Below, piece after piece: positions 1-64,000 of a stretch of DNA of 64,000 nt. Each line of letters opens with the position of its first letter. Position 1 is the stretch's first letter. The position numbers and the translations under genes are program-made. The notes beneath the pieces were generated by a model. That model saw nothing but the letters and a program-made list of their open reading frames with translations. It did not search any database and was not told where the DNA came from. Source of the DNA: Pseudosulfitobacter sp. DSM 107133 (GTDB lineage: Bacteria > Pseudomonadota > Alphaproteobacteria > Rhodobacterales > Rhodobacteraceae); contig NZ_CP085154.1 in NCBI RefSeq assembly GCF_022788695.1, positions 1-64,000 on the forward strand, in the 5' to 3' direction.

Positions 1-1353
1 ATGACACAAGAAAAATGGGGACAGCTGAGACAACGGCTGCTCAAAACCGTCGGACAGAACAACTTTACAACCTGGATTGAACCGCTGGAATTCCATCAGT
101 TGGAAGACGGAATTGCCACATTCAATGTGCCCACCAACTTTATGGGCAACTATGTCAGCCAGAATTTTGCCGATCTGATTCTGCATGAGCTGCGCAATGA
201 AAATTCCAGCATCAACCGGCTGAATTTCACCGTTGCCGCCAATATGTCGGAAAAGCCGCGTTCGATGCCCGCCAAACCTGCTGCCGCGCCCAGACCCGCC
301 CCGTCTTCGGCCCTGAACACCGCGCCGCTGGACCGTCGCTTTACCTTTGACAGTTTTGTCGTGGGCAAACCCAACGAACTGGCCCACGCCGCTGCCAAGC
401 GCGTGGCCGAAGGTGGCCCCGTCACGTTCAACCCGCTGTTTCTGTATGGTGGCGTCGGTCTGGGCAAAACCCACCTGATGCATGCCATCGCGTGGGAACT
501 GCAACAGACGCGCCCCGACCTGTCCGTGCTGTATCTGTCCGCCGAACAGTTCATGTACCGGTTCGTGCAGGCGCTGCGCGACCGCAAGATGATGGATTTC
601 AAGGAAATCTTCCGCAACGTCGACGTGCTGATGGTGGATGACGTGCAATTCATCGCCGGCAAGGATTCGACCCAGGAAGAATTCTTTCACACCTTCAACG
701 CGCTGGTCGACCAGAATCGCCAGATCATCATTTCGGCAGACCGTGCCCCCGGCGAGATCAAGGATCTTGAGGATCGTGTGAAATCGCGCCTGCAATGTGG
801 CCTGGTCGTCGATTTGCACCCCACAGATTACGAACTGCGGCTGGGCATCCTGCAAAGCAAGGTCGAACAGCAAAGCAAGAACTACCCCGACCTGTCCATC
901 GCCCCCGGCGTGCTGGAATTCCTGGCCCACCGCATTTCGACCAACGTGCGTGTGCTTGAAGGGGCGCTGACCCGTCTGTTCGCCTTTGCCTCGCTCGTGG
1001 GCCGCGAGATCGACATGGACCTGACGCAGGACTGTCTGGCCGACGTGCTGCGTGCGTCCGAACGCAAGATCACCATCGAAGAGATCCAGCGCCGCGTGTC
1101 CGAGCATTACAACATCCGCCTGTCGGACATGATCGGCCCCAAACGCCTGCGCAGCTATGCGCGTCCGCGTCAGGTGGCCATGTACCTGTCCAAACATCTG
1201 ACCAGCCGGTCGCTGCCCGAGATCGGGCGCCGGTTCGGGGGGCGCGACCACACCACCGTCATGCACGGCGTGCGCCGCATCGAAGAGCTGAAAGTGCAGG
1301 ATGGTCAGATCGCCGAGGATCTGGAACTGCTGCGCCGCGCGCTCGAAGCGTAA
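1..1353 (+). CDS. dnaA: Chromosomal replication initiator protein DnaA
   Basis: This is the AAA+ ATPase that binds DnaA boxes and opens the origin. The 450-residue protein has all four family domains: an N-terminal domain I, a Pro/Ala-rich linker near residues 85-110, an ATPase core with Walker A GGVGLGKT near residue 150 and Walker B MVDDVQF near 210, and a C-terminal DNA-binding domain carrying the signature RDHTTVMHG near 416. The window opens exactly on its ATG, so its promoter is not visible. It is followed by a strong terminator and then dnaN, so it is probably its own transcription unit. The nearest good origin candidate is about 46 kb away, not beside this gene. Confidence 0.97.
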   Translation: MTQEKWGQLRQRLLKTVGQNNFTTWIEPLEFHQLEDGIATFNVPTNFMGNYVSQNFADLILHELRNENSSINRLNFTVAANMSEKPRSMPAKPAAAPRPAPSSALNTAPLDRRFTFDSFVVGKPNELAHAAAKRVAEGGPVTFNPLFLYGGVGLGKTHLMHAIAWELQQTRPDLSVLYLSAEQFMYRFVQALRDRKMMDFKEIFRNVDVLMVDDVQFIAGKDSTQEEFFHTFNALVDQNRQIIISADRAPGEIKDLEDRVKSRLQCGLVVDLHPTDYELRLGILQSKVEQQSKNYPDLSIAPGVLEFLAHRISTNVRVLEGALTRLFAFASLVGREIDMDLTQDCLADVLRASERKITIEEIQRRVSEHYNIRLSDMIGPKRLRSYARPRQVAMYLSKHLTSRSLPEIGRRFGGRDHTTVMHGVRRIEELKVQDGQIAEDLELLRRALEA

Positions 1354-1373
1354 ACCTGCGTCACCTGTACCAC

Positions 1374-1398
1374 ACGGCACCCTTTTCGGGTGCCGTTT
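1374..1398 (+). terminator. Rho-independent terminator after dnaA
   Basis: A perfect 9 bp stem, ACGGCACCC (1374-1382) with GGGTGCCGT (1388-1396), closes a 5-base loop and runs into a T-rich tail. It lies 21 bases after the dnaA stop, which suggests that dnaN is transcribed from its own promoter in the remaining gap to 1532. I see no DnaA boxes in that gap. Confidence 0.85.
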
Positions 1399-1532
1399 GC
1401 GTTTGTAGGGCGCGCAATTCACCTGCCGCGCTTGACCCTTCTGTCAATCCGGTCGACAACAAACAAAAAGGTTGAGAATACGCCGGTATAGGGTAGTTTG
1501 CCCCTCCCGGTGGTCCGATTGGAGAGGGACAG

Positions 1533-2651
1533 ATGAAAATCAGTATTGAACGGGCCGCGTTGCTCAAAGCCGTGAGCCAGGCCCAGTCGGTTGTCGAACG
1601 CCGCAACACCATTCCGATCCTTGCCAATGTGCTGATCGAGGCCGAAGGCGCTGACGTGATGTTCCGCGCCACCGATCTGGATATCGAAGTCGTGGACAAG
1701 GCCCCCGCACAAGTCGAGCGCGCTGGCGCCACCACCGTGTCGGCCACCACCTTGCATGAAATCGTGCGCAAACTGCCCGATGGCGCGCTGGTCACCCTGA
1801 CCGCCGATGCCGCCGCAGGCCGCCTGACGGTTGAAGCGGGCCGGTCGAACTTTTCGCTGGCGACCCTGCCCAAGGAAGACTTCCCGGTCATGGCCTCGTC
1901 TGAGTATGCGTCGAATTTCTCGATTGACGCGGCCAAGCTGCGCCGTCTGTTCGACAAATCCAAATTCGCCATTTCGACCGAAGAGACGCGGTATTACCTG
2001 AACGGTGTCTACATGCACGTCGCCACCGGCGAAGACGGCAAAGTGCTGCGCTGTGTGGCCACAGACGGTCACCGCCTGGCACGGATCGACACCGACCTGC
2101 CCGCAGGGGCCGACGAGATGCCGGGCGTGATCGTGCCCCGCAAGACCGTGGGCGAACTGCGCAAGCTGCTGGACGATGACGAGATGAAAATTGCCGTTTC
2201 GGTCTCGGAAACCAAGGTGCGCTTTGCCACGCCGGAGATCACACTGACATCCAAGGTGATCGACGGGACCTTCCCCGACTACACCCGCGTTATTCCACAG
2301 GGCAATACCCGCAAACTGGAAGTGGACGCCAGCGACTTTGCCCGCGCCGTGGACCGTGTGGCGACCGTGTCGTCCGAGCGTTCGCGCGCGGTCAAGCTGC
2401 AACTGGACGAAGACCGGCTGATCCTTTCGGTCAACGCGCCCGACAGCGGTGCCGCCGAAGAAGAACTGGCCGTGTCGTACAATGACGAGCGGCTGGAAAT
2501 CGGGTTCAACGCCAAATACCTGCTGGAGATTGCCAGTCAGGTGGACCGCGAAAACGCCGTGTTCATGTTCAACTCGTCGGGCGATCCGACCTTGATGCGT
2601 GAAGGCAATGACATGTCGGCGGTCTACGTCGTCATGCCGATGCGCGTTTAA
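1533..2651 (+). CDS. dnaN: DNA polymerase III beta subunit (sliding clamp)
   Basis: The 372-residue protein is the ring-shaped clamp that tethers DNA polymerase III to the template; its length suits three repeated clamp domains of about 120 residues. The opening MKISIERAALLKAVSQAQ and the closing YVVMPMRV are family hallmarks (the C-terminal MPMR motif). The ATG follows a purine-rich GGAGAGGGAC ribosome site. It sits between dnaA and recF in the classical order. A promoter is expected in the 130 bases after the dnaA terminator, but no convincing -35/-10 pair stands out. Confidence 0.97.
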   Translation: MKISIERAALLKAVSQAQSVVERRNTIPILANVLIEAEGADVMFRATDLDIEVVDKAPAQVERAGATTVSATTLHEIVRKLPDGALVTLTADAAAGRLTVEAGRSNFSLATLPKEDFPVMASSEYASNFSIDAAKLRRLFDKSKFAISTEETRYYLNGVYMHVATGEDGKVLRCVATDGHRLARIDTDLPAGADEMPGVIVPRKTVGELRKLLDDDEMKIAVSVSETKVRFATPEITLTSKVIDGTFPDYTRVIPQGNTRKLEVDASDFARAVDRVATVSSERSRAVKLQLDEDRLILSVNAPDSGAAEEELAVSYNDERLEIGFNAKYLLEIASQVDRENAVFMFNSSGDPTLMREGNDMSAVYVVMPMRV

Positions 2652-2654
2652 GAG

Positions 2655-2695
2655 TTTTCTTGCCTCCGGCGGGGATATTTAAGGCCAAAAGAAAG
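2655..2695. repeat. Rhodobacterales-type intergenic repeat
   Basis: The dnaN-recF gap holds a short element with core GCCTCCGGCGGGGATATTT, flanked by an imperfect inverted repeat (TTTCTTGCCT at 2656-2665 against AGGCCAAAAGAAA at 2682-2694). I recognise this core from memory as a motif scattered through intergenic regions of Rhodobacteraceae genomes. I noticed only this one copy in the window. Its repeat status is recalled knowledge and cannot be shown from this sequence alone. Confidence 0.55.
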
Positions 2696-2703
2696 GGACA
2701 GTT

Positions 2704-3807
2704 GTGAAGCTGTCCCTTTCTGCATTGACGATTTCGCATTTCAGATCGCACCGGATGGCGCGGATCGCTGTGGATCCGCGCCCCGTGGCGCTGTTTGGCC
2801 CCAATGGCGCGGGCAAGACCAACATTCTTGAGGCGGTGTCGCTGTTTTCGCCCGGTCGCGGTTTGCGCCGGTCCAGCGCCGAGGACATGACCCGCAGGCC
2901 CGAGGCGCTGGGGTGGAAGATCAGCGGCGTGCTGACCTCGCTGCGGCAGGTGCACGAGATCGACATCGTCTCCGAGGCCGGCGGCGCGCGTCAGGTGCGG
3001 ATTGACGGTAAGGCAGCCGCGCAAGTGGCGCTGGGACGGGTGGCACGGGTGCTGTGGCTGATCCCCGCGATGGACCGGCTGTGGATCGAGGGCGCGGAAG
3101 GGCGTCGGCGGTTCCTGGACCGGATGACGCTGAGTTTCGAACCCGGCCATGCCGATCTGTCACTGGCCTATGAAAAGGCGATGCGCGAACGCAACCGGCT
3201 GTTGAAAGACATGGTGCGTGATCCGGCGTGGTACGGCGCGCTTGAGGCACAGATGGCGCAGGCTGGGGCGGCGATCCATGCCAACCGGCTGACCACGCTG
3301 GCCCAGCTGCACAGCGCCCAGCAGGATGCGCAGACGGCCTTTCCCACCGCCGACCTTGAGCTGGTACATGCGGATGCGCCCCTGCCCCCCTCCGAGGATG
3401 ATCTGCGCACGGCGCTGGCCGAGGGGCGCAAACGCGATCTGGCTGCAGGGCGCACGCTGATCGGGCCGCACCGCGCCGATCTGATCGGCACCTATGCGGC
3501 CAAGGATGTGCCCGCCCGCGACTGTTCCACCGGAGAGCAAAAGGCGCTGTTGGTGTCGCTGATCCTTGCCAATGCACGGGCGCTGGCCCAAAGCTTTGGC
3601 GCGCCGCCGCTGTTGCTGCTGGACGAGGTTGCGGCCCATCTGGACGCGGACAGGCGCGCGGCGCTGTACGACGAAATTGTTGCCCTGGGCGCACAGGCCT
3701 GGATGACAGGCACCGACCGCAACCTGTTCGACGCATTGGGCGCACGGGCGCAGTATTTGCATGTGACCGAGGCAGAGGGCGCTTCAAAAGTAGAGGCCGT
3801 GACATGA
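2704..3807 (+). CDS. recF: DNA replication and repair protein RecF
   Basis: RecF is an SMC-like ATPase that helps load RecA at single-strand gaps through the RecFOR pathway. Visible motifs are Walker A GPNGAGKTN near residues 32-40, an ABC-type signature STGEQKALL near 275 and Walker B LLLLDEVAAHLD near 302. The start is a GTG preceded by AAGGGACAG, a reasonable ribosome site; this gives 367 residues, normal for the family. It is the third gene of the dnaA-dnaN-recF order. Its stop overlaps the next start as ATGA, so the downstream exporter gene is probably translationally coupled to it. Confidence 0.95.
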   Translation: MKLSLSALTISHFRSHRMARIAVDPRPVALFGPNGAGKTNILEAVSLFSPGRGLRRSSAEDMTRRPEALGWKISGVLTSLRQVHEIDIVSEAGGARQVRIDGKAAAQVALGRVARVLWLIPAMDRLWIEGAEGRRRFLDRMTLSFEPGHADLSLAYEKAMRERNRLLKDMVRDPAWYGALEAQMAQAGAAIHANRLTTLAQLHSAQQDAQTAFPTADLELVHADAPLPPSEDDLRTALAEGRKRDLAAGRTLIGPHRADLIGTYAAKDVPARDCSTGEQKALLVSLILANARALAQSFGAPPLLLLDEVAAHLDADRRAALYDEIVALGAQAWMTGTDRNLFDALGARAQYLHVTEAEGASKVEAVT

Positions 3808-4424
3808 CGCTGAACTGGTCTGATCTGTTGCTGTATTGCGGCGCTTTGCTGATCCTGTTCCTGACGCCGGGGCCGGTCTGGCTGGCGTTGATGGCGCGCG
3901 GTTTGTCGGGCGGCTTTCGCGCGGCCTGGCCGCTGGCACTGGGCGTGGCGATTGGCGACATCGTCTGGCCGCTGGTCGCGGTGCTGGGGATTGCGTGGAT
4001 CCTGTCCGTGTTCGACACCTTCATGCTGGTGTTGCGCTGGGTGGCCTGCGGTGTGTTCATCGTGATGGGCGCGATGCTGATCCGCCACGCAGGCGCCGCC
4101 ATCAGCGCAGACAACCGCCTGACCCGCCCCGGCATGATGGCCGGATTTCTGGCCGGAATCCTTGCCATTCTGGGCAACCCCAAGGCGGTGTTGTTCTATA
4201 TGGGCGTGCTGCCCGGCTTTTTCGATCTGCGTGCAATAACCTGGATCGACGTCGCGCTGATCATCGGCGCTTCGGTTTTGATACCGCTTGTTGGCAACCT
4301 GACGATGGCTGCATTTGTGGGACGTGTGCGCAGCTTTGTCACGACTTCGGGGGCGCTGCGGCGGATCAATATCGGGGCCGGTGTGCTGCTGATTCTCGTG
4401 GGCCTTGTACTCCCCTTTGTGTGA
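3804..4424 (+). CDS. LysE/RhtB-family exporter
   Basis: This is a 206-residue, mostly hydrophobic protein with about six membrane segments and the LysE/RhtB opening: a segment ending in FLTPGPVWLALMARGLSGG, which holds the conserved P-G-P turn, then a Gly-rich second helix. Members export amino acids or their analogues from the cytoplasm; the substrate cannot be read from the sequence. It overlaps the recF stop by four bases, so it is probably co-transcribed with recF, although nothing links their functions. The next gene, gyrB, has its own promoter-like sequence. Confidence 0.88.
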   Translation: MTLNWSDLLLYCGALLILFLTPGPVWLALMARGLSGGFRAAWPLALGVAIGDIVWPLVAVLGIAWILSVFDTFMLVLRWVACGVFIVMGAMLIRHAGAAISADNRLTRPGMMAGFLAGILAILGNPKAVLFYMGVLPGFFDLRAITWIDVALIIGASVLIPLVGNLTMAAFVGRVRSFVTTSGALRRINIGAGVLLILVGLVLPFV

Positions 4425-4446
4425 CCCAGAAACTTGTCTCGATCGC

Positions 4447-4475
4447 GTGACATCCCCGTACAAAAACCCTATAAA
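4447..4475 (+). promoter_or_regulatory. Candidate gyrB promoter (sigma-70 type)
   Basis: GTGACA (4447-4452), one base off the -35 consensus, is separated by exactly 17 bases from TATAAA (4470-4475), one base off the -10 consensus. Transcription would begin near 4482, about 20 bases before the gyrB start. The match is by eye only. Confidence 0.55.
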
Positions 4476-4494
4476 ATAACAAAAAATATAGGGT
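4466..4494. repeat. Inverted repeat overlapping the gyrB -10 element and leader
   Basis: ACCCTAT (4466-4472) and ATAGGGT (4488-4494) are perfect inverted copies separated by 15 AT-rich bases. The left arm overlaps the candidate -10 hexamer, and the right arm includes GGGTGA, the closest ribosome-site-like sequence before the gyrB ATG at 4503. It could be an operator, but chance is not excluded. Confidence 0.45.
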
Positions 4495-4496
4495 GA

Positions 4497-6920
<2,424 letters not shown>

Positions 6921-6928
6921 TTGAACCT

Positions 6929-6951
6929 GTAGGGGCCGATTTGGCCCCTAC
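6929..6951. terminator. Bidirectional hairpin between gyrB and mprF
   Basis: GTAGGGGCC (6929-6937) and GGCCCCTAC (6943-6951) form a perfect 9 bp stem with a 5-base loop. The right arm contains the mprF stop codon (6948-6950). The T-run is weak on both sides, so termination may be incomplete, but the position between two convergent genes is typical. Confidence 0.7.
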
Positions 6952-9530
6952 TTCCCCACAATCCCCCGCGCCGAGCCTGCGATCAGGCGGGCAGCGTCGG
7001 TCAGGGGGCCGACGGGCGGCAGGGCCGAGCGGCAGCAGAAGTAGCGTGGCTGCCAGACCGGATCGAACTTGGATTTGAACCTGCGCAAACCCTCGAAGCT
7101 ATAGAAGCGGTCGCCGTGGCTGTAGACCAGGCTGCCGAACCGCGCCCACAGGGTTGCGCCCCGTCGCCCGGACAGGCCGGCAAAGGGCACCATGCCAAGG
7201 CTGAAGCTTTCGCGACCCTCAGCCTTCAGTTGCAGCATCAGCTCGGTAAACAGAAACTCCATCGTGGCAGATGGCGCGTCGGCACGGTGGCGCATCATGT
7301 CAACGGCGCTGCTGCGGGGGGCTTCCATCAGGTTGCCAAAGGCGCAAATCTCGCCGTTCAGACGCACCAGCGCAATGCGGGTGCGGTTCAGCCAGGCCTC
7401 ATCAAAGCGCCCCACCGAGAACCGTTTTTCGCGCGCGGCATGCTGGGCCATCCAGTCGTCAGATATGCTTTGCAGCGTGGCGATCAGTTCGGGCGCGTGC
7501 GGGGGCGAAACGATTTCCACACTCAGCCCGTCGCGTTGCGCGCGGTTCCAGCTGGCGCGCAGCTTCTTGCGTTCGGGGCCTTCCAGCGAGAAATCGGGCA
7601 AGGGCACCACGGCCTCCTCACCCATTTTGTGCAGGGTCAGGCCCATGTCGATGGCCTGTTCGGTAAAGGCGGCCGAAGTTTCATAAAACACAGGTCGCGC
7701 GCCGGCAGCGCGGGCCGCATCGTGAAACGCCCATGACAGGTCTTCGACATCCTCTTGCGCGCCAACCGGTCCCCCCATGACAATCCACGAACCGCCCTTG
7801 ATCCCGTAGGACAGCACGGATTGCTGTGCGGGGCCAAACATCAACATCTTGTCCCCGGTCAGCGCGATTACATCCGATCCGGTGCCATAGGTGTTGATGA
7901 TCCTCTGCGCGGCCTCGAATGCAGCGGCATCGGGCAGCGGTGCCTTGACCCGCGCCACGCGAAAACCGGAATACAGCAAAGCCGCGCTCAGGATCACACC
8001 GGCGGTCAGAGCCGCCCGCCATGCGGCCACCGCCGGGCCATCGCCTGCAACCTGCCACCACATCAAATCTCGCGCCGCGTCGTCTGTATGAACCAGATAC
8101 CAAAGCAGGCCCAGCGAAGTCAGCGTAGACAGGGTGAACACCAGCCAGCGCACCGACAGCACCCCCTGCGTCAGCCGTGCACGCCGGTAGAATTCGCGTC
8201 GGCAGGGCCACAGGATCAACGCCATCATCGCAAGAACCATCACCCGGTCCAGATCCTGCGTTTTGAGTGCGGCAACCACAACTCCGACCAGCAACGCCAC
8301 CAGAACCGCCCAATAGGCCAGCCTGGAGCGGCGAAACACCGACACAGACAGCACCGCCAGCAACGACCCGATAATCGAAGACACCAGCGGCCCGCCTTCG
8401 ACCATGGTCAGGGGCAGCAGGGTTTCCAGCTCTTCGGCGCGGCCTGTGGGGTTGGGGATCAGTCCCGCAAACATCATGAACAATCCCGAGGCCAGCACCA
8501 GAAACCCCGTCGCCATGGGAATCAGCGACCGGCCCGCCAACACCATCGGCGCAAGTCCCGGAATGGTCGGCAGCCGCGAACCTGCGGCGCTCCAGACCTC
8601 GGTCAGTGACAACAACAGCAGCGCCAGAACAAAGGGCAGCAGGAAATAGATCAGCCGGAACAACAACAGTGCGGTCACCGCATCGTTCACCGGAACCGTC
8701 GCGGGCAGGGCCGCGATGACCACGCTTTCAAACACCCCGATTCCGCCGGGCACATGGCTGGCCACGCCCACCATCGTCGCCACGGCAAAGACCGCCAGCA
8801 TGTTGGCAAAGGGCAGCGCACCCGTGGGCAGCAACAGGTGCAGAACCAGCGCGGCCATGACCATATCAACGCCGGTGATCGCCAGTTGGCGCAGCAGGTC
8901 CCTGCCCCGCGGCGCCGATAGCTTGAACCCCCCCCAGCTGAACGTTCCGCCCCATTGCGAAATGACGCCCAGCGCGATCACCGACACCACAAGCAAACCG
9001 ATGGCAATCAGCCGCAGCGTTTCGGGGGCAATGTTCACCAGCACCTGCAACGCTGCGGGATGCACCGCCACCGCGCCCAGACCGATCAGTGTCGACCCGA
9101 TCCCGAAAGACATCGCCGCAAAGGTGGAAATCGCAGCCACATCATAGGCATCCAACCCCAAAGCCGAATATATGCGATAGCGCACGGCACCACCCGACAC
9201 GAGGCTGAGCCCGATGGTGTTGCCCAGCGCATACCCCAGAAACCCGCCCAGCGCGATGGAACTGGCAGGCGCGGTTTTCCCGATATAGCGCAACGCGGAC
9301 CAGTCATAGCCGATCAGCGCGATATACCCCACCGCCGTTGCCGCCAGCGCACCGGCTATCAGATGTGGCGGTGTTGCACGCAGTTGCGCCAGCACCACGC
9401 GCATGTCGAGCGGTGCCAGCAAATGATACAGCGCATAAACACCGCCAATGAACAGCACGCCGGTCAGGATCAGCGGAGCATGCTGGCGCAACAGCCTGCG
9501 CGCGCGGCTGCCCGTCTCGCGATCCGTCAT
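6948..9530 (-). CDS. mprF: Bifunctional phosphatidylglycerol lysyltransferase/flippase MprF
   Basis: MprF transfers an aminoacyl group, usually lysine, from charged tRNA to phosphatidylglycerol and flips the product outward, lowering surface negative charge and sensitivity to cationic peptides. The 860-residue product has an N-terminal half of many membrane helices (flippase part) and a C-terminal soluble DUF2156 acyltransferase domain covering about the last 300 residues. I chose the ATG at 9530 because AAAGG lies seven bases upstream; an ATG at 9557 would add nine residues. It converges on gyrB and is divergent from the DUF2853 gene. Amino-acid specificity cannot be told from sequence. Confidence 0.88.
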   Translation of the reverse strand: MTDRETGSRARRLLRQHAPLILTGVLFIGGVYALYHLLAPLDMRVVLAQLRATPPHLIAGALAATAVGYIALIGYDWSALRYIGKTAPASSIALGGFLGYALGNTIGLSLVSGGAVRYRIYSALGLDAYDVAAISTFAAMSFGIGSTLIGLGAVAVHPAALQVLVNIAPETLRLIAIGLLVVSVIALGVISQWGGTFSWGGFKLSAPRGRDLLRQLAITGVDMVMAALVLHLLLPTGALPFANMLAVFAVATMVGVASHVPGGIGVFESVVIAALPATVPVNDAVTALLLFRLIYFLLPFVLALLLLSLTEVWSAAGSRLPTIPGLAPMVLAGRSLIPMATGFLVLASGLFMMFAGLIPNPTGRAEELETLLPLTMVEGGPLVSSIIGSLLAVLSVSVFRRSRLAYWAVLVALLVGVVVAALKTQDLDRVMVLAMMALILWPCRREFYRRARLTQGVLSVRWLVFTLSTLTSLGLLWYLVHTDDAARDLMWWQVAGDGPAVAAWRAALTAGVILSAALLYSGFRVARVKAPLPDAAAFEAAQRIINTYGTGSDVIALTGDKMLMFGPAQQSVLSYGIKGGSWIVMGGPVGAQEDVEDLSWAFHDAARAAGARPVFYETSAAFTEQAIDMGLTLHKMGEEAVVPLPDFSLEGPERKKLRASWNRAQRDGLSVEIVSPPHAPELIATLQSISDDWMAQHAAREKRFSVGRFDEAWLNRTRIALVRLNGEICAFGNLMEAPRSSAVDMMRHRADAPSATMEFLFTELMLQLKAEGRESFSLGMVPFAGLSGRRGATLWARFGSLVYSHGDRFYSFEGLRRFKSKFDPVWQPRYFCCRSALPPVGPLTDAARLIAGSARGIVGK

Positions 9531-9729
9531 ATCGGTGCCTTTGTTATCCTGGCTCATATCTCGATCTGCTTTTCTGATCCGGGGTCGATTGCACGCTATA
9601 TAGCCGGACACACAGCCGTTCGCAGGTCCTAAATGCGCAGTTTGTAATTGCGGGATGTCGGCACGCTCCCGCTTTGGGGGAAAATTGTAAAAATTTTTCC
9701 TTTGTAGCGGCACCGATAGACCGTAGGAT

Positions 9730-9770
9730 TCCCACCAAGGCCGGAATTTGCGGCCAAGTCCAAGGTGGGA
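9730..9770 (+). promoter_or_regulatory. Nested stem structure covering the ribosome site of the DUF2853 gene
   Basis: An outer stem TCCCACC (9730-9736) with GGTGGGA (9764-9770) encloses an inner hairpin GGCCG (9739-9743) with CGGCC (9751-9755). The right outer arm is part of GGTGGGAG, the ribosome-binding site for the ATG at 9779, so folding would hide it. This is an inferred leader control element, seen directly as base pairing but without a known family match. Confidence 0.5.
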
Positions 9771-9778
9771 GATTGAAT

Positions 9779-10120
9779 ATGGGCAAACGTGACGACCTGA
9801 TCGCGCAATACGCGGATGATCTGAAAAACAAATGCGGTATGACGCCGGATATGGACCTGTTGACCAAGGTCACCATCGGCTGTGGACCGGCGATTTACAA
9901 CGCCGATGCCTCTACGGTCGCTGCAACACAGCCAGCCGAGCTGGAAACCGTCAAAGAGAATTTCCTGATCAAAAAGCTGGGGCTGGCAGATGGTCCGCAG
10001 CTGATGGAAGCGATCAACAGCGTGCTTGCCACCTATGGCCAGTCCGAGCGCAACAAATACCGCGCCGTGGTCTATTACATGCTGACCAAACATTTTGGCA
10101 AAGACAGCGTTTACGGCTGA
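9779..10120 (+). CDS. DUF2853 family protein
   Basis: The product is a small cytoplasmic protein of 113 residues starting MGKRDDLIAQYADDLKNK and ending HFGKDSVYG, which I recognise as the DUF2853 family common in alphaproteobacteria. No biochemical role is known to me. It is rich in charged residues and has no signal or membrane segment. The ATG at 9779 has a clear GGGAG ribosome site seven bases upstream, which lies in the right arm of a predicted leader stem. It is a single gene, divergent from mprF and followed by its own terminator. Confidence 0.8.
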   Translation: MGKRDDLIAQYADDLKNKCGMTPDMDLLTKVTIGCGPAIYNADASTVAATQPAELETVKENFLIKKLGLADGPQLMEAINSVLATYGQSERNKYRAVVYYMLTKHFGKDSVYG

Positions 10121-10144
10121 TTGCCCTTGTCAGAGACTGTTTCA

Positions 10145-10167
10145 GGCCCGCATCACGCGGGCCTTTT
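10145..10167 (+). terminator. Rho-independent terminator after the DUF2853 gene
   Basis: GGCCCGC (10145-10151) and GCGGGCC (10157-10163) form a perfect 7 bp stem with loop ATCAC, followed by TTTT. It lies 25 bases after the stop and just before the end of the convergent DUF1761 gene. Confidence 0.85.
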
Positions 10168-10171
10168 GTAT

Positions 10172-10570
10172 TCAGGTGAACAGGGTCAACACGACGCCGA
10201 TGATGGCGCAACCAAAGGTGGCATAGCCGCCGTCAATCAGCGTCAACTTGAACGGTCGCCCCGGATAGGCGTTGTTGATCATGATCCACGGGCTGATGAA
10301 AAACAGTCCCACACCCAGACCGGACACCAGCCCCTTGGCCAGCGTATCAATGCCCGACAGGGCGAAGATATGGCGCATCATGCCCGCGACCAAGACCATC
10401 GCAATGGCCGACAGGATGAACGGCAAGGCCGAGCCGTTGCCCTCGGGTTTGCCATCCGGCCCCGCTTTGATGCCAACGGCGGCCATCCACGGTTTGGAAA
10501 GCGCCATGTACCACACCGCACCAAAAATCCACGCCGCAGCGCCCGCGACAATTACAGAAAGAACACCCAT
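10172..10570 (-). CDS. DUF1761 family membrane protein
   Basis: The 132-residue protein has four hydrophobic segments and opens MGVLSVIVAGAAAWIFGAVW, followed by YMALSKPWM, the typical beginning of DUF1761 inner-membrane proteins. The function is unknown. It lies 48 bases downstream of the EVE-domain gene on the same strand with no terminator visible between, so it may be the last member of the tsaD-gpsA-yciI-EVE run. A conserved proline-glycine turn (NNAYPGRPFK) precedes the last helix. Confidence 0.75.
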   Translation of the reverse strand: MGVLSVIVAGAAAWIFGAVWYMALSKPWMAAVGIKAGPDGKPEGNGSALPFILSAIAMVLVAGMMRHIFALSGIDTLAKGLVSGLGVGLFFISPWIMINNAYPGRPFKLTLIDGGYATFGCAIIGVVLTLFT

Positions 10571-10618
10571 CCAGAACTCCTTTGTTCCCTGCCGGTCATC
10601 TCGCAGAAAGCATAGCCC

Positions 10619-11038
10619 TCAGGGATCAATTCCGGCAAGCCCGCAGACGATCTGCCATTCTTCATCCGTGACCGGCTGTACCGACAGCCGCGAATTGCGC
10701 ACCAGCATCATGTCGTCCAGACGGCCATCGGCCTTGATCATATCCAGCGTTACCGGCGTTTTCACGGATTTAACCGCCTTAATGTCCACGCATTCCCAAC
10801 GGGCGTCGTCGGTGCTGCTGTCGGGGTGTGCTTCGGCAATCACTTCGACCACGCCCACCACAGCCTTTTCGGTTCGCGAGTGATAAAAGAACCCCAGATC
10901 GCCCAACCTCATCTCGCGCATGAAATTGCGCGCCTGATAGTTGCGCACGCCGTCCCATTCCTCGCCCGCAGCGCCCTTGGCCTGCTGGTCGTCCCAGCCC
11001 CAGGTGGATGGCTCCGATTTGAAAAGCCAGTAGGCCAT
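10619..11038 (-). CDS. EVE domain-containing protein
   Basis: EVE domains belong to the PUA-like/YTH-related fold, and some bind modified bases in nucleic acids. The 139-residue product opens MAYWLFKSEPSTWGWDDQ and carries the family motifs WDGVRNYQARNFMREM and LGFFYHSRTEKAVVGVVEV. I start it at 11038, where the ATG overlaps the yciI stop by one base (TGATG); a longer in-frame extension upstream has no support. Its place at the end of the tsaD-gpsA-yciI run is common in Rhodobacteraceae but gives no direct clue to the ligand. Confidence 0.88.
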   Translation of the reverse strand: MAYWLFKSEPSTWGWDDQQAKGAAGEEWDGVRNYQARNFMREMRLGDLGFFYHSRTEKAVVGVVEVIAEAHPDSSTDDARWECVDIKAVKSVKTPVTLDMIKADGRLDDMMLVRNSRLSVQPVTDEEWQIVCGLAGIDP

Positions 11039-11310
11039 CAACCGATAACCTTTTTCCATTCGATCAGCTTGACGTCGGCGAACAGACCGGCCTGCGCATA
11101 AGGATCGTTGTCGGCCCAAAGCTGCGCATCTGCCATGCTGTCCACGGACAGGATCACCAGCGATCCGGCCATCTCGCCATTGCCGTCCAAAAGCGGGCCG
11201 GCCTGCGCAACCACACCGGTTTTCTCGATATAGGCCAGGTGGTTGTCCCGATTGGCCTTGCGCACATCCAGCGCACCGGGTTTGTCTGTGGCAATCAAAG
11301 CGATCAACAT
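11038..11310 (-). CDS. YciI-like protein
   Basis: This 90-residue protein has the YciI/dimeric alpha-beta barrel layout: MLIALIATDKPGALDVR at the start, a conserved His in DNHLAYIEK, and the motif DPYAQAGLF near the end, where many homologues have a conserved Asp. Family members are small dimers of mostly unknown catalytic role. It begins one base after the gpsA stop and shares one base with the EVE gene start, so the genes are tightly coupled. Confidence 0.88.
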   Translation of the reverse strand: MLIALIATDKPGALDVRKANRDNHLAYIEKTGVVAQAGPLLDGNGEMAGSLVILSVDSMADAQLWADNDPYAQAGLFADVKLIEWKKVIG

Positions 11311-11311
11311 G

Positions 11312-12274
11312 TCATTCTTCCTTCAGTGGGCGCGACAACAGGGTCGCCATAGATGTGGGAACGTCGGCCGCGCCATCCAGCAGGCGGGCGACAGTCTGCG
11401 TGATAGGCATATCAACACCGCTGGCCTGCGTCATCTGTACAATCGCACGCGCTGTGGCGGCACCTTCGACCGTGGTAGACGCATCAAAGCTGTTTCCGGC
11501 CCCCAGCGACAGGCCCAGCCGGTAGTTGCGCGACTGTTCAGACGTACAGGTCAGCACCAGGTCGCCAAAGCCGGACAGACCGGCCAGTGTGGCAGTTTCC
11601 GCGCCCAAATGCTGTGCAAGGCGTGTCATTTCCGAAAATCCCCGTGTCATCAGTGCGGCGCGCGCGCTTTGGCCCAGTCCCGCACCAATGGCGACGCCAC
11701 AGGCGATGGCGATGACGTTCTTCAGCGCCCCGCCCAGCTCGGCCCCTTTGGTGTCCGTGGTGCGATAAAGCCGCATATTTTTCGTTGTTAGAGCCTGTTG
11801 TAGTGTCTTTCCGGCACCGTCATCCGCACAGGCAAGTGTCAAGGCAGTGGGCAGACCACGGGCAATATCGGCGGCAAAGCTGGGCCCGGTCAGGATCGCG
11901 GCGGTGGCCTTCGGAATGGTGTCACGGATCACCGTGACCGGTCCGCGCCCCGTCGACACCTCGAAGCCCTTGCAGCAGGCGACCAGATTGGCGGTGCTGT
12001 TGGCGGGAATGTGGTCCGCCAGAAACCCCGCCAACCGCTGCATCGGGACCGCAAGCAAGATCACATCTGCGGCCAAAGCCTGCTTGATATCCCATGTTAG
12101 AGACAGGTTTTGAGGAAATTCAACATCCGGCAACCGCGCCGAGTTGGTGCGGCTGGCCTGCATGTCAGCCACATGATCGGGGTTGCGCGCCCACAGTGTG
12201 ACCTGACCCTTTTGCGCGAGCGAAATCGCCAGCGCAGTGCCAAAGGCACCTGCCCCAAGAACCGAAACACTCAT
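11312..12274 (-). CDS. gpsA: Glycerol-3-phosphate dehydrogenase [NAD(P)+]
   Basis: GpsA reduces dihydroxyacetone phosphate to sn-glycerol 3-phosphate, the backbone for phospholipids. The 320-residue protein starts [16 protein letters not shown], a perfect Rossmann dinucleotide motif, and has the family segment [18 protein letters not shown] with the catalytic lysine region, plus [10 protein letters not shown]. The ATG at 12274 overlaps the tsaD stop (ATGA), which fixes the start; an upstream in-frame extension would run inside tsaD. The length is normal. Confidence 0.95.
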
Positions 12275-13341
12275 GCCTTGGCCCCTTTCTTGCCGCTGCC
12301 CAACATCGCCTGACTGGTGGTGTCCAGCGGCATTCTGGGCCGCGGCGACAAGTCCATGCCATCGGGTGCGCGGTTTTGCATCTGTTCGATGGCGGCATAG
12401 GCGATCATCGCCGCATTGTCGGTACACAAGGCCAGCGGCGGCGCGACAAACGGGATCCCGTTTGCGCTTGAAACAGTCTCTAACGCTGCCCGAACGGTCT
12501 GGTTTGCGGCCACTCCGCCGGCAACACACAACGCTTTGACCGGACCACTGGCCACCAAGGCACGTCGGCACTTTTCTTCCAGAACATCTGCCACGGCAGA
12601 CTGAAATCCGGCGGACAGGTCGGCCTGATCCTGCTCGGTCAGCCCACCTTTTTGGGCAATCACCTTGTCACGGGTGCGCAGTGTTGCGGTTTTCAGGCCA
12701 GAGAACGACATATCGCAGCCGTCGCGATCCAGCAGCGGACGCGGCAAGGCAAAGCGTTTTGCATCGCCGCCCATCGCTGCGCGTTCAATCGACGGCCCGC
12801 CGGGTTGTGGCAGGCCGATCAGGCGGGCCACCTTGTCGAACGCCTCGCCCGGCGCATCGTCGATTGTGCCGCCCAGACGGCGAAATTCATCCGGTCCCGA
12901 CACCAGCAGAAACTGGCAGTGCCCGCCCGACACCAACAGCATCAGGTAAGGATAGGCCACCGCGTCCGTCAGGCGCGGTGTCAGCGCGTGGCCCGCAAGA
13001 TGATTCACACCATACATCGGAACATCCAGCGCCGCCGCCAACCCCTTGGCCAGCATCACACCAGAGACCACGCCACCAATCAGACCCGGCCCGGCCGTCA
13101 CCGCGATTGCGTCAATATCCTCTATGTTAGTCTCTGCTTCGGCCAATGCCTGCCGCACCACGCCATCCAGCTTCTCCGCATGGGCGCGCGCCGCGATCTC
13201 GGGCACCACCCCGCCGAAATCCGCGTGCAGGCTGGTTTGCCCCAGCACCACCGACGACAGCACCTGCCGCCCCCGCAACACAGCCGCCGCCGTGTCGTCG
13301 CAGCTGCTTTCGATGCCCAGCACCGTCAGATCGTTGTTCAT
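12271..13341 (-). CDS. tsaD: tRNA N6-adenosine threonylcarbamoyltransferase TsaD
   Basis: TsaD transfers the threonylcarbamoyl group to A37 of ANN-decoding tRNAs, working with TsaB and TsaE. The 356-residue protein begins [20 protein letters not shown], and has the metal-binding HLAGH motif near residues 113-117 and the ASKHA-fold segment SGGHCQF. I chose the ATG at 13341 because homologues begin just before GIESSCDDT. It is divergent from hemD with a 72-base gap. Its partner tsaE lies at 24.9 kb in this window; tsaB was not seen. Confidence 0.96.
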
Positions 13342-13413
13342 GATGCGTGTCCGTTGCGCATTGTTCCGCTCCGAGGTAACACCTGAACATCCTTCAAACA
13401 ACCAGAGCGCAGC

Positions 13414-14118
13414 ATGTCACGGCACCGGATCACGCTTTTGATGACCCGCCCCGACGCCGGATCGCGCGCCTTTGTCGCGGCCCTGCCCGATGTGGTCACG
13501 CAATGCTGCGAGGTGATCATCTCTCCGCTGATGGATATTGCCCCGCTGGCTACAGACATGCCCGTTTGCGACGTGGCGATTTTCACCTCGGCGCATGGTG
13601 TCGCCCATGGACCGCAAGCGCTGGGTCGGCGCGCTTATTGTCTGGGCCATGCAACAACCCAGGCCGCGCGTCAGGCCGGCTGGCGGGCGCAGCAAGCCGG
13701 ACAAGATGCCGCAACCCTGATCGCCGCCCTGATCGCGCAGCACCCCAAAGGGCGGCTGGTGCATTTTTCAGGCACGCACACACGCGGCAATGTGGCGGAC
13801 CAATTGCGCGCCGCCGCACTGAATGCCGACAGCGTCGCGGTTTATGACCAGCGGCTGTTACCGCTGAGCGATATTGCAAAAAACAGGCTGGGTGGGGAGA
13901 ATCCTGTCATTGTGCCTCTTTTTTCTCCACGCAGCGCGCTACATTTCAGTCGATGTGCGGTGGTCTCTGCCCCGCTGTATCTGGGGGCAATCAGCACGGC
14001 GACCGCTGCAAACTGTGCTGCATTGAACCATTTGGCCGTGCAAATCGCACAAAGGCCGGACAGGGAAGCGATGGTTGAGGTGGTGCAAAATCTGCTGAGG
14101 CGGGTGCTATCGGCTTGA
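13414..14118 (+). CDS. hemD: Uroporphyrinogen-III synthase
   Basis: HemD cyclises hydroxymethylbilane into uroporphyrinogen III in heme and (bacterio)chlorophyll synthesis. This family is poorly conserved; the call rests on the 234-residue length, the opening [13 protein letters not shown] typical of the two-lobed fold, the segment AIFTSAHGV near residue 55, the TAxA-like stretch [17 protein letters not shown], and the position between tsaD (divergent) and the mic60-hemY pair, which is standard in Rhodobacteraceae. It probably heads the hemD-mic60-hemY transcript. Confidence 0.82.
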
Positions 14119-14189
14119 AGCCTTGCAACGGTGACGGCTAAGTTTGAACCGGCGCGTGCAGACGCGTCTGAGAATCGGAAGGTAATATT

Positions 14190-15482
14190 GTGGCGAAATC
14201 CAAGTCTCCCAAGAGCGGTGATCCAACGGAAGACACAGACAAGGTCACCGTTGATCTGAACCCAGACGATGAAATCGCTCCGTCTTCCGAGGCACCAAAA
14301 GAGGAAGGGCCGGAAGAAGACGCCAAAGCCGAAGACGCGCCCGCCGAAGACACTCCGGATGAAGAGATTGTTCTGTCCGAACCGGAAAGTGCAGAGGCCG
14401 GGATTGCCGACGCGCCGCAGCCCGACGCGACAGACACGCCAGAGATTTCCGACACAGAGACACCAACCGACCGGCCAGAACCGGAAACAGACGCAGACGC
14501 GCCTGCGCAGACCCCCACGCAGACCATCGTGCCGACAGCCGAACCCAAGCAGAGCGGCAGCCGCTTTTGGCCGCTGGTGCTGGGCGGTGTCGTGGCCGCC
14601 GGCCTTGGGTTTGTTGCGGGCAAGGCGCCGATACTTGACCCGATGCTGCCACAAAGCTGGCGCAGCGCGGGTGAAGATACGCAAGCCACTGCCGACCTCG
14701 CGGCTATGGAGCAGACCATCAGCCAGTTGCGCGGCGAAATCGAAGACCTGCGTGGCCAGATTTCCGCCGCACCCGAAGACAGCTCTGACGCGGTGAACGC
14801 CCTGGCCGCATCGGTCGAACAGCTGGCCAGCCGGGTCGAGGGTCTTGAGCGGCTGCCGCAGCCGTCCGCAGATGCAACTGGAAACGCGGATGTCACAGCG
14901 CTGACCGACCAGATGGCCCAGCAACAGGCGCAGATCGACAAGCTGTTGCAGGACGCGCAGTTGATGCAGAATACGGCGGCAACGGCTGCGGGCAACACGT
15001 TGGCCCGTGCCGCCGTAACGCGCGTGCTTGCTGCCGTGGACAGTGGTGCACCCTTTGACAGCGCGCTGGCCGATGTGGCCGCCAACAGCGACATTGAAAT
15101 TCCGCCAGCATTGCAAAGCGTTGCCGAAACCGGCGTTGTGCCCTTGTCCGAGTTGCAACAAACCCTGCCCGATGCTGCCCGCGCGGCACTCGCGGCGGCA
15201 CGCACCAATGCAACCGACGCGGCCGGCGGGTTTAGCGGTTTTCTAAAACGTCAGTTGGGCGCAAGGTCGGTACAGCCACGCGAGGGCAATGATCCCGACG
15301 CGATTCTGTCGCGGGTCGAAGCGGCCACACGTCAGGGGCACCTTGGCGATGCTTTGGCAGAAGCCGAAACCCTGCCCGATCCGGCCAAGGCCGAACTGCA
15401 ATCCTGGATGGACGCCGCAACCGCCCGTCTTGAGGCCATGAATGCCGCCGAAACGCTGATGCAGCGTTTGGCCGCGAACTGA
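14190..15482 (+). CDS. Mic60/mitofilin-like inner-membrane protein
   Basis: The product is a 430-residue homologue of Mic60, which in mitochondria shapes crista junctions and in alphaproteobacteria bends the inner membrane and contacts the outer membrane. It has an acidic, Pro/Glu/Asp-rich disordered N-terminus of about 120 residues, one membrane helix near 126-144, a coiled-coil region near 170-260 (EQTISQLRGEIEDLRGQI), and a C-terminal mitofilin signature domain with FLKRQLGARSVQPREG and LQSWMDAATARLEAM. The start is a GTG with GGAAGG seven bases upstream. It sits between hemD and hemY, and this linkage to heme genes recurs across the class. Confidence 0.85.
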   Translation: MAKSKSPKSGDPTEDTDKVTVDLNPDDEIAPSSEAPKEEGPEEDAKAEDAPAEDTPDEEIVLSEPESAEAGIADAPQPDATDTPEISDTETPTDRPEPETDADAPAQTPTQTIVPTAEPKQSGSRFWPLVLGGVVAAGLGFVAGKAPILDPMLPQSWRSAGEDTQATADLAAMEQTISQLRGEIEDLRGQISAAPEDSSDAVNALAASVEQLASRVEGLERLPQPSADATGNADVTALTDQMAQQQAQIDKLLQDAQLMQNTAATAAGNTLARAAVTRVLAAVDSGAPFDSALADVAANSDIEIPPALQSVAETGVVPLSELQQTLPDAARAALAAARTNATDAAGGFSGFLKRQLGARSVQPREGNDPDAILSRVEAATRQGHLGDALAEAETLPDPAKAELQSWMDAATARLEAMNAAETLMQRLAAN

Positions 15483-15492
15483 GGGGACCCGC

Positions 15493-16977
15493 ATGATCTG
15501 GTCACTGGTAAAAATCGTACTGTTCGTCTGCGCCGTTGCCGCCATCGCGTTGGGCGCGGGGTATCTGCTGGAAAGCCAAGGGGGCGTGCAGGTGGTCGTC
15601 GCGGGCACCGAATTCACGCTGGGGCCACTTGAATCGGTCATGGCACTGACCCTGCTGGTTCTGGCCGTCTGGCTGCTGATCAAGATCATCGGCGCGCTGA
15701 TTGCTGTCTGGCACTTTCTGAATGGCGACGAGACAGCGATAACCCGTTATTTCGCGCGCAACCGTCAGGCCAAGGGATTCAACGCACTGGCCGAGGGTAT
15801 GATGGCGCTGGCCTCGGGCGAGGGCCGACTTGCAATGACCAAAGCCGCCAAGGCCGAAAAGTACCTCAAGCGACCGGAACTGACCGACCTGCTGACTGCA
15901 CAGGCGGCCGAGATGTCAGGCGACTGGCGCAAGGCGGAACAGACCTATCGCAAGCTGGTGCAAAACGAACAGACCCGTTTTGTCGGTGTGCGCGGGATCA
16001 TGAAGCAGAAGCTGGCCGAAGGTGACACAGCGACGGCGCTGGAGCTGGCCAAAAAGGCCTTCGCGTTGAAACCGCGCCATACGGAAACCGGCGATGTATT
16101 GCTGAAACTGCAAGCCCAGTCGTCGGATTGGGCCGGTGCGCGCACCACGCTGCACACCAAGTTGAAAACCGGAGCGCTGCCCCGCGACGTGCACAAACGC
16201 CGCGACGCGGTGCTGGCCCTGTCCGAAGCGAAACAGGTGTTCGAGGCCGACCAGACCATCGAAGCCCGTGAAGCCGCGATTGAGGCGAACCGGCTGTCGC
16301 CCGATCTAATCCCCGCAGCGGTTATGGCCGCGCAAAGCTATATCCAGCAGGGCAACAAGAAATACGCCAGCCGCGTGATCAAGAAGGCCTGGGAGGCAAT
16401 GCCGCATCCCGATCTGGCCGCGACCTTTGCCGCGATCGAACCCGAAGAAACGGCCGCCGCGCGGATGAAACGGTTTCAGACCCTGACCAAGCTGCACCGC
16501 GATCATTCGGAAACGCGGATGTTGCTGGCCGAACTGCACATCGCGAACGAGGATTTCCCGCAGGCGCGGCGCGATCTGGGCGATCTGTTTGAAACCGATC
16601 CCACCGCGCGTGTCGCAACGCTGCTGGCCGCCATCGAACGTGGTGAAGGGGCGCCCGACAATGTGGTCAAGGGCTGGCTGACCCGCGCCCTGACCGTGCC
16701 GCGCGGGCCGCAGTGGGTTTGCGAAAACTGCCTGCACATTCACGCCAACTGGCAGCCCGTTTGCGAAAACTGCCAAAGCTTTGACACGCTCGCATGGATC
16801 AAACCGCCGATGGCCGAAGTTGCGATGCCCGGCAGCATCGGCATGTTGCCAATGATTGTCGGCAACCCCGAGCCACAACCGGAACCCGATCTGACGATGA
16901 TCGAGGATGCCGAATTGCTGGACACGGACGCCCCCGACACGACCGAGGACCTGAGCGAGGAACCATCGCGCAACTAG
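15493..16977 (+). CDS. hemY: HemY-type TPR membrane protein with C-terminal CxxC pair
   Basis: This 494-residue protein opens with two membrane helices (about 5-25 and 48-70) typical of the HemY N-terminal domain, then a long TPR-like helical region. HemY proteins lie in heme operons, but their role is not settled; this is not the protoporphyrinogen oxidase that shares the name. Near the C-terminus it has two CxxC pairs, C410/C413 and C424/C427, separated by ten residues and followed by a Trp/Pro segment, resembling the rubredoxin-type ribbon of LapB. A Glu/Asp-rich tail follows. It starts ten bases after mic60, with GAGGGG upstream. Confidence 0.85.
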   Translation: MIWSLVKIVLFVCAVAAIALGAGYLLESQGGVQVVVAGTEFTLGPLESVMALTLLVLAVWLLIKIIGALIAVWHFLNGDETAITRYFARNRQAKGFNALAEGMMALASGEGRLAMTKAAKAEKYLKRPELTDLLTAQAAEMSGDWRKAEQTYRKLVQNEQTRFVGVRGIMKQKLAEGDTATALELAKKAFALKPRHTETGDVLLKLQAQSSDWAGARTTLHTKLKTGALPRDVHKRRDAVLALSEAKQVFEADQTIEAREAAIEANRLSPDLIPAAVMAAQSYIQQGNKKYASRVIKKAWEAMPHPDLAATFAAIEPEETAAARMKRFQTLTKLHRDHSETRMLLAELHIANEDFPQARRDLGDLFETDPTARVATLLAAIERGEGAPDNVVKGWLTRALTVPRGPQWVCENCLHIHANWQPVCENCQSFDTLAWIKPPMAEVAMPGSIGMLPMIVGNPEPQPEPDLTMIEDAELLDTDAPDTTEDLSEEPSRN

Positions 16978-16987
16978 GGGCGCTATG

Positions 16988-17019
16988 AAGGCCGCAGAAA
17001 TCGAACTCTGCGGCCTTTT
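16988..17019 (+). terminator. Rho-independent terminator after hemY
   Basis: AAGGCCGCAGA (16988-16998) pairs perfectly with TCTGCGGCCTT (17007-17017), and the second arm runs into TTTT. It closes the hemD-mic60-hemY unit. Confidence 0.9.
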
Positions 17020-17170
17020 ATGACAACGATACGTGGTTCTGGTTTTTTCGAAAGCGCTCTGACATCCGCAAAATCAGACCATTCCTGCCCTAATCCTGTC
17101 GCAGTCTGCCGTCACATTTGTGTTGAACATTGGCCAATGCCATCTTTGACACTTGCAGCGGACGAACAAA

Positions 17171-17389
17171 ATGACATCTTCGATCAGTTTTCAGGAGCGT
17201 CTTAAACGGCTTGAAGCGAAACACGGACAACCTGCGTTTGCTGGGCATCCCAAGGCACCGGAGCGGATCGACGCAAGCGATCAATCCGGCGCGCTGACCT
17301 CTCCCAAAATGCTGATTCTGGGTTTTGCAGGTCTGGTTTCGCTGGTGGTCATTGGATCTGTTCTGACTGTTCTGATGACTGTCACCTGA
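17171..17389 (+). CDS. Small single-helix membrane protein, unknown
   Basis: I do not recognise this 72-residue protein. It opens MTSSISFQERLKRLEAKHG, an amphipathic charged stretch, then a Pro/Asp-rich linker, and ends in one strong membrane helix (MLILGFAGLVSLVVIGSVL) with almost nothing after it, so it would be tail-anchored with its N-terminus in the cytoplasm. An in-frame TTG at 17153 would add six residues, but the ATG is preferred. It lies between two terminators, so it is a separate unit. Coding status is supported by the sensible membrane layout and codon use only. Confidence 0.6.
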   Translation: MTSSISFQERLKRLEAKHGQPAFAGHPKAPERIDASDQSGALTSPKMLILGFAGLVSLVVIGSVLTVLMTVT

Positions 17390-17418
17390 CAGAGCACTTT
17401 CGAAGAAACCGGATGCAC

Positions 17419-17448
17419 AAAAAGCCGCCCCTTTCGGAGCGGCTTTTT
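17419..17448. terminator. Bidirectional terminator between the small membrane gene and ahcY
   Basis: AAAAAGCCGC (17419-17428) and GCGGCTTTTT (17439-17448) are perfect inverted copies around a 10-base loop. The A and T runs at the two ends give a terminator in each direction, serving the rightward small gene and the leftward ahcY. Confidence 0.92.
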
Positions 17449-17473
17449 GCAAATTTCGGACCATCAGCGCCGA

Positions 17474-18865
17474 TCAGTAACGGTAGTGTTCCGGCTTGAA
17501 CGGACCTTCGGGCGTGACACCGATATAGGCGGCCTGCTCGGCGTTCAGTTCGGTCAGCTTGACGCCAATTTTTGCCAGATGCAGACGGGCGACTTTTTCA
17601 TCCAGATGCTTGGGCAGGATGTAGACATCGTTTTCGTAGTTGTCGCCACGGGTCCACAGTTCGATCTGCGCCAGAACCTGATTGGTAAAGCTGGCGGACA
17701 TCACGAACGACGGGTGACCGGTGGCGTTGCCGAGGTTCAACAGGCGGCCCTCGGACAGCAGGATCAGACGGTGCCCGTTGGGCATCTCGATCATGTCCAC
17801 CTGTTCCTTGATGTTGGTCCACTTGTGGTTCTTCAGGGCAGCAACCTGAATTTCATTGTCAAAGTGGCCGATGTTGCCAACGATAGCCATGTCCTTCATC
17901 TCGCGCATGTGCTCGATGCGGATCACGTCCTTGTTGCCTGTAGTGGTGATAAAGATGTCGGCGTCGGCCACAACGTCTTCGAGCAGCACAACCTCGAAAC
18001 CGTCCATCGCCGCTTGCAGGGCGCAGATCGGATCAACCTCGGTGACTTTCACGCGGGCACCGGCACCGCGCAGCGATGCGGCCGAACCTTTGCCAACGTC
18101 GCCGTAACCCATGACGACCGCAACCTTGCCGGCCATCATGGTGTCGGTGGCGCGGCGGATGCCGTCAACCAGCGATTCCTTGCAGCCGTATTTGTTGTCG
18201 AACTTCGACTTGGTGACCGAGTCGTTCACGTTGATCGCGGGGAAGGGCAGTTGACCCTGTTTTTTCAAGTCGTACAGACGGTGCACACCCGTGGTGGTTT
18301 CTTCGGAAACGCCCACGATCTGCGTGCGCATCTTGGTGAACCAGCCGGGGCTGGCGGCCATGCGTTTCTTGATCTGGGCGAAAATCGCCTCTTCCTCTTC
18401 CGATTTCGGAATGGCGATCAGCTCGTCCTCACCCTGTTCAACGCGCGCGCCCAGCAGGATGTACAGCGTGGCGTCGCCGCCATCGTCCAGGATCAGGTTG
18501 GGGCCGTCTTCGAACATGAACGACTTGTCCAGATAATCCCAATGCTCGACCAGCGACTGGCCCTTGATCGCAAAGACAGGCACGCCGCTGGCTGCGATGG
18601 CTGCGGCCGCGTGGTCCTGGGTCGAGAAGATGTTGCACGATGCCCAACGCACGTCCGCGCCCAGCGCGACCAGCGTTTCGATCAGAACAGCGGTCTGGAT
18701 CGTCATGTGCAGGGACCCGACAATGCGCGACCCTTTCAATGGTTTGCTTTCGCCATATTCCTCGCGCAGGGCCATCAGCCCCGGCATTTCGGTTTCGGCG
18801 ATGTCCAGTTCCTTGCGGCCATATTCGGCCAGCGCGATGTCCTTGACGATATAGTCGTTTGCCAT
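17474..18865 (-). CDS. ahcY: Adenosylhomocysteinase
   Basis: AhcY splits S-adenosylhomocysteine into adenosine and homocysteine, keeping methylation reactions running. The 463-residue protein has the NAD-binding motif GYGDVGKG, the preceding [13 protein letters not shown] catalytic region, and ends in the universal PEHYRY. The length fits the bacterial form with the extra insert of about 40 residues. It starts with ATG after GAGGG. In Rhodobacter capsulatus this gene sits near the reg locus, and the same neighbourhood is kept here. I looked for a SAH riboswitch in the 170 bases upstream and did not see one. Confidence 0.97.
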
Positions 18866-18984
18866 GAGGGCCCTCGTGGGTGTTGTGAAATTTGGTCAGC
18901 GCATATCAGTCTGACTCTTTCTAAACAATGGATAACCCCATTCAAGTAACGCACAGACGACGACGCCACAGGCCCAGACACGAC

Positions 18985-19013
18985 AAAACCGGCCGGGCAG
19001 GGGCCGGGCCGGT
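18985..19013 (-). terminator. Terminator of the small secreted-protein gene
   Basis: Read on the minus strand, ACCGGCC (19013-19007) pairs with GGCCGGT (18994-18988), followed by TTT. It lies 25 bases downstream of the small secreted-protein gene and upstream of ahcY, so the two are probably transcribed separately. Confidence 0.75.
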
Positions 19014-19038
19014 CGGAAGTGCCTGACGGAATACGGTA

Positions 19039-19329
19039 TTATTCGGTCAGCATGGCCACCAATTCGTCAGCATCCTGACCGCCGTTCCAGTCTTCTCCGG
19101 TTTCCAGAACACAGCTGTTGCCATCGGGCAGATACTGAACCAGCGACCATGTCCCGTTCCGCTCGGACGCCCACAGCTGGGTGTCCTTGGCTTCCTGACC
19201 GGCAACAGGTGTTTCCCCGTACCAATCCACCAGCGAAGCTTCCATTTCAGCGCTGGACATACATGTGCCTGCCGCCATTGCAGTCGAGGCAGAGAAAATC
19301 AGTGCGGCGATGGTCAAAACGGGTTTCAT
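19039..19329 (-). CDS. Small secreted protein, unknown
   Basis: I do not recognise a family. The 96-residue product begins with a clear Sec signal peptide (MKPVLTIAALIFSASTAMA, cleavage after AMA) and leaves a mature acidic domain of about 77 residues with two cysteines (C23 and C73) that could form a disulfide in the periplasm. A good AAGGAG ribosome site lies upstream of the ATG. It is flanked by its own terminator and by the divergent HD hydrolase, so no operon partner gives a clue. Confidence 0.75.
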   Translation of the reverse strand: MKPVLTIAALIFSASTAMAAGTCMSSAEMEASLVDWYGETPVAGQEAKDTQLWASERNGTWSLVQYLPDGNSCVLETGEDWNGGQDADELVAMLTE

Positions 19330-19395
19330 GATGTGCTCCTTCAGGGATAGAACACGTTAAGGCGAAAATGGTTCCGTTCTTTTGCAAGAGGTTAC

Positions 19396-20004
19396 ATGGC
19401 ACGCGCATCGAAATCAGCCCCCAGAGCCTGGCAAAGGATGCTGTCGGGACGGCGTCTGGACCTGCTGGACCCGACCCCCGTGGACATCGAGATCGAGGAT
19501 ATTGCTCACGGTCTGGCCTTTGTTGCGCGGTGGAACGGGCAGACGCGGGGCGACTTTGCCTATTCGGTGGCGGAACACTCGTTGCTGGTGGAAACCATCT
19601 TTGGCCGCATCGCACCGAATGCCCCTGCAAAGTGGCGACTTGCGGCGCTTTTGCACGACGCGCCCGAATATGTGATCGGCGACATGATCTCGCCGGTAAA
19701 GGCGGCCATCGGGCCAAGTTACGGCGTTCTGGATGAACGGTTGGAGGCGGCCGTGCATCTGCGTTTTGGTCTGCCAGCCAAAGTGCCCGTAGCGGTCAAG
19801 AAACAGATCAAGCGGGCCGACACCGTCAGCGCGTGGATGGAAGCGACCGAGATTGCCGGATTCTCGAACGCCGAAGCTGACAAGATTTTCGGGAAGCCGG
19901 ACCCCGACCTGATAGATGGCCTTTCAATCATCCTGCGCCCACCCGTCGAGACCCGCGCAGATTTCACCGCACGCCATGCGGAATTGCTGAGGAGTTTACC
20001 ATGA
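19396..20004 (+). CDS. HD-domain hydrolase (YfbR-like)
   Basis: This 202-residue protein has the metal-binding motifs of HD phosphohydrolases: an early His in SVAEHSLLVE, the paired HD in ALLHDAPEYVIGDMISPVK, and a later conserved Asp in KRADTVSAWME. The pattern HDAPE-x-GDM-x-SP-K is that of the YfbR-like group; E. coli YfbR is a 5'-nucleotidase acting on deoxyribonucleotides, so a nucleotide substrate is likely but not proven. It overlaps the following acetyltransferase by four bases (ATGA). Confidence 0.87.
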   Translation: MARASKSAPRAWQRMLSGRRLDLLDPTPVDIEIEDIAHGLAFVARWNGQTRGDFAYSVAEHSLLVETIFGRIAPNAPAKWRLAALLHDAPEYVIGDMISPVKAAIGPSYGVLDERLEAAVHLRFGLPAKVPVAVKKQIKRADTVSAWMEATEIAGFSNAEADKIFGKPDPDLIDGLSIILRPPVETRADFTARHAELLRSLP

Positions 20005-20489
20005 TTCATGTTCGCCAAGCCACGACGCTGGATGCGTCATCCATGGCAGATCTACTGAACGCCATTATTGAAAAGGGCGGCACAACGGCCTTGACCCGCA
20101 CCGTGACGGCCGCAGACATCAAGGAACGGATGGCGGCGCAAGGTGACCGTGCGGTGTGGCAGGTGGCGGTGGATGAAACCGAAGCGGTTGTGGGATTTCA
20201 ATGGATTGCGCCCAACGCAAAACTGCCGCCCGAAGCCTGCGACATCGCCAGCTTCGTGCAGATCGGACGCACGGGACTGGGCATCGGGTCCGCTCTGTTT
20301 GATGCGACGCGCAAGGCCGCCGCGCGGCTGGGCTATGACTGGATCAACGCCACCATCCGCGCCGACAACGAGGGCGGGCTGACCTATTACCAAAGCCGGG
20401 GCTTTCGCGACTGGGCTTTTGACGAGGGTGTGACGCTGGACAGCGGTCAGGTGGTCAACAAGATCAGCAAACGGTTTGATCTGAAATAA
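20001..20489 (+). CDS. GNAT-family N-acetyltransferase
   Basis: The 162-residue protein opens MIHVRQATTLDASSMADLLN and has the GNAT acetyl-CoA motif in RTGLGIGSALFDATRKAAARLGY followed by a strand and the segment YYQSRGFRDWAFDEG typical of the fold end. The substrate is unknown. It is translationally coupled to the upstream HD hydrolase by an ATGA overlap. Its stop abuts the regA stop with no base between, so the two convergent genes share no obvious terminator. Confidence 0.88.
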   Translation: MIHVRQATTLDASSMADLLNAIIEKGGTTALTRTVTAADIKERMAAQGDRAVWQVAVDETEAVVGFQWIAPNAKLPPEACDIASFVQIGRTGLGIGSALFDATRKAAARLGYDWINATIRADNEGGLTYYQSRGFRDWAFDEGVTLDSGQVVNKISKRFDLK

Positions 20490-21044
20490 TCAGCGCGGCG
20501 ACCGTTTCGCCAGAATGCGCTGCAAGGTCCGGCGGTGCATGTTCAACCGCCGCGCGGTTTCGCTGACGTTGCGGTCGCACAGCTCGTACACCCGCTGGAT
20601 ATGTTCCCAGCGCACGCGGTCCGCGCTCATCGGGTTTTCCGGGGGCGGGGGCAGATCATCGCCCCGCGCCAGCAACGCGTTGGTGATGTCGGTGGCATCC
20701 GCCGGCTTCGACAGATAGTCGGTGGCCCCGATTTTGACGGCGGCGACGGCAGTGGCAATCGCACCATAACCCGTCAGCACCACAACCCGTGCCTCCGGGC
20801 GGCGTTCGCGCAGCACCTCGACGATGTCCAGACCATTGCCATCCTCAAGCCGCAGATCAACGACCGCATAGGCAGGCGGACGGGCCGTGGCGATGGCGCG
20901 CCCTGCGGCCACGGAATCTGCGGTTTCAATCTCGAAACCACGTTTTTCCATCGCCTTGGCCAGACGGCGCAGAAACGGCTCGTCGTCGTCTACCAGCAGC
21001 AGCGACTTGTCTTCACCGATATCCTCGGGGCTAACCTCGGCCAT
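20490..21044 (-). CDS. regA: Redox response regulator RegA (PrrA/ActR family)
   Basis: RegA is the DNA-binding response regulator of the RegB/RegA system, a global controller of respiration, photosynthesis, carbon and nitrogen fixation in alphaproteobacteria. The 184-residue protein has an acidic pocket (LLLVDDDEPF), the phosphoacceptor D63 in VVDLRLEDG, a conserved Lys in DYLSKPADA, a proline linker, and the strongly conserved C-terminal helix-turn-helix NVSETARRLNMHRRTLQRIL. It lies downstream of senC in the same direction, 69 bases away, and regB is divergent, matching the classical Rhodobacter arrangement. hvrA, which follows regA in R. capsulatus, is absent. Confidence 0.95.
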   Translation of the reverse strand: MAEVSPEDIGEDKSLLLVDDDEPFLRRLAKAMEKRGFEIETADSVAAGRAIATARPPAYAVVDLRLEDGNGLDIVEVLRERRPEARVVVLTGYGAIATAVAAVKIGATDYLSKPADATDITNALLARGDDLPPPPENPMSADRVRWEHIQRVYELCDRNVSETARRLNMHRRTLQRILAKRSPR

Positions 21045-21113
21045 GCCGTTTCTCCTGCATGAAATTCACTGTCCGCGACTATGAAGTGCGGCGCACCCCG
21101 CGTCAAACCTCAC

Positions 21114-21731
21114 CTATGAATGTTCAACAAAGCACTGTACCCGGTCTGCCATCTGATCCGGGGTGACTTCGCGCCGGAAGAAATCGACAACGCCCTGTTC
21201 GGGCAGCACGAGATAGGTAAAAGTCGAGTGATCCACCAGGTACAGTTCATCTTCCGACGGATGGGCCTTGTAATAGGTCTTGTAGGCCTGACTTGCCGCT
21301 TTGACCTGTTCGGGTGAACCGGTCAGGCCGATCATTTTTTCATGCATGGCTTCGGCATATTCGCCCACAACTTCGGGTGTGTCCCGTTGCGGGTCGATGG
21401 AGATAAACGCGCCCGAGGCCGAAATGCCCCGATCCGCCAGCACATCCAGCGCATCGGAATTGCGCGCCACATCAAAGGGACAGACATCGGGGCAGAACGT
21501 ATAGCCGAAATAGACCAGCGTGGGTTCGGTAATCACATCCTTGTCGGTCACGGTCTGCCCCTTGCCATTCACCAGCTCGAACGGGCCGCCGATCTGACCT
21601 GTGCCACCGGCAACAGCACTGCCGCGACATTGAGCGAACGCGTCGTCGCTGTTCATGCGCGTAAACAGAAATGTTCCGGTTACAACAGCGATGGCAGCAA
21701 TAGCGGCAAGAATGGCAACAAGTCGGGTCAT
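21114..21731 (-). CDS. senC: SCO1/SenC/PrrC-type copper chaperone
   Basis: SenC/PrrC is a membrane-anchored thioredoxin-fold protein that delivers copper to cytochrome oxidase and affects Reg signalling. The 205-residue product has one N-terminal membrane helix (LVAILAAIAAIAVVTGTFLF), the copper motif FCPDVCP, and the distal His in VDHSTFTYLV. I start it at the ATG at 21731, with GGAGG six bases upstream; a longer frame would reach into the regB leader. It is transcribed with regA and divergent from regB, and the 95 bases between hold both promoters. Confidence 0.93.
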   Translation of the reverse strand: MTRLVAILAAIAAIAVVTGTFLFTRMNSDDAFAQCRGSAVAGGTGQIGGPFELVNGKGQTVTDKDVITEPTLVYFGYTFCPDVCPFDVARNSDALDVLADRGISASGAFISIDPQRDTPEVVGEYAEAMHEKMIGLTGSPEQVKAASQAYKTYYKAHPSEDELYLVDHSTFTYLVLPEQGVVDFFRREVTPDQMADRVQCFVEHS

Positions 21732-21826
21732 GGAGGGCCTCCGGCAAAGGATTGCGCCGAATGGCGCTGCGTGGAACACTGGTATGCAGCCCTAATGCGA
21801 ATTTCAATGAACAGCATCGTGACATA

Positions 21827-23212
21827 ATGGCCCAGCCCGATCTTGACCTGATGACCCGCGCCCAGCGGTCCAGCTGGATACGCCTGCGCACGCTGATCTT
21901 GCTGCGCTGGGTGGCCATTATCGGGCAGTTAACAGCCATCACAGTCGCCCAGCGGCTGTACGGGCTGCAACTGGAGCTGGGACTTTGCTATCTGGCAATC
22001 GGCGTGTCGGTGATCGGCAACCTGATCGCGATTTTTGTCTTTCCCGAAAACAAGCGCCTGACCGAGGTCGAGAACCTGATGATGGTGATGTTCGACCTGT
22101 TGCAGCTGGCGTTCCTGTTGTTTTTGACGGGCGGGCTGCACAACCCCTTTGCGCTGTTGATGCTAGGGCCGGTGACGATTTCTGCGGCTGTCCTGACCAC
22201 ACGGTCGGCCATCATGACAGGCGGCACTGCCATCATTCTGGTCACGTTGCTGTCGCAATATCATTTCCCGCTGCGCACCGATCATGGGCTTATTCTGCGC
22301 ATCCCCGATATTTTTGTGTTCGGCGAATGGACAGCTCTGGTGATCGCCATTGTGTTCATCGGGGTCTATTCACGGCGCGTCACTTCGGAAATGGATTCGA
22401 TGTCTGATGCGCTTTCTGCCACGCAGATGGCACTGGCGCGCGAGCAGAAGCTTACCGATCTGGGCGGCGTCGTGGCCGCCGCAGCGCATGAACTGGGCAC
22501 GCCACTGGCCACCATCAAACTGACCAGCGCCGAATTGATCGAAGAACTGGACGATCCCGAATTGCGCGAAGATGCCGAACTGATCCGGGATCAGGCCGAC
22601 CGCTGCCGTGATATCCTGCGGGACATGGGCCGCGCCGGCAAAGACGATCTGCACCTGCGGCAGGCGCCGCTGATGGCGGTGATTTCCGAGGCCGCCGAAC
22701 CGCACAGCCATCGCGGCAAGCATATCCACTATACCCATGATCCCGACTCGGGCGATGAAATTGACCAACCGTCGATTCTGCGCAAACCCGAGATCATCCA
22801 CGGCCTGCGCAACCTGATACAGAACGCTGTGGACTTCGCCGTGGCAAATGTCTGGGTCGAGGCACATTGGACCCAGACCACCATTTCACTGAGGATCATG
22901 GATGACGGACCCGGATATCCGCCACAGATGCTTGGCCGGATTGGCGATCCCTTTGTGACCCGGCGCCGGTCGGTTGGCGACAAGCAAGCACGCCCCGCAT
23001 ATGACGGCATGGGGTTGGGTTTGTTTATTGCCAAAACTCTGCTTGAACGATCGGGAGCGGAGCTGAATTTTGAAAACGGGTCAGACCCTTACACGTCGCC
23101 ACGCCACCCGCGTCAGGCCCGGCTGGGCGCTATTGTCGAGGTGGTCTGGGTCCGGCGCGAAATCGAATCCAGCGCCGCAGAATTGGGACCTAACCAACGG
23201 TTTTCGCTGTGA
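21827..23212 (+). CDS. regB: Redox sensor histidine kinase RegB (PrrB/ActS family)
   Basis: RegB senses the redox state of the quinone pool and phosphorylates RegA. The 461-residue protein, almost the same length as characterised RegB, has six membrane segments, the quinone-linked heptapeptide GGLHNPF near residue 101, the H-box AAHELGTPLATIK with His221, and the redox-active cysteine at 260 in DRCRDILRDMG, about 39 residues after the His as in R. capsulatus. The ATPase domain follows (NLIQNAVDFA, MDDGPGYP, GMGLGLFIAKTLL). The ATG at 21827 is chosen by length agreement. Confidence 0.95.
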   Translation: MAQPDLDLMTRAQRSSWIRLRTLILLRWVAIIGQLTAITVAQRLYGLQLELGLCYLAIGVSVIGNLIAIFVFPENKRLTEVENLMMVMFDLLQLAFLLFLTGGLHNPFALLMLGPVTISAAVLTTRSAIMTGGTAIILVTLLSQYHFPLRTDHGLILRIPDIFVFGEWTALVIAIVFIGVYSRRVTSEMDSMSDALSATQMALAREQKLTDLGGVVAAAAHELGTPLATIKLTSAELIEELDDPELREDAELIRDQADRCRDILRDMGRAGKDDLHLRQAPLMAVISEAAEPHSHRGKHIHYTHDPDSGDEIDQPSILRKPEIIHGLRNLIQNAVDFAVANVWVEAHWTQTTISLRIMDDGPGYPPQMLGRIGDPFVTRRRSVGDKQARPAYDGMGLGLFIAKTLLERSGAELNFENGSDPYTSPRHPRQARLGAIVEVVWVRREIESSAAELGPNQRFSL

Positions 23213-23225
23213 TTGCCTGCGATAG

Positions 23226-23240
23226 TTAATGCTCTGTTAA
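23226..23240 (+). promoter_or_regulatory. CtrA-type binding site upstream of divL
   Basis: The sequence TTAA-TGCTCTG-TTAA is a perfect match to the TTAA-N7-TTAA consensus for the cell-cycle regulator CtrA. It lies 48 bases before the divL ATG, in the gap after regB. The match is direct, but binding is inferred. Confidence 0.5.
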
Positions 23241-23288
23241 CCTATTTTTGTTTTGGTTGCCTCTGCTTGTACAGACCCCGGGGCCCCC

Positions 23289-24839
23289 ATGCCACTGATC
23301 GACATCATCATTATCGCAGCGACCGCACTTGTTTCTGCGGTTGCCGTGCTGGGGGCAATTTTCTGGCTGGGTGTCCGTGGTAGCAAGCCTAAAATTCATT
23401 TATTCAATGATATCAGTATTTTATTTGACCGTGATCTTGCAACCCACGCCAGCCCCTCGGCCCTTGTTGCGCTGGATTGCGAACTTGAAACGCTGACCTG
23501 GAGCCTGATGTATGACCAGCTGCGTCACCGGTTCAAGGATCTTCCACCCGATCCCGCGCTGTTGCCAGATGGGGTGCATTACATTCAGGCCTTGATGCGC
23601 GGCGATAACGGCTTGCTGACGATGGAAAAACGCGGGGCCGTTGTCGAACTCAGCTTGTCCGCAGCGGTCGAGTACAGCATCGGCCACAACGAACGAATGC
23701 AGCTGCTGCAAGCCAAGATTGACACACTTGAACGTTCCAGCACCTCGGCGCCCTATCCGATGTGGCAAAAGGATGGACAGGGGCACATTCTTTGGAAAAA
23801 CGAAGCCTACGACCAATTGGCCCGTAGTGTTGATTACGGCGAAGATACGCTTCCTGCGTTGTTTGACGATGTTCTGGGGTCTTCGCCGGCACCGATCCAC
23901 CGCCGTGCGGCGGTGACCACGCAACCTGACGGCAAGACCCACTGGTTCGACGCTTCGCAGCAGGACATCGACGGGGTGACTGTTGCACATGCCATCAACA
24001 TAGACGCTGTCATTGACGCTGAAGTCGCCCAGCGCAATTTTGTACAGACACTTGCCAAAACCTTTGCGCAGCTGCCCATCGGTCTGGCGATTTTCGACCG
24101 CAAGGGGCAACTGGCCCTGTTCAATCCCGCACTTGTAGAACTGACACGTCTGCCCGCAGAGTTTCTAAGCGCGCAGCCCGACTTGCTGTCCTTTTTCGAC
24201 CGCTTGCGCGAAAACAGAATGATGCCAGAACCCAAGAACTATCGCACTTGGCGACAGGACATTGCCGACCTGATCCGCGCGGCAGCAGATGGGCGTTACC
24301 ACGAAATATGGACTTTGGAATCCGGTCAGACTTATCGCGTTAACGGTAAACCCCATCCCGACCACGCCGTCGCCTTTCTGATCGAAGACATCAGCGCCGA
24401 AGTCTCGGTGACCCGTAACTTCCGCGCCGAACTGGATATGAGCCAGTCGATGATGGACGCCCTGTCCGAGGGGCTGGCGCTGTTCTCTCCTGCGGGGGTT
24501 CTGACCCTGTGCAACCGATCCTATTCCGACATGTGGGGGTTTGATCCCGAGCACAGTTTTTCTGATATCACCATCGGAGATTCGGTGAAGGCGTGGCGGG
24601 ATAAATGCCAGCCGAACGCGGCATGGGCTGCGATCAGTGATTTCGTCAGATCCTCAGGTCCGCGTTCTGAATGGAGCGTCGAAGTTCTGGCAACAGATGG
24701 GAAGAAAATCCTGTGCACTGTCACCCCGGTTGCCGGCGGCGCGACAATGATTCAATTCGACCTGCTACGGGGCGACGTTTCAAATCGCTCGAAACATCTG
24801 AAAATTGCCGTTTTAGGCCAGACCCGAAATGCCATTTAG
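23289..24839 (+). CDS. divL: PAS-domain protein, DivL-like without kinase domain
   Basis: The 516-residue protein has one N-terminal membrane helix (about 3-27), then several PAS-type modules (roughly 140-240, 255-370 and 395-490; for example AQLPIGLAIFDRKGQLALFNPAL and LSEGLALFSPAGVLTLCNRSYSDMW), and stops where a histidine kinase core would begin. In Caulobacter divL lies beside tsaE and its neighbours, and Rhodobacterales DivL is known as a PAS protein lacking the kinase part that acts on the CckA-ChpT-CtrA relay. Position and architecture both fit. I start at ATG 23289 after GGGG. A CtrA-type site precedes it. Confidence 0.7.
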   Translation: MPLIDIIIIAATALVSAVAVLGAIFWLGVRGSKPKIHLFNDISILFDRDLATHASPSALVALDCELETLTWSLMYDQLRHRFKDLPPDPALLPDGVHYIQALMRGDNGLLTMEKRGAVVELSLSAAVEYSIGHNERMQLLQAKIDTLERSSTSAPYPMWQKDGQGHILWKNEAYDQLARSVDYGEDTLPALFDDVLGSSPAPIHRRAAVTTQPDGKTHWFDASQQDIDGVTVAHAINIDAVIDAEVAQRNFVQTLAKTFAQLPIGLAIFDRKGQLALFNPALVELTRLPAEFLSAQPDLLSFFDRLRENRMMPEPKNYRTWRQDIADLIRAAADGRYHEIWTLESGQTYRVNGKPHPDHAVAFLIEDISAEVSVTRNFRAELDMSQSMMDALSEGLALFSPAGVLTLCNRSYSDMWGFDPEHSFSDITIGDSVKAWRDKCQPNAAWAAISDFVRSSGPRSEWSVEVLATDGKKILCTVTPVAGGATMIQFDLLRGDVSNRSKHLKIAVLGQTRNAI

Positions 24840-24874
24840 CTTGCGGCTGCCGACGCGCACGGTAGGTTGCTGCC

Positions 24875-25348
24875 ATGGCGGCAGACCACTTTGAAACCCT
24901 CTTTGCAAACTCCAACGAAACCGCCACATTCGCGGCGACGTTGGGCCTGCGCCTGTTGCCGGGCGACGTCATATTGTTGGACGGGCCGGTGGGTGCCGGA
25001 AAAACCCATCTGGCACGCGCCCTGATCCGCGCGATCCTGCTTGTGGACGAAGATGTGCCATCCCCCACATTTACGCTGGTTCAAACCTATGACACCCAAA
25101 ACGGTACGCTTTGGCACAGCGATCTGTACCGTCTGACCTCGACCTTCGAAATCGAGGAGCTGGGCCTGATCGACGCCTTTGAGGATGCGATCTGTTTGAT
25201 CGAATGGCCCGACCGTTTGGGCACGCTCGCCCCCAAAACAGCGTTGCATTTGACACTGGCGAATACAGCGGACACCAACGCACGCATATTGCACGCCCAG
25301 TGGAGCGATCCAAAGTGGCGTGACCGACTTGCAGGGCTAGACTCATGA
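24875..25348 (+). CDS. tsaE: tRNA threonylcarbamoyladenosine synthesis ATPase TsaE
   Basis: TsaE is the P-loop ATPase that supports the TsaB-TsaD complex making t6A37 in tRNA. The 157-residue protein has Walker A GPVGAGKTHLAR near 38-49, the family motif VPSPTFTLVQTYD, HSDLYRL, and LIEWPDRLG near the C-terminus. Length and motifs are complete. It overlaps amgK by four bases (ATGA), starting a long coupled run tsaE-amgK-murU-addB-addA. Confidence 0.95.
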   Translation: MAADHFETLFANSNETATFAATLGLRLLPGDVILLDGPVGAGKTHLARALIRAILLVDEDVPSPTFTLVQTYDTQNGTLWHSDLYRLTSTFEIEELGLIDAFEDAICLIEWPDRLGTLAPKTALHLTLANTADTNARILHAQWSDPKWRDRLAGLDS

Positions 25349-26358
25349 GCGACCGCGCAACCCGAATGGCGCAGTTCATTGCCGATGCCGGATGGCAGGA
25401 CGCCATCCGCACAACCGTCGCAGGGGACGCCTCAAACCGTCGCTATGACCGGCTAAGCCGACCGAATGGCGAGACCACAATCTTGATGGACGCCCCCCCC
25501 GACAAAGGCGAGGATGTACGCCCCTTCGTGCATATCGCAAACTTTCTACGCGCCCAAAACCTCAGCGCTCCGACCATTCTGGCGCGCGATGACACCCACG
25601 GGTTTCTGCTGCTGGAAGATCTGGGCGACGATCTGTTTGCCCGCGTGGTAAAACGCGATCCCGCGCTGGAATTGCCCCTGTATCAAGCTGCCACAGATGT
25701 GCTGATCGCGCTGCACAGCGCCATACCGCCCGCGCTGGGGGCTTATGATTCCGATACGATGACACCATTGGCCGCGCTGGCCTTTGACTGGTATCAAACG
25801 GGTGCAACGGGTGCCGTAGATGCACAGGAAAAGGCGCGGTTCAGCACGGCCTTTCGCGCAGCGCTTGCGCCACTGGACGCTGTGCCGCCCGTTCTGATCC
25901 AGCGCGACTATCACGCCGAAAACCTGCTTTGGCTGCCCGGCCGCGACGGCATCGCCCGCGTCGGACTGCTGGATTTTCAGGACGCAATGGCGGGGCACCC
26001 AGCCTATGATCTGGTGTCGGTCCTGCAAGACGCGCGGCGCGATGTTCCCGCTGAAATCGAAACACAGATGATCGCGCGCTATATCGCCGCCAGCCCGCAG
26101 GACGCGACCGAATTTGCCCGCGCCTATGCGCTGCTGGGCCTGCAACGCAACCTGCGTATTCTGGGCGTTTTTGCCCGCCTGTGCATCCGCGACGGCAAGG
26201 CGCATTACGTCGACCTGATCCCCCGCGTCTGGGGCCATATCCAGACCAACCTGAAACACCCCGACGTGGCCCCGCTGGCCGGTCTGCTAACCGGGCTGCC
26301 TGCACCCGACGCCACAACCCTGAACCGGATCAAAGCCCAATGCGCGACCCCGCAGTGA
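25345..26358 (+). CDS. amgK: Anomeric MurNAc/GlcNAc kinase AmgK
   Basis: AmgK phosphorylates the anomeric position of N-acetylmuramate and N-acetylglucosamine, the first step of the peptidoglycan recycling route that bypasses de novo UDP-MurNAc synthesis. The 337-residue protein has the aminoglycoside-phosphotransferase fold: [13 protein letters not shown] near the start, the catalytic loop [12 protein letters not shown] and the metal motif [17 protein letters not shown]. It directly precedes the MurU gene, its pathway partner, which supports AmgK over other APH-like kinases. Both ends overlap neighbouring genes. Confidence 0.9.
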
Positions 26359-27023
26359 TGATTTTTGCGGCGGGGTTCGGGACGCGGATGCGCCACCTGA
26401 CCCAGGACCGCCCCAAGCCGATGGTGCCCGTGGCCGGCCGGCCACTGATCGACCATGCGCTGGACATGGTGCAGGCCATCACGCCCGACCGGATCGTTGC
26501 AAACCTGCATTATCTGCCTGAGATACTGGAGACCCATCTGGCCGGCACCGGCGTGCAGACCGTGACCGAGACGGGCGCTATTCTGGAAACCGGCGGCGGG
26601 TTGCGAAATGCGCTGCCGTTGCTGGGCGACGGGCCGGTGTTTACCGTAAACCCCGACGCGATATGGACCGGATCGAACCCGCTGCAAGCGCTGTGTGCGG
26701 CATGGGAGCCTGCGCGCATGGACGCGCTGTTGATGTGTGTGCCGGTGGCCCAAGCAGTCGGCTATAGCGGGCAGGGCGACTTTGCCATTGGTCCTGACGG
26801 GCGGTTGCAACGGGGGCAGGGCGCTGTCTATGGCGGGGTGCAGATTATCAAAACCGACATGCTGGCCGGGATCACGCAAGACAGTTTTTCACTGAACGTT
26901 CTGTGGGACATGATGCTGCGAGACAACCGTCTGTTCGGGATCACCCACACGGGCCGTTGGTGCGACGTGGGCCACCCCGAAGGGATCGCATTGGCCGAAG
27001 CCATGTTGGCCGCCGATGTTTGA
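26340..27023 (+). CDS. murU: N-acetylmuramate alpha-1-phosphate uridylyltransferase MurU
   Basis: MurU makes UDP-MurNAc from UTP and MurNAc-1-phosphate, completing the recycling route started by AmgK. The 227-residue nucleotidyltransferase shows [11 protein letters not shown] followed by the conserved [18 protein letters not shown], then [23 protein letters not shown] and the closing [12 protein letters not shown] chose the ATG at 26340, overlapping amgK by 19 bases; an alternative ATG at 26358 starts right at MIFAAG. It overlaps addB by eight bases. Confidence 0.9.
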
Positions 27024-29973
27024 GCCCACTGACACCCCGCGCCTGTTCGGCCTGCCACCCGGCGTGGATTTCCCCGCAGCGTTGATTGACGGGCTGCGCG
27101 ACCGATTGCCCGAAACCGATCCTGCGGCCATCGCACGTGTCGATCTGATCGTGAACACCACGCGGATGCAGCGCCGCCTGCGCACGCTGTTTGATGCCGG
27201 TCCCGCCGGCCTTCTGCCACGCGTGCATCTGGTGACGGGGCTGGACGGGCTGCTGACCGGCCCCGTGCCACCGCCCGCCGTGCCTGCGCTGCGCAGGCGG
27301 CTGGAGCTGATCCAGCTGGTGTCGGGCTTGCTGGATCGTCAGACCGAACTGGCCCCCCGCGCGTCGTTGTTCGATCTGTCGGACAGTCTGGCCGCGTTGC
27401 TGGACGAAATGCAGGGCGAGGGTGTTCCGATTGACAAGGTCACCGGGCTGGATGTGTCCGACCAGTCGGGCCATTGGGAACGGGCCAAGACCTTTATCAA
27501 GATCGCCGAAACCTATCTGGGGCCGCGCACCGATCAGATGGACGGGCAGGCGCGGCACCGTGCGGTTGTGACTGCACTGATCGACCAATGGGAGCGCGAA
27601 CCGCCGCAGCATCCGGTGATTGTTGCAGGCTCGACCGGATCGCGCGGCACGGTTCAGATGTTGATGCAGGCCGTGGCGCGGCTGCCGCAGGGGGCTGTGG
27701 TGTTGCCCGGCTTTGATTTCGACATGCCGCCCGAGGTGTGGTCGAACCTGTCCGACGGGCTGCTGGCCGAGGATCATCCGCAGTACCGCTTTCAAAGCAT
27801 TGCGCGAGCGCTGGACATGCACGCCAACCAAGTCGCCGCATGGACGCAGACCCCGCCGCCCGATCCGGTGCGCAACAAGCTGGTGTCGCTGGCGCTGCGC
27901 CCTGCGCCTGTCACCGATGCCTGGCTGATCGAAGGGCCAAAACTGGACGGGCTGGACCGTGCACTGGACGGGGTCACGATGGTCAACGCCGAAACCCCGC
28001 GCGCCGAGGCGCTGGCGATTGCCATGCGGCTGCGTATGGCCGTCGAGCAGGGCAAGACGGCGGCGCTGATCACCCCCGACCGGATGCTGGGGCGGCAGGT
28101 GACTGCGGCGCTGGACCGTTGGGACATCCTGCCCGACGACAGCGCGGGCGTGCCGCTGCACCTGTCGCCTCCGGGGCGGCTGTTGCGGCACACCGCATCG
28201 CTGCTGCGCGACACATTGGACGCCGAGGCGCTGCTGACCTTGCTGAAGCACCCGCTGGTGCACAGCACGCCCACGCGCAACCAGCACCAGCTGAACACGC
28301 AGCGGCTGGAGCTGCAGATCCGCAAGGACGGCTTGCCCTATCCGACGCCCGACACTCTGATCGCCACCGCAAGCCGTGCGGTAGGGGACGGGGACGAGCG
28401 TGCGCGCATCACCGCATGGGCCGAATGGCTGGCCGCGACGGTCTGCGACAGGGACACCGCCGAGGATCACGCATTGTCCGACTGGGTCACCCTGCACCGC
28501 GACCTGACCGAGGCGCTGGCCGGTGGAGAGGAAGGCGCGGGAAGCGGCGGTCTGTGGGAGAAAAAAGCAGGCGCCGAGGCGCGGCGGATCATGGATGCGC
28601 TGGCGGACGAGGCCGCGCTGGGTGGTGCCATGTCGGCGGCGGATTATGCTGACCTGATCGGCGCGCTGCTGGCAGGCGGCGAAGTGCGCGACCGCGATGC
28701 ACCCTTTGCCGGTGTGATGATCTGGGGCACGCTCGAGGCACGGGTTCAGGGCGCCGATCTGGTCATTCTGGGCGGCATGAACGACGGCACATGGCCCGAA
28801 GCCCCCGCACCCGATCCCTGGCTAAACCGCGTCATGCGTCACAAGGCCGGGCTGCTTCTGCCCGAACGGCGCATCGGGCTGGCCGCCCATGATTTCCAAC
28901 AGGCCGTCGCCGCCCCAGAAGTCTGGATCACGCGCGCGGTGCGGTCGGACGACGCCGAAACGATTCCGTCGCGCTGGATCAACCGGATGCAGAACCTGCT
29001 GCTGGGTCTGCCGTCGCAGGGCGGACCCGATGCGTTGAAAGCCGCGCAGGCCCGCGGCGACGTCTGGCTGGCCAAGGCGCGAGCATTGGAAGAGGCGACT
29101 CTCGTGGACCCTGCGCCGCGCCCGTCACCACGCCCGCCCGTCGCGGCGCGACCCCGCACGCTGTACGTTACCGACATCCAGCGGCTGATCCGCGATCCCT
29201 ATGCCGTCTATGCCAAGCATTGCCTGCGCCTGCGCCCGCTGAATCCGCTGGTTCAGGACGCCGATGCGCGGCTGCGCGGGATTGTTCTTCACGAGATCAT
29301 GGAACGGTTCCTGCCGATGACGCTGACCGATCCATCGACGCTGACCGCAGCCCACCTGGTGCGGACCGCTGACGAAGTGCTGGCCGATGTGGTGCCGTGG
29401 CCCACGTTCCGCACCCTGTGGCAGGCGCGCATCGCCCGCGTGGCCGACTGGTTTGTCGCACAAGAAGCGGAACGGCGCAAAACCGCGACGCCGCTCGCGC
29501 TGGAAAAGGACGCGCAGGGCACTCTGCTGCTGGACGACATCGGCATGACCATCGCCTGCCGCGCCGACCGGATCGACGAAACGGGGGACGGCTCCGCGAT
29601 CCTCTATGACTACAAGACCGGATCGGCCCCCAAGCCGGCCGTGCAACAGCATTTCGACAAACAGTTGCTGATCGAGGCCGCGATCCTCGAAGAGGGCGGG
29701 TTCAAATCCGTTGGTATGCGCCCGGTCGCCGGCGCGATCTACATCGGCCTTGGCTCAACCCCCGAAGAGGTTGCAGCGCCCTTGCTGGACGAGCCGCCCG
29801 AGAAAACGCTGGAGGATCTGCGCGCCTTGCTGGGTGCCTATCTGGACCCGGAAAAGGGGTTCACCGCCCGTCGTGCCCCGCGTTCGGAACTGAACGAAGA
29901 AGACTATGACCAGCTGGCCCGCTACGGCGAATGGGACACCGGCACCAAGCCCACGCCCGAGGATGTGACATGA
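27016..29973 (+). CDS. addB: AddB, double-strand break repair helicase/nuclease subunit (alphaproteobacterial type)
   Basis: AddB is one subunit of the AddAB helicase-nuclease that resects double-strand breaks and responds to Chi for RecA loading. The 985-residue protein has an inactive-helicase-like N-terminal half ([12 protein letters not shown]), [20 protein letters not shown] in the middle, and a RecB-family nuclease at the C-terminus ([14 protein letters not shown], then the catalytic [11 protein letters not shown]). I count only three cysteines, so the iron-sulfur cluster of Bacillus AddB is missing. It overlaps murU by eight bases and addA by four. Confidence 0.94.
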
Positions 29974-32900
29974 CCGCGTTGGACGAAGCCACCCGCCGCC
30001 AGCTTGAGGCGGCGCGCCCCGATGCATCGACCTGGCTGTCGGCCAATGCGGGGTCGGGCAAGACGCGGGTGCTGACCGACCGCGTGGCGCGGCTGTTGCT
30101 GGACGGGGTCGAGCCGCAGCACATCCTGTGCCTGACCTACACCAAGGCTGCGGCATCCGAGATGCAGAACCGGCTGTTCAAGCGGCTGGGGGCCTGGGCG
30201 ATGCTGCCCGACGCGGAACTGGCGCAATCGCTGGTCGACCTGGGTGCAAGCCACGCCACAGCACCCGAGGCCCTGCGCCGCGCGCGCACGCTGTTTGCCA
30301 GTGCCATCGAAACGCCCGGCGGGCTGAAGATCCAGACCATCCATTCCTTCTGCGCGGCCCTGCTGCGCCGCTTTCCGCTTGAGGCGCAGGTCAGCCCGCA
30401 GTTCACCGAGATCGAGGACCGCGCCGCCGACATGCTGCGCGCCGAGATCGTCGACCGTATGGCGCTGGGGTCCGAGGCCGCCATCGTGCGCGCGCTGGCC
30501 GCGCAATTCACCGGCGAGGATTTCGACAAGCTGACCCGCCAGATTGTCGGGCAACAGGCGGGCTTTGCCCCCGCGCTGGACTGGGCGGGCTGTCTGACCC
30601 TGTTCGACCTGCCGCCCGACCTGACCGCTGATACCGTCGCTGCGCGTGTTCTGATGGGCAACGAGGCGGAGATGCTGGCCGCGCTGGTCCCGCATCTGCT
30701 GGCCAAGGGCGGCAATGACGCCAAGGCGGGGCAAAAGCTGCAACAGATCGACCGGATGGACCTGTCGGCATTGGCCGTCATGGAAGACGTGTTCCTGACG
30801 GGTGCAGGTGCCAAGGAGCCGTTCACCGCCAAGCTGGGCAGTTTCCCCACCAAACCGACACAGGCCAAGGTTGCCGACATGATGCCCGCGCTGGAGGACC
30901 TGATGCGCCGGGTCGAGGACACGCGGGCGCTGCGGCTGGGCTTTGGTGCGGCGCGCAAGACGCACAGCCTGCACCAGTTTGCCGCCCCGTTTCTGGCGCA
31001 TTACGAACAGGCCAAGCAATTGCGCGGCTGGCTGGACTTTGACGATCTGATCAACAAGGCGCGCAGCCTGCTTTATGACAAAAAGGTCGCGGCATGGGTG
31101 CTGTACCGGATCGACGGCGGCATTGACCACATTCTGGTGGACGAGGCGCAGGACACCAGTCCCGCGCAATGGGACGTGGTGCGCAAGCTGACCGAGGAAT
31201 TCGCCAGCGGTGACGGCGCGCGCACGGATGTGCTGCGCACGGTGTTCGTGGTGGGGGATACCAAACAGTCGATCTATTCCTTTCAGGGGGCCGATCCGCG
31301 CGAATTCCACCGGATGCAGGCCGAGTTCCAGCAACGCATCGAGGGGGCAGGGCAGTTGTTTCAGGAACGCACGCTGGACTTCTCGTTTCGTTCGTCGCCT
31401 GCGGTTCTGCGGCTGGTCGATACGTGTTTCTCCGAAGACGCCCAGCCCGGTTTTGCCAAACAGGCGCAGCATATCGCATTCAAATCCGACCTGCCGGGGC
31501 GTGTGGACCTGTGGCCGTTCCGCGAAAAGGCCGAGAAAGAGCAGGAAAACGTCTGGTACGATCCGGTCGACCGGCTGAGCCCCACGCACCACGATCTGCT
31601 GCTGGCGCGCGATGTGGCCGCGCATATCAAGCATCTGATGGAAACCGAGACGATCCCCGACGATGGCGCCACCCCCGGCACCTATGTGCGACGGCGGGTG
31701 CGGGCGGGGGATTTCCTGATCCTCGTGCAGCGACGGTCCACCCTGTTTTCCGAGATCATCCGCGCCTGCAAGGCGCTGGACCTGCCGATTGCGGGGGCCG
31801 ACCGGCTGAAGGTGGGCGGCGAACTGGCGGTCAAGGATCTGGCGGCGTTGCTGTCGTTTCTGGCCACCCCCGAGGACAGCCTGTCGCTGGCCACGGTGCT
31901 GCGGTCGCCGCTGTTCGGCTGGACCGAGCAACAGTTGTTCTCCCTGGCGCATGGGCGCACGCAATCCCATCTGTGGCCCGCGCTGCGGGATCAAGCAGAG
32001 GTCTATCCCGAAACCTACGCCGTTCTGCGCGACCTGCGCGACAACGTGGATTTCCTGCGCCCCTATGATCTGATCGAACGTGTGCTGACCCGCCACGACG
32101 GGCGGCGCAAACTGCTGGGGCGGCTGGGGGTCGAGGCCGAGGACGGCATCGACGCACTGCTGTCGCAGGCGCTGGCTTATGAGCGGACAGATGTGCCCAG
32201 CTTGACCGGATTTCTGGTGTGGATGCGCACCGACCAGTTGGAAATCAAACGCCAGATCGACAGTGCATCGGACCAGATCCGCGTGATGACGGTCCACGGC
32301 TCCAAGGGGTTGGAAGCGCCGATCGTGATCCTGCCCGACACCGGCAAACGCGACATCCGCATTCAGGACGAGGTGTTTGACGTGAGCGGCCATCCAGTGT
32401 GGCGGCCCAAGGCAACCGAGATGCCGCAGATGGTGGCCGACGCCATGGACCAGATGAAACTGGACATCGCCGAGGAACGCTTGCGGCTGCTTTATGTGGC
32501 TCTGACACGGGCAGAAAAGTGGTTGATCATCGCAGGCGCCAGCGATCCCGGCAAGAATGGCGACAGCTGGTACGAGATCGCGCAAACCGCGCTGGACCAG
32601 ATGGGTGCGGTCGATACGCTGACAGATCAGGGCACGATCAAACGGTTCAGCCACGGCGACTGGACCGCGCCGCCGCTGGTCGAACAATCAGCGCCCGCCG
32701 CACTCAGGGCCGAGGTTGATCCGATGTTCCACACACCCGCCCAGCGCCCGCCCGAACCGCCCAAAACGCTGTCGCCCTCTGACCTTGGCGGGGCCAAGGC
32801 GCTGCCCGGGGATCTGGGCGCGGATGAGGATACGGCGATGTCCTTCGGCTCGGCGGTGCATCTGTTGCTGGAGCGTATGGCGGGGCGTGATGCCGCCCAT

Positions 32901-33359
32901 TGGCCCACGATCATCGACGCGTGTCGCGGCAATTTCGCCGAAATGCCTGACGCGATGTGGGATATGGCGGTGCAAGACGCCCGCGCGGTCCTGCAAGCGC
33001 CACATCTGGCGCATCTGTTCCACGATCAGGCGTTGGCCGAGGTGCCTGTTACTGCTGCCTTTGGCGCCGCGCGGCTGCATGGCATCATTGACCGGCTGAT
33101 CATCCACGACGATCACATCCTTGCGATAGATTACAAGACCAACCGCATCGTGCCGGACCGCCCCGAAACCTGTCCCGATGGGCTTTTGTTGCAGATGGGT
33201 GCCTATGCGCAGGCCCTGTCACAGGTGTTTGCGGGCAAGCGCATCGACGTGGCGATCCTGTGGACCACCGACCAAAGTTTCATGCCGTTGCCCGAACCTC
33301 TGGTCATAGCGGCCTTGCGGCGGGCGGAATACCTTGACGATCCGTCGGGCGCTACATAG
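29970..33359 (+). CDS. addA: AddA, double-strand break repair helicase-nuclease (alphaproteobacterial type)
   Basis: AddA is the UvrD-type motor and nuclease of AddAB. The 1129-residue product has Walker A SANAGSGKTRVLTDR near residue 25, LCLTYTKAAASEM, Walker B VDEAQDTSPAQW, the GDTKQSIYSFQGADP motif, helicase motifs VMTVHGSKGLEAP and RLLYVALTRAEK, and a C-terminal nuclease with SFGSAVHLLLERM and AIDYKTNR. The ATG at 29970 overlaps the addB stop (ATGA). A very long open frame on the opposite strand here is a composition artefact. Confidence 0.96.
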   Translation: MTALDEATRRQLEAARPDASTWLSANAGSGKTRVLTDRVARLLLDGVEPQHILCLTYTKAAASEMQNRLFKRLGAWAMLPDAELAQSLVDLGASHATAPEALRRARTLFASAIETPGGLKIQTIHSFCAALLRRFPLEAQVSPQFTEIEDRAADMLRAEIVDRMALGSEAAIVRALAAQFTGEDFDKLTRQIVGQQAGFAPALDWAGCLTLFDLPPDLTADTVAARVLMGNEAEMLAALVPHLLAKGGNDAKAGQKLQQIDRMDLSALAVMEDVFLTGAGAKEPFTAKLGSFPTKPTQAKVADMMPALEDLMRRVEDTRALRLGFGAARKTHSLHQFAAPFLAHYEQAKQLRGWLDFDDLINKARSLLYDKKVAAWVLYRIDGGIDHILVDEAQDTSPAQWDVVRKLTEEFASGDGARTDVLRTVFVVGDTKQSIYSFQGADPREFHRMQAEFQQRIEGAGQLFQERTLDFSFRSSPAVLRLVDTCFSEDAQPGFAKQAQHIAFKSDLPGRVDLWPFREKAEKEQENVWYDPVDRLSPTHHDLLLARDVAAHIKHLMETETIPDDGATPGTYVRRRVRAGDFLILVQRRSTLFSEIIRACKALDLPIAGADRLKVGGELAVKDLAALLSFLATPEDSLSLATVLRSPLFGWTEQQLFSLAHGRTQSHLWPALRDQAEVYPETYAVLRDLRDNVDFLRPYDLIERVLTRHDGRRKLLGRLGVEAEDGIDALLSQALAYERTDVPSLTGFLVWMRTDQLEIKRQIDSASDQIRVMTVHGSKGLEAPIVILPDTGKRDIRIQDEVFDVSGHPVWRPKATEMPQMVADAMDQMKLDIAEERLRLLYVALTRAEKWLIIAGASDPGKNGDSWYEIAQTALDQMGAVDTLTDQGTIKRFSHGDWTAPPLVEQSAPAALRAEVDPMFHTPAQRPPEPPKTLSPSDLGGAKALPGDLGADEDTAMSFGSAVHLLLERMAGRDAAHWPTIIDACRGNFAEMPDAMWDMAVQDARAVLQAPHLAHLFHDQALAEVPVTAAFGAARLHGIIDRLIIHDDHILAIDYKTNRIVPDRPETCPDGLLLQMGAYAQALSQVFAGKRIDVAILWTTDQSFMPLPEPLVIAALRRAEYLDDPSGAT

Positions 33360-33395
33360 GTTCACAGTCCACAATCATGCTGGCAGGAGACACCT

Positions 33396-33716
33396 ATGGC
33401 CACCGTTGCAGTTACAGACGCTACCTTTGACGCCGAAGTCAAAAACTCGGACATCCCCGTTGTGGTGGATTTCTGGGCAGAATGGTGCGGCCCGTGTAAG
33501 CAGATCGGCCCGTCGCTGGAGGAACTGTCCGCCGAGATGGAAGGCAAAGTGAAGATCGTCAAAGTGAACGTTGACGAAAATCCGAATTCCCCCGCCCAGA
33601 TGGGTGTGCGCGGTATTCCTGCCCTGTTCATATTCAAAAACGGTGAAGTCGTTTCGAACATGGCCGGCGCCAAGCCCAAGGCGGCGCTGCAAAACTGGAT
33701 CAACGATTCGATCTAA
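33396..33716 (+). CDS. trxA: Thioredoxin
   Basis: This is the 106-residue cytoplasmic dithiol reductant. The active site [18 protein letters not shown] near residues 27-44 and the cis-proline segment [14 protein letters not shown] are complete. A GGAG ribosome site lies seven bases upstream. The gene follows addA by 36 bases, so it may be transcribed both with addA and from a separate promoter; thioredoxin after addAB is a conserved order in alphaproteobacteria. Confidence 0.96.
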
Positions 33717-33740
33717 GTCCACGCACCGCCAGTGAACGAC

Positions 33741-33770
33741 AAGGGGCGCCCTGTTGGGGTGCCCTTTTTT
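33741..33770 (+). terminator. Rho-independent terminator after trxA
   Basis: AAGGG-(G)-CGCCC pairs with GGGGTGCCCTT with one bulged G and one G-T pair around a TGTT loop, followed by a run of T. It ends the long tsaE-to-trxA run. Confidence 0.8.
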
Positions 33771-34677
33771 ATTTCGGAATGGGCCAGCCGAACCGCGCCA
33801 GACGCGCGGCGATTTTCGCTTGGGCCGAAGGGTGGCCCGCGTTGATCGACTGGTCCTGCCAGAACCACCAGATGTATTTCGCGTAGTCGGGGCGGTGGTC
33901 CGCGATACGCGCGAAACTGTCGGGATCGTCGCCGCGCAGGGCGATGTGATGAAAGTCGATCTTAGCAAACAGGATCGCCGGCTTGCCGAAGAAATAGCCG
34001 TTGAAGGCGGCGGATGAATTCTGTGTGACCACGCAATCGCAGGCCGGCAGCAGGCGCTCCATGTCGCCCATGCGCACGTCCAGCAGCGGGTCGCGGTCGG
34101 CAATGGCCTCAAGGGCTGCAATCTCGGCGTCGGAATAGACCTCTTTGGGGTGCAGCGTGGAGATGATGCGTTTGTCGGGCCATGCGGTACGGGTGCGGTG
34201 GATCATGTCCAGCGGCGTGCAGGTTTGGAACGACCGGTGTTCGCTCAGCCGCCCCTGAAGCGGGATGTAGACGAAACCGCCCTCACTGGCGGCGACATCC
34301 CCGAACAGCCGTTTCTTCCAGAAACCATGGAACCGCTGCGCCTCTTTGGGCTCGATATCGTCTGCGGGAAAACCGGCCCTTGCCACGTCCCAATCCCACC
34401 GCTGGTCGGTCTGGTCGATCTGCCAGAACGGATAGTGATAGACGCGCCGGAACGTCAGCCCCTGCGCCCCCACGGGCGGCTTCATATGGGTCAGCGTCGG
34501 CCCGCCCAGCGCCGCACCGGCCAGCCGCGCGGCCCGTGTGCCCTCAAGATAGGCGGGTTTCAGCCCTGCATCGTCCAGCACCGCCGCGATCTTGCCGATG
34601 AAATTATGCGCGCCCTTGGCCGCGCTGTCGCGCAGGCCTGCCTCTAGGTAAAACCGGACCGTGTTCGGGGTGCTCAT
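33769..34677 (-). CDS. Unrecognised protein with capsule-synthesis-like features
   Basis: I cannot name this 302-residue soluble protein. It has no signal peptide. Its C-terminal third shows TLHPKEVYSDAEIAALEAI, a helix, and CDCVVTQNSSAAFNGYFFGKP, a pattern like the nucleotide-sugar-binding half of GT-B enzymes and of capsular polysaccharide synthesis proteins, where a Ser/Asn-rich loop precedes a Gly-Lys-Pro turn. This resemblance is structural reasoning, not a family match. I start at ATG 34677. It stands alone between the trxA terminator and divergent hslV. Confidence 0.65.
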   Translation of the reverse strand: MSTPNTVRFYLEAGLRDSAAKGAHNFIGKIAAVLDDAGLKPAYLEGTRAARLAGAALGGPTLTHMKPPVGAQGLTFRRVYHYPFWQIDQTDQRWDWDVARAGFPADDIEPKEAQRFHGFWKKRLFGDVAASEGGFVYIPLQGRLSEHRSFQTCTPLDMIHRTRTAWPDKRIISTLHPKEVYSDAEIAALEAIADRDPLLDVRMGDMERLLPACDCVVTQNSSAAFNGYFFGKPAILFAKIDFHHIALRGDDPDSFARIADHRPDYAKYIWWFWQDQSINAGHPSAQAKIAARLARFGWPIPK

Positions 34678-34721
34678 GCGCAATAGCTAGCCGCCTCACG
34701 GGCTTGCGACAAGGTCCGACC

Positions 34722-34750
34722 CTTGTGTGCGGATGCCCCCGCCGCCATAT
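34722..34750 (+). promoter_or_regulatory. Candidate heat-shock (RpoH-type) promoter of hslV
   Basis: CTTGTG (34722-34727) is followed after 17 bases by CCATAT (34745-34750), a fit to the alphaproteobacterial RpoH pattern CTTG-N17-CxTATxT. Transcription would start about 20 bases before the hslV ATG. hslVU is a standard RpoH target, which supports the reading. Confidence 0.5.
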
Positions 34751-34777
34751 AGGCCCTCAAGACACAGGAGAGCGACA

Positions 34778-35368
34778 ATGGAAAAATCCGACTTTCCCGG
34801 CTGGCACGGGACCACGATCATAGGCGTCAAGAAGGGCGGCAAGGTGGTGATCGCAGGCGATGGCCAGGTGTCGCTGGGCCAGACGGTCATCAAGGGCACT
34901 GCGCGCAAGGTGCGCCGCCTGTCGCCCGGCGGGTTTGACGTGGTGGCAGGCTTTGCCGGATCAACCGCCGATGCCTTTGCCCTGCTGGAACGGCTTGAGG
35001 CAAAGCTGGAGGCGACACCCGGCCAGCTGGCGCGTGCCAGCGTCGAGCTGGCCAAGGACTGGCGCACCGACAAATACCTGCAAAAGCTGGAAGCGATGCT
35101 GATCGTGTCGGACGGGTCGGAAATGTATGTGATTACCGGCGCCGGCGACGTGCTGGAACCCGAACATGACGTGGCCGCCATCGGATCGGGCGGCAACTAT
35201 GCGCTGGCCGCCGCGCGCGGCATGATGGACAGCGACCGCGACGCCGAAGCCGTGGCGCGTGCCGCGATGGCGATTGCATCAGACATTTGCGTTTACACCA
35301 ATGGCAACCTGACGGTCGAAACCATCACAGCCAGCGGCGACGCAAAGCCATCCCATGACGGAATTTGA
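34778..35368 (+). CDS. hslV: ATP-dependent protease subunit HslV
   Basis: HslV is the proteasome-like threonine protease that degrades unfolded proteins handed over by HslU. The 196-residue product has the catalytic stretch [20 protein letters not shown]. The nucleophile would be Thr12, so the first eleven residues ([11 protein letters not shown]) must be removed as a short propeptide, a known alphaproteobacterial variation on the E. coli form. Other motifs ([25 protein letters not shown]) are intact. AGGAG lies before the ATG. A membrane-protein gene separates it from hslU. Confidence 0.96.
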
Positions 35369-36425
35369 CCGCAACGACCTGCGTGCCGCCGTTGGCGCGG
35401 GTCTGCTGACCGAGGCACAGGCCGCTTCGCTGCTGGCGCTGGCGCAAAGCCGGCGGGGCGCGCGCGAAAGCCTGCCTGCGGGCGATGAACCGTTCGAGCT
35501 GTTCAAAGGCTTTAACGAGATCTTCATCGTCATCGGCCTGATCATCCTGTCGGCGGGCTGGGGCGCTGTAACCGGGCTTTCGGTTGCGACGTCGCTGGGC
35601 GGTTTCCAGGGCAAGATCGTGCTGGCGGCCGTCGTCGGCGCGCTGGTCCTGTGGGGCATGTCGGAGTATTTCGTACGCCGCCGCCGCATGGTGGCCCCGG
35701 CAATTGCGCTGTCGATCCTGTGGGCGATGAACGCCATCGCGGGCCTCAGCGCACAGCTGGCCGAACCGTTCATGATAGCGCAGGCGGATTATTCCAGCCT
35801 GTTGCTGCCCGTCTGCCTGACCACGGCCGCCATTGCGCTGTACTGGCTGCGCTTCCGCGTGCCCTTTGCCATGGCGCTGATTGCGCTGGGTGTCTTTGCA
35901 CAGTCGCTGATGATGGGGGCAATCCGAATGGGAACCCCTGCAAATGTCAGCGATTTCTTCTTGCTGTCGGCCAGCGGCCCCTTTGCCTGGATCACGCTTT
36001 TGGTGGGGCTGGCGGTGTTCGCCGTGGCGATGATGTTTGACATGAGCGACCCGCACCGCGTCACCCGCCGGTCGGCCCAGGGGTTCTGGCTGCATGTGGT
36101 GGCCGCCCCGGCGCTGGTCAACACAATCGCGCTGAGCCTGCTGGAAAGCGGCACCGGCGTTGCCTACCTGATGTTGCTGGCGGTTCTGTTGCTGTTCGCC
36201 TTTGTCGCCATCGTGATCGACCGGCGGTCGTTCCTGATCGCCGCAATCGCCTATAGCGTCACACTGGCCAGTACCGTGTTTGGCGGTGACGGCGCCGCGA
36301 CGACCATTCTGGTTCTGGGCGTCTTTCTTGTCACCCTTGGCGCGTTCTGGACACCGATCCGCGCCGCGCTTCTTTCACCTATATCCAAGGTTCTGCCGCT
36401 TGACCGGCTGCCGCCCTCACACTGA
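35355..36425 (+). CDS. Polytopic membrane protein between hslV and hslU, DUF2157-like layout
   Basis: The 356-residue product has a short soluble N-terminus ([28 protein letters not shown], given here in pieces: [11 protein letters not shown], then GLLTEAQAA) followed by roughly ten hydrophobic helices and no large soluble domain. This layout recalls DUF2157 proteins, in which a helical 'returned by linker' N-terminus precedes many membrane spans, but I cannot confirm the family. It overlaps hslV by 14 bases and ends 13 bases before hslU, so it is transcribed within the protease operon. Function unknown. Confidence 0.8.
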
Positions 36426-36438
36426 TACGGGAACTCTT

Positions 36439-37743
36439 ATGACCGATCTTACCCCCCGCGAAATCGTCTCTGAACTCGACCGGTTCATCATCGGCCAGAA
36501 CGACGCCAAGCGCGCCGTGGCTGTTGCCCTGCGCAACCGCTGGCGGCGCAAGCAGCTGGCGGACGATCTGCGCGATGAAGTCTATCCAAAGAACATCCTG
36601 ATGATCGGGCCCACCGGCGTCGGCAAGACCGAGATCAGCCGCCGTCTGGCGAAACTGGCCCGCGCGCCGTTTCTCAAGGTCGAGGCGACCAAGTTCACCG
36701 AAGTCGGCTATGTCGGCCGCGACGTGGAGCAGATCATCCGCGATCTGGTCGATTCCGCCATCGTCATGACCCGCGAACACATGCGCGACGACGTCAAGGC
36801 CAAGGCCCGCGCCGCCGCCGAGGAACGTGTGATCGACGCCATCGCCGGCACCGACGCCCGCGACGGCACCCGCGAGATGTTCCGCAAAAAGCTGAAATCG
36901 GGCGAGCTGGACGACACCGTGATCGAGCTTGAGGTGGCCGACACGTCGAACCCCTTTGGCGGCATGGACATTCCCGGCCAGCCCGGCGGGGCCAGCATGA
37001 TCAATCTGGGTGATATTTTCGGCAAGGCCATGGGCGGGCGCACCGTGCGCAAAAAGCTGACCGTCGCGCAAAGTTATGATGTGCTGATCGGTGAAGAGGC
37101 CGACAAGCTGCTGGACGACGAGACCGTGAACAAGGCGGCTGTCGCCTCGGTGGAAAACAGCGGCATCGTGTTCCTGGACGAGATCGACAAGGTTTGCGCC
37201 CGCTCGGACGCGCGCGGCGCCGACGTCAGCCGCGAAGGCGTGCAGCGCGACCTGTTGCCGTTGATCGAGGGCACCACCGTCAGCACCAAACACGGGCCGG
37301 TGAAAACCGACCATATCCTGTTTATCGCTTCGGGTGCGTTCCATGTGTCGAAACCGTCAGACCTGTTGCCGGAATTGCAGGGCCGTCTGCCGATCCGCGT
37401 GGAGTTGCGCGCGCTGACCGAAAACGACTTTGTCCGCATTCTGACCGAAACCGACAACGCGTTGACACGCCAGTACACCGCGCTGATGGGCACCGAGGAC
37501 CTGACCGTCAGCTTTACCGAGGACGGCATCAAGGCGCTGGCCAAGATCGCCGCCGAGGTGAACGCGTCGGTCGAAAACATCGGTGCGCGTCGGCTGTACA
37601 CCGTACTGGAGCGTGTGTTCGAGGAATTGTCGTTCACGGCCCCCGACCGTGCCGGCGAGCAGGTGGTCGTGAACGCTGAATTCGTGGACAAGAACCTGGG
37701 CGAGCTCATGGCCTCGCCCGACATCAGCCGTTACGTTTTGTAA
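36439..37743 (+). CDS. hslU: ATP-dependent protease ATPase subunit HslU
   Basis: HslU is the AAA+ unfoldase that feeds substrates to HslV. The 434-residue protein begins [20 protein letters not shown], has Walker [10 protein letters not shown] near residue 57, the pore motif GYVGRDVEQ, Walker [12 protein letters not shown], and the C-terminal [18 protein letters not shown] and SRYVL tail that docks into HslV. The intermediate domain is present. An upstream in-frame extension into the membrane-protein gene is rejected because homologues start at MTDLTPRE. Confidence 0.97.
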
Positions 37744-37764
37744 GGCTGCAATCGCACGCCTTTT

Positions 37765-37802
37765 CACCTTTCGGGTTTCAGCTTAGGTTGGCCCGAAGGG
37801 TG
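37765..37802 (+). other. Stem-loop between hslU and the lipoprotein gene
   Basis: CACCTTTCGGG (37765-37775) and CCCGAAGGGTG (37792-37802) can form an 11 bp stem with one G-T pair and a 16-base loop. There is no T-run, so a simple terminator is unlikely; it could be an RNA stabiliser or processing site. Confidence 0.45.
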
Positions 37803-37810
37803 GGCATCGG

Positions 37811-38902
37811 GTGCTGCGTTTTCTGATCATTTTTGCGATGCTGCTGTCTGCCTGTGCAGACCGCGTGGCGTCGCCCGTGCTGCCGGATGCTATCAATGTC
37901 GGCACCATCAAGTCCGTTTTCGTCGGCACCACCCGCAGGGAAACACCTCCCGGCACCTTCAGTGTCCAGCGGTCTTCGAAGCTCAAGCTGATGCAACTCA
38001 AAGTATCAATCCCGCCCGACCACAAATTCGGCCGCATTTCGGACGGAGAGGAAAACCCTAAGCCCGGCCGCGATTTCGTGATCGCCCAGCGCCGCGACTT
38101 TGCCCGGCCCGACGGGTTTCGTGATGCCCTCAACCTTGAAATCAAAAAAGAGGAAGCCACAGAACGTGACGTGACCGTGTTTGTACACGGCTATAACAAC
38201 AGCTTTGCCGACGCGGTGTTTCGGGTGGCGCAGATGGCCAACGATCTGAAATTGCCCGGCTCTTTCGTGTCCTATGCCTGGCCCAGCCGCGGCAATCCGC
38301 TGGGATATCAATATGATGCCGACAGCGCCCTGTTTGCCCGCGACGGACTGCAAGAGCTGCTGTATAACATACAGGCTTCGGGCACCGAACGGATCATTGT
38401 GGTGGCCCATTCAATGGGCGGGGCGTTGTTGATGGAAACCCTGCGCCAGATCGAAATCGCGCGCCCGGGGTGGACCTCGCAGCACATCGCCGGTGTGGTC
38501 CTGATGTCCCCCGACCTGAACGTCGATGTCTTCCGCGCGCAGGCCCGCGCATTCAAGAAGCTGCCTGAACCGTTCCTGATCTTCGTATCAAAGCGCGACA
38601 TCGTGTTGAAACTGTCGGCACGCCTGCGCGGAGAAGCCGTGCAGCTGGGCAATGTAAACTCTGCCGCGGATGTTGACGATCTGCCAGTTCAGGTAATCGA
38701 CGTTTCCGCCTTTGATGACAAACAAAGCGGCGATCATTTTGTCCCGGCCGGATCACCTGCGCTGGGCGCACTTCTAAGCAATCTCGACCGGCTGGACAAA
38801 GGTTTCGTAGGCGGCGGCAGTGACCTGGGCTTTGCTCTGCCCGGCACACGTCGCATCTATGGGAAAGCATCCGAGTTGACCGTGCACGCGCCTGACAGAT
38901 GA
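37811..38902 (+). CDS. Alpha/beta hydrolase lipoprotein (DUF900 type)
   Basis: The 363-residue product starts with a lipoprotein signal whose lipobox LLSAC places the lipidated Cys at residue 15. The body is an alpha/beta hydrolase: the oxyanion strand VTVFVHGYNNSF, SYAWPSRGNPLGY, and the nucleophile elbow VVAHSMGGALLMETL (Ser in HSMGG). This matches the DUF900/COG4782 esterase-like group; substrate unknown. The start is GTG, with a GGGTGGGC stretch upstream. It overlaps the MFS gene by four bases (ATGA), suggesting a functional pair at the cell envelope. Confidence 0.85.
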   Translation: MLRFLIIFAMLLSACADRVASPVLPDAINVGTIKSVFVGTTRRETPPGTFSVQRSSKLKLMQLKVSIPPDHKFGRISDGEENPKPGRDFVIAQRRDFARPDGFRDALNLEIKKEEATERDVTVFVHGYNNSFADAVFRVAQMANDLKLPGSFVSYAWPSRGNPLGYQYDADSALFARDGLQELLYNIQASGTERIIVVAHSMGGALLMETLRQIEIARPGWTSQHIAGVVLMSPDLNVDVFRAQARAFKKLPEPFLIFVSKRDIVLKLSARLRGEAVQLGNVNSAADVDDLPVQVIDVSAFDDKQSGDHFVPAGSPALGALLSNLDRLDKGFVGGGSDLGFALPGTRRIYGKASELTVHAPDR

Positions 38903-40143
38903 TGCGTATCAACCCTTTGACGGGATCGCAGCCGTTGACCGCATTCATATCCGGCAACGCACGATGGCTGGGCGCGGGGGCGTTGCTGACGCTGTTGTCA
39001 TCCTTCGGGCAGACGTTCTTTATCTCGATCTTTGCAGCAAAAATTCAGGGCGCATTTGACCTGAGCCATGGCGCATGGGGCGGGATCTATTCGCTGGGTA
39101 CCACGGCATCGGCGGCGGTGATGATCTGGGCCGGCGGACTGACCGACAGGTTCCGTGCCGGGCATCTGGGGGCGGCTGTGCTTACGCTGCTGGCGGTGGC
39201 CTGTCTGATGATGGCGGCCAACCCTTTTGTCTGGGCCTTGCCCGTGGTCATCTTTGCGCTGCGGCTGACAGGGCAGGGCATGACGAGCCATATCGCTGTC
39301 GTGGCAATGGCACGCTGGTTCGTGGCCACGCGCGGCCGCGCGCTGGCACTCGCAAGTCTGGGCTTTTCCGTGGGCGAGGCGCTGTTGCCCTTGTCGTTCG
39401 TGGCGCTGATGACAGTGATGGACTGGCGGCTGTTGTGGGTCGGCGCGTCGCTGGTTGCGTTGATTGGTGTGCCGGTTCTGCTGACGCTGCTGCGCACCGA
39501 ACGCACGCCGCAATCAATGGCCGGGGAAAACGCTAGCTTTGGTATGTGCGGGCAGCACTGGACGCGGGCGCAGGCGCTGCGCCATCCGTTGTTCTGGTTC
39601 ATGGTGCCCGCATTGCTGGGACCGTCGGCTTTTAGCACTGCGTTCTTCTTCCATCAGGTACATTTTGCCCAGGTCAAAGGCATCACGCATCTGTCACTGG
39701 TGGCGTTGTTCCCGATTTATACGGTGTGTTCCATCGGCTTTATGATCGTGTCCGGCTGGGCGCTAGACCGCTTTGGCACCGCGCGGCTGCTGCCGTTTTA
39801 CCAGCTGCCGATGGTGGTGGCATTCACGCTGTTCGGGCTGGGGCAGGGGATTGTGCCACTGGTTGCCGGGTTCTTGTTTCTGTCGATGACAACGGGGGCG
39901 AATTCGACCCTGCCAAACGCCTTTTGGGCCGAATTCTACGGCACGCGCTATATCGGATCTATCAAGGCGATGGCAGCGGCGGTTATGGTGCTGGGGTCTG
40001 CCTTAGGTCCGGGCATCACGGGCATAATGATCGACGCGGGCGTAACCCTGAATGTGCAATATCTGGGGATCGCCGCCTATTTCATCTTTACGTCCGTAAT
40101 GGTCGGGCTGGGCATCGCCCGCACCCGTGCCGAGGTGCCCTAG
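38899..40143 (+). CDS. Major facilitator superfamily transporter
   Basis: The 414-residue protein has twelve predicted membrane helices in two halves. The loop between helices 2 and 3 shows the MFS signature GGLTDRFRAGHLG, and the equivalent in the second half is GWALDRFGTARLLP. Substrate specificity cannot be assigned from sequence. It is coupled to the upstream lipoprotein hydrolase gene by ATGA and converges with smr across a short palindrome that carries both stop codons. Confidence 0.88.
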   Translation: MMRINPLTGSQPLTAFISGNARWLGAGALLTLLSSFGQTFFISIFAAKIQGAFDLSHGAWGGIYSLGTTASAAVMIWAGGLTDRFRAGHLGAAVLTLLAVACLMMAANPFVWALPVVIFALRLTGQGMTSHIAVVAMARWFVATRGRALALASLGFSVGEALLPLSFVALMTVMDWRLLWVGASLVALIGVPVLLTLLRTERTPQSMAGENASFGMCGQHWTRAQALRHPLFWFMVPALLGPSAFSTAFFFHQVHFAQVKGITHLSLVALFPIYTVCSIGFMIVSGWALDRFGTARLLPFYQLPMVVAFTLFGLGQGIVPLVAGFLFLSMTTGANSTLPNAFWAEFYGTRYIGSIKAMAAAVMVLGSALGPGITGIMIDAGVTLNVQYLGIAAYFIFTSVMVGLGIARTRAEVP

Positions 40144-40157
40144 GGTCCAGACCCTAG
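40140..40157. repeat. Perfect palindrome spanning two convergent stop codons
   Basis: CTAGGGTC-CA-GACCCTAG is an 18 bp inverted repeat with a two-base centre. It contains the TAG stop of the MFS gene (40141-40143) and, on the other strand, the TAG stop of the smr gene (40154-40156). The tiny centre makes it a poor RNA hairpin but a good protein-binding or cruciform candidate. Confidence 0.7.
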
Positions 40158-40741
40158 CGCCGCTTGCGCAGGTAAACGTAATAGGCCCCCGTGCCCCCGT
40201 GGCGTATGTTGGCCGGGGTAATCTGCAAAACCGCCTGTGCCAGGGGGGCCATGGACAGCCATTGCGGCACCTGATGGCGCAATACGCCAAAGCGCACAGG
40301 GATCGGCCCACCCTCGTCGCGGGCCTTGCCCTTGCCGGTGATTACCAGAACCAGCCGTTTGCCCGATGCCTGCGAAGACAGAATGAACCGTGTCAGCGCC
40401 GGATGCGCGTGATCCAGCGTCATACCATGCAGGTCGATGCGCCCCTCTGGCTTCAGCTTGCCCCGCTTCATCTGGTCAAAGGCTTTGCGGTCCATCCGCA
40501 CCTGTGCCTGCGACAGACGTTCGGCCACCGGGCGCAACACATCGCGGGTGATGACGGGTTGGCTGTTGAATGCAGGTTTGGGCACCGTTTCAAACCTTGG
40601 CGCAACACGCGGCTGCGGCGGATCGACTCGCGTGACCTCAAGCGCCTGCTTCATCGCGGCACCTGTGTCCAGTCGCTCGGCTTTTTCGGTGACCTTGCGC
40701 CACAACTCAAGCTCGTCGGGTTTCAACCGTCGCCGTGTCAT
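40154..40741 (-). CDS. Smr domain-containing endonuclease-like protein
   Basis: This 195-residue protein has an Arg/Lys-rich N-terminus (RRRLKPDELELWRKVTE) and a C-terminal Smr domain with the motifs RIDLHGMTLDHAHPALTRF (conserved DxHG) and VITGKG followed by GAYYVYLRKR. Smr domains nick branched or single-stranded nucleic acids, and stand-alone forms occur in most proteobacteria. It overlaps mltA by four bases and is the last gene of the timA-mltA-smr run. Confidence 0.9.
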   Translation of the reverse strand: MTRRRLKPDELELWRKVTEKAERLDTGAAMKQALEVTRVDPPQPRVAPRFETVPKPAFNSQPVITRDVLRPVAERLSQAQVRMDRKAFDQMKRGKLKPEGRIDLHGMTLDHAHPALTRFILSSQASGKRLVLVITGKGKARDEGGPIPVRFGVLRHQVPQWLSMAPLAQAVLQITPANIRHGGTGAYYVYLRKRR

Positions 40742-41775
40742 ATCGCGCTTTCAGGCAGCATGGCATAGGCGCGCTGGATGGGCAGCAGCACATACATCCG
40801 TCCCGGATCACGCAGCTTGCCTGCCGCGCGCCCTGCCTTGTCACCGGTACCAAAGAACACATCGGCGCGCTGCGCGCCCTTGATCGCCGATCCGGTATCT
40901 TGCGCGATCATCAGGCGGCGCAGTGGAAGCGCACCATCCTTTTCAATCCACACCGGCGCACCCAACGGCACAAAGGACGGATCAACCGCGATCGACCGCA
41001 TCGTGGTAATCGACCTGTTCATCGCACCCAGCGGGCCACGGTCGGCAGGCACTTCGCTGACTTCACGGAAAAACACATATGAATCATTGTGGTACAACAG
41101 TTCGCGCCCGTCATCGGGATTGCGGCGCACCCAGTTCTTGATCACATCTGCGCTGACCTGATGGGCGTTATAGGTGCCGCGTCGCACCAGTTCGGCCCCG
41201 ATGGAACTGTAATCACGGCCATTCGAGCCTTCGTAGCCGACCCGCAGAAAAGAACCATCCGGCAGGCGGATACGGCCAGAGCCCTGAATTTGCAGAAAGA
41301 ACAACTCGACCGGGTCATCAACCCAGGCGATCTCTAACCCGCGCCCTGACATTGTGTCGCCGTCCAGAATGTCGCGTCTGGTCAGCCATGGACGGTTCAC
41401 GCGGGCTTCGGGTGGCATGGAATAGACAGGAAAGCGAAAGCGCGGCGTTTGATGGCGCGATCCATCCAGTTCCGGTTCGAAATAGCCGGTAAACAAGCCA
41501 TCATTGCCATCTTCGATCAGCACGGGACGGAACAGCAGTTCGAAGAAAGCGCGCGGCTCGGGATTTTGAGAGGCAAAGGCGCACAGGGCGCGCCAGTCCG
41601 GGTCTTTCAAATCCTGACAGGTGTTTTTGAATACGGCCAAAGCCGTGGCGTGGTCATCGGTCGCCCAGCCTTGCAGCTGGTCAAAACCAACGACCTGCAC
41701 CCGTGTTTCTGACTGAACCGGTTGTGTCATCGCCGCCCCCGTAAGGATGCTGGCGACAACCCACCGCCAGATCAC
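40738..41775 (-). CDS. mltA: Membrane-bound lytic murein transglycosylase A
   Basis: MltA cleaves peptidoglycan glycan strands, releasing 1,6-anhydro-muropeptides in the periplasm. The 345-residue protein has an N-terminal signal (IWRWVVASILTGAAM), the MltA domain (LFTGYFEPELDGS; FFLQIQGSGRIRLPDG; RVGYEGSNGRDYSSIG) and a 3D domain whose aspartates lie in MIAQDTGSAIKGAQRADVF. I favour the GTG at 41775, which overlaps the timA stop as GTGA; a TTG at 41799 would lengthen the product by eight residues. No lipobox is evident. Confidence 0.92.
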   Translation of the reverse strand: MIWRWVVASILTGAAMTQPVQSETRVQVVGFDQLQGWATDDHATALAVFKNTCQDLKDPDWRALCAFASQNPEPRAFFELLFRPVLIEDGNDGLFTGYFEPELDGSRHQTPRFRFPVYSMPPEARVNRPWLTRRDILDGDTMSGRGLEIAWVDDPVELFFLQIQGSGRIRLPDGSFLRVGYEGSNGRDYSSIGAELVRRGTYNAHQVSADVIKNWVRRNPDDGRELLYHNDSYVFFREVSEVPADRGPLGAMNRSITTMRSIAVDPSFVPLGAPVWIEKDGALPLRRLMIAQDTGSAIKGAQRADVFFGTGDKAGRAAGKLRDPGRMYVLLPIQRAYAMLPESAI

Positions 41776-42428
41776 GCGTCTGTGGAAACCAGCAGCCAAT
41801 TTGGATCATCCGAACCCATGGTCCGCGCAAAAGACCATGTGTCTTTCTGGCGTTTGATTTCGGTTGTGCTGCCCTCAACGATATCGCCGCCCTTGTCACG
41901 CACGGCAGAGGTCAGTTCGGCGACGAAACGTATGGTCAATTCAGCCTCGTTTGTTGCAGAGTCAAAGGTGGCTTCGGTCAGCTTGACCTCGCTGATGCCG
42001 ATAAAGTTGACATCGATGGTCAGCCCCTGATCTTCGCGCGCGGCCACGCCGTCGACAAAGCTTTCATAGATCTCTTCGGACAGGAACGGCTGGATCTGCG
42101 CCAGCTCGCCCTTTTCATAGCCCAGAACGATCATTTCATAGGCACCGCGCGCGCCGCCGAGGAAATCCGACACGTTGAACGACGGTTCGACCCGTTTCAT
42201 ACCGGCCAGCGCTTTGGCGTCGTCACTGTCTTCGGGAACGTGATCGGTGATGTCCAGATCGGGACCACCTTCGATCACGGCGAATTCCGGGCGCGTCGCA
42301 TCTGTCGCCTGTTTGCTCACCGGCGGCTTTTCAAAGCCGTCACGGGTGCCCAGGACACTTTTCAGACGCAGAATCAGAAAAATGGCGATGCCAGCCAGAA
42401 CCAACAATTGGATTAGGGGCGTTTGCAT
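41772..42428 (-). CDS. Tim44-like (TimA) domain membrane protein
   Basis: The 218-residue product begins with one membrane helix (LIQLLVLAGIAIFLILRL) and a charged linker, then a Tim44-like domain (about 75-215) with FNVSDFLGGARGAYEMIVLGY and a C-terminal DPNWLLVST strand. In mitochondria Tim44 helps import proteins; in bacteria the relative TimA is an inner-membrane protein of unclear role. It is the first gene of the timA-mltA-smr run and is divergent from fxsA and secB. Confidence 0.88.
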   Translation of the reverse strand: MQTPLIQLLVLAGIAIFLILRLKSVLGTRDGFEKPPVSKQATDATRPEFAVIEGGPDLDITDHVPEDSDDAKALAGMKRVEPSFNVSDFLGGARGAYEMIVLGYEKGELAQIQPFLSEEIYESFVDGVAAREDQGLTIDVNFIGISEVKLTEATFDSATNEAELTIRFVAELTSAVRDKGGDIVEGSTTEIKRQKDTWSFARTMGSDDPNWLLVSTDA

Positions 42429-42535
42429 TGAAAATAACCTCTTTCAGGCGGAAAAGTGGTAACCCGCGTTGTTGAGCATTATGTAGGTGCTGAGGCGCAC
42501 CAAGTCCACCGCGCCCACAGGAAAGGATCGTTTGT

Positions 42536-43015
42536 ATGTGGTTGTTTTTGGCATTTCTCGCCGTGCCATTGATCGAGATTACGCTTTTTATTCAGATCGG
42601 TGGTGTCATCGGGCTGGGCTGGACCCTGTTTATTGTCATCGCCACCGCCATTCTGGGCACCTATCTGCTGCGTCAACAAGGTATGCGTACTCTTGAAAAA
42701 CTGCGCACCTCGGTGAACGAGCTGAATGACCCGACCGAACCGCTGGTGCATGGGGCGATGATCCTGTTTGCAGGCGCATTGTTGCTGACACCGGGGTTCT
42801 TTACCGACGCCGTGGGCTTTTCGCTGATGATCCCGCAAGTGCGGTCGTGGATGTTTCAGGCCATGCGTAGCCGGATCACCGTTTCGGGGTTTGCCACCGG
42901 CCCGCAACATGCGCAGCGCCAAGCCCAGCGCCCCGATGTGATTGATGCCGATTATCAGGACGTTACCCCCGACCGGCAAGAACCCAAGGGGCCATCGGGC
43001 TGGACCAAGCCGTAA
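42536..43015 (+). CDS. FxsA family membrane protein
   Basis: FxsA is a small inner-membrane protein first known for suppressing F-exclusion of phage T7. The 159-residue product has several membrane helices (VPLIEITLFIQIGGVIGLGW, LFIVIATAILGTYLL, ILFAGALLLTPGFFTDAVGF) carrying the family's conserved Glu near the start and the LLTPGFFTD motif, then a soluble tail. An AAGGA ribosome site lies eight bases upstream of the ATG. It sits beside timA (divergent) and secB, an arrangement retained across alphaproteobacteria. Confidence 0.9.
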   Translation: MWLFLAFLAVPLIEITLFIQIGGVIGLGWTLFIVIATAILGTYLLRQQGMRTLEKLRTSVNELNDPTEPLVHGAMILFAGALLLTPGFFTDAVGFSLMIPQVRSWMFQAMRSRITVSGFATGPQHAQRQAQRPDVIDADYQDVTPDRQEPKGPSGWTKP

Positions 43016-43082
43016 GGCATGGCATTGAGCACCGACCGGCAACCTGCTATTGCGGGAAAAAGTTATTCAACAGGAGAATTCA

Positions 43083-43574
43083 ATGGCTGAAACAGACGGT
43101 CAGGCACCGCAGCAACCGGCGCAACCGCAGATGCGCATATTGGGCCAATTCATTCGGGATATCTCGTTTGAAAACATCATGGCGCAAAAAGGCGCACCAC
43201 AGGATGTGCAACCCGACGTGCAGGTTCAAGTCAACCTTGATGCCAAAAAGCGTACCGCAGAGAACCAGTATGAATCTGCCATCAAGCTGAACGTCACATC
43301 CAAAGCCAAAGACGGTGACGCCACGCTGTTCGTTCTGGAAATCGACTATGTCGGTATTTTCCACATCGAAAACGTGCCCGAAGACCAGATGCATCCGTTT
43401 CTTCTGATCGAATGCCCGCGCATGATTTTCCCATTCCTGCGCCGCGTGGTCAGCGACATCACCCGCGACGGTGGTTTCCCGCCGCTGAACCTGGAAAACA
43501 TTGATTTTATTGCCATGTATCGCAATGAAATCGCGCGTCGTCAGGCGGAAAACCCGCCCAAAGCCGACGCTTGA
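43083..43574 (+). CDS. secB: Protein-export chaperone SecB
   Basis: SecB is the tetrameric cytoplasmic chaperone that keeps precursors unfolded and hands them to SecA. The 163-residue protein has the conserved ILGQFIRDISFEN near the N-terminus, DYVGIFHIENVPED in the middle, ECPRMIFPFLRRVVSDITRDGG and GFPPLNLENIDF near the end. The ATG at 43083 is preceded by AGGAG. A possible sigma-70 promoter, TTGAGC (43025-43030) with TATTGC (43048-43053) at 17-base spacing, lies in the leader but is weak. Confidence 0.95.
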   Translation: MAETDGQAPQQPAQPQMRILGQFIRDISFENIMAQKGAPQDVQPDVQVQVNLDAKKRTAENQYESAIKLNVTSKAKDGDATLFVLEIDYVGIFHIENVPEDQMHPFLLIECPRMIFPFLRRVVSDITRDGGFPPLNLENIDFIAMYRNEIARRQAENPPKADA

Positions 43575-43580
43575 TCTGAT

Positions 43581-43614
43581 AAACGCTGAGGGCCGATTGC
43601 GGCCTTCAGCGTTT
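43581..43614. terminator. Bidirectional terminator between secB and dnaQ
   Basis: AAACGCTGAGGGCCG pairs with CGGCCTTCAGCGTTT over 15 bp with one G-T pair and an ATTG loop. The right arm contains the end of the dnaQ coding sequence, including its stop (43606-43608). A run of A on the left and T on the right serve opposite directions. Confidence 0.85.
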
Positions 43615-44292
43615 CGCCCATAAAGCTGCGTCACCCATTTTCTCGACAAATGTAGCGTGCGCCCGTGCTTCTTCCTCTGTAATCCGAGACGGCAGCGCGG
43701 CGGGGCGCGGCTTGGGTGTCCAGTCGGGCACATCGGTTTGCGTTTTTTGCGAACCGCTTGCGGACAGCCCGAAATCAGGTTGCCGCCCGCCGATCAGCTC
43801 CAGATAAACCTCGGCCAGAATTTCACTGTCCAGCAAGGCGCCGTGCAGGGTTCGCGCATCGTTGTTGATGCCAAAACGGCGACACAGCGCATCAAGCGAC
43901 GCGGGCGAGCCGGGAAAGCGTTTGCGCGCGATTTCCAGCGTGTCGATGGCGCGGTCATAGGGGATTTGGGGCAGGTTCATCCATTGCAGCTCGGCGTTCA
44001 AAAACTTCATGTCAAAGGCCGCGTTGTGGATCACCAGCTTGGCATCGCCGATAAAGTCCAGGAATGCCTGACCGACGGCCGCAAACTTGGGCTTGTCACG
44101 CAGGAAATCATCCCCCAACCCGTGCACCTGAAATGCCTCGTCGGGCATCGAGCGTTCGGGGTTGATGTATTGGTGATAGGTCTTGCCTGTTGCCATATGT
44201 CCCATCAGCTCGACCGCGCCGATCTCGACGATGCGATCTCCGCTGAACGGATCAAAGCCGGTGGTTTCAGTGTCCAGAACGATCTCACGCAT
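43606..44292 (-). CDS. dnaQ: DNA polymerase III epsilon subunit (proofreading exonuclease)
   Basis: DnaQ is the 3'-5' editing exonuclease of the replicative polymerase. The 228-residue product has the DEDDh residues: DTETTG near the N-terminus, HNAAFDMKFLNAEL in the middle, and HGALLDSEILAEVYLEL toward the end. A C-terminal tail would bind DnaE. The ATG at 44292 overlaps the coaE stop by eight bases. It belongs to the leftward maf-aroE-coaE-dnaQ run next to the putative origin. Confidence 0.96.
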   Translation of the reverse strand: MREIVLDTETTGFDPFSGDRIVEIGAVELMGHMATGKTYHQYINPERSMPDEAFQVHGLGDDFLRDKPKFAAVGQAFLDFIGDAKLVIHNAAFDMKFLNAELQWMNLPQIPYDRAIDTLEIARKRFPGSPASLDALCRRFGINNDARTLHGALLDSEILAEVYLELIGGRQPDFGLSASGSQKTQTDVPDWTPKPRPAALPSRITEEEARAHATFVEKMGDAALWAKR

Positions 44293-44878
44293 CTTGTAAA
44301 CCTGCCTTGATTGTCTGCACGATGGCCTGCACCTGCGCGCGGGCGTGATCCATCGTATCGGTGATGACGACATAGTCGGCCCGCGCGACCTTGTCATCGT
44401 TGGGCATTTGTTTTGCCTTGATCTGCTCGAACTGGGACAAGGTCATAGTGCCACGGTCCAGAACCCGTTTTTGCTGTATTTCAGCTGGAACAGAGACACA
44501 TACAACGGCATCCATCGCCTTGTTCCCGCCGGTTTCAAACAGCAGGGGGATGTCGAACACCAATATGTCGGATTGCGCCGCGTCGATGAATTCCTGCCGG
44601 TCTTTTCCCACCAGCGGATGCACGATTTTCTCGATCCGCACCAGCAATCCCGGATCCTCGGCGATCAACGCACGCAGTGACGGACGCGACACGGCATTGT
44701 CGATCACCGCGCGCGGTTCCAGCGCGCGCATCGGCTCAACCGCGCTGCCGCCTTTGGCATAGATCCGGTGCACGGCGGCATCGGCATCCCAAACGTCACA
44801 GCCTGCCTCGGCGAACAATTTCGCGGTGGTCGATTTGCCCATGCCAATCGACCCGGTCAGCCCCAAACGAAAGCTCAT
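44285..44878 (-). CDS. coaE: Dephospho-CoA kinase
   Basis: CoaE phosphorylates the ribose 3'-hydroxyl of dephospho-CoA in the last step of coenzyme A synthesis. The 197-residue protein begins MSFRLGLTGSIGMGKST with a clean P-loop, and has the family segments VWDADAAVHRIY and VFDIPLLFETGG. Both ends overlap neighbours (aroE by four, dnaQ by eight bases), so the whole run is one transcript. Confidence 0.96.
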   Translation of the reverse strand: MSFRLGLTGSIGMGKSTTAKLFAEAGCDVWDADAAVHRIYAKGGSAVEPMRALEPRAVIDNAVSRPSLRALIAEDPGLLVRIEKIVHPLVGKDRQEFIDAAQSDILVFDIPLLFETGGNKAMDAVVCVSVPAEIQQKRVLDRGTMTLSQFEQIKAKQMPNDDKVARADYVVITDTMDHARAQVQAIVQTIKAGLQDA

Positions 44879-45708
44879 CGCAAGGCCGCCGCGCGCGCTG
44901 CGCTGTCGACAACCGGACGCTGTCCGAACCAGCGTTCGAAGCCCGGCACAGCCTGATGCAAGAGCATGCCCAAACCATCCACCACCACACAGCCCTGCTC
45001 TTCAGCAGTGACCAGCAGCCTGGTCTTGAGCGGTGTATAAACCAGATCAGTCACCACCGTGCCGCGCCGCAACCCGTCCAGCGGAACCCGCAGTTCCGAT
45101 TTTCCGATCATGCCAAGCGAAGTGGTGTTCACCGTCAACACCGCATCGTCCAGCATATTACCGGCCTGCACCCAGTCATAAACCTGCACCCGGCTGCCAA
45201 AGTCGGACGCCAGCCGTTCCGCCCGCACACGGGTGCGGTTGGTCAGCATGATTTCAGGCACCCCTGCGTCCAGCAGCGACGCCACAACCGCGCGCGCAGC
45301 ACCGCCCGCCCCCAGAACAGCGGCCGGGCCAGATTGCGGCACCCAACCCGGCGCGCCGGACTTCAGGTTTTCCAGAAACCCGTAACCGTCTGTATTGTCG
45401 GCCTGAATCTTACCGTCTTTGCGAAAGATAATCGTGTTCGCCGCGCCAATCAGCGTTGCGCGATCGGTCACCAGATCGGCAATCTGCATCACGGCTTCTT
45501 TGTGGGGAATGGTGATGTTTACCCCGACAAAGCCCATGCCGGGAAGGGTGCGCAAAACCTGTTCCAGATTTTCCGGCTCGACATGCAAGGGGATGTAATA
45601 CCCCTTCAGCCCCAAAGTTTTCAGCCAGTGGTGCTGCAACTGTGGTGATTTGGAATGGGCAACAGGCGCGCCGATCACGCCTGCCAGTGGAATTTTCGTA
45701 TCAGTCAC
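44875..45708 (-). CDS. aroE: Shikimate dehydrogenase
   Basis: AroE reduces 3-dehydroshikimate with NADPH in the aromatic amino-acid pathway. The 277-residue protein has the substrate-binding motifs IGAPVAHSKSPQLQHHWL and VNITIPHKEAVM (catalytic Lys), the NADPH motif VLGAGGAARAVVASLL, and the terminal GLGMLLHQAVPGFERWFG. Length is normal. It overlaps maf and coaE by four bases each. Confidence 0.96.
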   Translation of the reverse strand: MTDTKIPLAGVIGAPVAHSKSPQLQHHWLKTLGLKGYYIPLHVEPENLEQVLRTLPGMGFVGVNITIPHKEAVMQIADLVTDRATLIGAANTIIFRKDGKIQADNTDGYGFLENLKSGAPGWVPQSGPAAVLGAGGAARAVVASLLDAGVPEIMLTNRTRVRAERLASDFGSRVQVYDWVQAGNMLDDAVLTVNTTSLGMIGKSELRVPLDGLRRGTVVTDLVYTPLKTRLLVTAEEQGCVVVDGLGMLLHQAVPGFERWFGQRPVVDSAARAAALR

Positions 45709-46304
45709 GCCTGAAGAACTCCTCGGACTGTGAGAAAGGCCAGAAGCTGTAAAAGTGGCATACCCAGCACGCTAAAGTAATCCCCTTCGATGCTGGCCAT
45801 CAACCGCACCCCTTCTTCTTCTATCTTATAGCCGCCGACGCTGTGGCGGATGCTGTCCCAGTTGCGGTCAACATAGTCATGTACATAGGCATCCGACGCT
45901 TCGCGCATACGCACGCGCACCTGTCCGATGTGGCGCCAAATCGGTTCGCCGTTCTCACAGATCACCGCAGCCGACAACAAGCTGTGTGTATCGCCGCGCA
46001 GGGTGGTCAACTGTGCCACGGCCTGTTCGGGCGTTTCCGGTTTCGACAGCAACGTGCCACGGTGGTCCAGCACCTGATCGCAGCCCAACACAAATGTACC
46101 CGGCATCTTGTCGCTGATCTTGCGTGCTTTGATCTCGGCCAGAGTATCCGCAATGTCGCGCGGCCTGGCCTGTTCGGCCAGCATTCCCGCCTTAACACTT
46201 TCTTCATCAACGCGTGGTTTCATGACCTCAAAGGCGACACCTGCCTGTGTCAGCATTTCCGCCCGAATGGACGACCCAGAGGCAAGGATGATGGACTGTG
46301 GCAT
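45705..46304 (-). CDS. maf: Maf-like nucleotide pyrophosphatase
   Basis: Maf-family enzymes hydrolyse noncanonical or modified NTPs to monophosphates. The 199-residue product opens MPQSIILASGSSIRAEML (the SxSxxR loop), followed by VDEESVKAGM and GCDQVLDHRG, which carries the conserved Asp. The ATG at 46304 fits the family start; the first base pair of the codon is shared with a perfect DnaA box just upstream. maf is the first gene of the leftward maf-aroE-coaE-dnaQ transcript. Confidence 0.95.
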   Translation of the reverse strand: MPQSIILASGSSIRAEMLTQAGVAFEVMKPRVDEESVKAGMLAEQARPRDIADTLAEIKARKISDKMPGTFVLGCDQVLDHRGTLLSKPETPEQAVAQLTTLRGDTHSLLSAAVICENGEPIWRHIGQVRVRMREASDAYVHDYVDRNWDSIRHSVGGYKIEEEGVRLMASIEGDYFSVLGMPLLQLLAFLTVRGVLQA

Positions 46305-46312
46305 GTGGATAA
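46304..46312 (-). promoter_or_regulatory. DnaA box, perfect, touching the maf start codon
   Basis: TGTGGATAA on the plus strand is the exact complement of TTATCCACA. Its first base is also the first base of the maf start codon read on the minus strand, so DnaA bound here would cover the translation start region of maf. Confidence 0.75.
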
Positions 46313-46485
46313 CCTTGTGCGAAAACCATGTGCAGCGCGTTGGTCCTTTTGTGGGAATTCTGCGCAGCGGGTTCAATCCCGAATTTCGCCGGCTTTTTGC
46401 CCGGCTTCACCGCCGTTGTACCCCCATGCACAAGGATAAGACAGCACCTGTTGGCGAAGATGTTATTGTTACAGTCTCCACAAAG

Positions 46486-46494
46486 TTATCCACA
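46486..46494 (+). promoter_or_regulatory. DnaA box, perfect TTATCCACA
   Basis: An exact copy of the consensus box, in the middle of the candidate origin. A weaker two-mismatch site, GTCTCCACA (46474-46482), lies just left of it in the same orientation. Confidence 0.8.
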
Positions 46495-46517
46495 CACCGT
46501 AGTGAAATTATCAGGTT

Positions 46518-46541
46518 TAATCATTTGAAATTAAATGATTA
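46518..46541. repeat. AT-rich inverted repeat in the candidate origin
   Basis: TAATCATTT (46518-46526) and AAATGATTA (46533-46541) are perfect inverted copies around GAAATT. It lies 24 bases right of the central DnaA box, within the most AT-rich segment, and may belong to the unwinding region or bind a protein. Confidence 0.65.
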
Positions 46542-46588
46542 TTTTTCCATTCTGCTTTGGTGGCAAATTCAGGGTAAAGTTTTCCCAC

Positions 46589-46597
46589 TGTGCATAA
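46589..46597 (-). promoter_or_regulatory. DnaA box, TTATGCACA variant
   Basis: TGTGCATAA on the plus strand reads TTATGCACA on the minus strand, a match to the relaxed consensus TTATNCACA. Confidence 0.65.
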
Positions 46598-46614
46598 CCC
46601 GGTGTACGAACCAT

Positions 46615-46623
46615 TAATCCACA
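46615..46623 (+). promoter_or_regulatory. DnaA box, one mismatch
   Basis: TAATCCACA differs from TTATCCACA at the second base only. It is the rightmost box in the candidate origin, 83 bases before hemJ. Confidence 0.5.
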
Positions 46624-46705
46624 GATTTCAAAGCCCCTACTTAATCATCAACCTTTCTTTTCTCTTCTATTTATTATTAGTAAGAGACCAAGAGCAGGGG
46701 GCCCC

Positions 46706-47155
46706 ATGATCGACATTCTGAGCAACTGGTATCCCTACATCAAAGCGTTGCACATCATGTCAGTGATCGCGTGGATGGCTGGGTTGTTCTATCTGCCGCG
46801 TCTGTTCGTGCATCACGTCGAAACAGCCGGCCTGAGCGGGCCCAGCCATGACCTGTTCCTGATGATGGAAGAAAAATTGCTGCGGGTGATCATGAACCCC
46901 GCAATGATCTCGACCTGGCTCTTTGGCCTGCTGCTGGTGATGACACCGGGGATCGTCGGCTGGGATATGGTCTGGCCGTGGACCAAAGGGCTGTCGGTTC
47001 TGGCAATGACAGGGTTTCACATGTGGCTGGCACGCCAACGCAAGAACTTTGTCGCGGGCGAGGGGCTGAAAACCGGCCGCACCTATCGCATGATGAACGA
47101 GCTGCCAACGCTGCTGATGATCGTTATTGTACTGTCTGTGGTCGTGAAGTTCTGA
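46706..47155 (+). CDS. hemJ: Protoporphyrinogen oxidase HemJ
   Basis: HemJ is the membrane-bound protoporphyrinogen IX oxidase used by most proteobacteria lacking HemG and the soluble enzyme. The 149-residue protein has four membrane helices; the first carries the conserved His in IKALHIMSVIAWMAGLFY followed by LPRLFVHH, and a later conserved HMWLARQRKNF sits before the last helix. It lies directly right of the candidate origin. hemE, which usually sits between the origin and this gene, is missing here. Confidence 0.9.
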   Translation: MIDILSNWYPYIKALHIMSVIAWMAGLFYLPRLFVHHVETAGLSGPSHDLFLMMEEKLLRVIMNPAMISTWLFGLLLVMTPGIVGWDMVWPWTKGLSVLAMTGFHMWLARQRKNFVAGEGLKTGRTYRMMNELPTLLMIVIVLSVVVKF

Positions 47156-47276
47156 TTTTATTGACTCCGGCACCGCTTTTGCCTATCTGAGCGTAAGCAC
47201 CCCGTTCGGGGACCGCATCTAGCGATATATTTTTGATTTGGGACAGCCAGGTTTGCGCCGGCTGCGACGTGTTTGC

Positions 47277-48575
47277 ATGACAACTGAAACAATCGAAGCA
47301 ACTGAAACAGTTGAATGCCTGACGTTGGCCGAGTTGAAGGCCAACAGCCCCAAAGATCTGCTGGCGATGGCCGAAGAGCTTGAGATCGAGAACGCCTCGA
47401 CCATGCGCAAGGGCGAAATGATGTTCCAGATCCTGCGCGAACGCGCCGATGAAGGCTGGGATGTCTCCGGCGACGGCGTGCTGGAAGTGCTGCAAGACGG
47501 TTTCGGTTTCCTGCGCTCGCCCGAGGCTAACTATCTGTCCGGTCCCGACGACATCTATGTGTCGCCCGAGATGATCCGCAAATATTCGCTGCGCACCGGC
47601 GACACCATCGACGGCGGTATTCGCGCGCCGGACAATGATGAACGCTATTTCGCGTTGACAGATGTGGCGAACATCAACTTCGAAGATCCCGAAAAGGCCC
47701 GTCACAAGATCGCCTTTGACAACCTGACGCCGCTGTACCCCGACGAGCGCCTGACCATGGAAACCGACGAACCCGCGACCAAGGACCGGTCGGCGCGGAT
47801 CATCGACCTGGTGTCGCCCATCGGCAAAGGCCAGCGGTCGCTGATCGTGGCGCCGCCGCGCACCGGTAAAACGGTTCTGTTGCAAAACATCGCCAACAGC
47901 ATCGAACGCAACCACCCTGAATGCTACCTGATTGTTCTGCTGATCGACGAGCGGCCTGAAGAGGTCACCGACATGCAGCGTTCGGTCAAGGGCGAGGTTA
48001 TCAGCTCGACCTTTGACGAACCCGCAACGCGCCACGTCGCCGTGTCGGAAATGGTCATCGAAAAGGCCAAGCGTCTGGTCGAGCACAAACGCGACGTGGT
48101 GATCCTGCTGGATTCGATCACCCGTCTGGGCCGCGCGTTCAACACCGTCGTGCCGTCGTCGGGCAAGGTTCTGACCGGTGGTGTGGATGCAAATGCCCTG
48201 CAACGCCCGAAGCGTTTCTTCGGTGCTGCACGGAACATCGAAGAGGGCGGCAGCCTGACCATCATCGCGACTGCGCTGATCGACACCGGCAGCCGCATGG
48301 ACGAGGTGATTTTTGAAGAGTTCAAAGGCACCGGTAACTCGGAAATTGTGCTGGATCGCAAGATCGCGGACAAACGCGTGTTCCCGGCCATCGACATCCT
48401 GAAATCCGGCACCCGGAAAGAAGAGCTGTTGGTCGACAAAATCGATCTGGCCAAAACCTTTGTCCTGCGCCGCATTCTGAATCCGATGGGCACCACCGAC
48501 GCCATCGAATTCCTGATTTCGAAGTTGAAGCAGACCAAGACAAATTCGGATTTCTTCGATTCCATGAACACCTGA
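47277..48575 (+). CDS. rho: Transcription termination factor Rho
   Basis: Rho is the hexameric RNA-dependent ATPase that ends many transcripts. The 432-residue protein has a short N-terminal helical part ([20 protein letters not shown]), the RNA-binding fold with DGFGFLRS, Walker [12 protein letters not shown] near 192, Walker [16 protein letters not shown], and the Q-loop region of the hexamer. The ATG at 47277 agrees with homologues. The 121-base leader contains CCCCGTTCGGGG and could fold, but I see no clear attenuator. mnmE follows after 18 bases. Confidence 0.97.
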
Positions 48576-48593
48576 CCCTTGGGGGCGTGACCG

Positions 48594-49874
48594 ATGGATA
48601 CGATTTTCGCCCTTGCGACGGCGCAGGGCCGCGCAGGCGTGGCCGTTGTGCGCGTGTCGGGACCGTCAGCGCATAACGTCGGCCGCTTGTTGTGCGAGAG
48701 CCTTCCCGATGCGGGAAGCTTTGCTGTTCGCGCTCTGCGATCCGGCGGCGAGCTGTTGGATCGTGCGCTGGTGCTGACTTTTGCTGCGCCACACAGTTTC
48801 ACCGGCGAGGATGTGATCGAATTGCATCTGCACGGCAGCATTGCGATCATTCAAAGGGTGCTGACCGCCTTGGGTGATTTCGATGGTGTGCGTCTGGCCG
48901 AACCGGGTGAATTCACCCGCCGGGCTTTGGAAAACGGCAAGATGGATCTGGCGCAAGTCGAAGGTCTGGCCGATCTGATAGATGCCGAAACCGAATTCCA
49001 GCGCGCCCAGGCCATGCAAACGGTCGAAGGGGCGTTAAGCAATGTGGTCGAAGAGTGGCGCGCGCGATTGATACATGCGGCGTCATTGCTTGAGGTGACA
49101 ATTGATTTCGCGGACGAGGATGTGCCTGTCGATGTTGCGCCCGAGGTTACCGGACTGTTGGCAGATGTGATTGCGCAGGTTTCTGACGAGGTGTCTCGAT
49201 CTTATATAGGTGAACGTGTGCGCGTCGGGTTCGAGGTGGCGATTGTTGGGCTGCCGAATGCCGGAAAATCAACTCTTCTCAATGCGTTAGCTGGACGTGA
49301 TGCAGCGATTACGTCAGAATATGCGGGCACCACCCGCGATGTTATCGAAGTGCGGATGGATCTGGATGGATTGCCGGTCACGTTCCTTGATACCGCAGGC
49401 CTGCGCGAAAGCGACGATCATGTGGAAGCAATCGGGATTGAACGGGCGATTGCACGTGCCAGTAAAGCGGACCTGCGCGTGTTCCTGACGGATGATGTAA
49501 CCGAATTGCCTCTTACGCCCTCACCGCACGATATTGTCGTGGCGCCAAAAGCGGATTTGCGCAGCGATGGGACAGGTGTTTCCGGTATCACCGGCGCGGG
49601 TTTGACTGTTCTTGTTCAGGATGTGAAGGCAGTCTTTTCCGGAATGGTCGCACAGGCCGGCCTGACGTCGCGCGTGCGTCACCGCACCTCGCTGCAATCC
49701 GCCGTCGCGGCATTGGAGCATGCGTCGCGCCTCGTCAATCAGGGACCAGAGGTATATGATTTTGCAGCAGAGGAACTTCGCACAGCGATTCGAAGTCTTG
49801 AGTTTCTTGTTGGACGTATCGACGTAGAGAATCTACTGGATGAGATCTTTTCCAGTTTTTGTTTGGGCAAATGA
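48594..49874 (+). CDS. mnmE: tRNA modification GTPase MnmE (TrmE)
   Basis: MnmE works with MnmG to place the carboxymethylaminomethyl group on U34 of certain tRNAs. The 426-residue protein begins [20 protein letters not shown], has an inserted GTPase domain with G1 [14 protein letters not shown] near 218-230, G3 DTAGLRE, and ends in the essential CLGK. Codon use here is visibly less GC-rich than in genes left of the candidate origin. Its stop overlaps one possible mnmG start (ATGA). Confidence 0.97.
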
Positions 49875-49880
49875 CAGGAG

Positions 49881-49896
49881 TGTTTCACGTGAAACA
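49881..49896. promoter_or_regulatory. parS centromere site 1, at the start of mnmG
   Basis: TGTTTCACGTGAAACA is a perfect 16 bp palindrome identical to the widespread bacterial parS sequence bound by ParB. It lies across the possible start codons of mnmG, 3.3 kb left of parB and 3.4 kb right of the candidate origin centre. The codons it supplies read F-H-V-K-H. Confidence 0.95.
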
Positions 49897-51748
49897 TTTT
49901 GACGTTGTGGTTATTGGTGGCGGTCACGCGGGCGCGGAAGCTGCCCATGCGGCTGCACGCATGGGTGCCAATACGGCGCTCGTGACCATGAACCTGTCTG
50001 GAATTGGCGTAATGTCCTGCAATCCCGCGATTGGTGGCTTGGGCAAGGGGCATCTTGTGCGTGAAATCGACGCTATGGATGGCGTTATGGGCAAGGTTGC
50101 GGACAAAGCGGGTATCCAGTTTCGCTTGCTCAATCGGCGCAAGGGCCCGGCTGTTCAGGGCCCGCGTGCGCAAGCGGATCGGGAGATCTATCAACGCGAA
50201 ATGCTGGCCGCTACAATGTTGCAGACGAATTTGACCATTGTTGAAGGCGAGGTTGTCGATCTCAAAATGTCCGGTCAGCGTGTCACCGGGGTGGAACTGG
50301 CAGACGGCACACTTGTAGAGTCCACCGTGGTAGTCTTGACGACGGGCACATTTTTGCGCGGTATCATCCATATTGGCGACGAAAGACGATCTGGCGGCCG
50401 AATGGGTGACAAAGCATCTGTCCGTTTGGCAGAGAGGATCGACGCTTTTGGACTTCCGTTGGGCCGATTGAAAACAGGTACACCGCCACGTCTGGATACA
50501 CGCACGATCAACTGGGACATTCTGGAAGAACAACAGGGTGACGAAGACCCCGCATTTTTCTCGTTCGAAACAACAAGATTGTCCGCGCGTCAGGTGTCCT
50601 GCGGGATTACCCATACGAATGAGCAAACTCATGACATCATTACCAGGAATCTGTCGCGGTCTGCGATGTACGGCGGTCATATCGACGGAAAGGGGCCACG
50701 CTATTGCCCTTCTATCGAAGATAAAGTTGTCCGCTTTGCCGACAAAACATCTCATCAGGTGTTTCTGGAGCCAGAAAGTCTGAGCGGGAACACGGTTTAC
50801 CCTAACGGGATTTCGACCTCATTGCCTGTCGATGTGCAAGAAGCATATATCCATTCCATACTTGGACTGGAACAGGCCGATATATTGCAGCCTGGCTACG
50901 CGATCGAATATGACTATGTCGATCCGCGCGCGCTTGATGCGACGTTGCAACTGCGCGCAACCACACATCTTTTCCTGGCAGGGCAGATCAACGGCACAAC
51001 AGGCTACGAAGAGGCGGCGGCGCAGGGTTTGGTGGCCGGGCTTAACGCAGCATGTCTGGCGCAGGGGCGCGATCCGGTGCACTTCGGTCGCGCAAACAGC
51101 TATATTGGTGTCATGATCGATGATCTTACAACCCGAGGTGTGACCGAACCCTATCGTATGTTTACTTCGCGTGCCGAGTTTCGCCTTTCCTTGCGTGCTG
51201 ACAACGCTGACCAACGTTTGACTCCGCTGGCGATAGACCTGGGTGTTGTTTCCGCGCGCCGTCGCGAGCAGTTTGAAATCAAACGGAATGCTCTTGAGGC
51301 CGGATATCAGGCTTTGCAACGAGATTCATATACGCCGAAGCAGATCAACAGCGCAGGAATCGCAGTGAAAGAGGACGGCGTGCGCAGAACGCCGTACCAG
51401 CTGTTGTCCTTTCCTGACGTTGGTTTTGATGACGTTGTGCGTTTGCAGGCTGATCTTGGTGTTATTGAGGGACCCATTCAAACGCAATTGTCGCGCGATG
51501 CGTTGTATGCGAACTATGTTGATCGCCAACAGAAAGACATTGATCGCCTTCAAAAGGATGAGGCTCAGAAAATTCCAGCGGACTTCAAATATGCCGGGAT
51601 TAGCGGCCTTTCCAACGAGTTGGCGGCAAAGCTGGAAAAGATTCAACCGGGTAATCTGGCCCAGGCAGCACGCGTAGAAGGGATGACCCCGGCGGCTCTT
51701 GCGTTGTTGTTGGCCAAGCTTCGCCAGCATCAGAAAAGATCAGCATGA
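49889..51748 (+). CDS. mnmG: tRNA uridine-5-carboxymethylaminomethyl modification enzyme MnmG (GidA)
   Basis: MnmG is the FAD protein partner of MnmE. The protein has the FAD motif [20 protein letters not shown], the family stretch [50 protein letters not shown] and an intact C-terminal helical domain ([11 protein letters not shown]). Three starts are possible: ATG 49871 overlapping the mnmE stop, GTG 49880 giving MFHVKHFDV like E. coli in length, and GTG 49889, eight bases after AGGAG; I chose the last (619 residues). All three lie in or next to a parS site. Confidence 0.95.
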
Positions 51749-52362
51749 CAATAGTACCGGATTGGCTTGATGAGATTGTTTCACGTGAAACATTGGAAGA
51801 CCTCGAGAAGTTTCATGCACTGTTTCTAAGGTGGAATGCCAAGATCAATTTGGTTTCGCGCTCCAGCGCGCCAGAGCTGTGGAACAGGCACATTTGGGAT
51901 TCAGCTCAAGTTTGGCAGATTGCACCGAAGGCGGCACATTGGGCAGACTTTGGCAGCGGGGGCGGATTCCCGGCAATTATTTGCGCAATATTTGCCAAAA
52001 ATACCAACGCTGAAACACGCTTTACATTGGTTGAGAGCGATCAGCGTAAGGCGACCTTTCTGCGCACGGCTTTGCGGGAATTGGATCTGAATGCGACTGT
52101 GGTGGCCAAAAGGGTGGAATCGCTTGATTCCTTAGGCGCTGACATCATTTCCGCGCGGGCTTTGTCGCGCTTGACGGATTTATTCGAGTTCGTGGCACAA
52201 CACATGACACCAGGCGGGCAAGCGTTGTTTCCCAAGGGTGAAATTTGGCAGACAGAACTTGAAGAAGCGCAGAAAACGTGGACATTCGACTATAAAGCGC
52301 ACACAAGTCATACGGACGCTCAAGCGGCTGTTTTGCAGGTCAAGGAGTTGAAGCGTGGTTGA
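51745..52362 (+). CDS. rsmG: 16S rRNA (guanine527-N7) methyltransferase RsmG (GidB)
   Basis: RsmG methylates G527 of 16S rRNA, a target linked to streptomycin sensitivity. The 205-residue protein has the family opening [20 protein letters not shown] then KINLVSRS, the SAM-binding motif [25 protein letters not shown] and ISARALSRL. The VSRET residues are encoded by a perfect parS site. It overlaps mnmG by four and parA by eight bases. Confidence 0.95.
51777..51792. promoter_or_regulatory. parS centromere site 2, inside rsmG
   Basis: A second exact TGTTTCACGTGAAACA lies 33 bases into rsmG and 1.9 kb right of site 1. In the rsmG frame it encodes V-S-R-E-T. Together the two copies form a small parS cluster next to parAB. 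Confidence 0.95.
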
Positions 52363-53170
52363 CCCAACACGTCCCATAGGACCCAAAATCGTGGCGATCG
52401 CCAACCAGAAGGGTGGGGTTGGCAAAACGACCACCTCGATCAATTTGGCTGCTGCTCTGGCTGAACTGGGCCGGAAGGTGTTGCTTGTCGACCTTGATCC
52501 GCAAGGGAACGCATCAACCGGGCTGGGGATTGAAGTTGATGACCGGGTTTTGACGACATATGAATTGCTGCTGGAAGATGTTGATCTGGAAGCAACGATT
52601 CTGGCTACCGCATTCGAAAACCTGTCGATTATTCCGGCAACAGTTGATCTGAGTTCCGCGGATCTTGAGTTGATTTCAAATGAGAAGCGCAGTTTCCTTT
52701 TGCATGACGCCTTGCGTCAGATTCAGATGGACGCTTTTGCCTTTGATTATGTCCTAATTGACTGTCCACCGTCGTTGAACCTGTTGACCGTAAACGCAAT
52801 GATAGCATCGCATTCGGTGCTTGTGCCGTTGCAGTCAGAATTTTTTGCCCTCGAAGGATTGTCGCAATTGATGCTGACAATTCGCGAAGTTCGGCAGTCC
52901 GGGAACAAGGATTTGCGGATCGAGGGGGTCGTTCTGACAATGTACGACCAGCGGAATAACCTGAGTTTGCAGGTCGAACAGGATGCGCGCGACAATTTGG
53001 GCGATCTCGTCTTCAAGACGGTGATTCCCCGCAATGTCAGAGTTTCCGAAGCGCCGTCGTTTGCCATGCCGGTTTTGAACTACGATCCTGCATCGCGCGG
53101 TGCGAAGGCATATCGCCAGCTGGCTAAGGAATTCCTACACAACAATGCACAAACGAAAGTAGAGGCCTGA
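52355..53170 (+). CDS. parA: Chromosome partitioning ATPase ParA
   Basis: ParA is the Walker-type ATPase that moves ParB-parS complexes and so the newly copied origin. The 271-residue protein has the deviant Walker A KGGVGKTTTSINLAAAL near residue 19, DLDPQGNASTGL, and DYVLIDCPPSLNLLTVNAM. The start is a GTG with AAGGAG eight bases upstream, overlapping rsmG by eight bases. parB follows after one base. Confidence 0.96.
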   Translation: MVDPTRPIGPKIVAIANQKGGVGKTTTSINLAAALAELGRKVLLVDLDPQGNASTGLGIEVDDRVLTTYELLLEDVDLEATILATAFENLSIIPATVDLSSADLELISNEKRSFLLHDALRQIQMDAFAFDYVLIDCPPSLNLLTVNAMIASHSVLVPLQSEFFALEGLSQLMLTIREVRQSGNKDLRIEGVVLTMYDQRNNLSLQVEQDARDNLGDLVFKTVIPRNVRVSEAPSFAMPVLNYDPASRGAKAYRQLAKEFLHNNAQTKVEA

Positions 53171-53171
53171 T

Positions 53172-54065
53172 ATGGTACCCAAGGATAAAAAACGTGGTCT
53201 GGGCCGTGGGCTTTCGGCGTTGATGGCAGATGTGAACGAGGCCGAGCAGGTGACACAAGAGAGTGTTGCGTCGGGGGTTCGTACAGTTCCGATTGAGCAA
53301 GTAAAGCCCAATCCGGACCAGCCGCGCAAACGTTTTACCCAGGATGATCTGGATGACCTGGCCGCGTCGATTGCGGAAAAGGGTGTGATTCAGCCGTTGA
53401 TTGTGCGCGAAAAGGACGGCGGTTTCGAAATTGTCGCGGGCGAACGCCGCTGGCGCGCTGCGCAGATGGCCAAGCTGCATGAGCTTCCGGTGATTGTGCG
53501 CGACTTTGACGACACCGAAGTTTTGGAAGTCGCCATTATCGAGAACATCCAGCGGGCGGATCTGAACGCCATCGAAGAGGCGGCAGGTTATCGTCAGTTG
53601 ATGGACAAGTTTGGCCATACGCAGGAAAAAATGGCCGAGGCCTTGGGGAAAAGCCGCAGCCACATTGCCAACCTTTTGCGTTTGCTACAGTTGCCAGATG
53701 ATGTTGTTGAAATGGTGCGCAAGGGTGATTTGTCGTCAGGTCACGCGCGCGCTTTGATTACAGCTGATGATCCTTCGACTTTGGCGTTGAAAGTGATTGC
53801 CGAGGGATTGAGCGTTCGCGCGACCGAAGCGCTGGTTAAATCCACGCAAGGACGGGGCGATGACGCTGCCCCCAAGGACAAAACCAAAAAATCAAATCCG
53901 GCAAAGGATGCGGACACCAAAGCGCTTGAAGGTGACTTGTCGGCTGCGTTGGGAATGCCGGTTCAACTGTCACACAAACCGGGCGCCGAGTCCGGCCAGC
54001 TTTCGATTTCATACAAAACGCTGGATGACTTGGACGAATTGTGTCGGCTGCTAAGCGGAAGCTAA
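53172..54065 (+). CDS. parB: Chromosome partitioning protein ParB
   Basis: ParB is the CTP-dependent clamp that loads at parS and spreads. The 297-residue protein begins KKRGLGRGLSALMADV, has the ParB/Srx box IVAGERRWRAAQMAKL with VIIENIQRADLNAIEEA nearby (EVAIIENIQRADLN), the helix-turn-helix GKSRSHIANLLRLL, and a C-terminal dimerisation part. Its recognition sites, parS, lie 1.4 and 3.3 kb upstream. The gene ends in a four-base tail-to-tail overlap with hemW, without a visible terminator. Confidence 0.96.
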   Translation: MVPKDKKRGLGRGLSALMADVNEAEQVTQESVASGVRTVPIEQVKPNPDQPRKRFTQDDLDDLAASIAEKGVIQPLIVREKDGGFEIVAGERRWRAAQMAKLHELPVIVRDFDDTEVLEVAIIENIQRADLNAIEEAAGYRQLMDKFGHTQEKMAEALGKSRSHIANLLRLLQLPDDVVEMVRKGDLSSGHARALITADDPSTLALKVIAEGLSVRATEALVKSTQGRGDDAAPKDKTKKSNPAKDADTKALEGDLSAALGMPVQLSHKPGAESGQLSISYKTLDDLDELCRLLSGS

Positions 54066-55207
54066 TCTGCCAGCAATTCGCGTAAAACACCGTTCAAAAC
54101 GCTAACACCTTGTTCTGTAACGGAAATATTTCGGCCTCTCTGATTGAGCAAACCAAGCTCTGAGAGGTTTTTCAGGGTATCAGGGGCCACAGAGCGCCCG
54201 GAAAGTGCCTCAAAACGCGCCAAATCCACGCCATCGGTCAGGCGCAGGCCCATCAAAAGAAATTCGTTGGCCTGATCTTCACCGGTCAGGGCGACGTTTG
54301 GCAATTGCCGCAGCTTTTCCAGCCAGCGTTTTGGATTGCTGGGGGCTTCGGTGGCAAAGCGTTGACCGTCGGTGGTGATGCGGCCGTGCGCGCCGGGACC
54401 GATGCCGACATAATCACCATAACGCCAATAGATCAGATTGTGACGCGATTGCGCACCGTCGCGGGCATGATTGCTGACCTCATAGGCAGGCATGCCAAAG
54501 TCGGCACAAATATCGCGGGTCAGGGTGAACATATCGGCAGCGCGGTCTTCGTCCGGTAGTCCGGCGAGTTTGCCCGCATTGTAGCGGTCGCCGAAAGCCG
54601 TGCCTTGTTCGATGGTCAACTGATATAAAGACAAATGGTCGATCGCCATGTTCAGAGCCTGCTTCAGCTCGGCTTCCCATTCGTTCAGTGTCTGCTTTTG
54701 CCGTCCATAGATCAGATCAAAACTGACCCGATCAAAAGTCTTGCGCGCGATGTCAAAGGCGGCGCGGGCTTCGTCAGCGGAATGGATACGACCCAGGCGC
54801 CGCAAGTCTTCGTCGTTCAATGCCTGAATGCCCATCGAAATCCGGTTCACGCCCCCCGCCCGGAAATTGGCAAACCGCTGCGCCTCGACCGAACCGGGGT
54901 TGGCTTCCAGCGTGATTTCCATGTCGTTTGCGGTAGGCCAGTGTTTGCGAATGGCGTCGATGATGTCGGCGACGACCCAGGGCTCCATCAGGCTGGGGGT
55001 GCCGCCGCCAAAAAACACGGTATGCACGATGCGTCCGGGTGTTTGATCGGCGGCTTTGCGGATTTCTTCCAGATAGGCATCGCGCCACGCGGCGTGGTCG
55101 ATGGTGCGGGCTACATGGCTGTTAAAGTCGCAATAGGGGCATTTGGCTGCGCAAAACGGCCAGTGGATATAAATTCCAAAGCCGCCGTTTTGCCAGTCTT
55201 CAGTCAA
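54062..55207 (-). CDS. hemW: Radical SAM heme chaperone HemW
   Basis: HemW is a HemN-like radical SAM protein that binds and inserts heme rather than oxidising coproporphyrinogen. The 381-residue product has [20 protein letters not shown] with the CxxxCxxC cluster site, [10 protein letters not shown], the strand [11 protein letters not shown], and a C-terminal HemN domain. The length (HemN proper is about 450) and single N-terminal cluster pattern favour HemW. It overlaps rdgB upstream by eight bases and parB by four. Confidence 0.92.
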
Positions 55208-55811
55208 AGCAGCCGTCGATCAATTTTTTGAACGCATTGGCGCGATGGCTGATCTCGTTCTTTGCGTCGGCGGTCATTTCTGCAAAGGTGACGTCGTGAC
55301 CAACCGGTTGGAACATCGGGTCATATCCGTGACCATGTTCACCGCGAATGGGCCAGACCAATGTGCCCTCAACTGTGCCCTCGAAGACCTCGTCATGGCC
55401 GTCCGGCCAAGCCATCACCAGCGTCGAGCAAAACCGCGCGGTGCGCGGTTCGGGCGCGTTGCGTTCCTCCAGCAGGTTACGGGTTTTGGTCATGGCCATC
55501 AGGAAGTCGCGACCATCGGGGGTTTCGGCCCAATCCGCGGTGTAAACGCCCGGGGCGCCGTCCAATGCGTCGACCTGAATACCGGAATCATCCGACAAAG
55601 CAGGCAGGCCGGTGGCCTGCGCCGCGGCGTGCGCCTTGATCCGGGCGTTTCCGACAAAGGTGGTTTCGGTTTCTTCCGGTTCGTCCAGCTTCATCTCGGC
55701 GGCACCGATGACCTGCACGCCGAATGGCTGGAACAAGGCTGTCATTTCTTCCAGCTTGCCCGCGTTATGCGTCGCCACCAACAACCGGTCACCGGTGAAT
55801 TTGCGTGTCAT
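55200..55811 (-). CDS. rdgB: Non-canonical purine NTP pyrophosphatase (RdgB/HAM1)
   Basis: RdgB removes inosine and xanthosine triphosphates from the nucleotide pool. The 203-residue protein opens [15 protein letters not shown], with the THNxxK substrate motif, followed by [18 protein letters not shown], and the late segment [10 protein letters not shown] with SHRANA(F)KKL. It overlaps rph by four bases; the order rph-rdgB-hemW is conserved in alphaproteobacteria. Confidence 0.95.
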
Positions 55812-56521
55812 GCCGTGGCTGCCTTTTGTGCGGCGACCAGTTCGGACACGCCTTTCTCTGCCAGATCCATCAGCTGGTTCATCTGATCGCGCGAAAAGGT
55901 TTGGCCCTCGGCGCTCATCTGGATTTCGATCAAACGCCCGGTGCCTGTCAGGATAAAGTTGCCGTCGACACCGGCTTCGCTGTCTTCAGGATAGTCCAGA
56001 TCCAAAACCGGCTGGCCCGCGTAAATCCCGCAGCTGACGGCCGCAACAGGGTCTACCAAGGGGTCAGAGACGATATCACCCGCTTTCATCAGCTTGTTCA
56101 CCGCCAGTTTCAGCGCGACCCAACCGCCGGTGATCGACGCACAGCGGGTACCGCCATCGGCTTGCAGTACGTCACAGTCAATGGTGATCTGGCGTTCGCC
56201 CAAGGCAGAGCGGTCTACGCCCGCGCGCAGCGAGCGGCCGATCAGACGCTGGATTTCAACGGTGCGGCCACCCTGTTTGCCCATCGCAGCCTCGCGGCGC
56301 ATGCGGGTGTTGGTGGCGCGGGGCAACATGCCGTATTCGGCGGTGACCCAGCCCAGACCTGACCCCTTGATAAACGGCGGCACGCGGTCTTCAATGGTGG
56401 CGGTACACAGCACATGTGTGTGACCAATCTTGATCAAGGCGGACCCTTCGGCGTGTTTGGTAAAGCCTGTTTCAATGGAAACAGCGCGCATTTCGTCCAG
56501 TTTTCTTCCCGAGGGTCGCAT
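55808..56521 (-). CDS. rph: Ribonuclease PH
   Basis: RNase PH trims tRNA 3' ends phosphorolytically. The 237-residue protein begins [20 protein letters not shown], has [17 protein letters not shown], the phosphate-binding [18 protein letters not shown] and [18 protein letters not shown]. The ATG at 56521 matches the family start; an upstream extension would run into hrcA. It heads the leftward rph-rdgB-hemW run and is divergent from hrcA. Confidence 0.96.
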
Positions 56522-56583
56522 GATACATCCTTTTCTCTGTTGGGGCCGAGATAACGCCCCGCGGGGTTGCGGCGCAAGTGCGA

Positions 56584-56612
56584 TTGACCTTTTGTTATCC
56601 AGCCCGTCTAGT
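56584..56612 (+). promoter_or_regulatory. Candidate hrcA-grpE promoter (sigma-70 type)
   Basis: TTGACC (56584-56589) and TCTAGT (56607-56612) are separated by 17 bases, 20 bases before the hrcA ATG. The -35 is strong, the -10 moderate. No CIRCE inverted repeat (TTAGCACTC-N9-GAGTGCTAA) lies in this gap, so HrcA does not appear to control itself here. Confidence 0.45.
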
Positions 56613-56631
56613 GGCGACGCCGAGGCAAAAT

Positions 56632-57696
56632 ATGACAGATACACCGAATATTCTTGAAGAGCTGAATGACAGATCGCGCGAGGTGTTTCGCCGCGTTGTC
56701 GAAGGCTATCTTGCGAATGGCGATCCGGTGGGGTCGCGCACGCTGACCCGTGATTTCAGCGAAAAGGTCAGTGCGGCGACAATCCGCAATGTGATGCAGG
56801 ATCTTGAGTTCATGGGGCTGCTGGACAGTCCGCATGTCAGCGCAGGGCGCATTCCGACCCAGCGTGGATTGCGGATGTTCGTGGATGGGCTGATGGAAGT
56901 TGGCATTCCTGATTCCGCAGACCGCGAAAAGATCGACGCGACGCGCGGTGGCAACGAACGTGATGTTGCGGGGTTGCTGGATCGTGTGGGCTCGGCCCTT
57001 TCCGGCGTCACGCAGGGGGCGTCGCTGGTGTTGGCCCCCAAACACGAGGCGCCGATCAAACATATCGAATTCGTGTCGCTCGGGCATGACCGGGCGTTGG
57101 GCGTGCTGGTGCTGGCTGACGGGCATGTCGAAAACCGACTGTTCACGCCTTCGCCCGGCCAAACGCCAAGTTCGATGCGCGAGGCGGCGAACTTTCTGAA
57201 CGCGCTGATCGAGGGCAAGACCCTGAGCGAAGTGCAGTCGGTAATTCAAAGTGAAATCAAGAAACGCCGTCGCGAGATTGACAGTCTGGCCGCAGAACTG
57301 GTGCAACAGGGCCTGGCCGTTTGGGATGGTGACGACGACAGCAATCAGCGTCTGATCGTGCGGGGCCGGTCGAATCTGTTGGGCGCTGCAGGTGAGGGTG
57401 AGGATCTTGACCGAATCCGCACGCTGTTTGACGACCTTGAACGCAAGCGTGATATCGCCGAATTCCTCGAATTGACCGACGAAGGCCACGGTGTGCGCAT
57501 TTTTATTGGTTCAGAGAACAAACTTTTCTCACTTTCGGGTTCCTCTCTGGTGGTTTCCCCATATATGAACGCAGATCGAAAGATCATCGGAGCGGTGGGG
57601 GTCATCGGACCCACGCGATTGAATTACGGGCGCATCGTTCCGATTGTGGATTATACGGCGCAATTGGTGGGCAAATTGCTGACCGATAAAAGTTAG
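56632..57696 (+). CDS. hrcA: Heat-inducible transcriptional repressor HrcA
   Basis: HrcA represses groESL-type operons by binding CIRCE and is itself helped by GroEL. The 354-residue protein has the winged-helix start [20 protein letters not shown] with [28 protein letters not shown] and [14 protein letters not shown], then the GAF-like core ending in [21 protein letters not shown]. The ATG at 56632 is favoured by homologues. grpE follows after nine bases. Confidence 0.96.
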
Positions 57697-57705
57697 AGGT
57701 GAAGA

Positions 57706-58269
57706 ATGGCGGAGCCGAAAGAGAACGATTTTCTGGACGACATCGACGCGGCCGAAGCGGACGAATACGCGGACGAAATGGCCGAGATTGATGACGAAGC
57801 GTTGGAGCTGGACCAGTTGCGTGCCGAACGGGATCAACTGAAAGACCGCTTTATGCGGGCGCTGGCAGATGCGGAAAACGCGCGCAAGCGGTCCGAGAAA
57901 GACCGGCGCGAGGCCGAGAATTATGGCGGGTCAAAGTTGGCGCGCGATATGTTGCCGGTGTATGACAATATGAAACGTGCGCTTGAGGCCGTGACCGAGG
58001 ACCAGCGCAGTGTCGCGGGTCCGTTGCTGGAAGGCATCGAGCTGACCATGCGCGAATTGCTGAGCGTGTTCAAAAAACACGGCATCGACATGATCTCGCC
58101 CGAGGTGGGAGACAGGTTCGACCCGCAGCACCATCAGGCGATGTTCGAGGCCCCGGTGCCCGGCACCAAAGCCGGCGACATCATTCAGGTTGCCGCCGAA
58201 GGATTCATGCTGCACGACCGTTTGTTGCGCCCGGCGCAGGTGGGCGTGTCGTCGATGCCTGCATCGTAA
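57706..58269 (+). CDS. grpE: Nucleotide exchange factor GrpE
   Basis: GrpE releases ADP from DnaK during the chaperone cycle. The 187-residue protein has an acidic N-terminus, a long coiled-coil helix (ELDQLRAERDQLKDRFMRAL then ADAENARKRSEKDR), and the C-terminal beta-wing with FDPQHHQAMFEAPV and LLRPAQVGV. It follows hrcA by nine bases with a ribosome site AGAGGTGAAG, so the pair is one operon ended by the hairpin near 58294. Confidence 0.96.
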   Translation: MAEPKENDFLDDIDAAEADEYADEMAEIDDEALELDQLRAERDQLKDRFMRALADAENARKRSEKDRREAENYGGSKLARDMLPVYDNMKRALEAVTEDQRSVAGPLLEGIELTMRELLSVFKKHGIDMISPEVGDRFDPQHHQAMFEAPVPGTKAGDIIQVAAEGFMLHDRLLRPAQVGVSSMPAS

Positions 58270-58293
58270 GTCTGGTAAAATTCATGTTTGTAA

Positions 58294-58320
58294 GGGGCGG
58301 TCAGATTTTGGCCGCCTCTT
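58294..58320. terminator. Hairpin terminator between grpE and mutS
   Basis: GGGGCGGTCA (58294-58303) pairs with TGGCCGCCTC (58309-58318) with two wobble pairs and a GATTT loop, followed by TTT on the plus strand. The mutS stop lies inside the left arm. Confidence 0.75.
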
Positions 58321-60931
58321 TCAGTTTATACAGCGCCTCAAGCGCCTGTTTCGGTGTCATCTCGTCAGGATGCAGATCGCCTATCATCTCTAACACGGGG
58401 CTTTTCGCAATTTTTGGCGCGGGTGGGGCTGCCTGCATGCTGAATAGTGGCAGATCGTCGATAATCGCCTTTTGCGTGGCGCCGCCCTCGCGCTCGCCTT
58501 TTTCCAATGCTTCCAGCACCGTGCGGGCGCGGGCGATGACCGACGAGGGCAGGCCGGCCAGTTGCGCGACCTGCACACCATAAGACCGGTCAGCCGCGCC
58601 TTTTTGCACCTCGTGCAGGAACACGACTTCGCCATCAAATTCCTTGACCGCGACAGTGGCATTGTCGACATGGTCCAGCTTGCCGGCCAGTGCGGTCAGC
58701 TCGTGGTAGTGCGTGGCGAACAGCGCGCGGCTTTTGTTGCCATCGTGCAGATGTTCCAGCGTGGCCCAGGCAATCGACAGGCCGTCATAGGTGGCAGTGC
58801 CGCGGCCAATCTCGTCCAGGATCACCAGCGCCCGGTCGTCTGCCTGATTCAGGATCGCGGCGGTTTCGACCATTTCCACCATGAACGTCGATCGCCCGCG
58901 CGCCAGATCGTCGGCAGCGCCCACACGGCTGAACAGTTGGCTGATCACACCGATTCGCGCCGAGGTTGCCGGCACATAGCTGCCCATTTGCGCCAGCAGC
59001 GCGATCAGCGCGTTTTGCCGCAGGAATGTTGATTTACCAGCCATGTTCGGACCGGTCAGCAGCCAGATGTTCGACCCGTCTTCGGCGGTCAGGTTGCAGT
59101 CGTTGGCGATGAACGGCGCACCCGATCCATCGCGCAGGGATTTTTCCACGACAGGATGTCGCCCGCCGACGATGTCAAACGCGCGGCTGTCGTCCACCTG
59201 CGGACGGCACCAATCTTCGGACCGCGCCAGACGGGCAAGGGCACAGGACACATCCAGTTCGGCCAGCGCGGTGGCGGTCTGAAAAATCTCGGCCGCCTTT
59301 GCCAAAACCGTGTCGGAAAGCATTTGATAGAGCCGCTTTTCCGTCTCAATCGCCCGATTGCCCGCGTTCAGGATCTTGGTCTCCATCTCGGACAACTCAA
59401 CGGTGGTGAACCGCACCTGATTGGCTGTGGTCTGACGGTGGATAAAGGTTTCGGACAGCGGCGGCGAAAGCATCTTTTCGGCATGGGTGGCCGTGGTTTC
59501 GATGAAATAGCCCAGCACGTTGTTGTGCTTGATCTTCAGCGACGAAATGCCCGTAACCTTGGCGAACTCCTGTTGCATCGCAGCGATCACAGACCGGCCC
59601 TCGTCGCGCAGCGTGCGGGCCTCGTCCAGCTCGGCGTTATACCCCGGCGCGATGAAACCTCCGTCTCGGGCCAGCAGGGGCGGTTCAGCCACCAGCGCGT
59701 CGTCCAGCAGGTCAATCAGATCATCCATGCCGCCCATACGGGTCAGCGCATCGGCCACGGCCTGTGGCGCATCCGGTCCCAGCCCGTCCTGCGCGATGGA
59801 TGCGGCTTGGGTCAGGCCGTCGCGGATGGCGGTCAGGTCCCGCGGACCGCCGCGGTCCAGCGACAGACGCGACAGGGCGCGGTCCAGATCTGGCACATGG
59901 CGCAACCGCTCGGTCAACCCGAGTAAGAGACTGTTATCAAGGAAAAAACTGACCGCATCCAGCCGATCCTGAATGATCCGTACATTGCGCGAAGGGCTGG
60001 AGAGGCGTCGTTCCAACAACCGCGCGCCGCCTGCGGTCAGGGTCTTGTCGATTGAAGCCAGCAGCGATCCGGCACGGCCACCTGACAGGGCATGGGTCAG
60101 CTCCAGATTGCGCCGTGTTGCGGCGTCGATCTGGACCTGTCCCAACTGGTTCTCTTGCTGTGGCGGACGCACCAGCGGCAGTTTGCCCTTTTGCGTGATG
60201 TTCAGATACTCGACTATCGCGCCCATCGCGGAAATCTGCGCGCGGTCAAAGCTGCCGAAGGCATCTAGCGTCTGAACCGCAAACAGCTCGCACAGCCGCT
60301 TTTCGCCACCCGTGCTGTCGAATGTCGCACGCGACAGCGGTGTCATCGAAATCCCGAAATCAGACACTAATTCTGCCAAATCAGCCTCTGATGCGTCCAT
60401 AACGATCAGTTCCGATGGTGCCAGCCGCGCCAGTTCCGGCCCCAGCCGCATCTGGTCCAGCGGCATCACGCGAAACGCACCTGTCGACATGTCCAGCCAC
60501 GCCAGCGCGGCGGCATCGCGGACCTGGGCAAAGGCCGCCAGAAAATTGTGCTGCCGTGCGTTCAACAGGGAATCCTCGGTCAGCGTGCCGGGAGTCACCA
60601 GCCGCACAACGCCCCGTTTCACCACGGATTTATTGCCGCGTTTCTTGGCCTCGGCGGGGTTTTCCAATTGCTCGCAAACGGCCACGCGAAACCCTTTGCG
60701 GATCAGCGTCAGCAAATAGCCTTCGGCGGAATGCACCGGCACGCCGCACATGGGGATGTCTTCGCCGTCATGTTTGCCGCGTTTGGTCAGGGCAATGTCC
60801 AACGCCTCGGCGGCGGCGACCGCGTCGTCAAAGAACATCTCGTAGAAATCGCCCATCCGGTAGAACAGCAGCGACCCGGGGTGCGCCTGCTTGATCTCCA
60901 GAAATTGCGCCATCATCGGCGTGACCGTCAT
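58301..60931 (-). CDS. mutS: DNA mismatch repair protein MutS
   Basis: MutS recognises mismatches and starts repair with MutL. The 876-residue protein has the mismatch-binding motif LLFYRMGDFYEMFFDDA near the N-terminus with its essential Phe and Glu, the clamp and lever domains, Walker A GPNMAGKSTFLRQNAL near 627, Walker B LVILDEIGRGTATYDGL, and the final FATHYHELTAL. I chose the ATG at 60931 with GGGGGCAGG upstream; an ATG at 60943 adds four residues. It is divergent from maeB. Confidence 0.97.
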   Translation of the reverse strand: MTVTPMMAQFLEIKQAHPGSLLFYRMGDFYEMFFDDAVAAAEALDIALTKRGKHDGEDIPMCGVPVHSAEGYLLTLIRKGFRVAVCEQLENPAEAKKRGNKSVVKRGVVRLVTPGTLTEDSLLNARQHNFLAAFAQVRDAAALAWLDMSTGAFRVMPLDQMRLGPELARLAPSELIVMDASEADLAELVSDFGISMTPLSRATFDSTGGEKRLCELFAVQTLDAFGSFDRAQISAMGAIVEYLNITQKGKLPLVRPPQQENQLGQVQIDAATRRNLELTHALSGGRAGSLLASIDKTLTAGGARLLERRLSSPSRNVRIIQDRLDAVSFFLDNSLLLGLTERLRHVPDLDRALSRLSLDRGGPRDLTAIRDGLTQAASIAQDGLGPDAPQAVADALTRMGGMDDLIDLLDDALVAEPPLLARDGGFIAPGYNAELDEARTLRDEGRSVIAAMQQEFAKVTGISSLKIKHNNVLGYFIETTATHAEKMLSPPLSETFIHRQTTANQVRFTTVELSEMETKILNAGNRAIETEKRLYQMLSDTVLAKAAEIFQTATALAELDVSCALARLARSEDWCRPQVDDSRAFDIVGGRHPVVEKSLRDGSGAPFIANDCNLTAEDGSNIWLLTGPNMAGKSTFLRQNALIALLAQMGSYVPATSARIGVISQLFSRVGAADDLARGRSTFMVEMVETAAILNQADDRALVILDEIGRGTATYDGLSIAWATLEHLHDGNKSRALFATHYHELTALAGKLDHVDNATVAVKEFDGEVVFLHEVQKGAADRSYGVQVAQLAGLPSSVIARARTVLEALEKGEREGGATQKAIIDDLPLFSMQAAPPAPKIAKSPVLEMIGDLHPDEMTPKQALEALYKLKEAAKI

Positions 60932-61053
60932 ACCTGCCCCCATGCAAACCAGCGCGACCTTACAAACGCCAGCGGCGGAGCGAAAGCCAAAGCTGATTGA
61001 GCGCGACAGATCGCTCGGCTATGAGGGGTCAACACATTGGAGGAATGTTGCAC

Positions 61054-63309
61054 ATGTCGAAGACCAAAGTCACAGCAGAAGAGGCGTTGGCCTTCCATCT
61101 TGAACCCACGCCAGGCAAGTTCGAGATCACCGCCACGGTCCCGATGACCACCCAGCGCGACCTGAGCCTGGCCTATTCGCCGGGCGTTGCGGTGCCTTGC
61201 GAAGCCATCGCCGCGAACCCCGAGACGGCCTATGATTACACCAACAAGGGCAACCTTGTGGCAGTGATTTCCAACGGTACGGCGGTTCTGGGTCTGGGCA
61301 ACCTTGGCGCGCTGGCGTCCAAGCCGGTGATGGAGGGCAAGGCGGTTCTGTTCAAACGCTTTGCCGATGTGAACAGCATCGACATCGAACTGGACACCGA
61401 GGACGCAGACGAATTTTGTCGTGCGGTGCGGCTGATGGGGCCGACATTCGGCGGTATCAACCTTGAGGACATCAAGGCACCCGAATGCTTTATCATCGAG
61501 CAGCGTCTGAAAGAGGAAATGGACATTCCCGTTTTCCACGACGACCAGCATGGCACCGCTGTGATCTGTGCGGCCGGTCTGATCAACGCGCTGCATCTGT
61601 CGAACAAGAAAATCGAAGACGTCAAAATTGTGCTGAACGGCGCAGGGGCCGCGGGCATTGCCTGTCTTGAGCTGCTCAAGTCGATGGGTGCGCGGCACGA
61701 AAACTGTATCATGTGCGACACCAAGGGCGTGATTTTCCAAGGCCGCACCGAGGGCATGAACCAGTGGAAATCGGCCCATGCGGTCACGACCGAACTGCGC
61801 ACGCTGGAAGAGGCGATGGTGAATTGCGACGTGTTTCTGGGGGTGTCGGCCAAAGGTGCCGTGACACCGCAGATGGTCGCGTCGATGGCGGACAATCCGG
61901 TGATTTTCGCCATGGCAAACCCCGACCCCGAGATCACGCCCGAAGAGGCACACGAGGTGCGGATGGACGCCATCGTGGCCACAGGGCGCAGCGATTACCC
62001 CAACCAGGTGAACAACGTCCTGGGCTTTCCCTATCTGTTCCGCGGGGCGCTGGACATCAACGCACGCGCCATCAACGACGAGATGAAGATTGCCTGTGCG
62101 CACGCGCTGGCGCAACTCGCGCGCGAGGACGTACCGGACGAGGTGGCGCTGGCCTATGGAAAGAACCTGACCTTCGGGCGCGATTACATCATCCCGACGC
62201 CGTTCGACCCGCGCCTGATCCACCGTATCCCGACGGCTGTGGCCAAGGCAGGGATGGACACCGGTGCCGCGCGTCGCCCGATCATCGACATGGAAGCCTA
62301 TGAGCTGTCATTGAAATCGCGGATGGACCCCACCGCGAACATCCTGCGCGGCATCAACGCCCGGGCGCGTGCGGCACAGGCGCGGATGATCTTTGCCGAG
62401 GGCGACGACCCACGCGTTTTGCGCGCAGCGGTGATGTATCAACGGTCTGGTCTGGGCAAGGCGCTGGTTGTCGGGCGTTCGGACGACGTCAAAGCCAAGC
62501 TGGAAGCCGCAGGTCTGGGCGACGCTGTGCGCGAGATCGAGGTCGTAAACGCGGCGAACACCCAGCATCTCGGAACCTACAAGACGTTTCTGTATGATCG
62601 GCTGAAGCGACGCGGGTTCGACCGGTCGGACATCCACCGGCTGGCCGCGCGCGACCGGCATGTATTTTCCTCGTTGATGCTGGCGCATGGACATGGCGAT
62701 GGTCTGGTGACAGGGGCCACGCGCAAATCGGCGCATGTTCTGGAACGTATCAACAATGTCTTTGATGCCGACGCCGAACATGGTGCGGCAGGGATCACCG
62801 CGCTGTTGCACAAGGGGCGGATCGTGCTGATTGCCGACACGCTGGTGCACGAATGGCCGGACGAGGAAGATCTGGCCAATATCGCAGAACGCGGCGCTGT
62901 CGTGGCGCGCCATCTGGGGATCGAACCGCGTGTGGCCTTTGTCAGCTTCTCGACCTTTGGCTATCCGGTGTCCGAGCGGGCCGAGAAAATGGCGATGGCA
63001 CCCAAGGTTCTGGACCGGCGTGGCGTTGATTTCGAATACGAAGGTGAAATGACCGTCGACGTCGCCATGAACGCCAAATCACAACAGGCCTATCCGTTCT
63101 CGCGTCTGACCGGGCCTGCGAACATTCTGGTGGTGCCGGCACGGCATTCGGCCAGCATTTCGGTCAAGCTGATGCAGGAAATGGGCGGGGCCACGGTGAT
63201 CGGGCCGATCCTGTCCGGCGTGGACCGGTCGATTCAAATCTGTTCGACGGTTTCGACCGCCAACGACATCCTGAACATGGCTGTTCTGGCCGCCTGCAAG
63301 GTCGGCTGA
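61054..63309 (+). CDS. maeB: NADP-dependent malic enzyme fused to phosphotransacetylase-like domain (MaeB)
   Basis: MaeB oxidatively decarboxylates malate to pyruvate and NADPH. The 751-residue protein has a malic enzyme half (about 1-430) with AYSPGVAVPCEAIAANP, FHDDQHGTAVICAAGLINAL and the NADP motif LNGAGAAGIACLELL, and a C-terminal phosphotransacetylase-like half (about 440-751) with SFSTFGYPVSERAEKM, thought to be regulatory and acetyl-CoA-responsive in this class. The ATG at 61054 follows GGAGG; another at 61045 is possible. Confidence 0.95.
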   Translation: MSKTKVTAEEALAFHLEPTPGKFEITATVPMTTQRDLSLAYSPGVAVPCEAIAANPETAYDYTNKGNLVAVISNGTAVLGLGNLGALASKPVMEGKAVLFKRFADVNSIDIELDTEDADEFCRAVRLMGPTFGGINLEDIKAPECFIIEQRLKEEMDIPVFHDDQHGTAVICAAGLINALHLSNKKIEDVKIVLNGAGAAGIACLELLKSMGARHENCIMCDTKGVIFQGRTEGMNQWKSAHAVTTELRTLEEAMVNCDVFLGVSAKGAVTPQMVASMADNPVIFAMANPDPEITPEEAHEVRMDAIVATGRSDYPNQVNNVLGFPYLFRGALDINARAINDEMKIACAHALAQLAREDVPDEVALAYGKNLTFGRDYIIPTPFDPRLIHRIPTAVAKAGMDTGAARRPIIDMEAYELSLKSRMDPTANILRGINARARAAQARMIFAEGDDPRVLRAAVMYQRSGLGKALVVGRSDDVKAKLEAAGLGDAVREIEVVNAANTQHLGTYKTFLYDRLKRRGFDRSDIHRLAARDRHVFSSLMLAHGHGDGLVTGATRKSAHVLERINNVFDADAEHGAAGITALLHKGRIVLIADTLVHEWPDEEDLANIAERGAVVARHLGIEPRVAFVSFSTFGYPVSERAEKMAMAPKVLDRRGVDFEYEGEMTVDVAMNAKSQQAYPFSRLTGPANILVVPARHSASISVKLMQEMGGATVIGPILSGVDRSIQICSTVSTANDILNMAVLAACKVG

Positions 63310-64000
63310 TGGCAATCTGGAACCTCGGGTCGATCAACATCGACGTGGTCTACCGGGTGCCGCATTTGCCGGCACCCGGTGAAACCCTGGCCGCGACCGA
63401 GGTGATGCGCGGTCTGGGCGGCAAGGGGGCGAACATGTCGGTCGCCGCTGCCCGTGCTGCCGCCCGCGTTGCCCATATTGGCGCCGTTGGGGCAGATGGC
63501 GGCTGGACCGTGGACCGGCTGATGGAATACGGCGTCGACGTGCGTTATGTCGCGCGCCTGACCGGCGAAACGGGCCATGCCATTATCGCGGTGGATGACT
63601 CGGGCGAGAACAGTATTATTCTCTATTCAGGGGCAAATCGCGTTCTGGCCGGCGATATGATCGCGGCTGCGCTGTCCTCTGCCGACTTTGGCGACACGCT
63701 GCTGATGCAGAACGAAACCAACGGTCAGGCCGAGGCAGCGCAGATTGCCAGCCAATTGGGCCTGAAGGTGGTTTATGCCGCGGCACCCTTTGACGCAGAT
63801 GCGGTGCAAAAGGTTTTGCCCTATCTGGACCTTCTGGTGTTGAACGCGGTCGAGGCTGCGCAGCTCGCCGACAGTCTGGAGGCGAAGCTAGAAGATTTGC
63901 ACATCTCCCAGATCGTGGTGACGCGCGGGGCTGACGGCTGCGATCACTATGACAACATTCGCAAAACCAAGGTGCATTATCCGTCGGTCAAGGTTGACGC
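63309..64000 (+). CDS. Ribokinase-family (PfkB) sugar kinase, 3' end outside window
   Basis: This frame starts with ATG overlapping the maeB stop by one base (TGATG) and stays open to the window edge: 230 codons are visible. The product opens MAIWNLGSINIDVVYRVPHL and has the PfkB signature GGKGANMSVAAARAAARVAHI, then GETGHAIIAVDDSGENSIIL and VVTRGADGCDHY. The anion-hole motif with the catalytic Asp (DTxGAGD) would lie past 64000. Ribokinase is the closest guess, but the sugar cannot be confirmed. Confidence 0.88.
   Translation, partial: MAIWNLGSINIDVVYRVPHLPAPGETLAATEVMRGLGGKGANMSVAAARAAARVAHIGAVGADGGWTVDRLMEYGVDVRYVARLTGETGHAIIAVDDSGENSIILYSGANRVLAGDMIAAALSSADFGDTLLMQNETNGQAEAAQIASQLGLKVVYAAAPFDADAVQKVLPYLDLLVLNAVEAAQLADSLEAKLEDLHISQIVVTRGADGCDHYDNIRKTKVHYPSVKVD

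Follow-up and report, generated by a model that had tools for sequence, protein, structure and literature searches.

The origin of replication of the Caulobacter crescentus chromosome, Cori, lies between hemE and a COG1806/DUF299 gene and contains DnaA boxes, five CtrA sites and an IHF site (PMC1914354). In the Rhodobacteraceae, the predicted origin of Ketogulonicigenium adjoins maf, and according to a 2016 paper DoriC shows conservation of this arrangement across the family (PMC4793288). The origins of 101 Rhodobacteraceae were predicted via Ori-Finder, with candidates chosen by skew minimum, GC minimum and proximity to parAB (PMC6699656). Opening of an origin has been attributed to a basal unwinding system made up of a DnaA box, a spacer of up to 16 bp and DnaA-trios with the consensus 3'-GAT-5'; 15% of origins had no DnaA-trios, and deviant motifs lacking the middle adenine were suspected in them (PMC8287927). 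In Bacillus subtilis, Asn187 of DnaA touches the middle base of the trio at its amino group, and a middle guanine, thymine or uracil slows strand separation by this DnaA while cytosine does not; recognition of a range of sequences by DnaA homologs was put forward as a possibility (PMC10721633).

The window analysed here, the whole 64,000-base stretch, comprises bases 1-64000 of a contig of 3,635,847 bases that is numbered from dnaA, in a genome of 5.21 Mb and 13 contigs. A first-pass annotation had placed the origin between maf and hemJ partly by analogy with Caulobacter, and the analogy held in part. The neighbourhood of Cori includes maf, aroE, coaE and dnaQ on one side and rho, mnmE/G and parAB on the other; this wider neighbourhood is shared. 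The window's gap has an IHF-like site with one mismatch. The hemE flank of the analogy was not borne out: unlike Cori, the gap is flanked by hemJ and maf, hemE lies far off at 3.20 Mb, and a search of this genome for DUF299 gave no match. Neither a CtrA-like site (TTAA-N7-TTAA, at most one mismatch) nor GANTC was found in the window's gap. Over positions 1-64000, GANTC is depleted threefold, with 75 occurrences where shuffles predict 248. The location is the same as that of the Rhodobacteraceae oriC beside maf, and is thus already in print for this family and not new (PMC4793288); the passages available from that paper describe neither a box map nor a trinucleotide module and do not mention hemJ.

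Position of the replication origin

The gap between the diverging genes maf and hemJ contained every sequence element that had been reported for it, including two perfect DnaA boxes at its left edge and centre, a further exact box, a one-mismatch box and two AT-rich parts (Table 1). By nearest-neighbour stability, just 0.003% and 0.014% of the 40-mers in the window were less stable than those starting at 46505 and 46640, respectively. The gap had also been called the only long gene-free stretch, which was incorrect: by the ORF-list reading 18866-19395 is longer, a stretch of about 530 bp that separates ahcY (-) from an HD-domain YfbR-like gene (+) and contains no evident gene. This second stretch had no Rfam match at the gathering threshold and no DnaA box with at most one mismatch. 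Over the whole window, stability was lowest in a 40-mer starting at 23389, outside the origin, with no DnaA box (at most one mismatch) nearby.

Table 1. Features of the window, with positions counted from its first base
Feature	Position	Strand	Remarks
dnaA	1..1353	+	Tyr186 at the position of B. subtilis DnaA Asn187
maf	45705..46304	-	
Probable oriC, whole maf-hemJ intergenic gap	46305..46705		Box cluster, skew switch, synteny, box conservation
Exact DnaA box TTATCCACA	46304-46312	-	Overlaps first base of maf start codon; same place in many relatives
Exact DnaA box TTATCCACA	46486-46494	+	Gap centre
Central AT-rich part, least stable 40-mer of the gap	46505..46544		Nearest-neighbour stability
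IHF-like site	46518..46530	-	One mismatch to consensus; inside central AT-rich part
Exact TTATGCACA box	46589-46597	-	
One-mismatch DnaA box TAATCCACA	46615-46623	+	Points at trinucleotide array
Trinucleotide array CTA CTT AAT CAT CAA C, proposed deviant DnaA-trios	46637..46652	+	Trio strand is the complement
Second unstable part, proposed first unwinding site	46640..46679		Overlaps array and pyrimidine/T-rich tract; conserved in 77-gap alignment
hemJ	46706..47155	+	Score 126.6 against NCBIfam cut-off of 138 (slightly below)
parS, exact match to 16-mer	49881..49896		Inside mnmG
parS, exact match to 16-mer	51777..51792		Inside rsmG
parA and parB	52355..54065	+	

There were 42 exact TTATNCACA boxes on the 3.64 Mb contig, and when these 42 were placed at random, a triple as tight as that in the gap (within 285 bp) occurred in 41 of 200,000 placements. 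Boxes with at most one mismatch numbered 13 in the whole window, fewer than the chance mean of 21.4, so the origin signal is the cluster and not the count.

Cumulative GC skew had been named as one means of checking the proposal, and this was done for part of the chromosome, the 456 contiguous kb around the site. A one-step model placed the switch near the gap, at 48,153 (block-bootstrap 95% interval 38-59 kb), and excluded dnaA: the log-likelihood was 1.0 units below that of the best place at 46.5 kb, 4.4 units below at 26.5 kb, and about 18 units below at dnaA (position 1). The step fit was used instead of the raw cumulative minimum, which as a sole criterion was indecisive, the curve being flat from 26 to 47 kb with its minimum at 26,549 (-4153) and a local minimum only 31 counts away at 46,756 (-4122). 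Samples of 20 kb taken further out had positive skew in 10 of 11 cases from 100 kb to 1.87 Mb, the exception being negative at 610 kb, and negative skew in all nine cases from 2.05 to 3.42 Mb. Of two extra samples, one at 1.77 Mb had a skew of +0.062 and the other, at 1.95 Mb, a skew of -0.004. The second sign change lay near 1.9-2.2 Mb, compared with an expected antipode of 1.864 Mb. A dif-like pattern had no match in the genome with up to three mismatches, so the terminus is placed only roughly, from skew.

The 16-mer that we take to be parS had two exact matches in the genome, 3.4 and 5.3 kb from the centre of the gap, and no others within two mismatches. The closest named relatives by HemJ were Pseudosulfitobacter and Sulfitobacter (96-97% protein identity), which marks this as a Rhodobacterales chromosome. 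Gene order was compared across Rhodobacterales in HemJ loci from other genomes, the best 80 of 85 being kept. In these 80, maf adjoined hemJ in 72, and rho-mnmE-mnmG-rsmG-parA-parB followed hemJ in 77, with some contigs ending early. Seventy-six of the loci and the window supplied a set of 77 gaps of 377-457 bp, in which the left edge was aroE rather than maf in L062, L072, L076 and L080; L029, L034 and L038, without a maf or aroE match, and L100, which begins at hemJ, were excluded. The 77 gaps (33.6 kb) held 59 exact TTATNCACA boxes, three of them from the window, versus 5 in 1.17 Mb of flanking sequence from the 76 loci, and 47 exact boxes were counted once similar gaps had been removed (66 remaining, window not included). 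Many individual gaps had no exact box at all, which indicates that the box set drifts. At least one CtrA-like site was present in 16 of the 77 gaps, and none in 61.

The intergenic cluster of boxes, the low-stability AT-rich part, the sign switch in GC skew and the adjoining parS sites and parAB genes, together with the conservation of boxes and gene order, support the original proposal, and we regard 46305-46705 as very probably the chromosomal oriC.

A conserved module at the hemJ end of the gap

Alignment of the 77 gaps revealed a conserved block next to hemJ, composed of a box, a short spacer, CTAC, CAT/CAA triplets and a T-rich tract, which in the window spans 46615-46680. The mean top-letter fraction was 0.78 in the array, 0.68 over 46634-46679 and 0.62-0.75 in nearby boxes, compared with 0.51 in the whole gap. 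The spacer between the TAATCCACA box and the array in the window is 13 bp, within the published range of 0-16 bp. From the placement of DnaA-trios in the 5' tail in PMC8287927, we infer that the trios lie opposite the box strand; with 3'-GAT-5' opposite the box, the canonical trio is CTA on the box strand.

A pattern taken as the exact 20 letters of the hemJ side matched only this genome and one other among 289 genomes of the class (four of the family), and with two mismatches it gave 16 matches in this genome and 2 in the control. It was therefore unsuitable and was replaced by a rule in which a box with at most two mismatches is followed, after 0-16 bp, by at least three units of C[AT][ACT]. 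The rule was derived post hoc from the Rhodobacterales gaps, in which it was found facing hemJ in 44 of 77, in reverse in 1 of 77, and in 13 of 1540 order-1 simulated gaps. The box of the module started 63-113 bp ahead of the hemJ start in all 44, and removal of similar gaps left 36 of 66 forward versus 1 of 66.

For other Alphaproteobacteria, gaps between hemE and DUF299 were collected from 82 DUF299 places, with 3 left out (two pieces of one gene and one below the cut-off). The first 30 places, minus 2 without hemE, gave a set of 28 gaps, which was partly viewed before scoring; the other 49, minus 10 without a divergent hemE, gave a set of 39, the only one that was unseen. The module faced hemE in 6 of the 28 and was reversed in none, with 4 and 12 of 1400 in two simulated runs. 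In the unseen set it was forward in 11 of 39 and reversed in 2 of 39 (Fisher p 0.013), against 17 of 1950 simulated gaps, and ten of the eleven modules started 57-126 bp from hemE and one at 288 bp. Pooled, the two hemE sets contained the module in 17 of 67 gaps forward and 2 of 67 reversed. Related genomes count as independent in all of these tests. Since the module adjoins hemE in one group and hemJ in the other, its association is more likely with the origin than with either gene.

A run of three units was not reached in 33 of the 77 Rhodobacterales gaps, nor in 22 of 28 and 28 of 39 hemE gaps. The window's own array has a strict run of only two because its third unit is AAT and the rule needs C in register. 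Runs of at least four units, with no box required, were found facing hemJ in 29 of 77 gaps and on the other strand in 1 of 77; in the controls they were found in 50 of 1540 simulated gaps and in 170 of 5246 further pieces, each of 430 bases, cut from the same loci. Runs of at least three units made up solely of CAH outnumbered those made up solely of CTH, by 20 to 2 in the 77 gaps and by 10 to 1 in the 67.

Unit letters were scored, with no shuffled control, in the 59 of 77 gaps in which at least four of five units were C[AT][ACT]. The first unit was CTA in 39 of these 59 arrays, which is an upper figure as ties favour CTA, and units 2-5 were mostly CAT or CAA, the middle letter of the box strand being A in 46, 48, 44 and 36 of 59. 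Some arrays mixed CTA with CAA or CAT while keeping C in register (L263, L273 and L256, given as examples only since the rule demands C), and such mixed arrays would fit a fixed 3'-G with a variable middle base. About 70 bp before hemJ in Frigidibacter (L090) there was a canonical CTA CTA CTA; both types of unit therefore occur in the order.

The published rule for trios with a middle A, requiring at least three consecutive units, had no match in the window. It matched in 57 of the 77 gaps versus 155 of 770 simulated; of these 57 matches, 25 coincided with the hemJ-side module, 18 were on its strand at other places and 14 were on the opposite strand. Read in another frame, CAT repeats are 3'-TAG-5', so some of the signal could come from ordinary trios; CAA repeats allow no such reading. 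The reading with a middle T is thus unambiguous only in CAA arrays and is a matter of degree in CAT arrays. By the published rule the window does not qualify as a canonical trio origin, although it may work like one.

The published scan of 2070 species covered five proteobacterial classes, with the per-species results in supplementary tables (PMC8287927). Among the titles listed by the literature searches none was on DnaA-trios in Alphaproteobacteria, which does not imply absence from print. The hemJ-side end, consisting of DnaA box, spacer, C[A/T]N triplets and pyrimidine-rich tract, looks like the new part of this origin. A control outside the class, in the first 1.5 kb at 26 dnaA loci, gave CAH runs in 0 of 26, CTH runs in 1 of 26 and either in 3 of 26, where oriC may lie elsewhere; in several of these loci the start of dnaA is close to the end of the contig, and part of the stretch is then dnaA itself. 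As this control was uninformative, the case for restriction to the Alphaproteobacteria is built on the published consensus together with the DnaA residue described below.

The DnaA residue at the position of Asn187

Alignment to 8btg, counted by hand, paired Tyr186, Lys201, Glu182 and Glu227 of the window's DnaA with Asn187, Arg202, Glu183 and Glu228 of B. subtilis DnaA. The residue at the Asn187 position was read in the best-scoring 30 of 41 Rhodobacterales genomes searched, 30 of 57 genomes of other Alphaproteobacteria and, for the rest of the phylum, 26 of 60 genomes searched (44 of these 60 being outside the class, and several of the 26 from one family). Tyrosine was found in all 30 Rhodobacterales, this genome included. 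The 30 other Alphaproteobacteria had tyrosine in 26, phenylalanine in 2 and histidine in 2, and the 26 others of the phylum had alanine in 7, asparagine in 7, threonine in 6, glutamine in 4 and serine in 2, with an aromatic residue in 0 of 26. Asparagine is therefore not general outside the class either. A separate ORF (G000:C1:624980-625192) matched the DNA-binding end of the DnaA family only (58 bits, model positions 345-415).

These observations, which come from sequence comparison, suggest that Alphaproteobacteria may use a variant of the DnaA-trio that keeps the G register and has T or A (in Rhodobacterales usually T) as its middle base, read by Tyr or Phe in place of Asn187, the origin and the initiator having changed together at the base of the class. 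We hold this proposal to be evenly poised. T-containing arrays and an aromatic reader are correlated at a single branch of the tree, which amounts to one event at most, and their match is a hypothesis and not a result.

Alternative readings and proposed course of initiation

An origin at dnaA, either in the dnaA-dnaN gap (1354-1532) or just upstream, would make the maf-hemJ boxes secondary sites for titration or gene regulation, and is in keeping with the numbering of the contig from dnaA and with the location of dnaA within 50 kb of the skew switch. This is extremely improbable, given the poor fit of the skew step at position 1, a single one-mismatch box in the 1.5 kb upstream of dnaA, and a dnaA-dnaN gap with no box at up to one mismatch, where the first-pass annotation had likewise seen none and had rejected an origin. 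Within the maf-hemJ gap, the array and T-rich tract could be a promoter or leader of hemJ instead of an origin element, in keeping with the position of the module box, 63-113 bp before the hemJ start, in the 44 Rhodobacterales gaps. The same layout faces a different gene, hemE, in other Alphaproteobacteria, and three Paracoccus loci without a neighbouring maf or aroE (L029, L034 and L038, outside the 77 gaps and inspected by eye) keep the box and array beside hemJ, which makes this explanation unlikely, and a promoter role may be shared by the module.

It is also conceivable that the first opening takes place in the central AT-rich part, in the manner of an E. coli-like DUE, with the hemJ-side array binding another factor. 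The least stable 40-mer of the gap is there, an exact box ends 10 bp to its left, and an IHF-like site lies inside it. The consensus that we take to be that of IHF had no exact match in the window's gap and two one-mismatch matches, at 46518 and 46529. Matches with at most one mismatch were enriched in Rhodobacterales (57 of 77 gaps versus 447 of 1540 simulated; exact matches, 10 of 77 versus 32 of 1540) and were not enriched in the hemE gaps of other orders (7 of 28 versus 157 of 560, and 19 of 39 versus 341 of 780 simulated). However, apart from the IHF-like site the letters of the central part vary, with a top-letter fraction of 0.46 versus 0.68 in the hemJ-side block and 0.51 in the gap, and an IHF site suggests a bend at this place rather than the opening itself. 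A central opening thus appears doubtful, and the probable course is that a trio-like filament opens the DNA on the hemJ side.

In the proposed mechanism, DnaA would load on the boxes at the maf start, at the centre, at 46589 and at 46615, and IHF might bend the centre of the gap. A DnaA filament would run from the 46615 box across the adjacent array at 46637-46652 and open the AT/pyrimidine-rich tract up to 46680, after which the helicase would be loaded and bidirectional forks established. ParB bound to the two nearby parS sites would move the new origins. The array would act as the alphaproteobacterial variant of the DnaA-trio, with 3'-G in register and a middle T or A, read by the aromatic residue that replaces Asn187.

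The origin itself is an expected find, and it warns against the use of dnaA as the zero point of replication, which here would be 46 kb off. The unwinding module matters more than the location of the origin. If the proposal is true, the T-containing array of the Alphaproteobacteria and the changed reader residue would be a deviant motif of the kind that has been suspected, that is, a changed code for origin opening, and the pairing of array and reader makes a direct swap experiment possible. Like the published DnaA-trio system, the module has a box that points at a trinucleotide array followed by AT/T-rich DNA, and its first unit is often CTA (3'-GAT-5'). Unlike the published trios, the later units are mostly CAT and CAA, that is 3'-GTA-5' and 3'-GTT-5', with a T in the middle.
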